Shown: positions 1 through 64,000 of the stretch, one piece after another
How the letters are laid out: each line of letters starts with the position of its first letter
Numbering within the stretch: the stretch's first letter is position 1
NCBI GenBank assembly: GCA_003212535.1
Contig: QCPO01000004.1
Coordinates: 1 to 64,000 of the forward strand
From: Prochlorococcus sp. AG-436-O11
Lineage (GTDB): Bacteria; Cyanobacteriota; Cyanobacteriia; PCC-6307; Cyanobiaceae
DNA length: 64,000 nt
Direction: 5' to 3'
The notes under the pieces: model-generated
Seen by the model: only the letters and a program-made list of their open reading frames with translations
Databases searched by the model: none
Told to the model about the DNA's origin: nothing
Made by a program: the position numbers and the translations under genes

Positions 1-554
1 TAGGAAGATTATTAGGTCTTGGTTATCCTGGAGGCCCAGCAATTGAAAAGTTTGCTAAAAAGGGAGACCCTTATAAGTTTGATTTACCCAAATGTAAAAT
101 TTCTAATAAAGAAGGCGGTTTCTTGAAATATGATTTTTCTTTTAGTGGTTTAAAAACCGCTGTACTAAGATTAGTTGAGAAAATCAATCTTGATAAGGGC
201 AAGGTTCCAGTCTCTGATATTGCCGCAAGTTTTGAGAGGGTTGTCGCAGAAGTTTTGGTAGAAAGAACTATAAAATGTGCAAGAGATTATAATTTGGATA
301 ATATAGTGGTTGTTGGTGGAGTCGCGGCAAACTATACATTAAGAAAAATGATGATTAGGGAAGCAAGTAAAAATTCTATTAAAGTTAATTTGGCACCTCT
401 TAGTCTTTGTACAGATAATGCTGCAATGATTGGAGCCGCTGCTTTATTTAGACTCAAATTTAAGGAACATCAGAGTTCTCTTAAATTAGGTGTCTCAGGA
501 AGGCTTTCTATTGATCAAGCAACTTCCCTTTATGAGGAAAACCCTCCTTTTTAA
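1..554 (+). CDS. tsaD: TsaD, tRNA N6-threonylcarbamoyladenosine transferase (3' part)
   Basis: This is the C-terminal part of TsaD (formerly Gcp/YgjD). TsaD transfers the threonylcarbamoyl group from threonylcarbamoyl-AMP to A37 of ANN-decoding tRNAs, working with TsaB and TsaE in the cytoplasm. The reading frame is open from base 3 with no start codon, so the gene is cut by the window edge and only about 184 residues are visible. The family signature LGLGYPGGPxIE opens the fragment, followed by YDFSFSGLKTA and the ATP-binding segment VVGGVAANYTLR near the end. It stops at 552-554, six bases before the HLIP gene, so the two are probably co-transcribed. Identity is secure; the missing 5' half cannot be judged. 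Confidence 0.95.
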   Translation, partial: GRLLGLGYPGGPAIEKFAKKGDPYKFDLPKCKISNKEGGFLKYDFSFSGLKTAVLRLVEKINLDKGKVPVSDIAASFERVVAEVLVERTIKCARDYNLDNIVVVGGVAANYTLRKMMIREASKNSIKVNLAPLSLCTDNAAMIGAAALFRLKFKEHQSSLKLGVSGRLSIDQATSLYEENPPF

Positions 555-560
555 AATTTG

Positions 561-740
561 ATGAATAAACGATCTAAAGTGGAAATTAAAGACGCAAAGA
601 ATTTGGTTGACAAAAAGGAACTCAATTTATGGAAAAGAGGATTCACCCCTCAGGCTGAAATATGGAATGGGAGAATGGCAACCGTAGGTATAGGAATAAT
701 ATTTCTAGTTATTGCTTTAATTAGTCAATTTTCTTCTTGA
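561..740 (+). CDS. hli: High-light-inducible protein (HLIP, one-helix CAB-like)
   Basis: This is a 59-residue protein of the chlorophyll a/b-binding-like family. Such proteins are single-helix thylakoid proteins that bind chlorophyll and carotenoid and protect photosystem assembly intermediates under light stress. The C-terminal half carries the signature AEIWNGRMATVGIG, with the helix Glu, Asn and Arg, followed by a hydrophobic stretch to the end. The N-terminal half is charged and soluble. I chose the ATG at 561 over a TTG three bases upstream. It lies six bases after tsaD and is probably read with it. Many hli copies are typical of high-light Prochlorococcus; this one is too short to assign to a numbered paralogue. 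Confidence 0.88.
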   Translation: MNKRSKVEIKDAKNLVDKKELNLWKRGFTPQAEIWNGRMATVGIGIIFLVIALISQFSS

Positions 741-896
741 TTCTATCTTTTTATGGATGTAACCTTTAAACAATGTTGATGGATTTATTATTGATTTTTA
801 CATATGAGTTAAATTAAAAAATATTGTTTTTAATGGACTTGAGATAGGATAATTGTTTTAATCAAATTAATTAATATTTTTTAATTAGAAACTTAT

Positions 897-2096
897 ATGA
901 CGCCTGAAAGGCTTGGATTACTTTGGGGTATAACTGTTTTCTCCGGTGCTTTTGCTAGACTGATTTCCTCTGTCTCTGGATTTCCAAGTGTTGTAATTTT
1001 ATTACTTTCTGGATTATTTATTGGAAGATCAGGTTTAGGACTAGTTGAGCCTCTTGATCTTGGAGAGGGACTTGAAACTACAGTTGGTCTTTTAGTCTGT
1101 TTGGTTTTATTTGAAGGTGGACTAAATTTAAAACTGCCTGAAGGAAATATAAGAAATACTGTTTTAAAAATTTCATTAATAAGACTATTGATTTCATTAT
1201 CAGCAGGCATTTTTATTGCACATTGGCTAGCAGGTCTTTCCTGGCAAGTTGCAGGAGTCTATAGTGCAATAGTTCTTGCTACAGGCCCTACTGTTGTTTC
1301 TCCATTAGTGGAACAAATCCATTTGTCCTCTCCACTTTCTGAAGTCCTTAAAGCTGAAGGCCTGCTTCTTGAACCAATTGGTGCAGTACTCGCTTTATTA
1401 TTGTTAGAATTTATATTGGGTGATTTGCATGGCATTCAAGAAGTATTTATTGCATTAATGCAAAGATTAGGAGGTGGAGTTCTAATAGGTTTAAGTTCAG
1501 GATGGTTATTATCTGAAATTTTAAAGAAAATAAAAAATCAAACCTCTTTTGGAACAGAGCTGCAGATTACTTTAGGGTTTGTTTTTCTTGTATATGGAAT
1601 TTGTGAATATTTCTTACCTGAGTCAGGCCTCCCTGCTTCTGTTGCTTCAGGCTTTATTGTAGGTAAACGAGAAATTATTGATAAAGAAAAATTAGATAAT
1701 TTGATAGGTGAATTGGCTCAATTAGCTATAACAGTTCTTTTCCCTCTGCTGGCATCTGATGTGTCTTGGGGAGAATTGAGTCCTTTAGGATGGGGAGGGA
1801 TTATTTGCGTATTTATGATGATGTTAATAGTACGACCAATTTCTATTTCAATAGCGACAATAGGAAGGGAATTAGAGTTGAATGAAAAAATATTTTTAGC
1901 TTGGTTGGCGCCAAGAGGAATAGTTACTGCAGCCGTGGCCTCTCTTTTCTCTATAAGATTAGAGCAAGCAGGTGTACTAGGTGCTGGCCGTCTACAAGGT
2001 CTTGTATTCCTTACTATTTTATTGACGGTAGGAATTCAAGGTCTTACAGCTAGACCTCTAGCAAATTTTTTGGGCTTATTAGAAAAGAAAATTTAG
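897..2096 (+). CDS. Na+/H+ antiporter, CPA1 family
   Basis: This is a 399-residue polytopic membrane protein with about twelve hydrophobic segments. It matches the monovalent cation:proton antiporter-1 (NhaP/NHE-like) family, which exchanges Na+ or K+ for H+ across the membrane. Visible family features are the early segment LLVCLVLFEGGLNL, the motif AIVLATGPTVVSPL in the mid-membrane ion-site helix, and the late segment WLAPRGIVTAAVASLFS, typical of CPA1 proteins. There is no long cytoplasmic tail. It starts with ATG after about 155 bases of AT-rich intergenic DNA. Its stop overlaps the convergent gltX stop by four bases. Transport direction and ion preference cannot be read from the sequence. 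Confidence 0.88.
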   Translation: MTPERLGLLWGITVFSGAFARLISSVSGFPSVVILLLSGLFIGRSGLGLVEPLDLGEGLETTVGLLVCLVLFEGGLNLKLPEGNIRNTVLKISLIRLLISLSAGIFIAHWLAGLSWQVAGVYSAIVLATGPTVVSPLVEQIHLSSPLSEVLKAEGLLLEPIGAVLALLLLEFILGDLHGIQEVFIALMQRLGGGVLIGLSSGWLLSEILKKIKNQTSFGTELQITLGFVFLVYGICEYFLPESGLPASVASGFIVGKREIIDKEKLDNLIGELAQLAITVLFPLLASDVSWGELSPLGWGGIICVFMMMLIVRPISISIATIGRELELNEKIFLAWLAPRGIVTAAVASLFSIRLEQAGVLGAGRLQGLVFLTILLTVGIQGLTARPLANFLGLLEKKI

Positions 2097-3532
2097 GGTA
2101 ATTTAAAACATCTTTCAATTCTTAATAAGTCGCTTTTATTTTCTGAGAATAGTTCCCAGCTTTGAAGTAAATCGGGTCCACTAAGACAACCAAAAAAAGC
2201 TACTCTTAATGCTTTCATTACAATCCCTTTTTTAATAGAATGCTCTTTGGAAATTTTGTTAATTATTGCTTTACCGTTGTCTTTATCAAGTTTAACAATA
2301 TTTTCCTGACGTAGGTGCTCTAATATATATTTTAAAGATTCTTTGCATTCCTGATTTTTAAGGAATTCTTGCCCCTCTTTTTGAATTTGGGGTAAAGTAA
2401 AAAATGGTTTTGACTGATCAATGGCATCTTTTAATAGGACCATTGAGTCTTTTAACAAGGTTGTTAATTTTAAATCCCAATCTGAAGATGGAGATTCCCA
2501 ACCCATTTTATCCCAGTATTTTTTTATAATTTCACATAATTTACTTGATTCCATTTTTTTGATGTATTGAGCATTGATCCAATTAAGTTTTTCCCAATTA
2601 AATTTAGCTCCAGATTTATTTATATCAGATAAGTCAAAAATCTTAGATATATCAATTAGGGAAAGTATTTCATTCTCAGGATTTTTGGGAGACCATCCTA
2701 AGAATGACATGTAATTCGCTAATGCATCAGGTAGATATCCCATGTCTCTAAATTCGTCAATTGAAGTAACGCAATCACGCTTAGATAGTTTTTTCCCTTC
2801 ATTATTTAATATTAGTGGAGTATGAGAAAATATTGGCAATTTAAAATCTAAAGCCCTATAAATTAATATCTGTTTTGCAGTATTTGAAATATGATCTTCA
2901 CCTCGAACTACATGGGTAATATTCATAAAATTGTCATCAACTACAACCGCAAGATTATATAAAGGATCCCCTATTTCGTATCCACAGGCCCTTCTTGATA
3001 AAACTAAATCACCGCCTAAGTCCTTACCTTGCCATTTCATCTCTCCTCTGATTTTGTCTTCCCATATTATTTCTATCTTTTCGTCAATTTTAAACCTTAT
3101 TACCGAAGTCCTTCCTTGGGAGATGAATGCTTCAATTTCTTTCTTTGAAAGATTTCTATGCCTATTATCATGCTTTGGAGGTAATCCTTTTTCCTTTTGC
3201 TCTTCTCTTAGTTCAATAATCTCCTCTTCTGAAGTAAAGCATCTATAAGCGACTCCACTTTCTAATAGCTTTTTGATGTAATTTTTGTGAATAGAAATTC
3301 GGTTACTTTGTTGAACAGGTTCTTCATCCCATTCAAGTCCAAGCCATTTTAAACCCTCTAAGATATTTTTTGTATATTCAGATTTAGAACGAAGAAAGTC
3401 TGTATCTTCTATTCTGATAAGAAATTTGCCATTTGTTTTTTTTGCATAAAGCCAGTTAAATAATGCTGTTCTTGCCGTACCTATATGAAATAAACCAGTA
3501 GGACTAGGGGCTAACCTTAAACGTTTTTCCAA
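2093..3532 (-). CDS. gltX: Glutamyl-tRNA synthetase
   Basis: This class I aminoacyl-tRNA synthetase charges tRNA-Glu. In cyanobacteria Glu-tRNA also feeds tetrapyrrole synthesis through glutamyl-tRNA reductase, which supplies the substrate for HemL encoded nearby. From the TTG at 3532 the protein is 479 residues, the usual size. It starts [12 protein letters not shown] and has HIG at residues 16-18 and KLSKR near residue 248. A longer reading to 3574 would run through the tRNA-Asp gene and is rejected. Only a run of 12 T and a few bases separate the 3' end of tRNA-Asp from the start codon, so the leader is extremely short and no Shine-Dalgarno is present. The gene ends a minus-strand translation cluster. 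Confidence 0.95.
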
Positions 3533-3547
3533 TTTAAAAAAAAAAAA

Positions 3548-3621
3548 CGGGACCGACGGGATTCGAACCCGCAACTTCCGCCGTGACAGGGCGGTGCTCT
3601 AACCAGTTGAACTACGGTCCC
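3548..3621 (-). tRNA. tRNA-Asp (GUC)
   Basis: A 74-nt cloverleaf reads on the minus strand. The acceptor stem pairs GGGACCG with CGGTCCC, followed by discriminator G. The D-loop contains GTTAGAG, the anticodon loop is CTGTCAC with anticodon GTC, and the T arm has GGGTTCGAATCCC. No CCA is encoded. It sits 15 bases upstream of the gltX start codon, with a T12 run between them, and downstream of hcp on the same strand. Confidence 0.97.
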
Positions 3622-3774
3622 ATAGATTTACTCTAATTTAATTAGAGCAATATATTTAAAATTATCAGATCATAATACTGATTTAATGTTGTTGTAATAA
3701 AAAAAATTCATAAATTTGAGGATTCGAAGAAATAGTTAGTTTTAGAACTTTTTAAAGATCAAAAACTGTTTATG

Positions 3775-3963
3775 TTAAGGCCTAAACCCAGCTGGTTCTA
3801 TTAACCTTACTTGATTCCCCCTAGCTGTGAATTCTCTGCCCTGGTCGCTTTGTACTACAACTCTTCCACCAGATTTTACTCTGATAACCCTTGCACGAAC
3901 CCATCCTAAAGCTGCTGATTCGAGGACTTTAACTACATCCCCTGGTTGAAGATCTAACTCCAT
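3775..3963 (-). CDS. hcp: Hyperconserved 62-residue protein (Hcp)
   Basis: This 62-residue protein starts MELDLQPGDVVKVLES and is rich in Val, Arg and Gly. Its alternating hydrophobic pattern suggests a small beta-barrel (SH3/KOW-like); that fold is my inference. I recognise it as the protein described in the literature as hyperconserved in Prochlorococcus and marine Synechococcus. That work reported near-invariance, placement beside tRNA genes, rplS and gltX, and possible association with the ribosome. Here it lies exactly between tRNA-Trp and tRNA-Asp on the minus strand. The start is an ATG at 3963. Molecular function is not established, although a translation-related role fits the neighbours. 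Confidence 0.88.
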   Translation of the reverse strand: MELDLQPGDVVKVLESAALGWVRARVIRVKSGGRVVVQSDQGREFTARGNQVRLIEPAGFRP

Positions 3964-3998
3964 CTCATGAAAAAATAATTTACAGAATGTTGGTCAAA

Positions 3999-4071
3999 CG
4001 CGTCGTGGAGGACTTGAACCCCCGACATCAGGTTTTGGAGACCTGCGTTCTACCAACTGAACTAACGACGC
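3999..4071 (-). tRNA. tRNA-Trp (CCA)
   Basis: A 73-nt cloverleaf reads on the minus strand. The acceptor stem pairs GCGTCGT with ACGACGC, followed by discriminator G. The anticodon loop reads TCCAAAA with anticodon CCA, and the T arm contains GGGGGTTCAAGTCCTCC. No CCA tail is encoded. It lies between rplS and hcp, all on the minus strand. Confidence 0.97.
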
Positions 4072-4126
4072 ATTTTAATGATTATAAGCGCCTTGGTGAC
4101 CAATAGGCTGAAACTACTTTACAACT

Positions 4127-4597
4127 TTATCGATCAAAGCGTTGTTTTACGCGAGTAGCTTTTCCTACTCTATCCCTGAGATAGAATAACTTAGCTCTTC
4201 TTACTTTACCTCTACGTTCAACTTTTAGAGAGGCAACTTGTGGACTATGTAGCATAAATACTCTTTCTACCCCTATGCCTTGAAAGATTCTTCTAACAGT
4301 TATTGTCTGGTTAATACCTCCATGCCTTTTTGCAATAACAACTCCTTCATAAGGTTGAACTCTTTCTTTGTTACCTTCTGTAATTTTTACTCCAACCTTA
4401 ACTGTGTCTCCAACATATATTTCTGGTAATTCTTTTTTTAATTGTTCATTCTCAAAAGCGTTGATTAGATTAGAAGCACTTAACCTGTTCGTTTTATCAG
4501 AAACCAAGTTTAGCTCTTCCTTCTCAACTGTTACTTCAATTGGATCGTCAGATTCAATTGTAATGTCTAACTCTTTTTCTTGTTTCTCTTTAGCCAT
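4127..4597 (-). CDS. rplS: 50S ribosomal protein L19
   Basis: L19 sits at the 30S-50S interface of the ribosome. The protein has 156 residues, about 40 more than the common bacterial length. The extra is an acidic, lysine- and glutamate-rich N-terminal tail ([12 protein letters not shown]...), a pattern seen in picocyanobacterial L19. The canonical domain begins near residue 50 with [16 protein letters not shown] and includes [29 protein letters not shown] and the basic end [14 protein letters not shown]. It starts at an ATG about 30 bases after the end of the reconstructed PepSY-like gene and is followed by tRNA-Trp, so a common transcript is plausible. Confidence 0.96.
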
Positions 4598-4629
4598 TTA
4601 GCCCCTTTTTGTCCTACAAGTTTAATATC

Positions 4630-4981
4630 TTAACCTTTTGACTCGCCTTTAGTAACCTTTTTAGGAAATGAAATTTTTTTTGACAACATTTGGACCCCTG
4701 TAAAAATCATCCATAAGATCCCCAGGGAGTTAAGAGATACCATATATTAATTCTCCATTCTCTCCAAGCGACTCTCCCTCATGTATTGACATTAACCAAT
4801 GAACATCATCTCTTGAGTAACCTAATAAATCTTTTGAAACTCTGTAAAATAAACCTCTAACAGCTGAAACAAACAATGGAAGGAAGACCCAAGGGGCCAA
4901 AGACTTATTTAATTGCCTAGAATTATAATAAAAATTAATTTCTGTTTTCCTCTTTTTTATTGATAGATTTAAGGTAGCCAA
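4630..4981 (-). pseudogene. PepSY-associated TM-like small membrane protein, broken by a 1-base frameshift
   Basis: The uninterrupted ORF is 83 residues (4730-4981), with a hydrophobic segment APWVFLPLFVSAVRGLFYR and the motif WLMSIHEGESLGE. These resemble short cyanobacterial proteins related to the PepSY-associated transmembrane family. It ends abruptly after ELIY. Removing one G of the GG (minus strand) at 4740-4741 continues the frame as YVSLNSLGILWMIFTGVQ and then a basic tail, to a stop at 4630-4632. That is the second membrane helix expected for this family. The reconstructed protein would be about 116 residues. Either the gene is disrupted here or the sequence carries an indel error. 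Function is unknown; a small membrane protein is all I can support. Confidence 0.7.
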
Positions 4982-5033
4982 TTTTGTTAATGGCTATTTT
5001 GATGATATTTAACTATTTCTATTATTTATTCCA

Positions 5034-5873
5034 ATGAAACATTTTGCAGATCTATTATTAAATAAAAATAATTCTGACGCTAATAATCAAGTGCCATTCA
5101 TTCAAAAAAGAAGAGGAATAGAAATAAAGTCTTCTCGTGAAATAAATTTGATGAAAAAATCTAGCAAAATAGTCGCTACGGTTCTAAGAGAAATAAATGA
5201 GCTGATAAAGCCAGGTATGAGTACAAAGGATTTAGATGATTTTGCAGAAAAGAGAATCAGAGATTTTGGAGCTGTGCCAAGTTTTAAGGGTTATCATGGT
5301 TTCCCTTGTAGTATTTGCTCAAGTATTAACAACGAGGTAGTTCACGGAATCCCAAATAAAAATAAGATTATTAAAAACGGTGATCTTGTAAAAATCGATA
5401 CAGGCGCATATCTTGATGGCTTTCATGGTGATAGTTGTATCTCTATTTGCGTAGGGGAGGTTAGTTCAAAGGCTAAAAAGCTTAGTAATGTAGCCTTTGA
5501 GGCTTTATATGCGGGACTTTCAAAAATTAAATCAGGTAATACATTGCTAGATGTGGCTGGTGCAATTGAAGATATTGTAGAAACAAATGGATTTAGTGTT
5601 GTTGAAGATTATACAGGGCATGGGGTAGGAAGAAATCTTCATGAAGAGCCTTCCGTCTTCAATTTTCGGACTAAAGAATTACCTAATGTGGTTCTCCGCG
5701 AAGGTATGACATTAGCTGTTGAACCTATCGTTAACGAAGGTAGTAAATTCTGCAAAACTCTAAATGATAGATGGACTGTAATTACAAAAGATGGTAAATT
5801 ATCTGCTCAATGGGAGCATACAATAGTTGTATTGACAGATGGTATTGAAATATTGACAGATAGGGATTCCTAG
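5034..5873 (+). CDS. map: Methionine aminopeptidase, type I
   Basis: This enzyme removes the initiator methionine from nascent proteins. It is a two-metal enzyme of the M24A family and acts in the cytoplasm. The 279-residue protein carries family blocks such as [22 protein letters not shown], the metal-ligand region [16 protein letters not shown] with both Asp residues, [12 protein letters not shown] with the His, MTLAVEPIV with a Glu and WEHTIVV with the last Glu. About 25 residues at the N terminus precede the catalytic domain and contain no zinc finger. The ATG at 5034 diverges from the PepSY-like gene. The 3' end overlaps the convergent SDR gene by four bases. Confidence 0.95.
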
Positions 5874-6583
5874 CCATCCCAATTTGTTATTTTCAATAAC
5901 TGACAATATAGAAAGTTATATAATTCTTTTATAGGGAAAAGAATGTAAGTGATAGGGTTTGGGCTAATAATTATTAAATAATTATTTGAATTCGCTAATT
6001 TATAAATCTTTTCTGAAACGAATTCTGGACTCAAAATACCAATTGGATTTAAGTCTGACTTAAAAGGGCCTAAGATTATTTTCTTTATCTTAAATTTTTT
6101 CTTAGTATTTTTATCGAGAAGATTCTTTTTAAAAGAAACTAATTGACCAATCAATAATTTACTAACTTCGTAGGAAGGGTTTAAGGCTGGTAATATCTCA
6201 GCTTCTGAGGTGTTTATCCAAATCTCTTTTAATTTATCAGAATCGTTTGATAGTGCAATCTCTTCAAATAAATTTAATAATTTAAATGTACTTAATGCAT
6301 TTATTGCTATTGAGTTTTCGTAATTTACATTTTCACTACTCAAATTATATATACCGTGGTTCAAGATTAAAATATCTATTTCTTTAAGATTTCTTTTTAA
6401 TGTCAATTCTTTTCCACATTCCCATTCAATCCATTCATTCGGAGATTCTTGGTTTACTTCATGGTTGGTTTTACTATGTGTAAAACCAATTACTTTAAAT
6501 CCTTTTTTACGAAATAGTTTTGTTAATTCTCTCCCTAGAGACCCTGAAGCACCAGTGATACCTATAGTTTTTGAGATATTCAT
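5870..6583 (-). CDS. Short-chain dehydrogenase/reductase family protein
   Basis: This 237-residue protein begins with a Rossmann dinucleotide site, [19 protein letters not shown], and has [11 protein letters not shown] in place of the usual NNAG block. The region following [19 protein letters not shown] holds a Tyr-xxx-Lys-like element (YEVSK), consistent with SDR catalysis. The C-terminal part is hydrophobic and does not match a named enzyme that I recognise. The substrate is unknown. It is convergent with map, overlapping its stop by four bases, and is divergent from the DRTGG-domain gene across about 160 bases of AT-rich DNA. Family membership is clear; the reaction is not. Confidence 0.75.
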
Positions 6584-6746
6584 ATTATTGTCAGATTTTG
6601 TTTAACTTTGATAATAGAACAAAAAATTAAAAAAAAAATCTTCTTGAGAGTATATTTTTAGATTTATTAGATTAAAACTAATAACTAAATATTTGTTTAG
6701 TTCTTAAAAAAATATTATCTTGAATTTATTGATTAATTTTTGAATT

Positions 6747-7856
6747 ATGAGCGATATATTATTAATTGGTTCCTGTGAATCATTTAGTGGTAAGTCTGCA
6801 ATAGTACTTGGAATAGCAAAAAGACTTTTAGAAAGTAATAAAAAAGTACGGATTGGTAAGCCACTGGCCACTTGCATTGAACTTACCAATCTCCCTTCGA
6901 TGTCTTATGAGGGATTGATAGATGATGATGTTAAGTTTATTGGATCTACTTTAAATATCGAAGAAGAGAATTTAATTTCTTCCGTAGGCTTGTTGGATAA
7001 TATATCCGCTGAAAAAAGAATTTCTAATAAAGATTTACTTCCGGGTAAAGCCTTTGATCAAATTGAGGGGTTAGTTAATGATGATTTTGAAGGGTTAAAT
7101 ATTCTTGAAGCAGCCGGAAGCCTTAATGAAGGAATGATTTATGGTTTAAGTCTTCCACAACTTGCAAAGTCTTTAAATGCGAAAGTTCTAATAGTAAATA
7201 TATGGGAGGATTGCACAAGTGTAGATGCCTTACTTGATGCAAAAAAACAATTGGGTGATCATCTAGCTGGAGTGGTACTAAATGCAGTTATGCCAAAAGA
7301 CGTGGAAAAAATTAAAAAAGAAATAATACCTGCTCTAAATGAGATGAATATTGAAGTGTTTGGAGTAATGCCTAAATCTCCATTACTTAGAAGTGTTACT
7401 GTCGGTGAGCTTATAAGAAGACTAGATGCCCAAGTAATTTGTTGTCCAGACAAAGATCAATTACTTGTGGAAACATTAAGTATTGGCGCGATGGGTGTAA
7501 ATTCTGCAATGGAATTCTTCAGAAGAAGAAGAAATATGGCTGTAGTGACTGGAGCTGATAGAACAGATATCCAACTTGCAGCTTTGGAAGCATCCACACA
7601 ATGCCTTATCTTGACAGGTTTGGGCGAACCTTTATCACAATTGATACATAGAGCAGAGGAATTGGAAGTGCCAATTTTAAAAGTAGAATTAGATACTCTT
7701 GCGGCTGTGGAAATTATTGAACAAGCTTTTGGTCATGTAAGAATACATGAATCAATTAAAGCTTCTTATGCTGTTCAATTAGTTCAAGAAAATGTAAATC
7801 TACAAAGAATTCTTGAAAAGATAGATTTTCCCTGCAATTTTTCAGATAAATGCTAA
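6747..7856 (+). CDS. BioD-like P-loop/DRTGG-domain protein (phosphotransacetylase N-terminal-like)
   Basis: This 369-residue protein has an N-terminal dethiobiotin-synthetase-like P-loop, GSCESFSGKSAIVLGIAK, near residues 8-25. A DRTGG-type regulatory domain occupies the C-terminal third. It resembles the N-terminal two thirds of large phosphotransacetylases but lacks the acetyltransferase domain, so phosphotransacetylase annotations of such proteins are misleading. No substrate can be assigned. A CBS- or nucleotide-sensing role is an inference from the DRTGG domain. It starts with ATG and is followed 25 bases later by the SLOG-domain gene, suggesting a two-gene operon. Confidence 0.75.
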   Translation: MSDILLIGSCESFSGKSAIVLGIAKRLLESNKKVRIGKPLATCIELTNLPSMSYEGLIDDDVKFIGSTLNIEEENLISSVGLLDNISAEKRISNKDLLPGKAFDQIEGLVNDDFEGLNILEAAGSLNEGMIYGLSLPQLAKSLNAKVLIVNIWEDCTSVDALLDAKKQLGDHLAGVVLNAVMPKDVEKIKKEIIPALNEMNIEVFGVMPKSPLLRSVTVGELIRRLDAQVICCPDKDQLLVETLSIGAMGVNSAMEFFRRRRNMAVVTGADRTDIQLAALEASTQCLILTGLGEPLSQLIHRAEELEVPILKVELDTLAAVEIIEQAFGHVRIHESIKASYAVQLVQENVNLQRILEKIDFPCNFSDKC

Positions 7857-7881
7857 TTTCAAATATAGAAACCATTTTATT

Positions 7882-8394
7882 TTGAGTCGATCTTTAGACC
7901 TACCCGCAACTGAAGGTGTTGACACCTTAGCTCAAGAACTCGCGAAACTTCAAGATAATGGAAAAAGAAGGATTGCTTTCTTGGGAAGTAGACATGTCCC
8001 TGTCGTGGATATCCACTTAATTGAATTAATTGCTAGGTCTTTGGCAGAAGAAGGTCACAATATTATCACTTCAGGATCTCAAGGGGTTAATGCTGCTGTT
8101 ATTAGGGCTGTTCTAGATATTGATCCATCATTATTAACTGTCTTATTACCACAAAGCCTAGATAGACAATTACCTGAAATTAAGGATCAATTAGAAAGAG
8201 TGATGCACTTGGTTGAAAAAAGTGAAAATGATGAACTACCTTTGCCATTGGCAAGCAGTCTATGTAATCAAGAAATTATTACTAGATGTGATCAGTTAAT
8301 ATGTTTTGCTTTTCATGATAGTGAAACATTATTAAATAGTTGTAGATGCGCAGAAGAGATGGGAAAAGTGGTTAGTTTGTTATTTTTTGATTAA
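7882..8394 (+). CDS. SLOG/DprA-like Rossmannoid protein
   Basis: This is a 170-residue protein with a SLOG-type nucleotide-binding pattern. It shows RIAFLGSRHVPVVDIHLIELIARSL, then IITSGSQGVNAAVIRAV with the characteristic G-S-Q-G loop, and CDQLICFAFHD near the end. Similar cyanobacterial proteins are labelled DNA recombination-mediator protein A because they resemble the DprA core, but this one has neither a winged-helix nor a SAM domain. A DNA-uptake role therefore should not be assumed. It starts with TTG, 25 bases after the DRTGG gene, and probably shares its transcript. Confidence 0.65.
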   Translation: MSRSLDLPATEGVDTLAQELAKLQDNGKRRIAFLGSRHVPVVDIHLIELIARSLAEEGHNIITSGSQGVNAAVIRAVLDIDPSLLTVLLPQSLDRQLPEIKDQLERVMHLVEKSENDELPLPLASSLCNQEIITRCDQLICFAFHDSETLLNSCRCAEEMGKVVSLLFFD

Positions 8395-8464
8395 ATTAAA
8401 TTCTTTTTTTCTTTTTAAGGTTTATTTACGGTAATAATAAAACAGCATTAAAACTTTATAAATA

Positions 8465-8962
8465 ATGGCAGAAAATTTTTCATTTGATGTAGTTTCAGAT
8501 TTTGATAGACAAGAATTAGTTAATGCTTTGGATCAAGTCAAGAGAGAGATCTCTCAACGTTACGACCTTAAAGGAACAGATACTGATGTGGAATTGGAGA
8601 AAGAAAATATTGTTATTAGGACGAATAGTGAACTAACATTAAATGCTGTAAATGACATAATTAGACAGAAGGCAATAAAAAGAAAATTATCTTTGAAAAT
8701 TTTCGAATACGGTTCATTAGAGATAGTAAGTGGTAATAAAGTAAGACAAACTATTGCTTTAAAACAAGGACTTAATCAAGAAATTGCAAAAAAAATCAGC
8801 AAAAATATAAGAGATCAAATTAAAAAAATTAACGTTAGTATAAATGGAGAAACTCTTAGAGTAGTAAGTAAAAGTAAAAATGATCTACAATTAGCAATTA
8901 AACTTCTTGATGAAATGGAAGAGTCTTACAACATCCCCCTAACGGCTAATAACTTTAGATAA
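8465..8962 (+). CDS. yajQ: YajQ/UPF0234 family nucleotide-binding protein
   Basis: This 165-residue protein is full length for the YajQ (DUF520) family. It starts with the family hallmark SFDVVSDFDRQELVNALDQ and includes QRYDLKGTDTDVELE and AKKISKNIRDQIKK. Members are two-ferredoxin-fold proteins that bind nucleotides or nucleic acid, and one has been reported to bind cyclic di-GMP. No signalling partner is visible here. The ATG at 8465 follows a short intergenic space. The 69-residue unknown lies 25 bases downstream. Confidence 0.92.
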   Translation: MAENFSFDVVSDFDRQELVNALDQVKREISQRYDLKGTDTDVELEKENIVIRTNSELTLNAVNDIIRQKAIKRKLSLKIFEYGSLEIVSGNKVRQTIALKQGLNQEIAKKISKNIRDQIKKINVSINGETLRVVSKSKNDLQLAIKLLDEMEESYNIPLTANNFR

Positions 8963-8987
8963 AATGATGAAAATCTTATTTCTATAA

Positions 8988-9197
8988 ATGACAGATTATC
9001 CAGAGTCTCTTGTTAAAGAATTGTCTGTGAAAGTAAGAGAATATCCTAGTTTTTCGATAGGAGAAATAGAAAAATTTTGTTGGATGGCAGTACATGAACA
9101 TAAACATGGAGTCTTACCTTCCGAATATGATATTAGAGAGATAGATGAGAATCTTTATTTAAAACTTTTGCAGGAATTAAAATTAAATAATTCATAA
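8988..9197 (+). CDS. Conserved small protein of unknown function (69 aa)
   Basis: I do not recognise a family. The 69-residue protein is acidic to neutral, with no signal peptide or membrane segment. It has a central aromatic stretch IEKFCWMAVHEHKHGVLPSE containing one Cys and several His residues. It could fold as a small helical domain. It starts with ATG 25 bases after yajQ and ends about 90 bases before the prohibitin gene. Codon use and base composition are like the neighbours, so I take it as a real gene in a yajQ operon. The His-rich patch could bind metal, but that is speculation. Confidence 0.65.
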   Translation: MTDYPESLVKELSVKVREYPSFSIGEIEKFCWMAVHEHKHGVLPSEYDIREIDENLYLKLLQELKLNNS

Positions 9198-9287
9198 AAG
9201 AATTATTAAAAAAATATTTTAATTAAATCCTTTATTAATGCATTAATTAATTTCATTAAATATGATTAGTCGTAAAGTAAAAATTTA

Positions 9288-10094
9288 ATGTCAACATCTT
9301 TCAAGAATGTCACTCCTGCTGGTCCTGGAGGGACGGCAACACTACTAATAGTATTGTCTTTTACCGGTTTTCTTTTGCTTACTCAATCTCTCTTCGTAGT
9401 TCCATCTGGACAAGTTGCAGTAGTAACTACCTTAGGGAAAGTTAGTGGTCCTTCAAGGAGGGCTGGTTTGAATTTAAAAATTCCCTTTATCCAGTCGGTA
9501 TATCCCTTTGATATAAAAACTCAAGTGCAACCTGAGAAATTTGAAACCCTCACAAAGGATCTTCAGGTTATAAGAGCAACGGCTACTGTTAAATATTCAG
9601 TAAAGCCTAAAGAAGCAGGAAGGATTTTTGCGACTATTGCAAGTAGAAATAGTGATGTTTATCAGAAAATTGTGCAGCCATCTTTACTTAAAGCTCTTAA
9701 ATCAGTTTTCTCCCAATATGAATTAGAAACTATTGCTACTGAATTTGCTGTTATTTCAGAAAAAGTTGGTGATACGGTTGCTAAAGAATTAAACTCATTT
9801 GACTATGTTGATGTTAAAAGTTTAGATCTCACAGGATTAGAAATTGCTGAGGAATATAGAGCTGCTATTGAACAAAAGCAAATCGCAGGGCAGCAATTAT
9901 TGAGAGCTAAAACAGAAGTAGAAATTGCAGAACAAGAAGCTATTAGATATGAGACCCTAAATCAAAGCTTGGATGACCAGGTGCTTTTTAAGTTGTTTCT
10001 CGACAAATGGGATGGCAGTACACAAGTTGTTCCAAGTTTGCCGGGTTCTGAGGGTGGAATGCCTCCTGTAATAGTAGGAGGAAGTAGGAGATGA
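9288..10094 (+). CDS. phb: Prohibitin-family SPFH/Band 7 membrane protein
   Basis: This 268-residue protein has one N-terminal membrane segment (LLIVLSFTGFLLLTQSLFV, residues about 20-38). An SPFH domain follows, beginning VPSGQVAVVTTLGKVSG, and then a coiled-coil region rich in Glu, Ala and Gln (EQKQIAGQQLLRAKTEVEI). This is the layout of bacterial prohibitin homologues, which form ring-like membrane scaffolds that modulate proteases and membrane organisation. The C terminus is Gly/Pro-rich. It is convergent with hemL, and a long perfect hairpin begins at its stop codon. Confidence 0.88.
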   Translation: MSTSFKNVTPAGPGGTATLLIVLSFTGFLLLTQSLFVVPSGQVAVVTTLGKVSGPSRRAGLNLKIPFIQSVYPFDIKTQVQPEKFETLTKDLQVIRATATVKYSVKPKEAGRIFATIASRNSDVYQKIVQPSLLKALKSVFSQYELETIATEFAVISEKVGDTVAKELNSFDYVDVKSLDLTGLEIAEEYRAAIEQKQIAGQQLLRAKTEVEIAEQEAIRYETLNQSLDDQVLFKLFLDKWDGSTQVVPSLPGSEGGMPPVIVGGSRR

Positions 10095-10126
10095 AAAATA
10101 TAATTTTTTAAAAGTTATATTTTTCA
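10092..10126. terminator. Hairpin between convergent prohibitin and hemL genes, probable bidirectional 3' end
   Basis: The arms TGAAAAATATAA (10092-10103) and TTATATTTTTCA (10115-10126) are perfectly complementary over 12 bases. The loop can pair further through TTTT and AAAA. The left arm includes the prohibitin stop codon. The stem is AT-only apart from the closing pairs, with T-rich runs on both strands, which suits a bidirectional terminator. No separate U tract follows, so termination efficiency is uncertain. Confidence 0.5.
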
Positions 10127-10213
10127 CCATAAGTAAATATTCGATGAATATTAAACTCTTTAGACTTATATAATTGTTTTTACTAACAATTTTGTTAAAT
10201 CAAATAATTACTA

Positions 10214-11515
10214 TTAACTCTTAATAGCATTGAAGGATTGGTCAAATGCCTCTATTGTTTTATCAATTTCTTCTTCACCGTGAGCTAATGATGTAAAGCC
10301 TGCCTCGAAAGGGCTTGGTGCTAAGTAAACTCCTCTTTTAAGCATTTCTCTGTGTAATTTTCCAAATAGTTCTGCATCATTACTTTTGGCGTCTTCAAAG
10401 TTTCTTACTGGTCCATCACATAAGAAAAATCCGAACATAGCACTTACACTTCCACCATTAATGGCTATACCATTATTTTCTGCAGATTGAATAATACCTT
10501 CAATTAATCTGGAGGTTATTGAATCTAGCTTCTCGTATGTACCTTCTTGTTTAAGCAATTCAAGAGTTTTTATACCAGCTGTCATTGCAAGAGGATTTCC
10601 GCTTAAGGTACCGGCTTGGTAAACGGGTCCTGATGGGGCGACCATAGACATAATTTCTTTTTTACCCCCATAGGCTCCAACAGGTAATCCTCCACCAATC
10701 ACTTTACCTAAAGTAGTTAAATCAGGAGTAACTCCAAATTTTTCTTGGACTCCTCCATAGCTAATTCTGAAGCCAGTCATAACTTCATCAAAAACTAACA
10801 AAGATCCATTCTCAGTTGTTAATTCTCTTAATCCTTCTAGGAATCCTGGCTCAGGAGTGATAAATCCTGCATTGCCAACAATAGGCTCAAGAATTACTCC
10901 CGATATAGCATCAGGATTCTCAGAAAATAATTTCTTTACAGCCTCAAGATCATTGTAAGGAGCAGTAAGTGTGTTAGCCGTAGTTGTTCTTGGTACCCCA
11001 GGTGAATCTGGAAGGCCTAAAGTAGCTACCCCTGAACCAGCTTTTACCAAGAACATATCCGCATGACCGTGATAACAACCGTCAAATTTAATTACTTTAT
11101 CTCTCCCTGTAAATGCTCTCATTAGCCTTAGAACCGCCATGCATGCTTCTGTGCCACTATTCACAAATCTCACCATTTCTACCGAAGGAACAGCATCTAT
11201 TACCATCTCAGCGAGCTTATTCTCTAATACACATGGAGCTCCAAAACTAGTACCTTTTTCAATTGCTTCTTGCAAAGCTGTAGTTACTTCTGGATGAGCG
11301 TGTCCACATATAGCTGGACCCCAACTGCCTATGTAGTCAATATATCTATTGCCATCAATATCCCATGCAAAAGGACCTTTAACTCTGTCAAAGACTATTG
11401 GCTGTCCACCTACAGACTTAAAAGCTCTTACTGGTGAACTGACTCCACCTGGCATTAACTCTTGAGCAGCTGAGAAGACTTCTTGTGATTGGGTGCTATT
11501 TAATATTTCAGTCAC
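10214..11515 (-). CDS. hemL: Glutamate-1-semialdehyde 2,1-aminomutase
   Basis: HemL is a PLP enzyme that converts glutamate-1-semialdehyde to 5-aminolevulinate, the committed precursor of heme, chlorophyll and corrinoids. It is cytoplasmic. The 433-residue protein is the normal length. It shows [16 protein letters not shown] at the N terminus, [22 protein letters not shown] in the PLP-phosphate pocket, FDEVMTGFR, and the Schiff-base Lys in [18 protein letters not shown] near residue 270. The ATG at 11515 has 229 bases of non-coding DNA upstream before xthA. Other window genes that use its product pathway are hemC, hemH, cobK, cobO and por. Confidence 0.97.
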
Positions 11516-11744
11516 AGTTTAAATGAGTGGTGCTTTGAGGAAAATTTCATCATGTTCTAAATTAGAAATAAGTAAAAATTTTTTTCAATTCAGGAAGAAT
11601 TCTACATTATGATATTTTTAATGCGATAGTTCGGATTGTAAATAATTAATTTTGAGGAAAAATTGATATAAGTCATAATTAATTTAAGACAACTCTTTTG
11701 TGATAAGCGTTTTCAAGGTTCAGGAGGTTTAATATCTAAATAAA

Positions 11745-12590
11745 TTATATTTCGAAAAAATCCTCTTCTTCTTCAAAGTAATCTTCATTTGAATTATCTA
11801 AATCAAGATTAATCATTACAGGAGCATGATCACTGGGTTGTATATTTTCTCTTGGATTACTGTCTATTACACAGCTCTTAAGTTTCGATGTAAGTGCTTT
11901 ACTTATGTAAATATGATCTATTCTCCAACCTTTATTTAATTCATATGCATTATTACGGTAATCCCACCAACTCCAATGGCCAGTATTCTTTTCATAAATC
12001 CGAAAAGAATCTATTAGTCTCTCTTTAAGAACATTGTTAAGAGCATTTCTTTCAATCTCAGAAGCCATTATCGCTCCCTCATATCTTTGAGGGTCATGAA
12101 TATCCTTATTAGATGGAGCAATATTGAAATCACCAAGAAGGCAAATTAAATCTCCTTTTTTTTCTTGCTCATCTAAAAAAGAAGATAAACAATTTAACCA
12201 ATTAATTTTATAGTCAAACTTTTCAGAATGTAATGAAGATCCATTTGGTACATAAACATTTATAATTTTTACTCCGTTTATATCAGCAGTAATTAATCTT
12301 TTTTGATCTTCAAATTGGTTTACATCATTATGATCTGCTAAATAGCCGCTAAATCCTTTAGTTACATTTTCAGATTTAATTTTACTTATTATTGCAACAC
12401 CATTGTAGGATTTTTGTCCAAAAACTATTACTTCATAACCTAATTCCTCAAAAGGCTTAAGTGGAAAATCTTTGTCTATAACCTTTGTTTCTTGAAGACA
12501 AAGAATATCTGGATTGACTTTATTAATCCAATTTATTATTTGAGAAAGTCTTGTCCTTACAGAATTTACATTCCAAGTTGCTATTAACAA
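11745..12590 (-). CDS. xthA: Exodeoxyribonuclease III (AP endonuclease)
   Basis: This Mg2+-dependent exonuclease/AP endonuclease acts in base-excision repair. The 281-residue protein begins IATWNVNSVRTRL, then PDILCLQETKV (metal-binding Glu), GDFNIAPSNKDIHD (catalytic Asp/Asn pair), WWDYRNNAYELNKGWRIDHI and the closing SDHAPVMINLD, all hallmarks of the ExoIII family. The last 15 residues are acidic (NEDYFEEEEDFFEI), an extension beyond the catalytic fold. The start ATG lies about 70 bases from the divergent small secreted-protein gene. Confidence 0.95.
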   Translation of the reverse strand: MLIATWNVNSVRTRLSQIINWINKVNPDILCLQETKVIDKDFPLKPFEELGYEVIVFGQKSYNGVAIISKIKSENVTKGFSGYLADHNDVNQFEDQKRLITADINGVKIINVYVPNGSSLHSEKFDYKINWLNCLSSFLDEQEKKGDLICLLGDFNIAPSNKDIHDPQRYEGAIMASEIERNALNNVLKERLIDSFRIYEKNTGHWSWWDYRNNAYELNKGWRIDHIYISKALTSKLKSCVIDSNPRENIQPSDHAPVMINLDLDNSNEDYFEEEEDFFEI

Positions 12591-12661
12591 TTTTCGTCAA
12601 ATTATGTAGAATTAACCTAACAGATAATTCTTGATAATAAATTATTTTGATATTAAACAAA

Positions 12662-12958
12662 ATGAAAAGTTCTTTTCTTAAATATTTTAGAAATCGAAAA
12701 TCTATTTTCATTTTTTTTATTGCTTTAATTAGCTTTAGTACAGATTTTTTAAATGCAGAAGAGTCATATCTAGAAGAAATGACAATTGATAGTTCAACAA
12801 AATTTGACGAAAAAAGCTCATCTTTGCCAGCTAATCCATTTGAAATTGTTGACATGATTAGAAGAGCTAATAGTTTGAATGATGCAACGTTGCCGTCTGA
12901 TGCTATTGATGATGCGTTAAAGTCTTTTAATATGATTGACGAAAAAGAAAAACTTTAA
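12662..12958 (+). CDS. Small predicted secreted protein, unknown function
   Basis: This 98-residue protein has an N-terminal basic region and a hydrophobic core (SIFIFFIALISFSTDFLNA) followed by AEE. That resembles a Sec signal peptide cleaved after NA. The mature part is short, acidic and soluble, ending FNMIDEKEKL. I chose the ATG at 12662 over a TTG at 12647. It is divergent from xthA and lies 38 bases before the 199-residue unknown. I do not recognise a family. Composition matches the flanking genes, and an overlapping antisense ORF at 12523-12855 is treated as spurious. Confidence 0.6.
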   Translation: MKSSFLKYFRNRKSIFIFFIALISFSTDFLNAEESYLEEMTIDSSTKFDEKSSSLPANPFEIVDMIRRANSLNDATLPSDAIDDALKSFNMIDEKEKL

Positions 12959-12996
12959 TTCAATAGATCATTCGTTTACAAGTTTCTAATTTAAAA

Positions 12997-13596
12997 ATGA
13001 TTAAAAATCCTATCCAAAAAGTTACTAATAAATTGCAGTACAGAGCAATAGGTATTGTTAATGGAGTTTATAATCCTCATGATAAAAATCAACTAAATAG
13101 AGGAACTTTAATTGATGACCAAGGACAGAAAATAGAAACTGTAGTACTTGGTAAAGCTCTTTCTTTGATAAAAAAATACATTAACTTAGAAAAAAGTTAT
13201 TTTTGGATTGTTTATCCAAAAAACAAAAATACTCAAAATTTACACTTACAAATTTTAGGTATTTGGGATCCTTATGAATTAAACGACATTGGAAATGAAA
13301 ACACTAAAAAAAGTACTTTAGAAATCTTGGAAGAGCTCAATTTAAGTGACAATTATTTTTCTATAAGAGGAGAGTTAGTATATATAAATACTCAAAAGAA
13401 AGAATTGATTATTAAAATTTGTTCCTCTCATAAATCAAATAAATTAAAAAACAACAATTTTAAGATTGCTATAGAAGGGGAACTTTCTCTTGATATGTTG
13501 AAAAACTTTGTAAGTTTGGATGTCATAAGGGAGGGTAATACTTTACGAATGGTCAAATACGAAGTTGTTGAAGAATTTTTATCTAAAAAAGAATAA
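12997..13596 (+). CDS. Conserved hypothetical protein (199 aa)
   Basis: I do not recognise a named domain. The 199-residue soluble protein begins with a patterned stretch, QYRAIGIVNGVYNP, and has LNRGTLIDDQGQKIETVVLGKALSL and SYFWIVYPKNK. The second half is lysine-rich and beta-strand-like (FSIRGELVYINTQKKELIIKI). The two halves look like repeated small beta domains (IGIVNGVY... and IRGELVYIN...), perhaps OB-like; that is inference. The ATG start at 12997 follows the small secreted-protein gene by 38 bases, and larC follows about 60 bases later on the same strand. Confidence 0.6.
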   Translation: MIKNPIQKVTNKLQYRAIGIVNGVYNPHDKNQLNRGTLIDDQGQKIETVVLGKALSLIKKYINLEKSYFWIVYPKNKNTQNLHLQILGIWDPYELNDIGNENTKKSTLEILEELNLSDNYFSIRGELVYINTQKKELIIKICSSHKSNKLKNNNFKIAIEGELSLDMLKNFVSLDVIREGNTLRMVKYEVVEEFLSKKE

Positions 13597-13658
13597 ATTT
13601 TAAATTTATTGTTTGATCCTTCCTGTACATTTTATTTAGCTCTAGAACCTTAGGATTT

Positions 13659-14882
13659 ATGGATGAAATTTTAATTGAATGTTCCCCTGGAGTTTCTGGA
13701 GATATGTTGTTGGGAGCTTTTTATGATTTAGGGGTCCCTAAAAATGTCATTGAGAAACCAATCCATGATCTTGGATTAGGAAAATTATATTCTATAAAAT
13801 TTAGAGAATCTAATAGTTGTTCAATTCGAGGTATTAAGGTTGATCTAGAAAAAATTGATCAAATTACAAAACGAAATTGGAAAAGCATTAGACAAATTAT
13901 TTCTGTTGGCAATTTGGAAGAAAAATTGCGAACAACAATCTATAAAGTTTTTGAATCGTTAGCAATTGCAGAAGGGAAAGTTCATGGTATCAATCCTGAA
14001 GATGTACATTTTCATGAAATTGGTGCAATAGATTCATTGGTTGATATTATTGGGGTTTGCGCTTCAATAAATTACTTAAATCCTAAAAAAGTTTATTGTA
14101 ATGAACCAAATTTGGGAAAGGGATTTGTTCAAACAGAACATGGGAAATTATCAATTCCATCTCCTGCTGTAATAGAGTTATTAAGTAAAAATAATATTCA
14201 AGTTTCATCAAGTTTTGATTCAATTGAAGGTGAGTTATCTACACCAACTGGTATTGCATTAATTACCAATTTAGTAGATTCGTATAAATATCCTAAAAAG
14301 TTTTCTATTAAATCCTATGGAGTTGGTATTGGTACTTTACAATTTCCTTTCCCTAATTTGGTAAGAGTTTCGGAAGTTAATTCGTATGATCTTAATTCGG
14401 TTGATCAAAAAGTTAATCCAAGATGTGAAGAGATTTCTGTTCAAGAAGCATGGATTGATGATCAAACACCGGAAGATGTTGCAAATTTTGTACAGAAGTT
14501 AAGAAATGAGGGTGCTTACGATGTTTCTTATAGAGCTATTAATATGAAAAAAGATAGAATTGGTTATTCTATTCAGGTAATCTTGCCTTTAGAGAAAAAA
14601 GAGTATTTTAGGGGATTATGGTTTAATCATTCCAATACTATTGGCTTACGAGAGAGAAATCAATCTAGATGGATATTACTTAGAAGAATTGGAGAATGTC
14701 CAACAATTTTTGGAAAGATTAAGGTAAAACAAACTTTGAAACCAGATGGATCTTTTAGTTTTAAAGTCGAAAATGATGAAATTTTGAGATTAAGCTTAAA
14801 GCATAATAAATCAACTGAAGAGATAAGAAACATTGTGAAAGAATCAAGCATTAATTTCAAACCAATAGAGAACTGGCAATGA
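13659..14882 (+). CDS. larC: LarC-family nickel-pincer cofactor protein (DUF111)
   Basis: LarC proteins insert nickel into pyridinium-3,5-bisthiocarboxylate mononucleotide to form the nickel-pincer cofactor first known from lactate racemase. This 407-residue protein is full length. It has the family start ECSPGVSGDMLLGAFYDLG, the histidine motif DVHFHEIGAIDSLVDIIG, and GELSTPTGIALI. The C-terminal ferredoxin-like part contains PTIFGKIKVK. No larA, larB or larE is visible in the window, so its target enzyme is unknown here. Its TGA overlaps the ATG of the next membrane-protein gene (ATGA), indicating translational coupling. Confidence 0.85.
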   Translation: MDEILIECSPGVSGDMLLGAFYDLGVPKNVIEKPIHDLGLGKLYSIKFRESNSCSIRGIKVDLEKIDQITKRNWKSIRQIISVGNLEEKLRTTIYKVFESLAIAEGKVHGINPEDVHFHEIGAIDSLVDIIGVCASINYLNPKKVYCNEPNLGKGFVQTEHGKLSIPSPAVIELLSKNNIQVSSSFDSIEGELSTPTGIALITNLVDSYKYPKKFSIKSYGVGIGTLQFPFPNLVRVSEVNSYDLNSVDQKVNPRCEEISVQEAWIDDQTPEDVANFVQKLRNEGAYDVSYRAINMKKDRIGYSIQVILPLEKKEYFRGLWFNHSNTIGLRERNQSRWILLRRIGECPTIFGKIKVKQTLKPDGSFSFKVENDEILRLSLKHNKSTEEIRNIVKESSINFKPIENWQ

Positions 14883-15835
14883 GACTTAAAATACAGAACC
14901 AATTTTGTATTCAATTCCTCAAAAAGATTGGCTTCAGTAAATTAAAGAGAATATTTTTTCTATCAAGTTTGTTATATTTTTGCGTATATTTTTTTAATAA
15001 CCTTAGTCAAATCTCCTTTGATTTAAATTTTGCAGAGGATAGCAATACTTTATTGCTATCATTTCTATTTTGTATTTTAAGTATCTACCTTAATGCTTTT
15101 GCATGGAAAAACATAGTTTTGTGGTTTGGAAAAATTAAAATCAAAAATAATTTGGTTTCGTTTTATGTTTTAACAAATATTCTTAAATATGTTCCTGGAG
15201 GGATTTGGCATTTCTTTGAAAGATTTAGTTTTATAAAAAATATTAGTAATCCTCAGCTTGCTTTTTATTCGACACTAATAGAACCCTTTTTTATGTTATG
15301 TGCCTCGTTGCTAATGTCTTCGATAGGAATAATTTTTTCGCCATTTTATTTATTGCTAGTTCTCCCTCTAGTTTTTTTAAATAGAAAATTAATTTATCTT
15401 GTTTTAAGAAGACTAGAATCCTTAAAGGGAAAAGCTGCTGATGCCTTGAAACTTAAAAAATCAAGTTATCAATTAGATCAAAGAATACAGTTAACTTCTT
15501 TTTTTCCTATAAGAGCTTTCTTATTTGAAATTGGATTTGTGTTTTCAAAATTTATTGGATTTCTGATCTGTTTTAATACAGTAAACACAGGAACTAAAAT
15601 TGATATCCTTTTTTTATGTGTAATTTTTTGTTTGTCTTGGTCTATTGGTTTAATAGTGCCAACAGCTCCAAGCGGAGTTGGTGTATTTGAAGCTTGCTTT
15701 CTTATTTTAGTTGGAAGGAATATCCCTCAAAATATAATTATTGTAAGTTTAATATATTTTAGATTGATATCTACTTCGGCAGATTTATTTTTAAGCTTTC
15801 CCTTTTTATTTAAGAAACTTTTAAAGAGAATTTAG
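14879..15835 (+). CDS. UPF0104/lysylphosphatidylglycerol-synthase-TM-like membrane protein
   Basis: This 318-residue, very hydrophobic protein has about eight membrane segments. It fits the UPF0104 / lysylphosphatidylglycerol synthase transmembrane (flippase-like) family. The characteristic block is IVPTAPSGVGVFEACFLI near residue 260, and an earlier element is NILKYVPGGIWHFFERF. Members often work in lipid or glycan membrane biology, but without the catalytic domain no substrate can be assigned. The start overlaps the larC stop by four bases. The stop overlaps the convergent futB gene by four bases. Confidence 0.72.
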   Translation: MRLKIQNQFCIQFLKKIGFSKLKRIFFLSSLLYFCVYFFNNLSQISFDLNFAEDSNTLLLSFLFCILSIYLNAFAWKNIVLWFGKIKIKNNLVSFYVLTNILKYVPGGIWHFFERFSFIKNISNPQLAFYSTLIEPFFMLCASLLMSSIGIIFSPFYLLLVLPLVFLNRKLIYLVLRRLESLKGKAADALKLKKSSYQLDQRIQLTSFFPIRAFLFEIGFVFSKFIGFLICFNTVNTGTKIDILFLCVIFCLSWSIGLIVPTAPSGVGVFEACFLILVGRNIPQNIIIVSLIYFRLISTSADLFLSFPFLFKKLLKRI

Positions 15836-17370
15836 TCCTTTTTTTCTAAGATTGGAATCAGTGTACTTGATGCAATAAGCCCTAATATAGTTATAAATAT
15901 TGCAGGTACTATGGCTTCAGCCATGCGTTCATCTCCTGCATACTGATATATCCTTACTGATAAGGTGTCAAAATCAAATGGTCTAAGAATAAAAGTAATC
16001 GGTAATTCTTTAATTGTATCTACAAATACTAAAAGTGAACCTACAAATATTGGCCCCTTTAGTAAAGGTAGATGTATCCTTTTGATAATGCTAATCCAGT
16101 TTGCACCTAATCCATTAGCTGCCTCATCAAGGCTAGGAGAAATCCTTTCAAGACCTGAGTCAAGAGAGCCTTTCGAAATCGTTAGGAATCGAACGAGATA
16201 ACCCCAAATGAGTAAACAAATAGCAATGAAATTAAACTTTGAAGTAGAAATAGTTATTAAAGATATAGCTAATACTGTTCCTGGAATTGCGTACCCTATA
16301 CTTGCTGGAAATGTTATAACTGCTAAAAATAAGCTTTTATTTTGGCGGTTAGCTAAGGAAAGGATTAAAGCAAATGTGATAGTAATTAATGAGGCAATTA
16401 ATCCAAGACTAATAGTTCTAAATGTAAGTGTTAGCAATTCCATCGTTAGTCCTTTTTGTACCTGATCAAGATTTAGAAAAAACCAAAAAGATGGAATGCC
16501 AATAGAAAAAATTGGTGGAAACAAAGCGAGTATGACCGCTAACAAGGCTCTATATTTTCTTAATTCCCATCCTTGAGAATCTAGTGATGCAGGATTTTCA
16601 CTCCATCGTTTTGTTTTTCTTCGAGAAAATTTCTCAAATATGATCAATGCAAAAACTATTAATAATGCAATTAAAGATAATCCAATAGCACTTTCTGGAT
16701 TACCCTCAATAATCCAATTTTCAGTAATACCTTTAGAAATACTTGGAATATTTAATAATTCGACTGTTCCTAACTCATTCATAACCTCCATGCACATTAA
16801 ACTAATACCGGTTATTAGTGCTGGAAGAGCCATTGGTAAAGCAATCTTAAAAAAACTACCCCAAGGACCAATGCCTAAACCTCTACTCGCATTTATTTGA
16901 TTAACTCCAAATTTATTGAAACTTTCATTAGCAAGAATGAAAACGTAAGGGTAAGTAGAAATTGAGAGTATAAGGACACCCCACCATAAACCAGTTATTT
17001 GGTAACCAAAAATACTACCTAAATCCTGTAAAACTGCCGTTATTAAATATGCAGGCGCAGCTAGTGGAATAAGTTGAGAAATTCGGAGTAATCTTCTGAA
17101 CCTGAACTCGCAGTTTGAAAGTAACCATCCATTTAAAGTCCCTAAACCGCCTCCAAATAAGCTTGTAAGGACTAAAAGTTTTAAAGTACCCAATATTTCT
17201 TCTTTCCCTGCAATACCTAATGAAAAATTTCCACCTAATATAAAGACAACACCCTCAAGAAGGAAATTTGAAATTGGAATGATTACTAGAAGTGCAACAA
17301 TAAAAGATGAAATTTCTAATGGCTTGAAATCTATTATTGTTTTCTTAATTGCTGTAATTAGAATTTTCAA
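15832..17370 (-). CDS. futB: Iron(III) ABC transporter permease (FutB/SfuB type)
   Basis: This is a 512-residue inner-membrane permease with about twelve helices arranged as two fused permease halves, as in SfuB/FbpB-type ferric-iron importers. Each half carries an EAA-like cytoplasmic loop, including INASRGLGIGPWGSFFKIALPMALPAL in the first half and LDEAANGLGANWISIIKRIHLPLL in the second. In cyanobacteria this protein partners a periplasmic ferric-binding protein and an ATPase; neither is next to it. The immediate upstream neighbour on the same strand is a CobW-family metal GTPase, giving a loose metal-handling context. Iron specificity is inferred from family similarity only. Confidence 0.8.
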   Translation of the reverse strand: MKILITAIKKTIIDFKPLEISSFIVALLVIIPISNFLLEGVVFILGGNFSLGIAGKEEILGTLKLLVLTSLFGGGLGTLNGWLLSNCEFRFRRLLRISQLIPLAAPAYLITAVLQDLGSIFGYQITGLWWGVLILSISTYPYVFILANESFNKFGVNQINASRGLGIGPWGSFFKIALPMALPALITGISLMCMEVMNELGTVELLNIPSISKGITENWIIEGNPESAIGLSLIALLIVFALIIFEKFSRRKTKRWSENPASLDSQGWELRKYRALLAVILALFPPIFSIGIPSFWFFLNLDQVQKGLTMELLTLTFRTISLGLIASLITITFALILSLANRQNKSLFLAVITFPASIGYAIPGTVLAISLITISTSKFNFIAICLLIWGYLVRFLTISKGSLDSGLERISPSLDEAANGLGANWISIIKRIHLPLLKGPIFVGSLLVFVDTIKELPITFILRPFDFDTLSVRIYQYAGDERMAEAIVPAIFITILGLIASSTLIPILEKKD

Positions 17371-17388
17371 AAAATCAAATAATTTATA

Positions 17389-18420
17389 TTATCTATTCTC
17401 TTCTGAATTAAATCTACAAAGATTTAGTTGATTCTTAATAGTTTGATGATCTAGATCTTTTCCTATTAAAACTATTTTGTTTGACTTTTCATTTGTCCAT
17501 TCATCATCGTCAAGAGAAAATCTTTTCCCAGATAAATGAAAAATATGTTTTCTTTCACTTTCCATAAACCATAAAATACCCTTTGCCCTAAATACATTTT
17601 GCGATATTTGATTGTCTAAGAAATATTGAAATTTTCTCAAAGAAAATGGTTCCGATGTTTTAAAAGAAATTGATGTGAATCCTTCAATATTATTAATCAA
17701 GTCATGAGAATGGGAGGAGTGATCATGAGAATGGGAGGAGTGATCATGAGAATGGGAGGAGTGATCATGAGAATAATCCAGACTTTCTGTGTTATTTTTA
17801 GATTTAAAAGTATCTGTTTCGAAGAGTCCTACGCTAATTATTGTTTCTAATCCAACTTCACTATTTATTGATCTTAAGATCCTTGGTTCTTTTTTTATCT
17901 CATTTATACGACTTTCTATTTTCTTTAAGTGTTCTTCATTTACTAAATCACATTTGTTAAGCAGTAATATATCCCCATATAAAATTTGCGAGTAAGCAAC
18001 ACTAGAACTTTCTAAATCAAAATCAAAATTTTCTGCGTCAACAAGAGTAATTATTGAATCTAATCTTACCTTTTCTCTAAGATCCCCTGCCGCAAAAGTC
18101 ATTGCCACTGGCAATGGATCTGCTAGACCAGTAGTCTCAATAATTAAGTAATCTATTTTTTCAGGTCTTTCTAAAACTTTAGATACTGTATTTAATAATT
18201 CACCATTAATAGTGCAACATATGCAACCATTATTTAATTCGATCATATCTTCTGAGCTTTCTATTATTAATTCATTATCAATTCCAATTTCTCCAAATTC
18301 ATTTACTAAAACAGCTGTTTTTATACCGACTTGATTTTTTAAAATATAATTAAGAAGTGTTGTTTTGCCAGAACCTAAAAAGCCGCTAATAATTGTAACA
18401 GGTAATAAATTTTGAGGCAT
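17389..18420 (-). CDS. CobW/COG0523-family metal GTPase with His-rich insert
   Basis: This 343-residue G3E P-loop GTPase belongs to the COG0523 group, which includes zinc metallochaperones and the cobalamin-related CobW. Walker A is GFLGSGKTTLL (residues 13-23). The metal-binding CxCC occupies residues 66-69 (GCICCTI) and the guanine motif is NKCDL. Between the GTPase domain and the C-terminal CobW_C domain is a histidine-rich linker, residues about 215-238, made of three exact repeats of DHSSHSH. Such linkers bind Zn, Co or Ni in related proteins. Which metal is handled here is unknown. Neighbours are futB downstream and phhB upstream on the same strand. Confidence 0.88.
   Translation of the reverse strand: MPQNLLPVTIISGFLGSGKTTLLNYILKNQVGIKTAVLVNEFGEIGIDNELIIESSEDMIELNNGCICCTINGELLNTVSKVLERPEKIDYLIIETTGLADPLPVAMTFAAGDLREKVRLDSIITLVDAENFDFDLESSSVAYSQILYGDILLLNKCDLVNEEHLKKIESRINEIKKEPRILRSINSEVGLETIISVGLFETDTFKSKNNTESLDYSHDHSSHSHDHSSHSHDHSSHSHDLINNIEGFTSISFKTSEPFSLRKFQYFLDNQISQNVFRAKGILWFMESERKHIFHLSGKRFSLDDDEWTNEKSNKIVLIGKDLDHQTIKNQLNLCRFNSEENR
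17704..17775. repeat. 21-bp tandem repeat, three exact copies plus a partial, coding the His-rich linker
   Basis: Units at 17704-17724, 17725-17745 and 17746-17766 are identical at the DNA level, and nine further bases continue the unit. On the coding (minus) strand each unit specifies seven residues of a D-H-S-S-H-S-H repeat. Exact DNA identity indicates recent slippage-type duplication rather than ancient protein repeats. Confidence 0.95.
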
Positions 18421-18456
18421 CCTAGCTTGTTTTATAGAATAACTTTTATGTTTTGC

Positions 18457-18747
18457 TTAATTATCATAAACACTATTAATTTCTGTGGCAATAGTTTGAT
18501 CTAGATTTGAAATCCCTCCCAAATCATGAGTAGTTAATTTAATTATTACTTTTGAATAGATATTTTCCCAGTTGGGATGATGGTTGTTTTTTTCGCAAAT
18601 TAAGGCAATCTGAGTCATAAAAGAAAATGCTTCTATAAAATTTGAGAAATTAAATTCTCTCTCTATAAGATTAGACTTGATTTCCCATCCAGGTATTTTT
18701 GCAAATAATTCTTCCACTTCTCTATTTTTTAGTAGATACGGTTTCAT
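18457..18747 (-). CDS. phhB: Pterin-4a-carbinolamine dehydratase family protein
   Basis: This 96-residue protein has the standard length and motif of the PCD/DCoH family, which dehydrates 4a-hydroxytetrahydropterins and recycles pterin cofactor. Family elements are the WEIKSNLIEREFNFSNFIEAFSFM block, then the catalytic NNHHPNWENIYSKV with the His-His-Pro pattern, and LTTHDLGGISNLD near the end. Cyanobacteria lacking phenylalanine hydroxylase still carry this gene, so its role may be related to other pterins or carbon metabolism. It lies between the CobW gene and the YjbQ-family gene, all on the minus strand. Confidence 0.92.
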   Translation of the reverse strand: MKPYLLKNREVEELFAKIPGWEIKSNLIEREFNFSNFIEAFSFMTQIALICEKNNHHPNWENIYSKVIIKLTTHDLGGISNLDQTIATEINSVYDN

Positions 18748-18774
18748 TAAAATATTAAATTTGATTAAACTTCA

Positions 18775-19242
18775 TTATAAATTTTTTAGCTTTTTTTTAC
18801 CAATTATATGAACACTTATATTCCTTTCTTTTCTATTAAATCTATGCTCCCATAAATAAACTGCTTGCCAGGTGCCAAGTATAATTCCACTTTTTTGGAA
18901 ACTTAAAGATAAATTGGTGTTTGTTAAAGAAGTTTTTATATGAGCGGGCATATCGTCAGCACCTTCTTGATAATGTTCATAATGAATTCTTTCACTACTT
19001 TTTGATAAAGATGAATAACAATCATAAGGGACTATGGATTGCATGTACTTTTTTAAGTCCTTAAGAACATTGGGATCTGCATTCTCATTAATAGTTAAAC
19101 TACAACTGGTGTGAAGTGAGGTTAAATTTAAAATTCCAGAATCAAAATCATTATCTTTAATAAAGAGATTTAATTCATTTGTAATATCAATAAAACCTTC
19201 ACCATCGGTTATAAATTTTAATTTTGAAAATATTTGTTCCAT
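18775..19242 (-). CDS. yjbQ: YjbQ/UPF0047 family protein
   Basis: This is a 155-residue protein of the UPF0047 (YjbQ) family, trimeric beta-rich proteins with a conserved metal-binding pocket and no firmly established physiological role. The hallmarks LTSLHTSCSLTINENADPNVL, YQEGADDMPAHIKTSL and GTWQAVYLWEHR are all present. I chose the ATG at 19242; a longer reading adds seven hydrophobic residues that do not fit the family. The phhB gene follows 27 bases downstream. Confidence 0.85.
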   Translation of the reverse strand: MEQIFSKLKFITDGEGFIDITNELNLFIKDNDFDSGILNLTSLHTSCSLTINENADPNVLKDLKKYMQSIVPYDCYSSLSKSSERIHYEHYQEGADDMPAHIKTSLTNTNLSLSFQKSGIILGTWQAVYLWEHRFNRKERNISVHIIGKKKLKNL

Positions 19243-19352
19243 AAAAAATAATAACCATAACAATCAATATTCTATTATCCAAATAGTTTGATAAATTTTT
19301 ACTGACTTGAAAATTTTTATCTTAAGATAAAGAATAATTAAAATATAGATTT

Positions 19353-20858
19353 TTGACTGAAATTGAATGGAATAAGCTTGGTGCTTATCTTAAAGAAACT
19401 CAAATATTAGGTTCAATTCAAAATACACTTTATTGGGATCAAAATACAGGGATGCCAAAAAAGGGTGCTTCGTGGAGATCAGAGCAACTTACATATATTG
19501 CAAAAATTTTGCATCAAAGGAATTCTTCAGAAGAGTTTTCAAATTTTATACAATCTGCAAATATAGAGCTTTTAGATTCTGAAAGGCATTCTGAGAATTC
19601 ACAAATTATTCAAGAAAAAAAAAGAAATATTCAATTATTAAAACAAGAATATAATAGACAAAGAAATATAGATCCTAAATTAGTTGAGTCATTAGCTCTA
19701 GCAAAATCTAAAGGATATGAAAGCTGGCAAGAAGCTAAGAAAAAATCAGATTTCGATATATTCCTCCCTTTCTTTAAAGAGTTAATCAAATTACGAATTG
19801 AAGAAGCAAAACAAATCTCTGAAATATATTCGCCTTGGGAGACACTGGCGCAGCCTTTTGAACCTGATTTAACTTTGAAGTGGTTGAATAATACTTTTAA
19901 ACCTCTAAAAGAAACTATTCCATCCCTGATTTCTTCAATTAATAAATCAAAAAAATATATCTGGGATTTAAGTCCAAAATCTCAGCAAAATTTATGTACA
20001 AAATTACTTGATGAATTTGGTAGAAATAAAGATATTGTTGTTGTTGCTAAATCTCCTCATCCTTTTTCTATTACATTAGGACCAAATGACTATAGGATTA
20101 CGACTAGAATTGTTGAAGGTGAGCCATTCTCAAGCTTTTTGGCAACTGCTCATGAATGGGGACATTCGATTTATGAACAAGGCTTGCCTTCTCAAAGTCA
20201 TCAATGGTTTGCTTGGCCATTAGGTCAAGCAACTTCTATGGGTGTGCATGAAAGTCAATCTTTATTTTGGGAAAATAGGATAGTTAAATCTAAATCTTTT
20301 TCTAAAAGATTTTTTAAAAAATTTGTTTCTGAGGGATGTTCGCTTAATAATCATTTAGAACTTTGGAAATCTATTAATCATTTGCAAGCCGGTTTAAACA
20401 GAGTTGAGGCTGATGAATTGACATATGGTTTACATATTTTAATTAGAACCGAACTTGAAATAGATTTAATTGAAGGGGACTTAGAAGCTAAAGATATTCC
20501 ATATGAATGGAATAAAAGATATGAGGAACTTTTAGGAATTAAGCCGTCTAATGATTCAGAAGGTTGCCTGCAAGATGTCCATTGGAGTGAAGGAGCCTTT
20601 GGATATTTTCCATCATATTTGTTAGGTCATCTTATAAGTGCACAAATATCTTCTAAAATGGAAAGAGATATAGGTTTGATTGATAATTTGATTGAAAATG
20701 GTGAATATGAAAAAATAATTTTCTGGTTAAAAAATAATATTCATAAACATGGTCGATCTGTAAATTCTATGGAGCTTGTAAGAAATGTCACTTCTGAAGA
20801 GTTAACATCAGATTATTTTATTAATCATTTAAAATCTAAGATAAATGATTTTTGTTAA
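19353..20858 (+). CDS. M32 carboxypeptidase Taq
   Basis: This is a 501-residue zinc metallocarboxypeptidase of family M32, which removes C-terminal residues from peptides in the cytoplasm. The zinc motif HEWGH is at residues 267-271 in the context FLATAHEWGHSIYEQGLP. It is followed by GVHESQSLFWEN with the third ligand Glu, and later by YPF-like and EGAFGYFPSYLLG blocks typical of the family. Length is normal. The start is TTG (ttg act gaa) with no in-frame ATG nearby. Inorganic pyrophosphatase follows 62 bases later. Confidence 0.92.
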   Translation: MTEIEWNKLGAYLKETQILGSIQNTLYWDQNTGMPKKGASWRSEQLTYIAKILHQRNSSEEFSNFIQSANIELLDSERHSENSQIIQEKKRNIQLLKQEYNRQRNIDPKLVESLALAKSKGYESWQEAKKKSDFDIFLPFFKELIKLRIEEAKQISEIYSPWETLAQPFEPDLTLKWLNNTFKPLKETIPSLISSINKSKKYIWDLSPKSQQNLCTKLLDEFGRNKDIVVVAKSPHPFSITLGPNDYRITTRIVEGEPFSSFLATAHEWGHSIYEQGLPSQSHQWFAWPLGQATSMGVHESQSLFWENRIVKSKSFSKRFFKKFVSEGCSLNNHLELWKSINHLQAGLNRVEADELTYGLHILIRTELEIDLIEGDLEAKDIPYEWNKRYEELLGIKPSNDSEGCLQDVHWSEGAFGYFPSYLLGHLISAQISSKMERDIGLIDNLIENGEYEKIIFWLKNNIHKHGRSVNSMELVRNVTSEELTSDYFINHLKSKINDFC

Positions 20859-20920
20859 AAATTACTTTTCAAGAATTTCTTTGAGTGTGAGGATGTAAGA
20901 TAAATAAAAATAATTTTTTG

Positions 20921-21508
20921 ATGGCAAATCTTAATCAACCTCCAAGCAGGGTTACACCAAATTTATTACATATACTTGATGCTTTCACAGATAGTACAAA
21001 ATCAAAAGTAAATACAATTGTTGAATTGAATTCAAATACTATAAATAAATACGAATTAATTACTGAAACTGGTCATTTAAAACTTGATAGAGTTGGTTAT
21101 TCATCTCTTGCATATCCTTTCGCTTACGGATGTATCCCTAGAACCTGGGATGAAGATGGCGATCCTCTTGATATAGAAATCGTTGGAGTAACTGAACCAT
21201 TAGTACCTGGATCAATAGTAGAAGCAAGGATTATTGGTGTGATGAAATTTGATGATGGAGGAGAGGTTGATGATAAAGTAATTGCTGTTCTATCAGATGA
21301 TAAAAGGATGGATCATATCACTACTTTTGAGGACTTAGGAGAACATTGGCTAAAAGAAACTAAGTATTATTGGGAGCACTATAAAGATCTAAAGAAACCA
21401 GGAACTTGCACTGTTAATGGTTTTTATGGAATTGACGAAGCGGTAAAAGTAATTAAAGAATGTGAAAATAGGTATATGAAAGAAATTGATCCTAAATTAA
21501 TTGATTAA
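20921..21508 (+). CDS. ppa: Inorganic pyrophosphatase, family I, all catalytic residues intact
   Basis: This 195-residue soluble pyrophosphatase hydrolyses PPi to drive biosynthetic reactions. Comparing with E. coli PPase, every active-site residue is present: the Glu in TIVEL, NKYE with Lys and Glu, LDRVG with Arg, YPFAYG with both Tyr, the metal triad in DEDGDPLD, D97/D102/K104 equivalents in FDDGGEVDDK, and Tyr-Lys in HYKDL. I chose ATG 20921 over the TTG three bases upstream. A second family-I paralogue lies at 36277 and lacks two of these residues. This copy is therefore the likely housekeeping enzyme. Confidence 0.93.
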   Translation: MANLNQPPSRVTPNLLHILDAFTDSTKSKVNTIVELNSNTINKYELITETGHLKLDRVGYSSLAYPFAYGCIPRTWDEDGDPLDIEIVGVTEPLVPGSIVEARIIGVMKFDDGGEVDDKVIAVLSDDKRMDHITTFEDLGEHWLKETKYYWEHYKDLKKPGTCTVNGFYGIDEAVKVIKECENRYMKEIDPKLID

Positions 21509-21516
21509 AAAGTGTT

Positions 21517-22467
21517 TTATTTTTCCCTGAATTCTTCAAAGATTTCTTTAAGGATTTCGTCGGCACCTTGAAGTTTTAGCTTTTCAGCTAAGTTTTTACC
21601 AATTTCTTCTGGATCATTAATATTACCAATAGATTGATCTTTAATAAGTCTCTTCCCGTCTATAGAGGCCACCATTCCAGTAAGATATAACTTCTCATTT
21701 TGAATACTAGTATTGACACCTATTGGAACTTGACATCCCCCTTCAAGTTCTCTTAAAAATGATCTCTCAGCTAAACATCTTTGACTTGTAGGTTTATCTT
21801 CGAGAACATTTATAATTTCTAAAACTTTTTTATCATCAGATTTACATTCTATTCCTAGTGCTCCTTGTCCTACTGCATGAAGAGAAATTTGATTGGGAAT
21901 AATCTGGTGAATTCTTGATTCAAATCCTAATCTCTTTAAACCTGCTGCAGCAAGAATTATACAATCGAATTCTCCAGAATCTAATTTTTCTATTCTTGTA
22001 ATAACATTTCCTCTAATATCTTTAAAATTAAGATGAGGGAATATATGTCGCAACTGTGCCAGTCTCCTAAGTGAGCTTGTTCCTACAATCGAACCACTTG
22101 GTAAAGTTTCTAATTTATAGCAATCATTTTTTTTGTTTACTACTAAAGCGTCTGCAGGGTCTTCTCTTTTTGTGATACATCCTAATTTAAGTCCATTAGG
22201 TAAATTAGTTGGTAAATCTTTTAAAGAATGAACGGCTATATCTGCATGGCCTACAAGCATTTGTGCTTCAAGCTCTTTAGTAAAGAGCCCTTTGTCTCCA
22301 ATTTTTGCTAAAGCCACATCTAGAATTTTGTCTCCTTGAGTTGCCATCGCTTCTATGGATACTTCTAAATCGGGAATGTTTTTTTCTAATTGTTCCTTAA
22401 CCCATAAAGTCTGAACCATGGCTAATTTACTTCTTCTACTAGCTATTTTTAATTTAAAATTTGTCAT
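21517..22467 (-). CDS. hemC: Porphobilinogen deaminase (hydroxymethylbilane synthase)
   Basis: HemC polymerises four porphobilinogen units into hydroxymethylbilane in tetrapyrrole synthesis, using a covalent dipyrromethane cofactor. The 316-residue protein has the N-terminal [12 protein letters not shown], then [30 protein letters not shown] and [10 protein letters not shown]. The cofactor-binding Cys sits in [18 protein letters not shown]. The start is ATG at 22467, and rpoD lies upstream on the same strand. The gene is convergent with ppa, leaving eight bases between the stops. Confidence 0.96.
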
Positions 22468-22563
22468 TAAATATTGTTTTGATTTGGATTAAAGATTAAG
22501 TAGGATTTATTTTAAGATATTATTTTGCAACTTTTCAAGGCTGAAAATTATATTTAACTTTTT

Positions 22564-23736
22564 TTATTTTATATATTCTTTTAAAACCCCATTTCTGTTT
22601 GGATGTCTTAGTTTCCTAAGTGCTTTTGCCTCTATTTGTCTAATCCTTTCTCTTGTTACATCAAAAATCTGTCCAATTTCTTCAAGAGTTTTCATCCTTC
22701 CATCATCAATCCCATATCTCAATCTAAGAACATCTCTTTCTCTTGGACTTAGAGTTGCCAAAACCCCTTCTAAATCTTCTCTTAATAAAGTTTTAGAAAC
22801 ATCTTGCTCAGGGTTCTCAATATCAGCTTCTATAAAGTCCCCAAGTCTTGAGTCTTCTTCTTTACCTATAGGGGTTTCTAATGAAATTGGTAGCTGAGCA
22901 CTTTTAGCTATAAATCTTAATTTCTCAATTGTCATTTCCATGCTCTCAGCTATTTCTTCTTCACTGGGTTTTCTTCCAAATTCTTGGCTAAGAACTTTTG
23001 TTGTTTTCTTAATGCGGGAAATTGTCTCATATAAATGAACTGGGAGTCTAATTGTTCTACTTTGATCTGCTATAGCTCTTGTTATAGCTTGACGAATCCA
23101 CCAAGTTGCATAAGTAGAAAATTTGTAACCTTTTTCATGATCAAATTTTTCAGCTGCTCTTATTAGACCTAAGCTTCCCTCTTGTATTAAATCTTGGAAA
23201 GATAATCCTCTATTCATATATTTTTTAGCAATAGAAACTACTAATCTTAAATTCGATTGGACCATTTTTTCTTTAGCTCTTCTTCCTAGAAGAAGTCTTC
23301 TTCTGAATTTGGGAAGAGGCATATCTATTAATTCAGCCCATTCTCTAACAGACGGGAAATGTCCATTTTCTGACTCGTATTGAGTCGCCAATTCTTCGAG
23401 TTGGAGTAAATCAGCTATTTTTCTGGCAAGTTCAATTTCTTCATCTGGTCTTAATAGTCTAATCCTTCCGATTTCTTGAAGATAAACTCTTATTGAATCT
23501 TCTGTGTAAATACCCTTTGGTCCAAGTTTTATATTTCCAAGCCCTTTCCCTTCTTCATCAGATTCATCATTGTTTTCTAAACTATTTACATTTAAATCGG
23601 AAGAATTTTGTATATTTGGAGCCTGAATATTTTTTTCTTCAACAACAACTGTATCTATATTAGTATTGACTTTTTTGTTGATCTTTTTTTTAGAACTAGG
23701 CTTAGAATTCTTTGATTCGGCTGCTACTGTGGACAT
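22564..23736 (-). CDS. rpoD: Principal RNA polymerase sigma factor, sigma-70 (RpoD/SigA)
   Basis: This 390-residue group 1 sigma factor directs transcription of housekeeping genes. Region 1.2 begins [16 protein letters not shown]. Region 2 contains [19 protein letters not shown], the [15 protein letters not shown] block of 2.3-2.4 and [11 protein letters not shown]. Region 3 follows, and region 4 ends with [20 protein letters not shown]. The N-terminal 85 residues are a low-complexity Lys/Asn/Asp tail. The ATG at 23736 has a good Shine-Dalgarno, AAAGGAG, six bases upstream. A perfect 20-base palindrome stands in the leader. Confidence 0.95.
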
Positions 23737-23764
23737 AATAGACTCCTTTCTACGTTGAATTTAA

Positions 23765-23784
23765 CTAGATAAAATTTTATCTAG
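23765..23784. promoter_or_regulatory. Perfect palindrome in rpoD leader region
   Basis: The arm CTAGATAAAA is followed immediately by its reverse complement, giving 20 bases of perfect dyad symmetry 29 bases before the rpoD start codon. It may be a protein-binding operator or, in RNA, a hairpin with an 8-bp stem near the ribosome site. Function is inferred from position only. Confidence 0.45.
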
Positions 23785-23941
23785 GTCTCATTTATACATT
23801 TAGTAGTAAAATTTTGCCTTTGTGATTAAAAGAACTAATACAAAAAATGTGTATAAATAATGTTTTTTAAAATAGTTGAAAAATTTAAATAGTGCTATAG
23901 ATTACCTAAAGTAAAAAGTCTTGGGATTTCTCAGACAGGCA

Positions 23942-23970
23942 GATCAATTCTTGAATTTTATTCAATGATC
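23942..23970. repeat. Bulged inverted repeat upstream of priA
   Basis: The outer arms GATCA and TGATC enclose the inner arms TTGAAT and ATTCAA around a TTT loop, with four unpaired bases (ATTC) on the left side. The repeat could form an 11-bp imperfect hairpin. It lies about 90 bases before the priA start, in the rpoD-priA gap. Confidence 0.4.
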
Positions 23971-24060
23971 AAAGCTTCATGTCTCCCTTAAGATCAGAGT
24001 ACTTACAATGTCCAAAAACACTGTGTGGAATGTTCAACAATCCAATATTAAGAAAAAGTT

Positions 24061-26337
24061 TTGAAGCCGGCAAGTAATCAGTTATCAAATATTTCTTTCA
24101 AATTAGAGGTACTACTTGATCTGGGTAGTTATAGCAATAGTTTTTACTATATTGATGCCAATAATCTAGGTGTAGAAGTAGGAGATATTGTTGCTGTGAG
24201 ACTTAAAGGGAGATTGTTAAATGGGTTGGTAATCTCTAAAAATACGTACTCAAAATTAAATAAAACCCAAAATAATATTACTAAAGCTGAGACTTTAAAA
24301 TATTTATCTATTGAGAGCATTGTGCAAAAAAAGATAATTCAAGACTGGTGGCGAGATTGGTTAGAGTCTTTAGCTTCGTTTTATCAAGTCAGTAATTTAA
24401 AAATGTTTAAAACAGCATTTCCTCCTGGCTGGATTGGTAAACATAAAAAAATATCACAAGGTCTAAAAGATCAAATATGGATTGAAATTCATAGAGATTC
24501 GGATTTTCGTGAAGACGATTTTACTAGTAGAGAATTTTCATTAATAAATGCTTTGCTAGATAAAGGTAATTGGCAAAGTGAATTAATAAGAACTGGGTTT
24601 AATTTCAATCTGATTAATTCAATGGTGAGTAAAAATTTGTTAATTAAAACTAAAAGAAAAAAATTTTTTAATACCAAATTAAATTCTTCTAAAAATTATC
24701 TTAATGCAATAAAAAAACCAGAGCTTACAAATGAGCAAAAAAGAGCATATGAAGAAATGCAAGAAATGAAACCAGGAGATGTCTTATTACTTTGGGGTGA
24801 AACAGGTTCTGGTAAAACAGAAGTTTATATGAGAATAGCTGAAGATCAATTATTAAACAAAAAGAGCTGTTTAATACTTGCTCCAGAAATTGGTTTAATT
24901 CCTCAACTGATTGATAGATTTAGTCGTAGATTTAAAAATCTAGTTTATGAATATCATAGTAATTGTTCTTCTAGGCACAGAACTTTGCTTTGGAAGATGA
25001 TTCTTGATGATAATGAACCAATCATAGTAATTGGAACAAGGTCCGCAGTATTTCTTCCAATTAAAAATTTAGGCTTAATAATAATAGATGAAGAACATGA
25101 TGTGTCATATAAGCAAGATAGTCCTATGCCATGTTATGACGCAAGAGATGTCGCAATTCAAAGAGTAAAAAGGCATCCCACAAAGTTAATATTTGGAAGC
25201 GCCACTCCATCGATGTCTACTTGGAAAAAGAGCGTTTTTGAAAAGAAGTTGAAATTGGTAAGAATGACTAAAAGAATATCAAAGACTGAGATACCAGAAA
25301 TAAAAATTGTTGATATGCGTAATGAATTTAATAAAGGCAATACGAAAATTTTTTGTACTGAATTATTAGACTTAATTTCTCAACTACGAGTAAAGAAGGA
25401 ACAGGCAATAATCCTGATTCCTAGAAGAGGTCACAGTGGGTTCTTAAGTTGTAGAAATTGTGGATTTATAATTCATTGCCCTAATTGTGATGTCCCTTTA
25501 TCTGTTCATATAGGTTCACAAGGAAAACAATGGCTTAGTTGTCATTGGTGTGACCATAAATCAAAACTGATTAATACTTGCCCAGATTGCGACTCAAATG
25601 CCTTTAAGCCTTTTGGGATAGGTACACAAAGAGTAATAGAGTTTTTAAATGGAGAATTCCCTAACTTGAGAGTACTTCGTTTTGATAGGGATACTACCTC
25701 GGGTAAGGACGGCCATAGAAATATTCTTTCAAGATTCTCTAACGGTAATGCAGATATTCTCGTCGGGACTCAAATGTTGGCAAAAGGTATTGATATACCG
25801 AATGTTACTCTTTCAGTAGTTATTGCAGCAGATGGTTTACTTCATCGTCCTGACATCTCGGCAGAAGAGAAATCATTACAATTGTTTTTACAATTAGCTG
25901 GGAGAGCCGGTAGAGCTCAAAAGTCAGGAAAGGTTATTTTTCAAACATATAAACCAAGTCATCCTGTAATTTCATATCTTAAAGATAGAGATTATGAGAG
26001 ATTTCTAATTGAAAGTTCTAAATTGAGAAAAGAATCGGAATTATTCCCTTTTTGTAAAGTATGTCTTTTAAAGTTGTCTGGTGAAGATTATGAATTAACA
26101 GAGTCTACTGCAACTAAATTAGCGAAATATCTGTTGAATTTATGTCAAGAAAAGAATTGGAAGGTGATTGGCCCAGCCCCAGGTTTAATTGCTAAAGTTG
26201 GAAAAAAATTTAGGTGGCAAATATTAATTCATGGCCCTGAAGATTCTAAGCTACCTTTCCCAGAAAGATCTCTTTTGTGGGAATTAATTCCCAGAAAAGT
26301 ATTTTTATCAATTGATGTTAATCCAGTCGAGTTATAA
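24061..26337 (+). CDS. priA: Primosomal protein N' (PriA helicase)
   Basis: PriA is a superfamily 2 3'-5' DNA helicase that restarts stalled replication forks. The protein has 758 residues. Walker A GETGSGKTEVY lies near residues 246-256. The DEEH box, in IIIDEEHDVSYKQD, lies near 343. An eight-cysteine double zinc site occupies about 463-510 (CRNC, CPNC, CHWC, CPDC), followed by the GTQRVIEFL and VGTQMLAKGIDIPNV helicase motifs and QLAGRAGRAQKSG. The start is TTG at 24061, because a stop lies four codons upstream in frame. An 18-codon ORF overlaps that start. The stop abuts the convergent DUF3153 gene with no gap. Confidence 0.94.
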   Translation: MKPASNQLSNISFKLEVLLDLGSYSNSFYYIDANNLGVEVGDIVAVRLKGRLLNGLVISKNTYSKLNKTQNNITKAETLKYLSIESIVQKKIIQDWWRDWLESLASFYQVSNLKMFKTAFPPGWIGKHKKISQGLKDQIWIEIHRDSDFREDDFTSREFSLINALLDKGNWQSELIRTGFNFNLINSMVSKNLLIKTKRKKFFNTKLNSSKNYLNAIKKPELTNEQKRAYEEMQEMKPGDVLLLWGETGSGKTEVYMRIAEDQLLNKKSCLILAPEIGLIPQLIDRFSRRFKNLVYEYHSNCSSRHRTLLWKMILDDNEPIIVIGTRSAVFLPIKNLGLIIIDEEHDVSYKQDSPMPCYDARDVAIQRVKRHPTKLIFGSATPSMSTWKKSVFEKKLKLVRMTKRISKTEIPEIKIVDMRNEFNKGNTKIFCTELLDLISQLRVKKEQAIILIPRRGHSGFLSCRNCGFIIHCPNCDVPLSVHIGSQGKQWLSCHWCDHKSKLINTCPDCDSNAFKPFGIGTQRVIEFLNGEFPNLRVLRFDRDTTSGKDGHRNILSRFSNGNADILVGTQMLAKGIDIPNVTLSVVIAADGLLHRPDISAEEKSLQLFLQLAGRAGRAQKSGKVIFQTYKPSHPVISYLKDRDYERFLIESSKLRKESELFPFCKVCLLKLSGEDYELTESTATKLAKYLLNLCQEKNWKVIGPAPGLIAKVGKKFRWQILIHGPEDSKLPFPERSLLWELIPRKVFLSIDVNPVEL

Positions 26338-27444
26338 TTAAGCAGAGGGAAGTTGAGGTAAATCTGTACCTATCTTAAATCTATAAAATCTTAATGAATA
26401 AGCCATTATTATTACTAATGAAATAATTGTTATTCCAATTAATAATTTATTCCAGCTCCAGAATGAGAATTCAATGCTATTTATTTGCCCAGGAATTAAA
26501 TTCCAAATAATTATATTCTTTGAAACTTCTAATTGAGGATTACTTCCTCTAATCAGATTAGCTTTATTTGGGTTAATAATTCTGAAATTAAGTTCTAAAT
26601 CGTCTATATCTGAGAGGTTTTGTAGATCTATATCTATCTTGTAATTATATTTTTTTAAAAAAATAAAGTTTTTTTCAGTATTATCAAATTCTAGATCTGT
26701 TGATTCACCTGCTAATTCTCCTGCAGTTTGTTCGATTGTTTTGAGAATTTCTTTAGTATTTTCTAGGTTCAGGTTTTTATTATTTAGAGAAAAATTATAT
26801 TCTTCTATTGAAATATCCGCATTAGGAAAAATATCTTTTATCTTATTTTCAAAATTTATTTGCCAAGGGAATTTATTAATATATTTACTTTCCACTTTGA
26901 GATAATTATTTATTGAGTCAAGTTCACTAAGATCAAGTGTATTCTCAATTTTTACACAGCCACTTAAAAGTGGAATTAATAAAAATAATATAAAAAAAAT
27001 TATAAGTGTAAATTCTTTTTGGAGTGGTTTTGTTTCGCCTGTAGGTTTATCAGATATATTGATGTATCTTTTCTCTTCTTTATAATCTTTTGGCTTTAGT
27101 GAGTTAAGAGATTTATTTTTTAGGGAGGGATTGCTTTCAAACTTTATATTCCAATTTTCAGGTTTTTTAATTTCAGGAGAGTTTATAACTTCCATCAAAT
27201 ATTTTGCATCTTCTCTTGTTTTATAATCATACGATTGTAAAAGTTCTTTGCAAAACTCTTTGGCCTCTTCTTTTTTATTAATACCGCAAAGGGCAGTGAT
27301 TAAAATTGTTCTTAAATTAACTCCCTCTTTGCTTGATAAAGGATATGATTCGATTATTTGGGATAGAAATTTAATACAAAAATGATATTCACCTTTTGTA
27401 AGAGCAATCTCTACTGTTTCTAAGACTTGCTCATAAGTTTTCAT
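26338..27444 (-). CDS. TPR-like/DUF3153 membrane protein
   Basis: This 368-residue two-part protein is not in any pathway I know. Residues 1-110 are helical and TPR-like (alternating ALTKGEYHFCIKFLSQIIES and ALCGINKKEEAKEFCKELL). A membrane segment near residue 150 is followed by LLSGCVKIENTLDL, which is the start of the cyanobacterial DUF3153 domain and resembles a lipoprotein cleavage site, although internal. A second hydrophobic segment near 330 and a short basic tail end the protein. It probably sits in the membrane with the DUF3153 part exposed on the far side. It follows argB on the minus strand after three bases. Confidence 0.65.
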   Translation of the reverse strand: MKTYEQVLETVEIALTKGEYHFCIKFLSQIIESYPLSSKEGVNLRTILITALCGINKKEEAKEFCKELLQSYDYKTREDAKYLMEVINSPEIKKPENWNIKFESNPSLKNKSLNSLKPKDYKEEKRYINISDKPTGETKPLQKEFTLIIFFILFLLIPLLSGCVKIENTLDLSELDSINNYLKVESKYINKFPWQINFENKIKDIFPNADISIEEYNFSLNNKNLNLENTKEILKTIEQTAGELAGESTDLEFDNTEKNFIFLKKYNYKIDIDLQNLSDIDDLELNFRIINPNKANLIRGSNPQLEVSKNIIIWNLIPGQINSIEFSFWSWNKLLIGITIISLVIIMAYSLRFYRFKIGTDLPQLPSA

Positions 27445-27447
27445 GAT

Positions 27448-28299
27448 TTAAGCAATAATCATTGTTCCTATTCCTGAATTTGTAAAAACTTCAAGAAGTA
27501 ATGAATGCTCTATTCGCCCATCGATTATGTGAGCAGCTTTTACTCCTTGGGCTAAAGCTCTAATACAACATTCAGTCTTTGGTAGCATCCCCTCAGTAAC
27601 AATTTCTTTTTGAATAAATGCTCTTGCCTCTTTAAGGTTAATTTGTTTTACAAGAGTGTTTTTATTATCTTTTTTTTCTAAAATACCCGGCGTATCAGTA
27701 AGAAGTATAAGCTTCTCTGCATTTATCGACGCAGCGATTTCTCCAGCTACAAAATCAGCGTTTATATTATGAGAAACACCCTCTAAAGTGGAACCAATAC
27801 TAGAAATAACAGGAATATACCCTTTTGCAATAAGAGGATCTAATAATTCAGGATTAATTTTAGTAACCTCTCCAACTAATCCATGGCTACCATCTCCTAA
27901 CTCTCTGGACTGTATTAAGTTGCCATCAAGACCTGATATACCTACTGCTAACGAGCCTGTATAGTTAATCCCTCTTACAATTTGTTTATTTACTCTTCCC
28001 ATTAGGACCATTTCAACAATATCCATTGTTTTCTGATCAGTAACTCTTAATCCATTTTCAAATTTTGGAGATATTGCTAATTTATTTAGCCAATTATTAA
28101 TTTCAGGCCCTCCACCATGAATTACTACTGGGCATACCCCTACACTTGATAAAAGAGCAATGTCTCTGAAAAAAGCCTTCTTTAATTTTTCTTTTTCCAT
28201 AATAGAACCTCCATATTTTATAACGATTTTTCTTCCTGTAAAACTTTGTATATATGGCAGTGCTTCGCTTAATATTGATACTCTTTGAGAATCATCCAT
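27448..28299 (-). CDS. argB: Acetylglutamate kinase
   Basis: ArgB phosphorylates N-acetylglutamate in the arginine pathway. In cyanobacteria it is regulated by the PII protein GlnB. The 283-residue protein has the amino-acid kinase fold with [13 protein letters not shown], then [28 protein letters not shown] and the C-terminal [25 protein letters not shown] and [16 protein letters not shown] blocks. Length and motifs are complete. It starts with ATG and the DUF3153 gene follows almost immediately, so they are probably co-transcribed, though no functional link is evident. Confidence 0.96.
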
Positions 28300-28367
28300 T
28301 ATGAAAAAAGATTTTATTGAAAATTGACTGAATTAGGAATTGAGTTTTTACAAATATATTCGAATAT

Positions 28368-28898
28368 TTAATAAAAGAGAATCAAATCAAATTCCTTCTT
28401 ATTATCGTCGATAATAAATTCGGATTCAAGACCTTTTACGAAAAACCTATTTAATCTTTCTTGTTTCTCAATCCATTTTTCTATAGGCACAGCATTTATT
28501 TCAAAATGCATCCTTAGACCCTTTTTATCTTCTTTGGTGATTTCTTCTATTTCTTTTAGTTGAGGAGGATTATTCTCATTCCATAAATTTAGAGCTTCTA
28601 GTGAAGATTCAAGATGGGCTTTTATTCCATATCTCCACCTAGTGACATCATTAACTAGTGCAGTTAATTCTTTTGGCCTATTGAATCTGTTCTTCTTAAA
28701 ATTTGTGTTATCAATCAACTTTACAGGAGGAATTTCAGAAGTCTTCAAGCCCAATCCAATAAGTAAAATAGGTACACCATAAAAAAAAGTGGGAACACTT
28801 AGGTTTACTGAATCAGTAAAATAAGCTGTCATTCCAACAAAAGCCAAAACACCTCCTGTTGCTACTATTAAGTTTCCAGGCGATAAGTATTTGTTCAT
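28368..28898 (-). CDS. DUF2854 membrane protein
   Basis: This 176-residue cyanobacterial/chloroplast protein of the DUF2854 family has two adjacent N-terminal membrane helices (LIVATGGVLAFVGMTAYF and FFYGVPILLIGLGL). A soluble C-terminal domain follows with ALVNDVTRWRYGIKAHLESSLEAL. Plant homologues are plastid proteins of poorly defined function. The start is ATG at 28898. It is divergent from a 63-residue unknown across 34 bases and lies upstream of argB on the same strand. Confidence 0.8.
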   Translation of the reverse strand: MNKYLSPGNLIVATGGVLAFVGMTAYFTDSVNLSVPTFFYGVPILLIGLGLKTSEIPPVKLIDNTNFKKNRFNRPKELTALVNDVTRWRYGIKAHLESSLEALNLWNENNPPQLKEIEEITKEDKKGLRMHFEINAVPIEKWIEKQERLNRFFVKGLESEFIIDDNKKEFDLILFY

Positions 28899-28932
28899 TT
28901 TGGTTTATGTAGAATAGTTAATAAATAGGTTA

Positions 28933-29124
28933 ATGAATATTATGCAAGATCCTAATACTTCCAAACAAGATGATTTAATTTTTAAACTTGATAAAGATAG
29001 ATCATGGTTGTTGGAAAACCTTGATAAAGGCAAATGGCCTGAGATTAGGGGGGAACTCGCTGAGCTTGAAAGGAAAATAAGCAAACTAATTATAAGTGTT
29101 CAAGAAAATAATGTTGATTTTTAA
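28933..29124 (+). CDS. Small conserved hypothetical protein (63 aa)
   Basis: I do not recognise a named family. The 63-residue protein is charged and helical, with DDLIFKLDKDRSWLLENLD and WPEIRGELAELERKISKLI, which looks like a short amphipathic coiled coil. It has no signal peptide or membrane segment. The start may be the ATG at 28933 or the ATG nine bases later. It is divergent from the DUF2854 gene and its stop is one base from the convergent ssb stop, so it is compactly placed as real genes are here. Confidence 0.6.
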   Translation: MNIMQDPNTSKQDDLIFKLDKDRSWLLENLDKGKWPEIRGELAELERKISKLIISVQENNVDF

Positions 29125-29125
29125 T

Positions 29126-29581
29126 TTAAAAAGGAATTTCGTCAACCTCTGGTACTAAAGGGGAGCTATCCCAACTTGAGTTTTTGGTGGCTTCTTTGTT
29201 ATCTAAAGAAGGATTAGTTTCTTCTTTGTTATCTAAAGAAGGATTAGTTTCTTCTTTATTAGTTTTCATTTGCTCAACTGGAGTTATATGATGAATTCTT
29301 GATGCAGTTAATTCAGGCTGCTTTTCTTTGGTTCCATCTTTTCTAGTTACTGTATTCATTCTCAAACGTCCCTCAAGAACAATGTTTTGCCCTTCATTTA
29401 GCTCATCTATCATTTCTTGGGCAATTGCCCCCCATCCTAAAACCTTAAGTTCTCTAATTGGATCTTCACTACGTAAGCCTTTAAAATTTATAGTCATTTC
29501 AGCAATTGGAGTTTGATTCTCTTTGGTATATCTCATTTGAGGTGCGCTTTTAACTAACGCTTGTATTAAACAATGATTCAT
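29126..29581 (-). CDS. ssb: Single-stranded DNA-binding protein
   Basis: This 151-residue protein has an N-terminal OB fold (residues about 1-105) with ELKVLGWGAIAQEMIDEL and NIVLEGRLRMNTV. A flexible Asn/Glu-rich linker follows, and the acidic tip EVDEIPF binds partner proteins in SSBs. The linker contains a 10-residue repeat duplicated exactly at the DNA level. The N terminus is divergent from the standard MNRVxLIGRLTRDPE type, as in cyanobacterial Ssb paralogues. The start is ATG, 28 bases from the divergent cobK gene. Confidence 0.88.
   Translation of the reverse strand: MNHCLIQALVKSAPQMRYTKENQTPIAEMTINFKGLRSEDPIRELKVLGWGAIAQEMIDELNEGQNIVLEGRLRMNTVTRKDGTKEKQPELTASRIHHITPVEQMKTNKEETNPSLDNKEETNPSLDNKEATKNSSWDSSPLVPEVDEIPF
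29191..29257. repeat. 30-bp tandem repeat in the ssb linker, two exact copies plus a partial
   Basis: Units 29191-29220 and 29221-29250 are identical, and the unit continues for seven more bases. Each codes ten residues of the Ssb linker (EETNPSLDNK, minus strand). The exact identity points to a recent duplication and a length-variable linker. Confidence 0.95.
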
Positions 29582-29609
29582 TACTTTCTTATTAATTAAA
29601 GATATATTG

Positions 29610-30407
29610 ATGCAGAATCAAGAAAATTGCCACGAAAATGTTTGGATCCTATCAGGAACTTCAGATGGCCCTGCCTTAGCATCTAAGCTTTTAGAACTTA
29701 ATTATACTGTCTTTGCAAGTGTTGTAACCCATAGAGCGTGTAATTCTTATTTAAAGAACCCAAAGTTACATATCATTACAGGGAGAATAAGTAATGAGGA
29801 AGCAATAATTAATTTTATTTCAAAAAATAAGATTAAATTTGTTATCGATGCGACTCATCCATTCGCTCTAATTATTTCTCAAAACCTAAATAATGTTTGC
29901 AAATTAATGAATAAACCTCTTCTAGTCTTTGAAAGAAAATCTTTGATTAAAAAAAATAATAATTTTAATTATATTCCTAACCTGCAAGGTATAAAAAATA
30001 TCGATTTAGAAAATAAGAATATTCTTTTAGCAATAGGATCTAGATTCCTTAATCAAACTGCAAGTTTTTATATGAGTTGTGGCGCAAATCTATTCACAAG
30101 GGTTATTCCAACCCATGAGAGCATATCTAAGGCTTTAGAGTCATGTATAAAAAATTCAAATATAGCGATACTTGAACCCAGTAAAACAAAGGAAAGTCTT
30201 TTGGAAAAGACACTTTGTGATTTTTGGCATATAGATTATGTCCTTTGTAGAGAATCTGGAAGTTATTCTCAGAAAAATTGGGAGAGGATTATTCTTGGAA
30301 GCAATATGAAATTATTTTTAGTTAAAAGGCCAAAATTAAAATATTATAATTCTTTGGTTTTCTATCAATATGATAGTTTGATAGATCATATAACTAGAAA
30401 ATATTAA
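29610..30407 (+). CDS. cobK: Precorrin-6A reductase family protein
   Basis: This 265-residue cytoplasmic enzyme reduces the corrin ring intermediate precorrin-6A (or cobalt-precorrin-6A) in cobalamin synthesis. The N-terminal Rossmann block VWILSGTSDGPALASKLLEL and the mid-protein FVIDATHPFALIISQNL are CobK/CbiJ signatures, as is CGANLFTRVIPTHES. The C-terminal ENWERIILGSNMKLFLVKRP fits the family. I chose ATG 29610 over the TTG just upstream. cutA follows ten bases later. The other cobalamin gene in the window, cobO, is not adjacent. Confidence 0.82.
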   Translation: MQNQENCHENVWILSGTSDGPALASKLLELNYTVFASVVTHRACNSYLKNPKLHIITGRISNEEAIINFISKNKIKFVIDATHPFALIISQNLNNVCKLMNKPLLVFERKSLIKKNNNFNYIPNLQGIKNIDLENKNILLAIGSRFLNQTASFYMSCGANLFTRVIPTHESISKALESCIKNSNIAILEPSKTKESLLEKTLCDFWHIDYVLCRESGSYSQKNWERIILGSNMKLFLVKRPKLKYYNSLVFYQYDSLIDHITRKY

Positions 30408-30417
30408 TATTTTATTT

Positions 30418-30726
30418 ATGCGCGAAGTTCTAATTTTGACAACAACTGAATCGAACGAAACAAGAGCCAAAAATATTGCTAAGTTGCTAATAGAAAATCA
30501 GCTTGCTGCTTGTGTTTCAATAAAATATATTGATTCAATTTATAGATGGGAAGATGATATTGAAGAAAATAAAGAGATTGAAATAACAATCAAAAGTAAA
30601 CCTGAATTAAAAGATGATTTAATTGTCTTCTTACAAAAAATGTCATCTTATGATGTTCCACAAATCCTTTATAAAAAATTTCAAGCTGAAGAAAAATATT
30701 TTGATTGGTTAAATAAATCTATTTAA
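30418..30726 (+). CDS. cutA: CutA divalent-cation tolerance family protein
   Basis: This 102-residue protein matches the trimeric CutA1 family. Visible hallmarks are the ferredoxin-like start VLILTTTESNETRAKNIAKLLIENQLAACVSI, followed by SIYRWEDDIEENKEIEITIKSK and the closing YDVPQILYKKFQ. CutA was first linked to copper tolerance in E. coli, but its function in cyanobacteria is uncertain. It follows cobK by ten bases and overlaps the convergent PfkB-kinase stop by four bases. Confidence 0.93.
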   Translation: MREVLILTTTESNETRAKNIAKLLIENQLAACVSIKYIDSIYRWEDDIEENKEIEITIKSKPELKDDLIVFLQKMSSYDVPQILYKKFQAEEKYFDWLNKSI

Positions 30727-31739
30727 TCAAAGTTATTTCTTATTAATTCCTGAAGATCAATATTAGATCTAGAGCCTAGTTGGGTAATTATTTGTCCCGC
30801 ACATATTGAACCTATTTCGCCGCATTTATTCAGTGAATAATTATTAATCAAACCATGAATAAATCCTCCAGCATAAATATCACCCGCCCCTGTAGTATCT
30901 ATAACTTTTCCTGTCAGATTTGCCTTGATTATTTTGGCTCCGCTTTTGTCATATATGAAAGAACCTTCACTCCCCAAAGTAACTACAACTAATTCACACA
31001 AGGAAGAGAGATATTTTTGGCAGCTTTCTAAATTCTCTTTTTGAAAAAGGCTTAATAACTCATATTCATTGCAAAAAACTATATCTACATAATTATCAAT
31101 TAATTCTAAAAAACTTTCTCTATGTCTTTCTACACAAAAAGAATCAGATAATGAAAGTATTATTCTTGTGTTAGATATTTTGGCAATTTTGGCTGCTTCA
31201 AGAAATGCATTCTTGGCTAAATCACTGTCCCATAAATAACCCTCTAAATATAGGTATTTACTATCCTTGATTAAGTTAAAGTTAATGTCTTTAGGCTGAA
31301 ACTCTATGGAAGCCCCTAAGTAGGTGCACATGGTTCTTTGAGCATCCGGTGTAATCAAAATAATGGAATGAGCTGTCGATGGACCTTCATTGATAGGCGG
31401 GGTATTAAAAATAGTTTTACTTTTTTTTATGTCAGAAGAAAAGAAATTTCCAAATTGATCATTTTTTACTCTTCCAATAAACTCAACATCATTACCTAAT
31501 TGTGCTAAACATACAACAGTATTAGCTGAGGAACCCCCTGATATTTGTTTTATCACTTTGCAATTTTTTAACAATAATTGAGATTTATCTGAGCTTATAA
31601 GATTCATAGATCCTTTTTTCAGGTTATTTATCTCTAGAAACTTATCTTCAATATTTACAATAATATCAACTATTGCATTACCTAAACCAATTAGGTCAAT
31701 CTTTTTATTTTGATCAAAATGTCTAAATGATTCTAGCAT
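30723..31739 (-). CDS. PfkB-family sugar/nucleoside kinase
   Basis: This 338-residue ribokinase-like kinase phosphorylates a small hydroxylated substrate using ATP. The N-terminal GLGNAIVDIIVNI and KQISGGSSANTVVCLAQLG blocks are PfkB signature 1. The C-terminal VIDTTGAGDIYAGGFIHGL carries the catalytic Asp of signature 2. It resembles the adenosine-kinase-like cyanobacterial group, but the substrate is not decided by sequence. purA lies 15 bases upstream, which may hint at purine metabolism. Its stop overlaps cutA by four bases. Confidence 0.88.
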   Translation of the reverse strand: MLESFRHFDQNKKIDLIGLGNAIVDIIVNIEDKFLEINNLKKGSMNLISSDKSQLLLKNCKVIKQISGGSSANTVVCLAQLGNDVEFIGRVKNDQFGNFFSSDIKKSKTIFNTPPINEGPSTAHSIILITPDAQRTMCTYLGASIEFQPKDINFNLIKDSKYLYLEGYLWDSDLAKNAFLEAAKIAKISNTRIILSLSDSFCVERHRESFLELIDNYVDIVFCNEYELLSLFQKENLESCQKYLSSLCELVVVTLGSEGSFIYDKSGAKIIKANLTGKVIDTTGAGDIYAGGFIHGLINNYSLNKCGEIGSICAGQIITQLGSRSNIDLQELIRNNFD

Positions 31740-31754
31740 TAATTATTTAATTAA

Positions 31755-33122
<1,368 letters not shown>

Positions 33123-33146
33123 CTATAAAAAAGTAAATGATTTGTA

Positions 33147-33584
33147 TCAACTTTCTCTAAGAACCATTTTTTCGGCAAGAGAAAATTCTTTAGTTAAACG
33201 CTCCTTCAGTTTATCCGGTAAGGGTCTACTTGCAAAGTTTTTGTAATGGCCAGCCATAGCATTTAATGCTGTTTGCATTGTTGTAAATGATTGAGTTTTG
33301 TTTACCATCCCTCTATTTCTATATCTTGAAATATAGTCAGTTATTAGAATAAGAGCTTCATCTTTTACTTCATCTTTATTGGGAGAATCTTTAGGAGTGT
33401 CAACAGCTGTTTGTAATGTTTTAACTACTGAGATTGTATCTTCTGTATAATTTCCTGTCATTGAAGTTTTTGCAGCAAATGAGGGTGCATTAAATAATGT
33501 AAAAACAACAATTAATGAAAGAGCAAAAGATATGGCTTTGGTGAGATTCTTAAAAAATAATTCAGATGTCTTTTTAAGTAACAT
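33147..33584 (-). CDS. psb27: Photosystem II assembly protein Psb27
   Basis: Psb27 binds the CP43 luminal side of immature photosystem II and assists manganese-cluster assembly and repair. The 145-residue protein has a signal peptide with a long hydrophobic core (SFALSLIVVFTLFNAPSFA) ending in an A-x-A-like site. The mature domain begins KTSMTGNYTEDTISVVKTL, with YISRYRNRG and SFTTMQTALNAMAGHYKNF, all family signatures. The lipobox Cys known from Synechocystis Psb27 is absent, so lipidation is unlikely. A Shine-Dalgarno AGGAG precedes the ATG. proS ends 27 bases upstream on the same strand. Confidence 0.93.
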   Translation of the reverse strand: MLLKKTSELFFKNLTKAISFALSLIVVFTLFNAPSFAAKTSMTGNYTEDTISVVKTLQTAVDTPKDSPNKDEVKDEALILITDYISRYRNRGMVNKTQSFTTMQTALNAMAGHYKNFASRPLPDKLKERLTKEFSLAEKMVLRES

Positions 33585-33610
33585 AACTTTAGCTCCTAAG
33601 AAATTTAGCT

Positions 33611-35413
33611 TTAAGAGTTTTTATTGTACATTACTTTTGATTCAGAAATAAATGTTTCCAATAATTTATTGGCTTTAAGTTTAATTTTAGTTTTTTGTGC
33701 TCTGCACGAAAATTCTACTTCTTTATTAATCGAATCTCGACCAATAATTATTTGAAAAGGTATTCCAATTAAGTCTGCATCTTTAAATTTTACTCCAGCC
33801 CTATCATCCCTATCATCAAGAAGCACATCTATTTTATTATTCATTAAATCTTCATAAATTTCCTCAGTAAGTTTTCTTTGAATGGGGTCTTTAAAATTTA
33901 TTGGAATAATTATTATTTGGAAAGGAGAAATCTGAATTGGCCAACAAATACCATGCTCATCATGATTCTGTTCAATAGCAGCTTGAGCGATTCTAGTAAC
34001 TCCAATTCCATAACATCCCATCCATAGATTTTTTAATTGTCCATCTTTATCTGAAAAATTTGCATTTAATTTTTCACTATATTTTTGACCTAATTGGAAA
34101 ATATGTCCAATCTCAATACCTTTTTTCTCTTGTAATTTTTCATCGCTATTAATATTAATTCTGTCTCCTTTCTTAGCATTTCTTATATCTGCAATTAGGT
34201 AATCTTTTTCAGTAAATGAAAATTCACGAAATACTTTATGTGTATTTACTTTATTACCTCCACTTATGAAAGTTGAAAGATTACTTGCAGATTCATCTGC
34301 AATTTTGATCCAACTTTTATCCCAATTAGAATCAATTTTTATGGTTTTATTATCTATATCAGGTCCAATAAAACCTAATGGCAAATTAACCAGATTTTTT
34401 TTAATAATTGTATTATCTTCAACTATGTTTAGCTTGATTAGATTTGTAGCATATTTTTTATTAAGTAAGTTAAAGAGTTTGACTTCATTTATATGCTGAT
34501 CACCTCTAATACAAGCAATAATTGGCAATTCAGTTTTATCTTCAAATTTCCCAATAAATATAACGACTTTAACAATTTGGCTTGGATCTAAATTGTTTTT
34601 TTTACAGATATCCTCGATTGTTTTTTGGTTCGGGGTATCTAACCACTCGGACGAGTATTTTTTTAATGGAATTGCTTGAGAAGGAATAGAAAAAGCTTTT
34701 TCTAGATTGGCAGCATAAGAACCACTTTCAGTAAATAAAATAGTATCTTCTCCAGCATTCGCAGTAACCATAAATTCTTTAGAAGATGCTCCTCCAATTG
34801 CTCCACTGTCTGCTTCAACCCCAACTGTTTGAAGTCCGCAATTTTGAAAGATATTTCCATAAGCATTCCCCATCTTTTCATAAAATGATGCCAAATCCTT
34901 TTTTGAAGAATGGAAAGAATAACCATCTTTCATAATAAATTCTCTACTTCTCATTAATCCAAACCTTGGTCTTATTTCATCCCTAAATTTTGTTTGAATT
35001 TGGTAATAACATTGGGGCAATTGCTTATATGAATTGATAATTTCCGAAGCAATGCATGTTATTACTTCTTCATGAGTCGGAGCTAAACCAAATTCTTTTC
35101 CTTGCCTATCCTTAAGATTAAACATTATCCCCTCGCCTTCTGTATAACCCTCCCACCTTTCACTTTTTCTCCATAAATCTGCTGGATGAAGCTGAGGTAA
35201 AAGAAGTTTGGTACAACCAATAGAAATAAGTTCTTTATCAATTATTGACGATATTTTTTCAATAACTCTAAACATTATTGGCATGTAAGCATAAATCCCA
35301 CTGTTCACTCTGCGAATATAACCACCTTTTAAAAGTAATTGATGCGAAATAATTTCTGCTTCAGAAGGTGTGTCACGAAGTGTCCCCAGAGGAAATGAGG
35401 TAGTGACGCGCAT
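33611..35413 (-). CDS. proS: Prolyl-tRNA synthetase, bacterial type
   Basis: This class II aminoacyl-tRNA synthetase has 600 residues. It contains motif 1 around LLLKGGYIRRVNSGIYAYMPI, motif 2 FRDEIRPRFGLMRSREFIMKDGYSFH, an inserted editing domain in the middle with GIEIGHIFQLGQKYSEKLNA, and motif 3 GCYGIGVTRIAQAAIEQ. The C-terminal anticodon-binding domain includes DVLLDDRDDRAGVKFKDADLIGIP. All regions of the bacterial (YbaK-insertion-containing) form are present. It starts with ATG and is divergent from a small HTH gene across 172 bases that include a good promoter. Confidence 0.97.
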   Translation of the reverse strand: MRVTTSFPLGTLRDTPSEAEIISHQLLLKGGYIRRVNSGIYAYMPIMFRVIEKISSIIDKELISIGCTKLLLPQLHPADLWRKSERWEGYTEGEGIMFNLKDRQGKEFGLAPTHEEVITCIASEIINSYKQLPQCYYQIQTKFRDEIRPRFGLMRSREFIMKDGYSFHSSKKDLASFYEKMGNAYGNIFQNCGLQTVGVEADSGAIGGASSKEFMVTANAGEDTILFTESGSYAANLEKAFSIPSQAIPLKKYSSEWLDTPNQKTIEDICKKNNLDPSQIVKVVIFIGKFEDKTELPIIACIRGDQHINEVKLFNLLNKKYATNLIKLNIVEDNTIIKKNLVNLPLGFIGPDIDNKTIKIDSNWDKSWIKIADESASNLSTFISGGNKVNTHKVFREFSFTEKDYLIADIRNAKKGDRININSDEKLQEKKGIEIGHIFQLGQKYSEKLNANFSDKDGQLKNLWMGCYGIGVTRIAQAAIEQNHDEHGICWPIQISPFQIIIIPINFKDPIQRKLTEEIYEDLMNNKIDVLLDDRDDRAGVKFKDADLIGIPFQIIIGRDSINKEVEFSCRAQKTKIKLKANKLLETFISESKVMYNKNS

Positions 35414-35475
35414 ACAAAAAATCTTGATAGATATCTAATATTATCAATTAAGAAGTAAAAATAATTTAATGTGTC

Positions 35476-35505
35476 TTGACTCCCTCAACGCAGCTAGTCT
35501 ATATA
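35476..35505 (+). promoter_or_regulatory. Sigma-70-type promoter upstream of the small HTH gene, with flanking inverted repeat
   Basis: TTGACT (35476-35481) and TATATA (35500-35505) are separated by 18 bases, close to the sigma-70 consensus. AGCTAG (35492-35497) and its inverse CTAGCT (35517-35522) flank the -10 element. The repeat may be an operator for the downstream HTH protein; that is inference. Confidence 0.55.
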
Positions 35506-35585
35506 TATTCTTTCTGCTAGCTTCTGCAGTAAAGAAGTTTTAACTTTTAGTTAATTTAATTTTTTGACAGCATTTTCTTAAAGTT

Positions 35586-35939
35586 ATGGAAAATATAGAT
35601 TCTAATATTTCTAGCTCAGAAGAATTAGTGGGTATTGATGAAGTTCAAAAATTCCTAAATAGATCAAGAGCTTCTGTTTATAGATACACAAATACTGATG
35701 TAAGAAATCTAAATCCAAGTTTTAATCCAAGAAAATTAAATCCCGAATATAGAACTGATCAAAAAGATCCATTACAATTTCATCCTAACGAAATAGCAAG
35801 ATTTGCAAAAGATATATTAAGAATTAAAGAAGTAACCGTAGAAGTCTTTAATTCTCCATCTTCTGCGGCTCAAAATATCCTTATACAAATTCTTGAGGAA
35901 TTAAAAACTATTAGATCTTTATTAGAAAAGAATAATTAA
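35586..35939 (+). CDS. Small helix-turn-helix (MerR/resolvase-like) DNA-binding protein
   Basis: This 117-residue soluble protein has an N-terminal helix-turn-helix-like stretch, LVGIDEVQKFLNRSRASVYRYTN (residues about 15-37), similar to excisionase/MerR-type domains. It is followed by a Pro/Asn-rich middle and a C-terminal amphipathic helix ending ILEELKTIRSLLEKNN, which may dimerise. No effector domain is visible. It probably regulates transcription, possibly its own, given the dyad around its promoter. No downstream partner is certain, since another promoter-like element precedes the next gene. Confidence 0.6.
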   Translation: MENIDSNISSSEELVGIDEVQKFLNRSRASVYRYTNTDVRNLNPSFNPRKLNPEYRTDQKDPLQFHPNEIARFAKDILRIKEVTVEVFNSPSSAAQNILIQILEELKTIRSLLEKNN

Positions 35940-35962
35940 ATAACTTAACCAAAAAAAATGTT

Positions 35963-35991
35963 TTGATTTATTGACATATAGATTGTAAAAT
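35963..35991 (+). promoter_or_regulatory. Putative sigma-70 promoter before the 84-aa membrane protein and ppa-like gene
   Basis: TTGATT (35963-35968) and TAAAAT (35986-35991) are 17 bases apart. The predicted transcript would start near 35998 and would serve the gene at 36033 and the genes behind it. Confidence 0.45.
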
Positions 35992-36032
35992 ATTCTTGTC
36001 CAGTTAAAAAACTAAACTTTTAACAAGAGCTC

Positions 36033-36287
36033 TTGAGAAACACAACATCAAAGTACTTTGTAAAAAGTAAATTAAGTGATGATTATTCTCTTAATGATGT
36101 TTCAAGTGATTTTGAAAGAGATGATGATGACCCCTTAAGTATAAGGAGTTTATTAATCACATTTATAGGTATTAGTTTTGCTTTTCTCACAATTTTAGTA
36201 CCTACAATCAGTGTTTTACTTGGAAGACCTTTGTCTCCAGTAAATGACATAATTTTAAATCATTCAATTAAAAAAGATGGATCTTAG
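36033..36287 (+). CDS. Small one-helix membrane protein, unknown function
   Basis: This 84-residue protein has an acidic N-terminal half (DDYSLNDVSSDFERDDDDP) and one or two closely spaced hydrophobic segments (LLITFIGISFAFLTILVPTISVLL, residues about 46-69). It then has a short polar tail. It has no recognised domain. It starts with TTG (ttg aga aac) and overlaps the following ppa-like gene by 11 bases in a different frame, so translation of the two is likely coupled. The strong overlap and neighbour-like composition support reality; function cannot be assigned. Confidence 0.55.
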   Translation: MRNTTSKYFVKSKLSDDYSLNDVSSDFERDDDDPLSIRSLLITFIGISFAFLTILVPTISVLLGRPLSPVNDIILNHSIKKDGS

Positions 36288-36825
36288 CTTGTTACCTCCA
36301 TCTCCAATGAAGGGAATAGTTAATTTAGTTGTAGAAATACCTGCAGGTAGCAGGAATAAATATGAATATTGTTCTGATGCAGGAATAATGGCACTTGATA
36401 GAGTACTGCATTCTTCAGTAAGGTATCCTTTTGATTATGGTTTCATACCAAACACTCTTGCTGATGATGGGGCTCCTCTAGATGCGATGGTGATAATGGA
36501 TGAGCCAACATTTGCTGGCTGTTTAATAAAAGCAAGACCTATTGGGGTTTTAGATATGTATGACTGTGGAGCATATGATGGAAAACTTTTATGCGTACCA
36601 GTGGCTAATCCTAGGCAGTCGAATATAATAAGTATTAATCAAATTGCACCGAATCAGTTAGAAGATGTTGCAGAATTTTTTAGAACAAGTAAAGGTCTTG
36701 ATGGTAGGACAGTTCAAATTGATGGTTGGAGAGATTATGAAGTGGTTGAAGATATATTAAAAAAATGCTCACCTTCCAAAAAGAAAATGTTTAAAGTGCT
36801 TAAGAAATCAACAATAGTAAAATAA
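36277..36825 (+). CDS. Second family-I pyrophosphatase, active-site substitutions
   Basis: This 182-residue protein is clearly a family-I PPase of the cyanobacterial type (MDLSLLPPSP..., VVEIPAGS, NKYEY, YPFDYGFIPNTLADDG). Aligned to E. coli PPase, two active-site residues differ. The metal triad reads DDGAPLD, with Ala-66 in place of the general-base Asp67, and FFRTSKGL has Ser-138 in place of Tyr141. Other ligands (both outer triad Asp, the D97/D102/K104 equivalents, Arg43) remain. Reduced or no hydrolysis is expected. I recall reports of natural active-site changes in marine picocyanobacterial PPases but cannot check them. It is followed by an ArsC-like gene one base later. Confidence 0.85.
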   Translation: MDLSLLPPSPMKGIVNLVVEIPAGSRNKYEYCSDAGIMALDRVLHSSVRYPFDYGFIPNTLADDGAPLDAMVIMDEPTFAGCLIKARPIGVLDMYDCGAYDGKLLCVPVANPRQSNIISINQIAPNQLEDVAEFFRTSKGLDGRTVQIDGWRDYEVVEDILKKCSPSKKKMFKVLKKSTIVK

Positions 36826-36826
36826 A

Positions 36827-37183
36827 TTGAAAAAAATAATTTTTTATAGTTATCCAAAATGCTCAACTTGTAGGAAAGCATCAAAGTGGCTTGATCAAAA
36901 AGGTTTTGAATATCAATTAAAAGATATAATTAAAGAAACTCCATCAGCTAAATATTTAGATTTGGCTTTAAAAGAGTATTCCTTAGAAAAAAGGAAGATT
37001 TTTAATACAAGAGGTAAGAATTTTAAGTCAATTGATTTTGATATTCAATATTCATCAAATCAAGAAATTATTAAACTTCTCTTAAGTGATGGCAAATTAA
37101 TAAAAAGACCATTTTTAGTCTACGAAGAAAAAAAAATAATACTTGGATTTAATGAGAATGAATATACCCATCACCTTGCATAG
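36827..37183 (+). CDS. ArsC/Spx-family thioredoxin-fold protein
   Basis: This 118-residue thioredoxin-like protein has a CxxC (residues 12-15, YPKCSTCRKA) and the RxF/Pro pattern LIKRPFLVYEEKKIILGF typical of the ArsC/Spx/MgsR superfamily. Arsenate reductases use one Cys with further residues; Spx-type proteins bind RNA polymerase. The family alone does not settle which role applies, and no ars genes are nearby. It starts with TTG, one base after the ppa-like stop, so they form an operon with the small membrane protein. lepB follows 29 bases later. Confidence 0.8.
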   Translation: MKKIIFYSYPKCSTCRKASKWLDQKGFEYQLKDIIKETPSAKYLDLALKEYSLEKRKIFNTRGKNFKSIDFDIQYSSNQEIIKLLLSDGKLIKRPFLVYEEKKIILGFNENEYTHHLA

Positions 37184-37212
37184 AATCTAATTTTATAGTC
37201 TAAAGAAACTTT

Positions 37213-37866
37213 ATGAAAACCTCAATTAAAAATATATTTTTAGAATGGGGCCCTTTAATTTTTTTGGTTTTTTTTGTCTCTTCGTGTAGATCATTTTTAG
37301 CAGAACCTCGATATATTCCTTCTGGTTCAATGCTCCCAGAATTACAAATAAAAGATAGATTAATCATTGAGAAATTTTCAATAAAAAATTCTTTACCAAA
37401 AAGAGGAGATATTGTTGTATTTAAATCTCCTTTTTCATTTGATGAACAATTAATATTGTTGAGATCTAAACCATTACCAAAAAAAAGATATTGTTTCTTT
37501 ATGAGTTTCCCTCCAATTGCATTTATTCCTGGTTTAAGAGATCAGGCTTGTGATGCATATATTAAAAGAGTAGTTGCTCTACCAGGAGAGATAGTTAGTG
37601 TAAATAGTAGAGGAGAGGTATTTATAAATAATAAAATCATTTCTGAACCCTATGTCACTTTTAAGTGCTATGAATCATTTTTAAATAGCTGTGGAGAATT
37701 TAAAAACCTAAGAGTTCCGAAGGATCATTTTTTGGTCTTAGGAGATAACAGAGCAAATAGTTGGGACGGAAGATATTGGCCTGGAAGTAAATTTCTCCAT
37801 AAAAATGAGATTATTGGGAAGGCTTACTTAAGATTTTGGCCTTTAGAAGAATTTGAATTTTTTTAA
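37213..37866 (+). CDS. lepB: Signal peptidase I
   Basis: LepB cleaves Sec and Tat signal peptides at the membrane. The 217-residue protein has one N-terminal membrane helix and the catalytic Ser-39 in YIPSGSMLPELQIKD. Box C is YIKRVVALPGEI with the catalytic Lys near residue 118. The GDNRANSWDGRYWP block is box E. An extra loop (RSKPLPKKRYCFFMSFPPIAFIPGL) sits between boxes C and B, larger than in E. coli-type minimal enzymes but typical of cyanobacterial ones. The stop lies 25 bases before the convergent double histidine phosphatase. Confidence 0.92.
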   Translation: MKTSIKNIFLEWGPLIFLVFFVSSCRSFLAEPRYIPSGSMLPELQIKDRLIIEKFSIKNSLPKRGDIVVFKSPFSFDEQLILLRSKPLPKKRYCFFMSFPPIAFIPGLRDQACDAYIKRVVALPGEIVSVNSRGEVFINNKIISEPYVTFKCYESFLNSCGEFKNLRVPKDHFLVLGDNRANSWDGRYWPGSKFLHKNEIIGKAYLRFWPLEEFEFF

Positions 37867-37891
37867 AAAAGGTTTTCCTCATTTTAAATTG

Positions 37892-39223
37892 TTAAAGTGC
37901 TCCAGAAGCAGTTGAATCTAATATTCCTCCAAGATGTGTCGTAATGTTTAGAGCACTTATTACGTGGTCTTTATTAGGATCATCAAATATGTCAATAACA
38001 GTTATCCCACCATTACCTTGTTTTATCATCCAGATATTTGAAAAATCAATGCTTAATATATTACAAATAAGAGTTTTATTTACTGCATCGTGAGCGACTA
38101 GAAGGGTTAAATCATTATCTTTTTGAGATAAACAAATCTTTTCAAAAGCTTTTACCGATCTTTCCGACACCTCTTTAATAGATTCACCTTCGGGCATTAT
38201 CACCTCTGCAGGCTTATCATGCCAATTCTTTAGTAAATTTGGCCACTCTTTATTAATTTCTACTTCTAATTTACCTTCCCATAATCCATGGCTTATTTCT
38301 GCAAGTGATTCTATCTTTATTATTTTTAACTCTTTTTTGTTTTGAAGAATAATTTGTGCTGTTTCATAAGGTCTATTCATCGAGCTTGAAAAAGCCTTAT
38401 TAAAATTAATATCTTTTAAATATTCGCAAGTCTTCCTAGCTTGATCTTTACCATTGTTATTTAAAGGAATATCAATTTGGCCTTGAAATCTTCCTTCTTT
38501 GTTCCAGTTTGTTTCACCATGTCTTATTAGAAATATTCTGGAATCTCCAATTTTACTAGGAATTTTTTGATTTAGATGAGAAGTTTGATTCAAACATTCA
38601 ATTTGAGTTCTTAAAGAATTATTATTTTCTTTAGAAATATTGAGAATTGAGAAAGAGGCATTTTCTAATCTTATTTTTCTAAAACCTTTCTTAGGTTTAC
38701 CAATTAATGAGAGAATTAAACACCTCAGAATAGCATTATGACCTATGATTAAAATATTTACATCACCTTTGCCTAAATAATTTTCAAAAATATCTTTTAA
38801 AAAATTATTTGCTTGGTCAAACAACTCCTGAATTGGTTGATAATTTTTATTATCACTTCTTTTTAAAGTTAAGTTCTCTGGATCATTTTTCCAGACAGTA
38901 TAAATTTTAGGATATTTGTTTTTTACATCATTAATTGTCAGACCAGACCACGAACTAAGATCTACTTCCAATAAATTTTTGTCATAAATAACATTGTGTT
39001 CTTTATTAAAGTGTTTTTTAATTGTATTCGCAGTCTCTGATGCTCTTACAAGAGGAGATGAATAGATTCTATGGAAATTTATTTTTGATAATGCTTTACC
39101 TGCTTTAAAAGCTTCTTCGTAACCTATATCGGTTAAAACTGAATCATCAGTTCTTCCCTGAATTAAACCTTTTGCATTAAAACTGCTTAGTCCATGTCTA
39201 ACTAAAACTAATCTGATGCCCAT
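37892..39223 (-). CDS. Two-domain histidine phosphatase (phosphoglycerate-mutase-like)
   Basis: This 443-residue protein is made of two tandem histidine-phosphatase domains. Domain 1 (about 1-200) starts LVLVRHGLSSFNAKG and has a second His in ILIIGHNAIL. Domain 2 (about 225-440) starts FLIRHGETNWNKEGRFQG and has LLVAHDAVNKTLI. Both have the phospho-His motif RHG and the second catalytic His, so both may be active. Family members include cofactor-dependent phosphoglycerate mutase-like and phosphatase enzymes; specificity cannot be read. It lies between lepB and the divergent CPBP protease gene. Confidence 0.85.
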   Translation of the reverse strand: MGIRLVLVRHGLSSFNAKGLIQGRTDDSVLTDIGYEEAFKAGKALSKINFHRIYSSPLVRASETANTIKKHFNKEHNVIYDKNLLEVDLSSWSGLTINDVKNKYPKIYTVWKNDPENLTLKRSDNKNYQPIQELFDQANNFLKDIFENYLGKGDVNILIIGHNAILRCLILSLIGKPKKGFRKIRLENASFSILNISKENNNSLRTQIECLNQTSHLNQKIPSKIGDSRIFLIRHGETNWNKEGRFQGQIDIPLNNNGKDQARKTCEYLKDINFNKAFSSSMNRPYETAQIILQNKKELKIIKIESLAEISHGLWEGKLEVEINKEWPNLLKNWHDKPAEVIMPEGESIKEVSERSVKAFEKICLSQKDNDLTLLVAHDAVNKTLICNILSIDFSNIWMIKQGNGGITVIDIFDDPNKDHVISALNITTHLGGILDSTASGAL

Positions 39224-39342
39224 TATATAAATTTGAAAATGATGGTATTTTAATCATCTCATGGCGTGATAAAAATAGATATATGATTATTAGTAATTTC
39301 AATGATAGCTTTTTTTAAATTTATACCTTTTACTCAATAATT

Positions 39343-40701
39343 ATGATTAAAAATATTTCTAGGAAAAAACTTTTTTTATCTTTTATTTCTTTACTTTTTA
39401 CTTTTTTTGTATGGCAACAAGGTTTACAAGATAGCTTGAACAGACCATCTGTCTCTTTCGATATTAGTCAAAAAGAGCAGGAAATTGCAGAATTAGCTCT
39501 CCAATCATTGCCAACAAATCTTAAAAAATATGTTAGTGCAAATGATCCAGTTGAAGAAATCAATAATTCTCTTTCTAGTGTCTCTTTTGATGAACTAACA
39601 GAAAGAAATAAATTAATTTGGATAATTTCTTCAGACCTGCACAATTTTGAAATCGATCAAAACTTTTCTTATCAATTTAAAAATAAAAACTATAAATTAT
39701 TATTTGATGATTTAGAGAGGAAATCTAATGATAATTCATATAAACCTAATTATGACCAATTTGATTTATTTAAAGAAGATAGATTTTTATATCATTTAAT
39801 AAGCATAAAATTTGACTTTGATTCAAGTTCATTGATAACAAAATCACTTTCTCAAAGAATGTTTTTAAAAATATTAGCTATTAGGTTAATTCCATTATTT
39901 ACTATATTTCTTGGTTCGATTCTCGTTTTAAAAACATTATGGGCTTCTATCTCTTTGAGGAAAATTGTTTGGAAAGAATTTAAACCCTTAGATTTGGATT
40001 TAATAGATATGGTTTTATTAATCGCAGGAGGATTTGTTGTTTTAGGAGAAGTCGTTTCTCCTTTATTTTCAATTGGTTTAGTTGAATTTTTTTCTAAAGA
40101 TTTCTCAATTGAGTTGTCTCAAGCATTAAAAATATTTTTTGGATATCTGTTTATGGCTATCCCGCCATTATTAATTGTTTACTATCAAATCAAATCTTTA
40201 AATGGGGAATTCTTTCTTAAAAAAGATTATTTTCAGTTCAATGGCTTGCCAATTAAAGATGCATTAATTCAGGGTTTTAAAGGCTGGTTAATGGTCATAC
40301 CTTTTGTTTTATTGGTCTCATTAATTATGAATATTTTAATTGATAATCAAAATGGTAGTAATCCATTGCTAGAAATTGTGCTTAATACCGATAATTACTT
40401 TGCATTAACTCTTTTATTCTTGACGACCACACTTTTAGCACCTTTATTTGAAGAGATTATATTTCGTGGAATTTTACTGCCAATTTTATCAAGAGATTTT
40501 GGAATAATTTTAGGCATTTCAGTTTCTGCATTTATTTTTGCTTTGGCACATTTAAGTATCAGTGAAATGCCGCCATTATTAGTTTTAGGAATAGGACTAG
40601 GTATTACGAGAATTGTTTCGGGAAGTTTGCTCGCTTCAGTTATTATGCATTCTTTATGGAACGGATTGACTTTCTTGAATTTGTTATTATTAAGAACATA
40701 A
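39343..40701 (+). CDS. CPBP-family intramembrane metalloprotease (CAAX/Abi-like)
   Basis: This 452-residue membrane protein has an N-terminal signal-anchor helix, then a 130-residue soluble region and about seven further hydrophobic segments. The C-terminal CPBP domain carries FEEIIFRGILLP (the Glu-Glu-xxx-Arg motif), then FIFALAHLSI with His and ASVIMHSLWNGL with the last His, as in Rce1-like proteases. Such proteins cleave prenylated or small substrates, or protect from bacteriocins, but no substrate is known here. It is divergent from the histidine phosphatase gene and lies upstream of the ftsL-like gene. Confidence 0.85.
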   Translation: MIKNISRKKLFLSFISLLFTFFVWQQGLQDSLNRPSVSFDISQKEQEIAELALQSLPTNLKKYVSANDPVEEINNSLSSVSFDELTERNKLIWIISSDLHNFEIDQNFSYQFKNKNYKLLFDDLERKSNDNSYKPNYDQFDLFKEDRFLYHLISIKFDFDSSSLITKSLSQRMFLKILAIRLIPLFTIFLGSILVLKTLWASISLRKIVWKEFKPLDLDLIDMVLLIAGGFVVLGEVVSPLFSIGLVEFFSKDFSIELSQALKIFFGYLFMAIPPLLIVYYQIKSLNGEFFLKKDYFQFNGLPIKDALIQGFKGWLMVIPFVLLVSLIMNILIDNQNGSNPLLEIVLNTDNYFALTLLFLTTTLLAPLFEEIIFRGILLPILSRDFGIILGISVSAFIFALAHLSISEMPPLLVLGIGLGITRIVSGSLLASVIMHSLWNGLTFLNLLLLRT

Positions 40702-40788
40702 AGAATTTAATTTTTTTACTTGCGTATCAATCTAATTTGTGTTTATTTAATTCATAATACTTTTTATAATTTAAAATATAAATAACAT

Positions 40789-41210
40789 ATGAAAACTTTT
40801 GGGAATGAATATTTTTTAAAAAAAAAAGTTCATACGAAAGTAAAATAATTTCAAATAAAATATCATCATTAAAATTAATTCATAAAATATTTAATACCAT
40901 TAACATATCTTTATTAATATTAATTTTCATATTATTTTTTCTATCTTTTAATAGCCAACGGGAATGGTCTAACACTTATAAGATTTTATCTAAAACTAAA
41001 GCTAATAATAATAATCTGATCGATTATATTTCCAAAACCGAAGAGTTTTATATTAGTGAACTTGATTCTCTTAAGACTTTTAAAAAAACAACTCCTAAAG
41101 ATTTAATTTATATAGATAAGATTGAAGCAAAGAAAGAAAATTATTTTAAAAAAGAAATAAAAAATATCGTTGATGGATTAAAAGATAGTAGATATCAAAT
41201 TGGATATTAA
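40789..41210 (+). pseudogene. FtsL-like division protein gene split by a frameshift at an A10 tract
   Basis: An ORF begins at ATG 40789 (MKTFGNEYFLKKK) and in its own frame stops at 40846-40848. From the A10 run (40818-40827), the other frame stays open to TAA 41208-41210 with no start codon of its own. Joining them gives about 140 residues: a basic cytoplasmic start, one membrane helix (LLILIFILFFLSF), a polar stretch, and a Lys-rich region with coiled-coil potential. That layout and the place directly before ftsI suit FtsL. Reading needs one added A or a -1 shift. Either slippage occurs, or the gene is broken, or an A was lost in sequencing. The TAATG overlap couples it to ftsI. Confidence 0.7.
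40818..40827 (+). other. A10 homopolymer at the FtsL-like frameshift, candidate slippery site
   Basis: Ten A residues follow TTTTTT. The upstream frame reads tta aaa aaa aaa gtt, so a ribosome slipping back one base on AAA AAA would enter the long downstream frame. RNA polymerase adding one A would do the same. This is a sequence observation; no slippage has been shown. Confidence 0.6.
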
Positions 41211-42961
41211 TGAAAAAACGTAAAAAAATTGTTCATCTTTTACCTCTTGAAGATAAGAGATTTAAATTAACTTATATTTTCTTATTGATCATAATATTTA
41301 CTTTGTTTGGCAGACTAGTTAACTTGCAAGTTTTTAGTGCTTCGGATTTAAAAAAAAAAGCAAGGTCAATACAATCTTCTAGAACTATTTCTTTGAAAAC
41401 AAGAAGATCAATAGTTGATAGGAATAATCGATTGATTGCTTATGATAAATCATTATATAAATTATGGGCTCATCCCAAATATTTTCACTTTCCAGGCGAT
41501 TCCATTAATAAAGTTCGAAGAGTTGAAGAAGTCGTTAAGAAATTATCACCTATTCTGGGTCTTAAAGATGAACTTCTATTGGCAAAATTTAATAATAATA
41601 GTATTGGTTTCGAACTTTCCAATCAAATTACTGAAGACAAAGCAAATAAGATTAGAAAGCTACAAATAAGTGGCCTTGATTTATTTAAATATTCTCAAAG
41701 ATATTATCCTCAAGGAAAACTTTACTCTAATGTGGTTGGTTTTGTTAATGACGAGAACAAAGGTTCAGCAGGCTTAGAACTACATTTGGATCGTCAAATT
41801 AAAGTTTTAAATAAAAGTAACTTAATAAAAAGAGGGGGAGATGGAACTCCCCTTCCAGATAATTCTGGGCCAAGAGATTTTATTTCTGATTACAAGAGTT
41901 TAGGTTTAACGATAGATTCAAAATTACAGAAAGCTTCATTTGAAGCTTTATCTAAGCAGGTAATGAATTGGAAAGCAAAGAAGGGCTTTGCAATAGTTAT
42001 GGATGTAACAAATGGCGAGATTCTATCCTTAGCATCGGTCCCTTCTTATGATCCAAATAAATTCTGGCAGTATAATCCTGAATTGTTCAAGGGGTGGTAT
42101 TCGCAAGATTTATTTGAGCCTGGTTCAACTTTTAAACCTATAAATTTGGCTTTAGCATTAGAAGAAAAAGTAATCCAAAAAGATGGCTTAGTAGAAGATA
42201 TTGGTAAGGTTAATGTTGGAGGTTGGACACTCTCCAATTGGGATAAAAAAGGTAATGGATATATTAATTATCCAGAAGTTTTGCAAGTTTCAAGTAATGT
42301 TGGGATGGTAAAAATAATGCAAAAATTAGATCCTTTAATTTTTTGGAATAGGTTGGAAAAATTAGGCATAAATAAAAAATTAGAGACTGACTCATTTGAA
42401 TCCACTGCAGGCCATCTAAAAAGAAAAGAGTTTTTTGTAAATCAATCAATTGAGCCAGCAGTTGCATCTTTTGGTAAAGGATTTTCAATCTCACCAATGA
42501 AGTTGGTCCAAATTCATGCTGCTTTAGCTAACGGTGGTTTTGAAGTAACCCCTCATGTAACCTTAAATTTTAAAGACTCACAAAAACAATATTCACAAAA
42601 ACAATTCTTTTCTACTGAAGTTTCACGAATTGTTCTTGAATGGATGGAGAGTGTTGTTGAAAATGGCAGTGGAGCTGGGGTAAGAATTAATGGATATAGA
42701 ATCGCGGGGAAAACAGGCACTTCACAAAAAGCAAAAAATGGAAAATATACCAATAAAAAAGTTTGTAGTTTTGTAGCAACCTTGCCAGTTAATAATCCAA
42801 AGTATGTTGTTCTAGTAGTTATTGATGAGCCATCTAAATCATATGCCTATGGTTCAACAGTCGCAGTGCCAGTAGCTAAAGAAATTATTGAAAGCTTAAT
42901 TGTGATTGAAAAAATACCACCAAAGATGAAAGAGAATAAGAGAATTGTTAAAAAACCCTAA
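41210..42961 (+). CDS. ftsI: Penicillin-binding protein FtsI (septal transpeptidase)
   Basis: FtsI is the septal class B PBP that crosslinks peptidoglycan at division. The 583-residue protein has one N-terminal membrane helix (residues about 20-40), a dimerisation domain, and a transpeptidase domain. The catalytic motifs are STFK near 306-309 (EPGSTFKP), SSN near 361-363, and KTGTS near 501. No PASTA domains are present. The start ATG overlaps the TAA of the upstream FtsL-like frame (TAATG), an arrangement seen in cell-wall gene clusters. Transaldolase follows after about 90 bases. The match is strong; FtsI rather than another PBP2 is supported by the FtsL-like neighbour. Confidence 0.92.
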   Translation: MKKRKKIVHLLPLEDKRFKLTYIFLLIIIFTLFGRLVNLQVFSASDLKKKARSIQSSRTISLKTRRSIVDRNNRLIAYDKSLYKLWAHPKYFHFPGDSINKVRRVEEVVKKLSPILGLKDELLLAKFNNNSIGFELSNQITEDKANKIRKLQISGLDLFKYSQRYYPQGKLYSNVVGFVNDENKGSAGLELHLDRQIKVLNKSNLIKRGGDGTPLPDNSGPRDFISDYKSLGLTIDSKLQKASFEALSKQVMNWKAKKGFAIVMDVTNGEILSLASVPSYDPNKFWQYNPELFKGWYSQDLFEPGSTFKPINLALALEEKVIQKDGLVEDIGKVNVGGWTLSNWDKKGNGYINYPEVLQVSSNVGMVKIMQKLDPLIFWNRLEKLGINKKLETDSFESTAGHLKRKEFFVNQSIEPAVASFGKGFSISPMKLVQIHAALANGGFEVTPHVTLNFKDSQKQYSQKQFFSTEVSRIVLEWMESVVENGSGAGVRINGYRIAGKTGTSQKAKNGKYTNKKVCSFVATLPVNNPKYVVLVVIDEPSKSYAYGSTVAVPVAKEIIESLIVIEKIPPKMKENKRIVKKP

Positions 42962-43052
42962 AATTTTTCCAATTTATAAATAATTTAGTTCGTATTTTGA
43001 TGATTTCATTAGGAATTAAAGCTAGCTTATAAATATATATGATTATCTAAAT

Positions 43053-44054
43053 ATGAAATCAATTTTAGAACAATTATCCTTGATGACTGTTGTGGTTGCC
43101 GATACTGGAGATTTAGATTCTATTAAAAATTTTAAACCAAGGGATGCTACCACTAATCCATCACTAATATTAGCCGCGGCCAAGAATCCGGATTATATAA
43201 AATTAATAGACCAAGCTTTGGAAAGTTCAAAAGAATCATTGCCAGATGGTTTTTCTGATACTGAATTAATTCAAGAAGCTGTTGATCAGGTTTCGGTATT
43301 TTTTGGAAAAGAAATATTGAAAATTATTTCGGGAAGAGTATCTACAGAGGTTGATGCAAGACTTAGTTTTGATACTGAGGCTACAGTAAGAAAAGCGAGG
43401 AAATTAATAAATCTCTACAAGGATTTTGGGATAGATAAGGAAAGAATATTAATTAAGATTGCTTCAACCTGGGAGGGAATAAAAGCGGCCGAAATTTTGG
43501 AAAAAGAGGGTATTAAATGCAACTTAACTTTACTCTTCAACTTCTGCCAAGCTGTAGCTTGTGCGAATGCAGGGATCACCTTAATTTCTCCTTTCGTTGG
43601 TCGAATCTTAGATTGGCATAGAGCAAAAACTGGTAAAGCTAATTTTCCAGGATCTGAAGATCCTGGGGTAATTTCAGTTACTAAAATCTATAATTATTTC
43701 AAAGAAAAGGGATTTAAGACTGAAGTGATGGGAGCTAGTTTTAGAAATGTTGATGAGATAAAAGAATTAGCAGGTTGTGATCTGTTAACTATCTCTCCAA
43801 AGTTACTAGATGAACTAAATAAAGAACAAGGAGAATTAATTAAGAAATTAGACGAAAATATTCAACTAAATAATTTTATAGATTATAACTTTGAGGAAAA
43901 AGACTTTAGATTGAAAATGTTAGAAGATCAAATGGCAAGTGAAAAACTTAGTGAGGGAATAACAGGATTTAGCAAAGCGATAGAAGAATTAGAAGATTTG
44001 ATACTAAAAAGATTCTCAGAAATTAATACTCAAAAATTAATTTCTGCAAATTAA
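43053..44054 (+). CDS. tal: Transaldolase
   Basis: This enzyme transfers a dihydroxyacetone unit between sugar phosphates in the oxidative pentose phosphate pathway. In Prochlorococcus the pathway matters at night and during phage infection. The 333-residue protein is full length. It has [23 protein letters not shown] at the N terminus, [17 protein letters not shown] with the Schiff-base Lys, and [19 protein letters not shown]. There is no fused glucose-6-phosphate isomerase domain. It starts with ATG and ends 33 bases before the convergent GGR-family gene. Confidence 0.95.
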
Positions 44055-44087
44055 ATATAATTTCTAATTAAATTATTAAAATTAACT

Positions 44088-45215
44088 TTAGCTTCTTGTT
44101 AACAGTCTCTTTATTACTCTTTTCGCGATGTCTTCATAACTCATTTCACCTGATAATATTTGGGCAATACGTTTAGGAGCTGTTTTTCGTTTAACACCTA
44201 ATTGATAACCAGTTTTAGGAAATCTATAAAATACTTGTGCAATTCTTCTTCCCCAGACCATCGATTTCCCCCATTCATTATTGATTGTTTTTGAATAATT
44301 ATTTAAATTATCTATTCTTTGCGATAGATATTGATCTATGCTTTCTGCCGCATAAAAACTACTAATTAAGGCTGGTCTTATTCCTTCAGCTAAAAATGGA
44401 TCGCAAAGAGAGGCTGCATCTCCAACCGCTAGTACCTTATCCCCATTTAGTTTGTGGAAACCATTCCATATTCTTAGTTTTTTTTTAATCACTTTAAAAG
44501 ATAAATCTTCAAACCCAAAGCTTTTTATGATTTTATTATTTATCTCTTCATTATCTAAAAGACTATTATTTATAAAAGTACCTAATCCAATATTTACGCT
44601 TTCTTTTAATGGGAATCCCCAAGCAAATCCGTTTTTTACAAATCCAAACTCGAACCTAACTGAATTTTTAGGAATATTACCCAAACCTTTTAATCTTAAT
44701 GCAATAGTATTAGCGAATTTTGGTTGTTTTGGACCTAAGTTAAAATAACCAGCCCAATGTGATTGTGAACCGTCCGCGATCACAAGGAATTCGGATCTAT
44801 ATTTACATTTATTCCTGATATTTATTGTCCATTTTTCGTTCTCTTTAGATATTGTTTCTACTTTTGCTGGCCTAAGTATCTCAGTGCCATATTTCACCGC
44901 TTCATCGAGTAACAATAAATCTAATTTTTCTCTTTTAATTATCCAAAAAGGTGATTCCCCAGAAAGATCAGCGATGACATGATCAGATGCCTTCCATGTG
45001 AATTCAACATTTCGAATCTTGTTTTCTATAACTTTTTCAATATCCAAAGGGATAAATTTCTTCATTGAGGATGCCATCCCTCCTGCACATGGTTTAATAT
45101 TCTGAACTGTTTCTTTTTCAATTATTAAAACTGAATACCCTTTTTTTGATAGGTATAGAGCGGTAGAGGATCCTGATAATCCTCCTCCAATAATTATTAT
45201 GTCGAACTCCTTCAA
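44088..45215 (-). CDS. Geranylgeranyl-reductase-family FAD oxidoreductase
   Basis: This 375-residue flavoprotein has an N-terminal FAD site [18 protein letters not shown], a second FAD block [17 protein letters not shown] and a C-terminal [19 protein letters not shown]. It fits the geranylgeranyl reductase / ChlP-like group, which reduces prenyl chains for chlorophyll or lipids. The [13 protein letters not shown] motif follows the FAD site. This may be a ChlP paralogue rather than chlP itself; the true chlorophyll enzyme cannot be settled without a whole-genome view. The 3' end of frr overlaps its start codon by four bases (ATGA type). Confidence 0.78.
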
Positions 45216-45760
45216 ACTTTTATAATTTCTTTTTCCTTCTCAGATAATTTTTTTTCTATTAAAGCAATAAATTTGTCAGTAATTTTTTGTATTTCTGATT
45301 GATTATCCCTTGATTCGTCTATAGAAATTAGGCCATCCTTTTCGTCTTTTTTTTCTTTATCCACAGCATCTCTTCTTATATTTCTTAAAGCTACTTTCCC
45401 TTCCTCTGCATATTTGGAGGCTAACTTACAAAATTCCTTTCTCCTTTCCTCAGTTAGCGGGGGGACATTAATTCTTATGATTTTCCCATCATTATTAGGA
45501 GTAATCCCCAAATCACTCATTGATATAGCTTTTTCTATTGCGGGTAAGCATGAGAGATCGAATGGTTGGATTGAAATTGTTTGTGAATCAACAGTCGCAA
45601 TTGTGGCAAGTGACTTTATTGGAGTTTCTGAACCATAATACTCAACACTGATTCTGTCTAGCAATGATGCATTAGCCCTCCCAGTTCTTATAGTATTAAA
45701 GTTCCTTTGAGTAGCTTCAATACTTTTATTCATACTTGATTCAATTTCTTGTTCCTTCAT
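45212..45760 (-). CDS. frr: Ribosome recycling factor
   Basis: RRF splits post-termination ribosomes together with EF-G. The 182-residue protein shows the family elements [31 protein letters not shown] and [36 protein letters not shown], then a helical C terminus. It follows pyrH on the minus strand after 26 bases, the common pyrH-frr pair, and its stop overlaps the start of the GGR-family gene by four bases. Confidence 0.97.
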
Positions 45761-45786
45761 AATTTAGAAAATAATTTAAATAAGCT

Positions 45787-46491
45787 TTAACTTATTAAAG
45801 AACCTATAGGCTTCCCTGCAACTGCTTTGGAGATATTCCCTTTTTTAAAGATATCAAAAACCATTATTGGAATATTGTTATCTTTGCAAAGAGCAATAGC
45901 AGTACTATCCATTACTGCTATCTCATCACTAAGTACTTGTTGATAACTAAGAGAAGAATATTTTTTTGCTTCTTGAAATTTGTTCGGATCACAATCATAA
46001 ACCCCATCAACTTTAGTAGCCTTCATAACAACTTCAGCGTTTATCTCGGCTGCTCTTAAAGCAGCAGTTGTGTCAGTGGTAAAAAATGGATTTCCACATC
46101 CACCCCCAAAAACTACTACTCTCCCCTTTTCTAGATGTCTCATTGCTCTTCTTCTAATATACGGTTCGGCAATTTCTTGCATTTCAATAGCAGTTTGGAC
46201 TCTGGTTGCTACCCCAACTCTTTCTAGTCCATCTTGAAGTGAAATTGCGTTCATTACTGTTGCTAACATTCCAACATAATCTGCTGTAGCTCTGTCCATA
46301 CCATCAGCAGACCCTTTAAGTCCCCTAAAGATGTTTCCCCCACCAACAACTATTGCAAGTTGAACATTATTTGATACTACATCTGAAACGTCTTCAGCAA
46401 TTGATTGAACTATAGCGGGGTCTATTCCATAAGGTTTTTCACCCATTAGTGCTTCGCCACTAAGCTTTAAAAGAACTCTTTTGTAAGTCAT
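45787..46491 (-). CDS. pyrH: Uridylate kinase (UMP kinase)
   Basis: PyrH phosphorylates UMP to UDP for RNA, DNA and envelope precursors. The 234-residue protein has the amino-acid-kinase fold: [18 protein letters not shown], then [11 protein letters not shown], the [12 protein letters not shown] block and [21 protein letters not shown], which are the bacterial UMP kinase signatures. Length is normal. The ATG at 46491 is followed by frr downstream, and cobO lies upstream after about 120 bases. Confidence 0.97.
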
Positions 46492-46614
46492 TCAATAATC
46501 ATACTTTTAAGACCTTAGCAAGTAAACATAAAGAATTTATTATTTATTCAGATATTGCTTTCGTCTTTAAACATTTCTCTATCTACCTAGACTAAATAAA
46601 AAAAATTTATTTTA

Positions 46615-47307
46615 CTAAAACTCAATGCACTTTTGAGCTTTTATCCCTTGCTCTTTAAAAGGATGCTTAATAAGCTTCATTTCTGTTACTAGATCCGCAT
46701 AATTAATAATTGACTCTGATGCTCCTCTTCCAGTTAAAACTATATGATTTTTTCTTTTGTTTAAGCTTTTTATAAATGTAATTATTTCTTCAGAAGTGAG
46801 ATATCCAAGTTTTGTGGCTATATTGATTTCATCAAGAATTATAAGTTTATAAGATTCATCCTTTATATATTTTTTAGCAAGATGCCATGCTTCTTTAACT
46901 AATTTTTCATCCTTAATTCTATTTTGTGTTTCCCAAGTAAACCCTTCACCCAATGCATGCCAAGATATATTTGAAGATAAATTTCTGAGAGCTTTTTCTT
47001 CTCCCGTATTCCAACCTCCTTTAATAAATTGAATAATAGCTACTTTTTGACCATGTCCTATAGTTCTTAACGCCATTCCTAAAGAGGCAGTTGTTTTCCC
47101 TTTGCCATTGCCAGTAAAAACAATTAATAATCCTTTTTTTTCTTTTCTTATTTTTAGCCTCTTTAATTGAATATCTTTTCTTTTCTGCATTCTTTGTTTA
47201 TACAAACTTTCATCCTTCTCAGGTGATGACATACCCCCAATCCCAAGCTGTTTGGCTTGATGATCAAGGTTTGAGATGTTTTCTGAAGATAATTGTTCTT
47301 CTGGCAT
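46615..47307 (-). CDS. cobO: Corrinoid adenosyltransferase (CobO/BtuR)
   Basis: CobO transfers adenosyl from ATP to reduced cob(I)yrinate a,c-diamide in cobalamin synthesis. The 230-residue protein has the P-loop LLIVFTGNGKGKTTASLGMALR, the block VAIIQFIKGGWNTGEE and IILDEINIATKLGYL, the standard signatures. An N-terminal 40-residue tail (LSSENISNLDHQAKQLGIGG...) precedes the domain, a longer leader than E. coli BtuR. The start is ATG, and the tyrosine recombinase lies immediately upstream on the same strand. Confidence 0.93.
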   Translation of the reverse strand: MPEEQLSSENISNLDHQAKQLGIGGMSSPEKDESLYKQRMQKRKDIQLKRLKIRKEKKGLLIVFTGNGKGKTTASLGMALRTIGHGQKVAIIQFIKGGWNTGEEKALRNLSSNISWHALGEGFTWETQNRIKDEKLVKEAWHLAKKYIKDESYKLIILDEINIATKLGYLTSEEIITFIKSLNKRKNHIVLTGRGASESIINYADLVTEMKLIKHPFKEQGIKAQKCIEF

Positions 47308-47348
47308 GGATTATTAGCTCTTTATAACAATTATAATTCTTTATATAT

Positions 47349-48509
47349 TTATCTATTCTTAATTTTTGAAAGAGCATTATTAACTGCTTGTTGTTGATCT
47401 CTTTTGGTAATCCAGTGATGATAAGTTTGAGTATGTAGGCTAACAGAATGTCCCATCATTCTGGCTGCAACAGTATCTGGTAAATCATAAAAAATTGTCC
47501 TCACTGCCCAGGCATGACGAAGATCGTAAGGTTTTATTTGTAAAGAGTAACGTTTAAACTGGCTTGTAATTTTTTTGCCAATATTCTGTAAAGTTGTAAT
47601 TTTTAGGTCAGTATTAATATTAGGTAGAAGTTCTGGATTATTTCCTAGTTTAAATAATTCAAACTTTTCTACCCATTCTGGATTGAATGGCCAGACTTGA
47701 TGTTCTCCCGTTTTGGTTGACGGTAAAACTCTAATAATTTTGTCCCCAGAGTTTGTTAAAGAGCTCAAATCAGAAAAAAAGACTTCATGATTTCTTAATC
47801 CATATGTAGCCATAAGACCAAAAACAAATTTCCATGATTTGTTGGGAATTTTCACCCATAGTTTTTCAATCATCTCATCAGTTGGTAGATCTCTAAAGCT
47901 GGCTTTTCTTAAACCATATCCTTTAGCATTTAACTTCCAATCTTCAGGAAGTTTAATCTCTAAAAACTTTGCCAAAACACCTAATGAAGTGGCGCATTGT
48001 TTCCTACTTCTGCTACCTTCCTTATAAGTTTCAAGTGTCTTTAAAAAAACATTTCTTAGCTCTGTATTATTGGAAGTATCATAAATATTTAGCATTCTTT
48101 TTAGATAGGGCTTATAAGAACTTCTCCAAGTAGTTTTTCTGGTGCTTGTTAAATATTCATTCTTATTTTCCTTAAAGAAGAATTTCTCAAATTGATTTAT
48201 TTTTGTTGAAAATTCACAATAATTTTGAATTCCTTTTTTGTTATAGTTACTAGCCCAGTTGATCCATTCAAATTGATTTAACTCAAGTTGTAAGTTTAGT
48301 AATTGTAATTTCTTTTCAGCAGCTTTTAATCCAGAAATATCAGCCTTAAGACCGAGAGATATTCTTTGAACTTTGAAATTATTTTTATCTTCTTTTGTAG
48401 GGAGAGAACCTCTAATATTAAGTGTTTCACCCCTTTTCTCAATTCTAAGCTTGCTTCCTTGAGTAGCAAATTTATCATTGACATTATTAATTTCCTGAAT
48501 TACGTTCAT
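47349..48509 (-). CDS. Tyrosine recombinase (phage-integrase family)
   Basis: This 386-residue protein has a C-terminal tyrosine-recombinase catalytic domain. Box I Arg lies in YGLRNHEVFFSDL, a Lys in STKTGEHQVWP, box II in YDLRHAWAVRTIF, then MMGHSVSLHTQTYHHW with the His and the nucleophile Tyr. The usual first His of box II (HxLR) is Tyr here. The N-terminal part is helical and Lys-rich, a possible SAM-like core-binding domain. It is close to hemH and cobO, with no tRNA, excisionase or phage genes near it, so I read it as a resident core gene rather than an active prophage integrase. Target site unknown. Confidence 0.78.
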   Translation of the reverse strand: MNVIQEINNVNDKFATQGSKLRIEKRGETLNIRGSLPTKEDKNNFKVQRISLGLKADISGLKAAEKKLQLLNLQLELNQFEWINWASNYNKKGIQNYCEFSTKINQFEKFFFKENKNEYLTSTRKTTWRSSYKPYLKRMLNIYDTSNNTELRNVFLKTLETYKEGSRSRKQCATSLGVLAKFLEIKLPEDWKLNAKGYGLRKASFRDLPTDEMIEKLWVKIPNKSWKFVFGLMATYGLRNHEVFFSDLSSLTNSGDKIIRVLPSTKTGEHQVWPFNPEWVEKFELFKLGNNPELLPNINTDLKITTLQNIGKKITSQFKRYSLQIKPYDLRHAWAVRTIFYDLPDTVAARMMGHSVSLHTQTYHHWITKRDQQQAVNNALSKIKNR

Positions 48510-48574
48510 TTACTTATATAATTGACCATATAATGACGTTTTTAATGTTTTTTTTCAATCTCCATCAAATTTAA

Positions 48575-49750
48575 ATGGAAAAGATAGGCATCCTACTAAT
48601 GAATTTAGGGGGGCCTGAACGCATTACCGATGTTGGCCCATTTTTATATAATCTTTTTTCCGATCCTGAAATAATTAGGACACCTTTCCCTATCTTTCAG
48701 AAGCCTTTAGCATGGTTAATAAGTACACTTAGGAGTACTAGTTCCCAGCAGGCTTATCTTGCTATAGGTGGTGGATCTCCCATTCGAAGGATAACTGAAA
48801 AACAAGCTAGAGAATTACAAAGTAAGTTAAGAGAAAGGGGGTTAAATGCTACTACATACATTGCTATGAGATATTGGCATCCTTTTACAGAATCAGCTAT
48901 CGCTGATATGAAAGCAGAGGGGATAGAACAAATTGTTGTGTTACCTTTGTATCCACATTTTTCAATAAGTACAAGTGGATCTAGCTTCAGAGAATTAAAA
49001 AAATTGCGCGACTGTGATAATGACTTTAAAGAAATCCCATTGAGATGTATAAGAAGTTGGTTTAGTCAACCAGGATATTTAAAGTCTATGGTTGAATTGA
49101 TTTCTGAACAAATCTCTCTTTGTGAATCACCTACAAATGCTCATATATTTTTTACTGCTCATGGAGTTCCTAAGAGCTACGTCGAGGAAGCTGGAGATCC
49201 TTATAAAAATCAAATTGAAGATTGTTCTTTATTAATAATCAATGAACTTGAGAAATATTTAGGCCATAGTAATCCTTATACACTTTCCTATCAAAGCAGA
49301 GTTGGTCCAGTCGAATGGTTGAAACCTTATACAGAAGATGTTTTGAAAGATCTCGGGAGATCAAAGGTTAATGATTTAATTGTGGTTCCTATAAGTTTCG
49401 TTGGTGAACATATTGAAACTTTGCAAGAAATTGACATTGAATATAAAGAACTTGCGGAAAAAGCAGGTATTAAAAATTTCAGGAGGGTGAAAGCTTTAAA
49501 TACTCACCACACTTTTATTGAGGGACTCAGTGATTTAGTTATTTCCTGTCTTGAAGGACCTATTGTAAATATAGAAGAGGCTTCGCAATTACCTGAGAAA
49601 GTAAAACTTTATCCCCAGGAAAAATGGCAATGGGGGTGGAATAATAGTTCCGAAGTATGGAATGGTAGGGTTGCAATGATTGTATTTTTAGTACTTTTTA
49701 TTGAACTTATCTCAGGTGCTGGTCCTTTACATAGATTAGGAATCTTATAA
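48575..49750 (+). CDS. hemH: Ferrochelatase with C-terminal HLIP-like helix
   Basis: HemH inserts Fe2+ into protoporphyrin IX. The 391-residue protein has [17 protein letters not shown], the [15 protein letters not shown] block containing the active-site His, and [17 protein letters not shown] with the metal-binding Glu. Residues 350-391 hold a chlorophyll-binding-like helix ([21 protein letters not shown]), the HLIP-type tail known from cyanobacterial and plant ferrochelatases. The tail may place the enzyme at the thylakoid. The ATG is divergent from the recombinase gene across about 65 bases. Confidence 0.96.
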
Positions 49751-49848
49751 ATAGCTTAGTTTCTTAATTAGTTTAAATTTAATATGAATAAATTTCTGAC
49801 ATTACATTTCTAAATTGGCCAAAACTATTTAATTAAGTTTAGTATTTA

Positions 49849-49864
49849 ATATATATATATATAT
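49849..49864. repeat. (AT)8 dinucleotide repeat before ilvB
   Basis: Eight AT units lie 12 bases before the ilvB GTG start. Dinucleotide tracts are prone to length change; here it is non-coding. It may fall in the leader or promoter of ilvB, but no -35/-10 pair can be fixed. Confidence 0.9.
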
Positions 49865-49876
49865 TGAATTTCTTTA

Positions 49877-51640
49877 GTGACTCTTACTTCGAGACCTTTG
49901 TCAAAAGGTGATTCAGAAAATAAACATCCTTTATGGATTACTGGTGCTGATGCACTAATGGATTCGCTAAAAATACATGGTGTGAAGGTAATATTTGGAT
50001 ATCCTGGTGGAGCTATACTCCCAATTTATGATGCTGTACATAAGGCGGAACAAGATGGATGGTTAAAACATTATATGGTTAGGCATGAACAAGGTGGTTC
50101 TCATGCGGCGGATGGATATGCTAGATCTACTGGGGAAGTAGGAGTATGCTTTGGAACTTCAGGCCCTGGAGCAACTAATTTAGTAACAGGAATTGCCACT
50201 GCACAAATGGATTCGGTCCCTATGGTAGTAGTTACAGGCCAAGTCCCAAGACCTGCTATTGGTACAGATGCTTTTCAAGAGACTGATATTTTTGGTATAA
50301 CTCTTCCAATAGTTAAACATTCATGGGTAATTAGAGATCCTTCAGACATATCAAAGGTAGTCTCAGAAGCTTTTTTCATAGCGTCTTCTGGAAGACCCGG
50401 TCCTGTTTTAATAGATATACCAAAAGATGTAGGCCAAGAATTCTTTAATTATGAAAGGATTTTACCTGGAGAGATTATTCCTAAAGGATTTAAAAGGAAT
50501 GGAGAAATAAATGATTGCGATATTAAAAAAACAATTGAATTAATAGAAGAGTCTGAAAGACCATTACTTTATGTTGGCGGTGGCGCTATCTCTTCAGGTG
50601 CTCATGAAGAAATTGCAATTTTAGCTAATAATTATCAAATCCCTGTGACGACTACTTTGATGGGTAAAGGTGCTTTTGATGAAAAACATAATTTGTCTGT
50701 TGGGATGTTAGGAATGCATGGAACTGCATATGCAAACTTTGCAGTTACAGAATGCGATCTTTTAATAGCTATTGGGGCTAGATTCGATGATAGGGTTACT
50801 GGGAAACTTGATACCTTTGCCCCCACTGCTAAGGTAATTCATATAGATATTGATCCCGCAGAAGTCAATAAAAATAGACGAGTAGATGTAGCAATCGTTT
50901 CTGATGTAGCTAAAGCTGTTCGTAAAGTTAATGAAAATTTTTCAAATAATAAAACTTCTTTAGATAAAAAGAATTGGTTAGAAAAAATTAATTACTGGAA
51001 AAATAAGCACCCTTTATTTATGCCTCCAGCTGAAGGTGAAATTTACCCTCAGGAAGTTCTCTTAAAAGTTAGGGATTGTTCTCCAGAAGCTTATATAACT
51101 ACAGATGTAGGTCAACATCAAATGTGGGCTGCTCAGTATCTCAGAAATGCTCCAAGGAAATGGATCAGTAGCGCAGGTTTAGGTACTATGGGTTTTGGAT
51201 TGCCTGCAGCAATTGGGGTTAAGGCAGCCTTGCCTAATTCGGATGTAATTTGCATAGCAGGAGATGCTAGCGTCTTGATGAACATACAAGAATTAGGCAC
51301 TTTATCTCAGTATGGTTTAAATATAAAATTGGTTATTATAAATAATCGTTGGCAGGGAATGGTAAGGCAATGGCAAGAAAGCTTCTATGACGAAAGGTAC
51401 TCTTCCTCTGATATGAGTTGTGGAGAACCTGATTTTGTAAAACTAGCAGAATCATTTGGTCTCAAGGGATACTTAATTTCTGATAGGAAACAGTTATTAG
51501 ATGAATTTAAATCTGCATTAAATTTTGATGGACCTGCGTTGATCAATATTCTTGTGAGGAGAGCAGAAAATTGCTACCCAATGGTACCTCCAGGGAAAAG
51601 TAATGCACAAATGGTTGGATATGTTAATAGTGAAAACTAA
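49877..51640 (+). CDS. ilvB: Acetolactate synthase large subunit
   Basis: This 587-residue thiamine-diphosphate and FAD enzyme makes acetolactate or acetohydroxybutyrate in branched-chain amino acid synthesis. The N-terminal [20 protein letters not shown] contains the catalytic region leading to the Glu in [15 protein letters not shown]. The central GVAATNLVTG-like block is [21 protein letters not shown], and the C-terminal thiamine site is [31 protein letters not shown]. It starts with GTG. The small regulatory subunit (ilvN) is not beside it. The upstream (AT)8 tract is unusual. Confidence 0.96.
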
Positions 51641-51707
51641 TTTTGCGAAGGTAGTAGAAATTAACTATAAAATAAATATAAAATTTAACTAATTCAAAAA
51701 TTCTCAC

Positions 51708-52058
51708 TTGAATAATATTTCAAAATTATTAATCATTTTTCTTCTGTTTCTTCTAAACCCACTTAAAGCACATTCCGCAGAAATCCTGCAAATCAATAGC
51801 TCTAAAATTGTTTTAGTAGGAGATCAAAATAGAAATCTTACAATTAGATTATTTTGTGTAGATGTAAATGATAATGATGAGCTAAAAGCAATTGCTCTTC
51901 TTAAGAAAGAATTTCCAAAAGGGAGTAAGGTGAAAATAAAACCTTTTGGACTCAAAGAAAATGCTCTCATAGCAAAAGTTTTTAACATTAAGGGTAATAA
52001 AGAAATGTCTGATTTATTAGTTTCTAAAAATTTAACAAAACAAGACTGTTTAAATTAA
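51708..52058 (+). CDS. Secreted staphylococcal-nuclease-like protein
   Basis: This 116-residue protein has an N-terminal hydrophobic signal sequence (LLIIFLLFLLNPLKAHSA) ending before EILQ. The mature domain resembles a short SNase/OB-fold module: KIVLVGDQNRNLTIRLFCVDV and KGSKVKIKPFGLKENALIAKVF. The usual Arg/Glu catalytic residues of SNase are not clearly conserved, so nuclease activity is uncertain. It starts with TTG. It is convergent with pgeF across seven bases. Confidence 0.62.
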   Translation: MNNISKLLIIFLLFLLNPLKAHSAEILQINSSKIVLVGDQNRNLTIRLFCVDVNDNDELKAIALLKKEFPKGSKVKIKPFGLKENALIAKVFNIKGNKEMSDLLVSKNLTKQDCLN

Positions 52059-52065
52059 ATACTAA

Positions 52066-52839
52066 TTATGGACATATAAAATTCCATTGTCTTAATGTTG
52101 TTTTGCTTCTTCTCCAAGAATTAAATTCATTATTTAATTCATATGTACATAGATTGGAGATTTCAATATTTGTATTGGGAATATTTTCATTTACAAGTTG
52201 CATGTAAGCATATTTTCTGAGATCTAGCTGAATTAAGTTTTGATTTTTAGCGATATCCAAATTCCTCATATTAAATATATTTTCAGTATTCTTTGGGGAG
52301 TGGGTTAATCCGTTATCTCTTAATCTTTTATCAAATTCCTTGAGGGTTTTTTTATCAACAAGATAATTTTTCTTTGATATTGATGGGCCTATGGCAACAA
52401 GTAGATCATCTCTTGAACTTCCTATTTTATCAAATATTTTAAGTAGATTGTTTATTATTTTTTTTTCTAAACCCTTCCTTCCACAGTGAACAGCGGCAAC
52501 AAATCTTTTACTTTTATCTGCGAACAAAATTGGCATGCAATCAGCAGTATAAATCCACAAATTTTGATTTAATTTATCGGAAACTATACCATCAGCTTCA
52601 ATTTGATTCCATTTTTGAGTACCTGATCCAAAAACTATTTTATCACTGTGGATCTGCTTTAAAACACAATTTAGATAATTTTTCCTGAATACTATTGGTG
52701 GAGATTTTTCAGAGTTTAATTTTGTAAAAAAACCATGCGTAAATTTATTTTTATAGAGAATAGGGGATGAGTAATATATAAATTTTTTGTTCTTAAAAGA
52801 AATTTCTGTTTTTGAGAAATTTATTTCGTTATATTGAAT
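52066..52839 (-). CDS. pgeF: Purine nucleoside phosphorylase/laccase-domain protein (YfiH/PgeF, DUF152), apparent ATT start
   Basis: The domain is complete when read upstream of the usual start codons. It contains THGFFTKLNSE, KQIHSDKIVFGSG, WNQIEADGIVSDK, the ligand pair in LWIYTADCMPIL and HCGRKGLEKKI, all typical of the DUF152/YfiH family. YfiH-like proteins use Cys and His residues for Zn and metabolise nucleosides, or edit peptidoglycan precursors. The frame between the upstream stop and residue 94 contains no ATG, GTG or TTG. An AGGAGG at 52846-52851 stands six bases before ATT at 52839, which I take as the start, giving 257 residues. A start at TTG 52560 would remove a third of the fold. 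The gene follows the Tab2 gene on the same strand. Confidence 0.8.
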   Translation of the reverse strand: MQYNEINFSKTEISFKNKKFIYYSSPILYKNKFTHGFFTKLNSEKSPPIVFRKNYLNCVLKQIHSDKIVFGSGTQKWNQIEADGIVSDKLNQNLWIYTADCMPILFADKSKRFVAAVHCGRKGLEKKIINNLLKIFDKIGSSRDDLLVAIGPSISKKNYLVDKKTLKEFDKRLRDNGLTHSPKNTENIFNMRNLDIAKNQNLIQLDLRKYAYMQLVNENIPNTNIEISNLCTYELNNEFNSWRRSKTTLRQWNFICP

Positions 52840-52845
52840 AATTTT

Positions 52846-52851
52846 CCTCCT
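52846..52851 (-). promoter_or_regulatory. Strong Shine-Dalgarno AGGAGG before the ATT start of pgeF
   Basis: AGGAGG on the minus strand lies six bases before ATT (52837-52839) and five bases after the stop of the upstream Tab2-family gene. Such a good site is rare in this window, and its spacing marks the ATT as the likely initiation codon. Confidence 0.7.
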
Positions 52852-52855
52852 TATT

Positions 52856-53761
52856 TTATGAAATTAATTGCATATCTCTTAAGATCCAAAACCCTGCAAA
52901 TTTTTGAATGTAGGGTGTCGATTGTATAGAGATAAATTGATAACCTAAAGCATTTATTTTGTTATTTGCGAACTTTTCAGTTAATTTGTTTGCATCTTGA
53001 TCTGGCAACTCTGTTACCAGCCATTTATCGTCTTCTGAAGCTTCAAGTATAAGTTGGTTCTTTTTAATTATTAATTTTACCGGTTCTAAGCTACTAAACC
53101 AAGCAGCAAGAGCCAAAGATCTATTTTTGCTGAAAAGTCTTAGTCCAGGAACTGATATGTTTTCATCTAATGAATCCTGAATTGGGAAAATATCTCCAAA
53201 TTCAATAGGCCAGCTTTGGGATGACTTTAATTCACCTATAGTTATTTCAGAGATTGTTAATGCATCTCCCCTAACCGCTTCTGGTAGAGGTTTAGCGTCA
53301 TTTTCGATTTTAGATGTAAATGTTGGAGCTAATACACCTTTTACATAACCTTTTTCCTTAGGGTAAATTTCTTTCTCAAGAAATTCGATCCTTTCTAACA
53401 AGTCATAAGTTCTTCTACTCACTAATGTTTCAATTCCAATACTTTCAATAGATTTCTTAATTATAGATTTCATTGACGATCTCCAAAATCGAATTTTGTT
53501 AGGTTTGGCCCAACCTTTTTGCTTCGCATCATTAAGTGCTTCAGCTAAAGCTTTTGTCAGCCAAATTGAATTCACTTCACTTGCGGGGCATATTTTATTC
53601 CAAAGAAATATTTCGTCTGTTTTGAAAGTTTTGCTTGATGAGATGATTAATTCCCATCTTTTTTTTCCATTTTCTTCGATTACTGGCCTAGAATAAAAGT
53701 CCAGTTCCCAATTTGAAATTTTTAGCTCAAGATTAGAATCTTTTTGTGTATTGAGGATCAT
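52856..53761 (-). CDS. Tab2/Atab2-family RNA-binding protein
   Basis: This 301-residue protein matches the Tab2 (DUF1092) family, named for the plastid factor required for psaB translation and photosystem I accumulation. Hallmarks are the N-terminal NWELDFYSRPVIEENGKKRWELII and FLWNKICPASEVNSIWLTKAL, then RFWRSSMKSIIKKS and YPKEKGYVKGVLAPTFTSK. Photosystem translation or assembly is the inference from the family; no direct evidence exists here. The start is ATG at 53761. The pgeF frame begins 17 bases after its stop. Confidence 0.85.
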   Translation of the reverse strand: MILNTQKDSNLELKISNWELDFYSRPVIEENGKKRWELIISSSKTFKTDEIFLWNKICPASEVNSIWLTKALAEALNDAKQKGWAKPNKIRFWRSSMKSIIKKSIESIGIETLVSRRTYDLLERIEFLEKEIYPKEKGYVKGVLAPTFTSKIENDAKPLPEAVRGDALTISEITIGELKSSQSWPIEFGDIFPIQDSLDENISVPGLRLFSKNRSLALAAWFSSLEPVKLIIKKNQLILEASEDDKWLVTELPDQDANKLTEKFANNKINALGYQFISIQSTPYIQKFAGFWILRDMQLIS

Positions 53762-53773
53762 TTTTTTTCTAAG

Positions 53774-54976
53774 TTATTTATCGAAAAGGGTTTTAGTTTT
53801 TAGTGCTCTATCAGAAGCTTCAGCCATTACTGTCTGTTTATCAATAATTAATTCTCCTGCAGAGTTTTCTAAAAGTGCTGTATTTAAACCAATTCGACCT
53901 TTCTCAAGATCAATTTCAGTTACTAGAGCCTTTATAGTTTCTCCTTCAACAAAAATTTCTCGTAAAGACCGAATCGATCCTTTTGTTAGAGAAGATTGAT
54001 GAAGAAGTCCACTTGCTCCCCCTAAATCAACAAAAAATCCATATGGTTTTATTGCTAAAACTTCACCTTCAATTAGTTGCCCTAATTTTAGATTCGCAAA
54101 TTTCGAGACTAATGATGCCTTCTTTTCAGAAAGAACTAATTTTCTGGATTCTGGATTGACTTCTAGAAAAGCTACTTTCAAAGTTTTGCCCACTAGAGAT
54201 TGATGATCTTTCCCTTCTTCAAGTTGTGATCTTGGAATAAATCCTCTTAATCCATCAACATCACAAGTAAGTCCACCCCTATTAAATCCATTAATTAAAA
54301 CTTCAATTAATTCACCGTTTTTTGCTGAATTTGAAACTTTTTCCCAACTTTGTCTAAGAATTAATGCTCTAGCACTTACTGTCACCATCCCATCTGCATT
54401 TTGTTCTTTGATAACCAAAACTTCCATTTCAAGACCATTAGGAAATTTGTCTTTAAAATTAGTAATCACTCCTAATCCACATTCTTTTTTTGGCATAAAG
54501 CCAGGGGCTTTGCCTCCAATGTCAACATAAAGGCCATCACTTTCTGTAGCTATAACTTTACCTGTAATTGTCTCTCCTGCAGTGCCTATTGGCTCATTCG
54601 CATTTAAGGCCTCAAGAAATGCACTTTCATCAAAGTCGAATTCATCAACTTTTCTTTCTAATGGAATTTCTTTGCTCTCATCTAAAAAATTAAGGGGTTT
54701 ATTTAAGTCTTCGTAATAATTACTTCCGTTATTAAAGCTTTCTTTATTGTTGTTAATTTCTACTTTTCTTTTGTCTTGAATAAATTGAGGTTTTGTAGTA
54801 TTTACTTCGGTCTTAATTGTTTTAGGGGTGTTTTTATTTTCATTCTCTAATTCATCCTTCTCTTTCGCAGACTCCTTTTTGCTTATGTGGAGAACCTGAA
54901 GAGGTTTCTTTAAGTTTTCATTATTGCCCTTAATTTGTTTATTATTTTGGGCATTATTATCACTAACTCCCTTCAT
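53774..54976 (-). CDS. Ribosomal protein S1 paralogue with three S1 domains
   Basis: This 400-residue protein has a low-complexity, Asn/Lys/Glu-rich N-terminal region of about 130 residues. Three S1 RNA-binding domains follow: GETITGKVIATESDGLYVDIGGKAPGF, GELIEVLINGFNRGGLTCDVDGLRGF and GQLIEGEVLAIKPYGFFVDLGGASGL. The C-terminal tail is short. Cyanobacteria usually carry two S1-type genes; the paralogue (Rps1b-like) often lies near photosynthesis genes. It precedes the Tab2 gene on the same strand. Whether it is the ribosomal S1 or a regulatory RNA binder is not settled. Confidence 0.85.
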   Translation of the reverse strand: MKGVSDNNAQNNKQIKGNNENLKKPLQVLHISKKESAKEKDELENENKNTPKTIKTEVNTTKPQFIQDKRKVEINNNKESFNNGSNYYEDLNKPLNFLDESKEIPLERKVDEFDFDESAFLEALNANEPIGTAGETITGKVIATESDGLYVDIGGKAPGFMPKKECGLGVITNFKDKFPNGLEMEVLVIKEQNADGMVTVSARALILRQSWEKVSNSAKNGELIEVLINGFNRGGLTCDVDGLRGFIPRSQLEEGKDHQSLVGKTLKVAFLEVNPESRKLVLSEKKASLVSKFANLKLGQLIEGEVLAIKPYGFFVDLGGASGLLHQSSLTKGSIRSLREIFVEGETIKALVTEIDLEKGRIGLNTALLENSAGELIIDKQTVMAEASDRALKTKTLFDK

Positions 54977-55039
54977 AGGTAAAATAAGAATAATTAATTA
55001 TTAACATACTCTAAATCTTAGTAATCAAAATTAAAATTA

Positions 55040-55828
55040 ATGAACTTTAAATCAATACCAAGTGAATTTGAATATTTATCTTGGCCTGAAGTGGGAGATA
55101 TTGCAAAAGATAAAAGATCAACTGTTCTTTGGCCCTTTGGAGCTGTAGAACAACATGGACCTCATTTACCTTTAGCAACAGATAGTATTTTTGTTGATGA
55201 AATAATTTGTGAAGTTTTGAAATTATTTCCTTATGATGTTCCTTTAAAAAAACTTCCTACTCAATATATAGGTTTTTCCCCAGAGCATAAGGGTTTTGAT
55301 GGAACTATTTCTCTTTCCTCAAATCTAATAACATCAATGATTAAGGAAGTGGGAGTTCAATTATCTGCTATGGGTTTTAAAAGATTAATATTGATTAATG
55401 CTCACGGAGGTCAAATCTCGCTCTTAAATACAGCGGCAAGGGAGTTGAGAAGTTTTGCTCCCAACTTATCGATTTTCCCTTGCTTTCTGTGGAGTGGGGT
55501 TGATGGATTAAGTGAATTGTTATCTAAAAAAGAGATTGAGAATGGGCTTCATGCATCTTTAGCTGAAACAAGTTTGATGCTGGCTTTAAAACCTGAATTA
55601 GTAGGTAATGAACGTCCTAATGATGTTTATGAAGGACAAATCCCAGAAGGTTGGAGTCTAGAAGGATATGCGCCAACAGCTTGGCTGACAGAAGACCTTA
55701 GTAGATCTGGAGTTATTGGTGATAGTAGAGATGCGAATGAAAAATTAGGTAATAATTTGAAAACCTTGCTAATTAATCATTGGTATAAGCTGATTATGAA
55801 TCTTATGGAATCAGATTGGCCAAACTAA
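55040..55828 (+). CDS. Creatininase/amidohydrolase family protein
   Basis: This 262-residue protein is from the creatininase family of metal hydrolases. The N-terminal motif LWPFGAVEQHGPHLPLATDSIFVDEI carries Glu and His metal ligands. The middle has INAHGGQISLLNTAARELR and GLHASLAETSLMLALKP with His and Glu. Family members hydrolyse creatinine, or open a ring in mycofactocin and riboflavin (FAPy deformylase) pathways. The actual substrate is not clear. It is divergent from the S1 paralogue across 63 bases. Confidence 0.85.
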   Translation: MNFKSIPSEFEYLSWPEVGDIAKDKRSTVLWPFGAVEQHGPHLPLATDSIFVDEIICEVLKLFPYDVPLKKLPTQYIGFSPEHKGFDGTISLSSNLITSMIKEVGVQLSAMGFKRLILINAHGGQISLLNTAARELRSFAPNLSIFPCFLWSGVDGLSELLSKKEIENGLHASLAETSLMLALKPELVGNERPNDVYEGQIPEGWSLEGYAPTAWLTEDLSRSGVIGDSRDANEKLGNNLKTLLINHWYKLIMNLMESDWPN

Positions 55829-55908
55829 AAAGTTAATAAACGGGAATAAATGTGGTGTAACAATTTAAACTATTTTCATGAAATTTAAATAAACTCACTA
55901 GAATTGTG

Positions 55909-55914
55909 TAAAAT
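55909..55914 (+). promoter_or_regulatory. Putative -10 element of ado
   Basis: TAAAAT lies 35 bases before ATG 55944. A transcript starting about seven bases after it would begin near the upstream ATG at 55917, which makes that ATG unsuitable and favours 55944. The -35 is weak, so this is low confidence. Confidence 0.35.
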
Positions 55915-55943
55915 CCATGCATAATGAGCTAAAGATTATTGAC

Positions 55944-56675
55944 ATGCAAACACTCGAATCTAATAAAAACACTACTATTGAAAAATCCTCTGATGAGAAT
56001 TTAGTAAATTTACCTGACTTTACTACTGACTCTTATAAGGATGCATATAGCAGAATTAATGCCATTGTTATTGAAGGTGAACAAGAAGCTCACGATAATT
56101 ACATATCAATTGCCACACTTATACCTAACGAGTTAGAAGAGTTAACAAAATTGGCAAAAATGGAGCTTAAGCACAAAAGAGGTTTCACCGCTTGCGGAAA
56201 AAATCTTGGTGTTGAAGCTGATATGGTTTTTGCTAAGAAATTCTTTTCTAAATTACATGGCAATTTTCAGGTCGCTTTAGAAAAGGGAAATTTGACAACT
56301 TGTCTTCTAATTCAAGCTATTTTAATTGAGGCTTTTGCTATTTCCGCTTATCACGTATATATAAGAGTTGCTGATCCCTTCGCAAAAAAAATAACTCAAG
56401 GAGTTGTTAAAGATGAATATCTTCATCTGAATTATGGTCAAGAATGGCTTAAAGCAAATTTAGATAATTGTAAAGAGGAGTTGATGGAAGCTAATAAGGT
56501 TAATCTTCCTTTGATCAAAAATATGTTAGATGAAGTTGCAGAAGATGCGTCAGTATTAGCTATGGACAGAGAAGAATTAATGGAAGAATTTATGATCGCA
56601 TATCAAGATACACTTCTTGAAATAGGCCTTGACAATAGAGAAATTGCAAGAATGGCTATGGCAGCTATTGTTTAA
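55944..56675 (+). CDS. ado: Aldehyde-deformylating oxygenase
   Basis: ADO converts fatty aldehydes to odd-chain alkanes plus formate, with ferredoxin as electron donor. The 243-residue di-iron protein has the ligands in VIEGEQEAHDN, the ExxH of KMELKHKRGF, the Glu of LIEAFAISAYH and the ExxH of KDEYLHLNYGQEW. The start is taken at the ATG at 55944 (MQTLESNK), as for characterised Prochlorococcus enzymes, rather than the ATG at 55917. The gene directly downstream is aar, so the two-gene alkane pathway is complete and followed by accA. Confidence 0.95.
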   Translation: MQTLESNKNTTIEKSSDENLVNLPDFTTDSYKDAYSRINAIVIEGEQEAHDNYISIATLIPNELEELTKLAKMELKHKRGFTACGKNLGVEADMVFAKKFFSKLHGNFQVALEKGNLTTCLLIQAILIEAFAISAYHVYIRVADPFAKKITQGVVKDEYLHLNYGQEWLKANLDNCKEELMEANKVNLPLIKNMLDEVAEDASVLAMDREELMEEFMIAYQDTLLEIGLDNREIARMAMAAIV

Positions 56676-56784
56676 TGATCTTCAATATTTAATTAGACTT
56701 TTTAAAAATTAATTATTTTTTTTAAGTTATTAGCACTGTGCTATTGTTCATATCAATATCATAGAAACAATTAATAAATTATCA

Positions 56785-57825
56785 ATGTTTGGGTTAATAG
56801 GCCACTCTACTAGTTTTGAAGATGCAAAAAGGAAGGCTTCATTACTAGGCTTTGATCATATTGCTGATGGTGATTTGGATGTTTGGTGCACAGCTCCCCC
56901 TCAACTTGTTGAAAATGTAGAAGTTATGAGTGCTACTGGAATATCTATCGAAGGCTCTTATATAGATTCTTGTTTTGTTCCCGAAATGCTTTCAAGGTTT
57001 AAAACAGCACGAAGAAAAGTATTAAATGCTATGGAACTAGCTCAAAAAAAAGGAATTAATATTACAGCTTTGGGGGGGTTTACTTCTATTATTTTTGAGA
57101 ATTTTAATCTTCTTGAGCATAAACAGATTAGAAATACATCATTGGACTGGAAAAGATTTACAACAGGCAATACTCACACCGCGTGGGTAATCTGTAGACA
57201 ATTAGAAATAAATGCTCCTCGCATAGGGATAGACCTTAAGAATGCAACTGTCGCTGTAATTGGTGCAACAGGAGATATAGGTAGTGCTGTTTGTAGATGG
57301 CTTATTAATAAAACAGGTATCGCAGAACTTCTTATGGTGGCGAGGCAACAAGGACCATTAGTTTCATTACAAAAAGAATTAGGTGGAGGCAGTATCAAAA
57401 ATTTAGATGAAGCATTACCTCATGCGGATATTGTTGTATGGGTAGCTAGTATGCCTAAAACTATGGAAATAGATACCAATAATCTTAAATCACCATGTTT
57501 AATGATTGATGGAGGATATCCTAAAAATCTAGATGAAAAATTTCAAGGTGATAATATTCATATCTTAAAAGGAGGCATAGTAAGATTTTTTAATGACATA
57601 GGCTGGAGTATGATGGAGCTAGCAGAAATGAAAAACCCTCAGAGAGAGATGTTCGCTTGTTTCGCAGAGGCAATGATTTTAGAATTTGAGAAATGCCATA
57701 CTAATTTTAGTTGGGGCAGAAATAATATTTCGCTTGAAAAAATGGAATTCATTGGAGACGCATCTGTAAAACATGGATTCTCTGCAATTGGTCTTGATAT
57801 GAAACCCAAAGCATTAACTGTTTAA
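56785..57825 (+). CDS. aar: Long-chain acyl-ACP reductase
   Basis: AAR reduces acyl-ACP to the fatty aldehyde that ADO uses. The 346-residue protein has an NADPH Rossmann site, [21 protein letters not shown]. The conserved C-terminal block [16 protein letters not shown] contains the Cys thought to form the thioester intermediate. Length is normal. The ATG at 56785 is about 110 bases after ado. accA follows four bases later and is probably translated on the same message, which links fatty-acid initiation with hydrocarbon output. Confidence 0.95.
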
Positions 57826-57828
57826 ATT

Positions 57829-58836
57829 ATGGCTAAACGTTACCTTCTTGATTTCGAAAAGCCTTTAGTTGAACTTGAGAAGCAAATAGAACAAATCAAA
57901 GAATTAGCTAGGGATTCGGAAGTGGATGTTAGCCAACAACTTTTACAGCTTGAGACGTTAGCTACTAGGAGAAGAGAGGAAATATTTAAATCCTTGACAC
58001 CTGCTCAAAAGATTCAAGTAGCGAGACATCCTCAAAGACCTAGTACTTTGGATTTTATTCAAATGTTTTGTGATGACTGGATCGAATTACATGGAGATAG
58101 AAATGGTGGAGATGATATGGCTCTAATAGGAGGAATAGGTTCTATAAATAATAGAGCTGTACTTCTTTTGGGGCATCAGAAAGGTAGAGATACAAAGGAA
58201 AATGTTGTAAGGAACTTTGGCATGGCAAAACCAGGAGGATATAGAAAGGCCCTTAGATTAATGCAGCATGCAGATAGGTTTTCTCTTCCTATTATTACTT
58301 TTATTGATACTCCTGGAGCTTATGCTGGGTTATCTGCAGAAGAACAAGGTCAGGGAGAAGCAATAGCAAGAAATTTGAGGGAGATGTTCGGATTGCAGGT
58401 GCCAATAGTAGCAACAGTTATTGGAGAAGGTGGGTCTGGGGGCGCACTTGGTATAGGAGTCGCTGATAGGTTACTTATGTTCGAACACAGTGTTTATACC
58501 GTCGCTAGCCCCGAAGCTTGTGCGTCAATTCTGTGGAGAGATGCTGCAAAAGCACCAGAAGCTGCATCAGCACTTAAAATTACAGGTAAAGATCTCCTTC
58601 AGTTGGGAATAATAGATGAAGTTTTACCAGAGCCTTCAGGAGGAAACAATTGGGGCCCTTTAGATGCTGGAAATACACTAAAAAATGCTCTTGAGAAACA
58701 TATCAATGATTTATTGAAAATGACAAAAGATGAACTTTTAGAACAAAGATATGCAAAATTTAGGGCTTTAGGAAAATTCGTTGAAGCAAATAATATTGAA
58801 GAGAGATATAACGAAATGCCAAAAAAAACTGAATAA
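57829..58836 (+). CDS. accA: Acetyl-CoA carboxylase carboxyltransferase alpha subunit
   Basis: AccA and AccD transfer carboxyl from biotin to acetyl-CoA to make malonyl-CoA. The 335-residue protein has [22 protein letters not shown], then [41 protein letters not shown] and [20 protein letters not shown], all family signatures. Length is normal. It starts with ATG three bases after the aar stop. The stop is followed one base later by the TTG of the SDR gene. Confidence 0.97.
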
Positions 58837-58837
58837 A

Positions 58838-59545
58838 TTGAAACTAGCTTTTATTACAGGGGCCACTAAAGGTATCGGGAAATCTACAGCAAAAACTTTT
58901 GCTAGTGCTGGTTGGGATTTGATTTTACTATCAAGAGACTTGAATTCGATGGAAAAACTAAAAGTAGAATTATCAAATACTCAATCAAAAATTAATCTAG
59001 TAAAGTGTGATCTATCTAATAAAAAAGAAATAGAACAATGTGTTAGAGAGTCAATTAAAAAATATGGATGCCCTTCAGTTTTGGTAAATAATGCTGGATG
59101 TGCATTTAACGGTGATTTAATAGAAATGGATTTAGAAAAATGGGAACAAATTATTCAAGTAAACCTTACGAGTGTTTTTCAAATGTGTAGTTTAATTGTT
59201 CCGGAAATGAGGAAAAATGGCGGTTTAATAATAAACGTCAGTAGCCATGCATCATATAATGCATTCCCTCAATGGGGCCCGTATTGTGTATCAAAATCAG
59301 GACTTGCAATGTTTACTAAATGTTTGAGAGAGGAGGAGAGATCGAATGCAATAAGGGCTTGCACAATAACTTTGGGTTCTGTGGATACACCTCTTTGGGA
59401 TTCTGAATCAATAAACTCAGATTTTGATAGAAATTCTATGCTTTCTGCAACTGAGGTATCCAAAACTATTCTATATATTGCAGAACAACCAGAATCACAA
59501 TTAATTGAAGATTTAACTCTTATGCCTGCTAAAGGAGCCTTTTGA
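58838..59545 (+). CDS. Short-chain dehydrogenase/reductase
   Basis: This 235-residue SDR has the NAD(P) site FITGATKGIGKSTAKTFA, the VLVNNAGCAFNGDL block, a Ser in NVSSHASYNAF and the catalytic YxxxK (YCVSK). It resembles ketoreductase-type SDRs, but the substrate is not known. It starts with TTG one base after the accA stop. A longer reading from 58781 overlaps accA and is rejected. Position after accA suggests a link with lipid metabolism, and this could be a fatty-acid ketoreductase-like enzyme. That is inference. Confidence 0.82.
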   Translation: MKLAFITGATKGIGKSTAKTFASAGWDLILLSRDLNSMEKLKVELSNTQSKINLVKCDLSNKKEIEQCVRESIKKYGCPSVLVNNAGCAFNGDLIEMDLEKWEQIIQVNLTSVFQMCSLIVPEMRKNGGLIINVSSHASYNAFPQWGPYCVSKSGLAMFTKCLREEERSNAIRACTITLGSVDTPLWDSESINSDFDRNSMLSATEVSKTILYIAEQPESQLIEDLTLMPAKGAF

Positions 59546-59618
59546 AAGAATTTTTTTGAAATGATTTTTTTTTTAGAGAAAAGAGAACCCGATTACACAT
59601 TGATATGTGATATAGTGT

Positions 59619-59678
59619 ATGAGCAATTTAGATCCAAGAAGATACAGTAAATTAAGACGAATACAATTTTCTGTTTAG
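59619..59678 (+). CDS. Candidate 19-residue leader ORF before folE
   Basis: An ATG at 59619 opens MSNLDPRRYSKLRRIQFSV, which ends at TAG 59676-59678, six bases before the folE ATG. The peptide is basic. A TATAGT resembling a -10 element lies just upstream, so transcription may start near its ATG, leaving translation doubtful. No homologue is known to me. Kept as a low-confidence candidate because of its position. Confidence 0.25.
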   Translation: MSNLDPRRYSKLRRIQFSV

Positions 59679-59684
59679 AATTTT

Positions 59685-60425
59685 ATGACTTCAACAATAC
59701 CAAACGATAATATTAGAAACATTGATGATCAGATTACTAATAAATTAATCTCTGAAATTATCAGAGATAGAATTAAGAGTAGCGGAACAAGGTTTAGTGC
59801 TAATGATAATATTGCCGATTTTATAAATCCTGGTGAATTAGAAATCTTAGAAAAGGAAGTTGCATCAAGAATTAAAGACTTACTTAAGTCACTTGTAATA
59901 GATGTAGATAATGATCACAATACTCAAGAAACTGCAGAAAGAGTTTCAAAGATGTACTTAAAAGAAGTTTTCAAAGGTAGATACCATGAACAACCAAAAG
60001 TCACAAGTTTCCCGAACGATAAGAACCTTGACGAGATATATACAGTAGGACCAATTACCGTAAGATCAGCTTGTTCTCACCATTTAGTTCCTATTTTGGG
60101 AGAATGTTGGATAGGTATTAAACCTGGGAATAAAGTCATAGGCCTTTCAAAGTTTGCTAGGGTTGCAGACTGGGTCTTTTCAAGACCACATATTCAGGAA
60201 GAAGCTGTAATGATACTGGCAGATGAAATTGAAAAATTATGTGAACCAAAAGGTCTAGGAATAATTGTTAAGGCTCAACATTATTGTATGAAGTGGAGAG
60301 GAGTTAAGGAACCAAATACTAGCATGATAAATTCAGTTGTAAGAGGTGACTTTAGGCATGATTTAAGTCTGAAACAAGAATTTTTTGAGCTTGTAAAACA
60401 GCAATCTGCATCTAATAATTACTAA
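59685..60425 (+). CDS. folE: GTP cyclohydrolase I
   Basis: FolE makes dihydroneopterin triphosphate from GTP, the first step to folate and pterins. The 246-residue protein contains the zinc motif VRSACSHHLVPILGECWIGI, the active block VIGLSKFARVADWVFSRPHIQE and the closing IVKAQHYCMKWRGVKEP with the second Cys. An N-terminal tail of about 45 residues precedes the domain, longer than in E. coli. Its end overlaps the convergent trpF stop by 14 bases. Confidence 0.95.
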   Translation: MTSTIPNDNIRNIDDQITNKLISEIIRDRIKSSGTRFSANDNIADFINPGELEILEKEVASRIKDLLKSLVIDVDNDHNTQETAERVSKMYLKEVFKGRYHEQPKVTSFPNDKNLDEIYTVGPITVRSACSHHLVPILGECWIGIKPGNKVIGLSKFARVADWVFSRPHIQEEAVMILADEIEKLCEPKGLGIIVKAQHYCMKWRGVKEPNTSMINSVVRGDFRHDLSLKQEFFELVKQQSASNNY

Positions 60426-61077
60426 TTTGATCTAAATATTTTATTAATTGGGATGTTTTTTCTATGTCCTTTAATCCAGGGCGAATTTCAACACTACTAG
60501 AAATATCAAGTCCGTGAGGTCCAATATTATTCAAGATTTCATCTATCCACTCTAATGATATACCTCCTGCTAACCACCAAGGTTTATTAAATTTTAAGTT
60601 CTCAAGATAAGTAGATGGAATTTTTTTTCCAGAACCTCCATATGTTTTGTTATTCCAAGAATCTAGTAGGATTGCATCAATAAAATTTTCATAAGGTTTT
60701 ATTTTCTCAAGGTCTGTTTTCTTTTTTATTCTGAATGCTTTCCATATGCCGATATTGGGAATTTCGCGCCTTATTTTTTTGCAGTAATCGAGATCTTCGT
60801 CTCCATGAAGTTGAATAATAGTTTCACTTGGGGACCCTAAGAAATTATTAATAATTAAATCAATAGGACAATTCTTTAAAACTGAAACTCTCTCAATTTT
60901 TGGATATAAACTTTCTAAAGTTTTAAAGATTTTCCTCTTACTTTTAGCTGGAATATATCTTGGTGATTCTTTAACTGAAATGATCCCAATAGCATCGGCA
61001 CCTAATTGTGCAATTTGAATAGCTTGTTGTTCGGATGTTATTCCACAAATTTTAACTAAAGTTTTGGTCTTACGCAT
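60412..61077 (-). CDS. trpF: Phosphoribosylanthranilate isomerase
   Basis: TrpF isomerises phosphoribosylanthranilate in tryptophan synthesis. The 221-residue TIM-barrel protein has KICGITSEQQAIQIAQLGADAIGII with the catalytic Cys, then IQLHGDEDLDYC, AILLDSWNNKTYGGSGKKIP with the catalytic Asp, and WWLAGGISLEWIDEIL and GLDISSSVEIRPGLKD. Length is normal. It overlaps folE at the 3' end and is divergent from the M50 protease gene across 55 bases. Confidence 0.95.
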   Translation of the reverse strand: MRKTKTLVKICGITSEQQAIQIAQLGADAIGIISVKESPRYIPAKSKRKIFKTLESLYPKIERVSVLKNCPIDLIINNFLGSPSETIIQLHGDEDLDYCKKIRREIPNIGIWKAFRIKKKTDLEKIKPYENFIDAILLDSWNNKTYGGSGKKIPSTYLENLKFNKPWWLAGGISLEWIDEILNNIGPHGLDISSSVEIRPGLKDIEKTSQLIKYLDQISNY

Positions 61078-61132
61078 ATCATTATCCTATATGTAGAATT
61101 AATATTATTTATAAATATAACGGAGATTATTT

Positions 61133-62359
61133 TTGCGGAGTTTGCAAATTTTTAAAATATGGGGGATTCCCTTCAATATTCATCCTTATTGGTTTGCCAT
61201 TTTATTTTTATTCTCATGGAGTATTACTAATCAGATTAATTTAAACTTTAGTGAGATTTATAATATCAAGGAGGCTTGGTTGATCGGTTTTTTTACTTCT
61301 TTTTTCTTATTGTCTTCAATTGTAATTCACGAGGTTTTTCATACATTTGTTTCTCTAAATCAAGGAGTAAAAATAAAAAACATTACCTTTTATTTCCTTG
61401 GAGCAATTTTGCAGATAGAAAAAGATTGTCAAACTGCATTAGGTAATATAAAAATTTCTCTAGTAAGACCTTTATCATGTTTTACTACAGCTTTAATTCT
61501 TATTTATATAGGAAATTTAAGCCAATCTAAAGAACAAATAGTCATTAATATAATAATTAGAGTAGCAATCTTAAATTTATTTTTTGGGTGTTTAAGTTTA
61601 ATACCAATAGGATCTTTGGATGGAGGTAAGTTATTAAAAAGTATTATTTGGTATTTTTCAGGTAGTAAAAATAAAGGAAGAAGCTTCTTAAATAAAATAA
61701 ATTTATATTTATCTATTGGAGCTTTCATATTTGGAATTATTATTTTATTTAATTTTAGCTTTTATTATGGTTTACTAATTTCTTTTTTTGGACTTATTGG
61801 AATTAATTCATCAAAATCAGAAAGTCAATTCTTCAGAATGGAAAAGATTCTTAAAGTTAGTAAAGTTTCTGAAATTAAATTAAAGCCTTTAAGAAAAATT
61901 GAATTTAATTCAAGTTTCGTTGAATTAAATAAGTTAGTCAAAAATAAAAAGGATAGTTATGAAAAATATTTATTTCTTACCAATAATGGAAGGTGGGATG
62001 GGTTTATTAATGAAAATGTTTTAAAATCTGTTTCAATTAAAAAATGGGACCGTACCTTTGTGGGTGATTTTAAGAAGCCATTAAATAGTTTCAGAAGTGT
62101 ATATAGTAATACCGAGTTGTGGAAAACGATAGAAAGTATTGAAAAGACAAGTGAAGGTTTTGTATTAGTACTCAATGCATCCGATATTCCTCTAGGGATA
62201 ATTGATAGAAGCAAAATTGGGTACTTCGTTTTGAATAAATTGGGGTTGAATTTACCTTCTGAGATTGTCAGCAAAATTGATAATAAAAATCAATATCCCC
62301 TAGGAATAGAATTGCCAAGAATAGTGAATTTAATGAAGACGAAAGGAGATATTGAATAA
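61133..62359 (+). CDS. Site-2-type intramembrane metalloprotease (M50) with CBS-like tail
   Basis: This 408-residue membrane zinc protease is related to SREBP site-2 and SpoIVFB proteases. HEVFH at residues 66-70 follows a membrane helix (SIVIHEVFHTFVSL). The later GSLDGGKLL holds the third ligand Asp. A CBS-domain-like tail follows about residue 240, with WDGFINENVLK and ASDIPLGIIDRS. The start is TTG, supported by GGAG at 61122-61125 seven bases before it. The substrate is unknown; sigma or anti-sigma factors are usual for such proteases. Confidence 0.85.
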   Translation: MRSLQIFKIWGIPFNIHPYWFAILFLFSWSITNQINLNFSEIYNIKEAWLIGFFTSFFLLSSIVIHEVFHTFVSLNQGVKIKNITFYFLGAILQIEKDCQTALGNIKISLVRPLSCFTTALILIYIGNLSQSKEQIVINIIIRVAILNLFFGCLSLIPIGSLDGGKLLKSIIWYFSGSKNKGRSFLNKINLYLSIGAFIFGIIILFNFSFYYGLLISFFGLIGINSSKSESQFFRMEKILKVSKVSEIKLKPLRKIEFNSSFVELNKLVKNKKDSYEKYLFLTNNGRWDGFINENVLKSVSIKKWDRTFVGDFKKPLNSFRSVYSNTELWKTIESIEKTSEGFVLVLNASDIPLGIIDRSKIGYFVLNKLGLNLPSEIVSKIDNKNQYPLGIELPRIVNLMKTKGDIE

Positions 62360-62365
62360 ATAGAG

Positions 62366-63073
62366 TTATAAGAATTTTGTAATAAATTTATCTTTAAAGT
62401 CAATATTCTCAATCATTAGATTTGATTTATTCTCTAAAAATGAATTTTTTAAATGTCTTATTATTTCATCGTTTGTCAGATTTAGATTTATTTTTGGTGG
62501 TGCTTCTTCTTTAAATAATTTGAACCATAAATCTCTGGAAGGATTAATCTGAATTTCGCCATGTTGAAGGAATGCACCTTTTTTTTTATACTGTGCACTC
62601 CCTATTCTCTTGTATCCCTCTTTATCAACTAAATCAGAAATGTATGACGACCCAAAACAATTATCTCTTATGGTTGTTTTTTTTAAAAAACCATTTTCTA
62701 AGTTTAATCCTAATTCTTTAAAACTTTTAATTAACCAATTATTTACCATCTCATAACTACAACTTTTATAGGAATTCTTTTTGAAGGTTAATGCATAAGT
62801 TATTCCGTTTGAATGCAGGACAGCTCCACCACCTGTAGGCCTCCTGACAATTTTAATTGCCCCATCATCTAATAGGTTTTCCCAATGAGGGGGTATTATT
62901 TTTTGATGATATCCAATTGAAAGCCAATCTCCATCCCAATAATAAAACCTTAAGGTGAGACTTATTTCAGGCTCCGATAGGGTGTGATCTAATAAACGTA
63001 GATCTAAAGACATTTGTTCAATGCCAGATAATTTTTTTGTTGAAATAATTAGAGCTTTATTTTCTATTCCCAA
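62366..63073 (-). CDS. Lipoate-protein ligase A family protein
   Basis: This 235-residue protein of the biotin/lipoate ligase superfamily has a C-terminal-type fold with [23 protein letters not shown] and [22 protein letters not shown]. These motifs match LplA-like ligases. Such an enzyme attaches lipoate to E2 or H proteins, or acts as an octanoyl transferase; substrate choice is not readable. It is convergent with the M50 gene across six bases and divergent from psaM. Confidence 0.82.
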
Positions 63074-63209
63074 AATTAACCTGATACGTCCACTTATAAT
63101 ATTTTCAATAAAAATTATCTTTCAATTTATTAATTACGTAACATCATTTTGTAATAGTGTATCAATTTTTCACTTTTGGGTAGAGAATAAAGAAAATAAC
63201 TTTTTAACC

Positions 63210-63314
63210 ATGGAGCCTTCACAAACAATTAATTTAATAGCACTTGGTCTCATAGTAGTAATGCATGCAGGAGTTCTAGCACTTAGGTTAGGTATAAGCT
63301 TGGCAAGAACATAA
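63210..63314 (+). CDS. psaM: Photosystem I reaction centre subunit XII (PsaM)
   Basis: PsaM is a one-helix subunit of photosystem I. The 34-residue protein reads [18 protein letters not shown] and continues to LGISLART, the expected sequence and length for picocyanobacterial PsaM. A longer ORF starting at 63021 would add about 60 unrelated residues and overlap the lipoate-ligase gene, so I place the start at the ATG at 63210. A strong terminator follows. Confidence 0.94.
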
Positions 63315-63358
63315 AAATTTACTAGTAATAATAACTTTTTAAGGTAATAATTTATTAG

Positions 63359-63383
63359 GACTAAATATTTTTAGTCTTTTTTT
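63359..63383 (+). terminator. Intrinsic terminator after psaM
   Basis: GACTAAA (63359-63365) pairs perfectly with TTTAGTC (63370-63376) around a four-base loop (TATT), followed by seven T residues (63377-63383). This is a textbook rho-independent terminator on the plus strand, ending the psaM transcript before the next gene. Confidence 0.8.
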
Positions 63384-63399
63384 ATACCAACAATTCAAG

Positions 63400-63747
63400 T
63401 TGTCAAAACATCCTTATAAAAATAATCTTTCTCAACAAGAAGATTTAGCATCTGTAATTGAAAGAAATTATAAAGAGCAGCAATTCTTTGTATCTTATTT
63501 CTTTTTAGTTCTAAAACTATGTTTTTCTTCTTTAGCAATAGTAAGTTTAATAAAACTTGGTTATAGCTCAAAAGTAAGATTAACAAGATTAAGAGAAATT
63601 GAAGATTCATTTTTATTTGAACAATCTAGATTTAAAGATTTAAGTAGTAGATTTGATGAATTATTTTCTTTTGAAGGTGAGCAAAGATTTATGAAGGATC
63701 AAGTTCAAATGATTTCTAGAGACATTATCAGAGTAATATGGCGTTGA
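63400..63747 (+). CDS. Conserved hypothetical protein between psaM and por (115 aa)
   Basis: I do not recognise a domain. The 115-residue protein starts with TTG (ttg tca aaa) and has a polar N terminus, one hydrophobic segment (FFVSYFFLVLKLCFSSLAIVSL, residues about 29-50) and a charged helical tail with LRLTRLREIEDSF-type periodicity suggesting a coiled coil. It is probably a single-pass membrane protein with a cytoplasmic coiled coil. It lies directly before por on the same strand. A chlorophyll-related role is a guess from location only. Confidence 0.55.
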   Translation: MSKHPYKNNLSQQEDLASVIERNYKEQQFFVSYFFLVLKLCFSSLAIVSLIKLGYSSKVRLTRLREIEDSFLFEQSRFKDLSSRFDELFSFEGEQRFMKDQVQMISRDIIRVIWR

Positions 63748-63755
63748 TAAGTCTG

Positions 63756-63785
63756 ATGAGAAATCATTCGAATTATCTCATTTTT
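63756..63785 (+). terminator. Weak hairpin after the hypothetical gene
   Basis: ATGAGA (63756-63761) pairs with TCTCAT (63776-63781), with a possible further three pairs across a bulged loop, followed by TTTT. It could end the transcript before por. The loop is long, so confidence is low. Confidence 0.35.
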
Positions 63786-63805
63786 CAAATTAATTATTAT
63801 TTCAA

Positions 63806-64000
63806 GTGGATCAGAATAGTAAAGGTTTAGTCCTAATCACAGGAACTACATCAGGTGTTGGATTAAATACTCTAAAACCTTTGTTGAGATTTGGATGGGA
63901 AATTATAGCTGTTAATCGTTCAAATAAACGGGGAATAAAAGCAGCCGAGGAAGTCTTGACAGAAGATGAAATGAAAAATATTCATTTTATAGAAATAGAT
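63806..64000 (+). CDS. por: Light-dependent protochlorophyllide reductase (5' part)
   Basis: The frame opens at GTG 63806 and runs to the window edge, so the gene is cut after 65 residues. It has an SDR NADP site, GLVLITGTTSGVGLNTLK, followed by LLRFGWEIIAVNRS. This pattern of ITGTTSGVG is typical of POR, the NADPH and light-dependent enzyme that makes chlorophyllide from protochlorophyllide. The catalytic Tyr-Lys part is outside the window. The identity therefore rests on the N-terminal signature and on chlorophyll and photosystem neighbours (psaM). Confidence 0.85.
   Translation, partial: MDQNSKGLVLITGTTSGVGLNTLKPLLRFGWEIIAVNRSNKRGIKAAEEVLTEDEMKNIHFIEID

Follow-up and report, generated by a model that had tools for sequence, protein, structure and literature searches.

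A frame break at an A10 tract in an FtsL-like gene of Prochlorococcus and its possible read-through by slippage

How might a protein be made from a long open frame that has no start codon of its own? The question is raised by a locus next to ftsI in a 64,000-nucleotide stretch, referred to below as the window, of the Prochlorococcus draft genome AG-436-O11 (here G000; 1,279,919 bases, 36 contigs, 79.9% complete). The upstream neighbour of the locus is a gene for a Rce1/CAAX-type protease (39343-40701). The ORF reading of the window then gives on the + strand a frame of 19 codons (40789-40848), running from an ATG to the TAA at 40846-40848. A second + strand frame (40809-41210; 133 codons plus TAA) is open from the TGA at 40806-40808 through the TAA at 41208-41210, its first codon being the ATA at 40809-40811, right after the TGA. 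A scan of this whole frame found no ATG, GTG or TTG. It overlaps ftsI (41210-42961, + strand; Transpeptidase, E 7e-64) in a TAATG at 41208-41212, where the ATG of ftsI begins at 41210. The proposed slippage site is an A10 tract at 40818-40827 (+ strand), with T6 directly before it. Both frames fuse into a product of 140 residues if one A is added or if the ribosome shifts by -1 on A AAA AAA. The original prediction had described this layout, that is, a first frame closing after 19 codons, a second one open to ftsI without a start codon, the TAATG overlap and the 140-residue product, and the coordinates bear it out.

The frame break in relatives of the window genome

A search of 266 Prochlorococcus genomes detected the downstream protein in 202, including 86 of the 87 genomes with at least 90% completeness. 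The nearest relatives, G062, G119 (the single-cell genome AG-402-K10) and G146, have 80-82% protein identity to the window protein. All three carry the same 133-codon open frame devoid of ATG, GTG and TTG, with A10 at an equal distance from the stop. The ATG and its frame as far as the A-run are retained in all four genomes, and the length from ATG to stop is 419 nt in each. In a tree on ftsI codons, built on 83 of 87 loci with duplicate genomes included (two loci were dropped as too short and two for a broken ftsI), the four broken genomes form one group with a support of 1.0. Since three further species carry the same break, it is more than chance, and the frame break at A10 in the FtsL-like gene is confirmed as real.

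The 5' ends could be classed for 179 of the 202 matching genomes, the other 23 standing outside this census; 27 named loci (L033-L059) that overlap with other genomes counted were also excluded. The gene was intact at 166 loci, with an ATG giving at least 138 codons, and four loci belong to the clade with the shared break. Other 5' lesions are sporadic across the genus. G041 has A8 where its kin have A9 and is out of frame; G226 has two frame offsets, at A7 and at A11. A different, new in-frame ATG accompanies the 5' lesion in G021, G035 and G046, and in G128 the ATG is changed to ATC with a TTG just before it. In G032 (locus L063, 99% complete) a T to A change makes a TAA at codon 10, just before A11, and no in-frame ATG follows this TAA in the gene. 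A contig edge cuts the gene in G140 and G147, which were scored neither as intact nor as broken. Several of the lesion genomes thus have another canonical start, whereas the four-species clade has none.

The idea that the break is A10 standing in place of A11 is corrected by a comparison of A-runs in the homologues. The longest run in the N-terminal region is 10 in 77 of the 166 intact loci, 9 in 51, 8 in 22 and 4-7 in 16. Because A10 itself is in frame in intact relatives, a shortening from A11 to A10 does not by itself describe the lesion. Alignment to intact relatives places the loss of one base just after the run (GTTTCATA versus GTTCATA or GTTTATA), and a lost A would fit the break equally well.

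Other frame breaks and long A-runs were also seen. In G052 (AG-686-P16; L058 and L090) ftsI is broken at codon 52, where its own A-run is A7 as against A8 to A10 in relatives; this break occurs in one genome only and is possibly an error. In the window, ftsI carries A10 in frame at the matching site, 41350-41359. A small membrane-protein gene at 4633-4939 (- strand) is split into two frames of 66 and 36 aa, with no homopolymer at the break, and is intact in G030 (102 aa). At 3536-3547, a stretch of twelve identical bases (T12 on the - strand) lies inside a 501-codon open frame. A window-wide search for split genes against 97 ORFs of G030, which is too coarse to detect ftsL itself, matched 90 of them and found one split.

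Constraint on the gene and its likeness to FtsL

Within the clade, the downstream frame has dN/dS values of 0.22-0.42, and in all six pairs codon position 3 shows more change than either of the other positions. For the core of the protein, dN/dS is 0.19-0.42 in the clade as compared with a median of 0.21 in intact pairs (5-95%: 0.13-0.33; 5774 pairs of like divergence), which suggests that constraint on the clade gene is similar or slightly relaxed. In a neutral simulation with an assumed tree, an assumed composition, a ti/tv of 2 and no indels, all four frames stayed open in 0 of 2000 runs, and 13.9 stops were expected in all. Rescue by a second intact copy was rejected, as each matching genome, including the 99% complete G146, has a single match at E ≤ 0.001. 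The break common to four species, the purifying selection, the single match per genome and the conserved segment from ATG to A10 described below together provide good support for the view, put forward in the original prediction, that the split gene is functional rather than dead.

The membrane segment of the protein (IFNTINISLLILIFILFFL; 40887-40943, + strand) is its best 19-residue Kyte-Doolittle window, with a mean of 2.56. By hydropathy the protein therefore has the one membrane segment near the N-terminus that is a feature of FtsL, and its gene lies directly upstream of ftsI, as an ftsL gene does. The predicted structure is a long helix (mean pLDDT 72.9, pTM 0.30). The Pfam FtsL model PF04999 had no match in the protein, nor in the genome at E ≤ 10, and this model is insensitive, passing its own cut-off in one of 14 control genomes. 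As a candidate for FtsL or DivIC by profile nothing exceeded the cut-off, and two weak DivIC matches (E 1.74 and 3.58) sit elsewhere. Among solved structures, one sequence search gave nothing credible (best E 0.65) and another gave none at E ≤ 10; a search by fold, using the model with its pTM of 0.30, likewise gave none at E ≤ 10. Of the name FtsL in the original prediction, the place beside ftsI and the single membrane segment stand, and the matches to Pfam FtsL and to solved structures were not found. The name thus appears to be one of position and topology, and we use "FtsL-like". The protein is found family-wide: by profile search, 88 of 101 genomes of the family, from 52 of 59 genera, have one copy of the gene each. 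In distant homologues a long ORF comes directly after the gene in 7 of 7 cases, and tblastn in other genera placed ftsI on the same strand adjoining the gene at 26 of 26 loci (25 within 200 nt and one at 207 nt).

How the gene may be read

A break common to related species, in a gene whose protein is under selection, suggests that read-through probably occurs, by slippage on the A's. A one-base lesion at or next to the A-run would have arisen in the common ancestor of the four Prochlorococcus species, in a single-copy gene for an FtsL-like bitopic membrane protein directly upstream of ftsI. Translation would still begin at ATG 40789. When RNA polymerase transcribes A10, the rA:dT hybrid may slip back, leaving an extra A in a fraction of the mRNAs. 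Slipped mRNAs would then give the full 140-residue protein and unslipped ones a 19-residue peptide, with the reduced yield being tolerated or useful. An identical protein would result if the ribosome shifted by -1 on A AAA AAA, and this may contribute, RNA polymerase being more likely than the ribosome to be the slipping agent. We infer initiation at ATG 40789, the slippage, its level and the tolerance of a low dose from the sequences. That slippage at A10 adds one A and so yields the 140-residue protein is, on balance, what we lean towards, and the A10 tract as a working element of the gene appears to be the most likely reading.

Two features of slippage-rescued genes are present at this locus, namely a break that falls at about nine A's or more (A10 in all four genomes) and that is kept across species while the downstream frame is under selection. 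From the ATG through A10 and the following GTT, only 2 of 42 columns vary in the clade, fewer than in any other 42-nt window of the gene (median 8). For comparison, 20 of 94 columns just upstream of the ATG and 34 of 109 core third positions are variable. At the upstream rate, the binomial probability with columns treated as independent is 0.003 for the whole segment and 0.09 for the A10 alone (no change in 10 columns). The 5' segments of clade members differ pairwise by 0.024-0.048, much as in intact pairs (median 0.048, n 6132), where the ATG is the start. This conservation suggests that ATG 40789 and the tract are still in use. The direction of the change needed, one added A, also fits, because one study found insertion of a single nucleotide to be the prevailing transcription error at A/T runs, with an exponential increase as the run lengthens, although it reports no frame as restored in its own data (PMC5574713). 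As to yield, tssM and Shigella genes are reported to slip at about 15-55% (PMC4256274), and in endosymbionts 12-50% of transcripts are reported as corrected (PMC5009743).

Other observations count against this reading or lend it no help. A10 occurs in 77 of the 166 intact relatives, and so its presence by itself proves nothing. Between A10 and the LIH/membrane part, the clade has 17 codons without any sign of constraint (per pair, synonymous differences average 0.5 and nonsynonymous ones 3.7, as against 2.2 and 4.8 in intact pairs), which therefore give no support for translation from the ATG. Since slippage on the A-run could not cure the stop of G032, 5' breakage may be tolerated in another way. 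A promoter scan returned 5 sites versus 6.9 expected.

The main rival to slippage is initiation at a non-AUG codon in the downstream frame, either AUA 40809-40811 or an AUU just before the membrane segment, with the A10 incidental and the product shortened at a weakly constrained N-terminus. All four genomes have the ATA at 40809, and thus a conserved codon of the AUU/AUA/AUC type at the start of the frame, as well as the ATT of the LIH codons. Constraint on the N-terminal part is weak in intact relatives and not visible in the clade. The stop of G032 lies beyond the cure of slippage, and the new ATGs of G021, G035 and G046 and the TTG of G128 imply that the start site is evolutionarily mobile. 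The rival gains further credit from a second gene. A start-codon test of the window flagged 13 of 89 ORFs, 11 of them shadows of longer ORFs; the remaining two were the FtsL-like gene and a PF02578 gene at 52069-52839 (- strand), which we take to be pgeF and which has no ATG, GTG or TTG start. Among the best 30 pgeF loci (L285-L314) of 51 matching genomes in 61 searched, 26 have ATT as the aligned first codon, 2 have ATA and 2 have ATC. Of these best loci, 27 lack a canonical start upstream in frame or within 15 codons, and 27 have AGGAG no more than 18 nt before the first codon. Non-AUG initiation behind AGGAG thus seems to be in use in the genus, which makes it more credible for the FtsL-like gene; what looks like a genus-wide AUU-type start codon in pgeF is perhaps a separate finding.

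Pairing energies tell against non-AUG initiation in the FtsL-like gene. With an assumed 16S tail, pairing is weak before the AUA (-4.2 to -2.7 kcal/mol) and the AUU (-1.2 to -1.5), as compared with -12.2 kcal/mol before pgeF, so that by this measure neither codon has a strong Shine-Dalgarno site; with the same assumed tail, ATG 40789 has no pairing before it either. Moreover, no part of the gene varies less than the segment from ATG to A10, which would be unexpected for a spent leader, although the 20 nt before the ATA (1 of 20 columns variable) are slight evidence when taken alone. Given the weak pairing, we regard non-AUG initiation as an unlikely, if serious, contender.

A more elaborate version of slippage would make the tract part of a clade-specific recoding element, in which A10 lies in the loop of a hairpin three bases after the ATG and holds the FtsL-like protein at a low dose set by slippage. 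If true, hairpin and A10 would together be a dosage control on a division-cluster gene in a free-living phototroph. The possible RNA hairpin (40795-40841, + strand) pairs 40795-40801 with 40835-40841 and 40805-40810 with 40828-40833, and in the window the stretch from 40789 to 40850 has an unusually stable fold (z -3.5 and -4.0 in two runs). Thirteen pairs hold in all four genomes, two of them through one-sided changes and none through two-sided ones. Single-sequence z values are lower in magnitude in G062 (-1.9), G119 (-1.0, with a different best fold) and G146 (-2.3). Among 60 sampled of the 166 intact relatives, the mean z is -0.15 and 3 are at -2.0 or lower. Variable columns are about equally frequent in paired (2 of 26) and unpaired (4 of 36) positions. 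To our knowledge, the placement of the hairpin is unlike that of known stimulators. With two-sided changes missing, paired and unpaired positions varying alike, z ranging from -4.0 to -1.0 and 3 of 60 intact relatives folding similarly, the hairpin was rejected as an established element and is suggestive only, and such a recoding element seems to us rather improbable.

Returning to slippage at the tract, the ribosome alone might do the work by -1 frameshifting on A AAA AAA, with faithful transcription. The heptamer is in the right phase (TTA AAA AAA AAA from 40816), and A_AAA_AAA is among the known shift motifs (PMC3711429). Ten A's nevertheless exceed what a heptamer needs, and a 3' RNA stimulator is absent downstream of the tract (40828-40878, -0.5 kcal/mol, z 0.21; 40816-40895, z 0.60), and we think frameshifting alone more doubtful still. 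Finally, a true A11 in the genomes or a pseudogene in the clade might be entertained because the assemblies are drafts, G119 comes from a single cell and the window genome is 80% complete, but four genomes carry the common break, miscalls are indicated to be rare by the 166 loci, out of 179, that stay in frame with A-runs of 4-10, and the simulation and dN/dS values given above point to a live gene, so that sequencing error and dead gene were rejected; the break is probably neither, and we consider this explanation highly improbable.

Comparison with known systems

Genes of the infC type have AUU start codons. They are the model for AUU or AUA initiation in the FtsL-like gene, with the difference that the candidate starts here are without a strong Shine-Dalgarno site.

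For slippage at A10, the nearest parallels are conserved frameshifted genes at poly(A) tracts, which were reportedly described in Buchnera and Blochmannia by Tamas in 2008 and Wernegreen in 2010. The likeness lies in a single indel at a long A-run of an A+T-rich genome, a break common to several species and a gene otherwise intact and under selection (PMC3017870, PMC5009743). Those hosts are insect endosymbionts with strongly reduced genomes, for which poly(A)-repaired conserved frame breaks have been described, whereas here the host is a marine cyanobacterium and the gene lies beside ftsI. The break described here is also about 10 codons from the start, and the lesion may sit beside the run. 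If slippage is true, such breaks can become fixed and persist in a free-living lineage, and gene calling limited to ATG, GTG and TTG would miss the product. In the literature covered, which is partial, there was no report of Prochlorococcus slippage, homopolymer frameshift or FtsL frameshift matching this case, and the main text of the GeneTack paper does not mention Prochlorococcus or ftsL.

A second parallel is tssM1 of Citrobacter rodentium, in which a premature stop after a poly-A run is overcome by slippage to give the full-length protein (PMC4256274). There, slippage and two functional products were experimentally shown; here, slippage is proposed from sequence, and the short product would have 19 residues.

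The FtsL of PF04999, lastly, resembles the protein described here in its small size, its single membrane segment, its long predicted helix and the place of its gene just before ftsI. The present protein differs in having no match to that profile, and FtsL is given as absent or undetected in cyanobacteria in a review and a research paper (PMC7766704, PMC4748335). The locus thereby draws attention to a family-wide protein beside ftsI in a phylum described as lacking FtsL.
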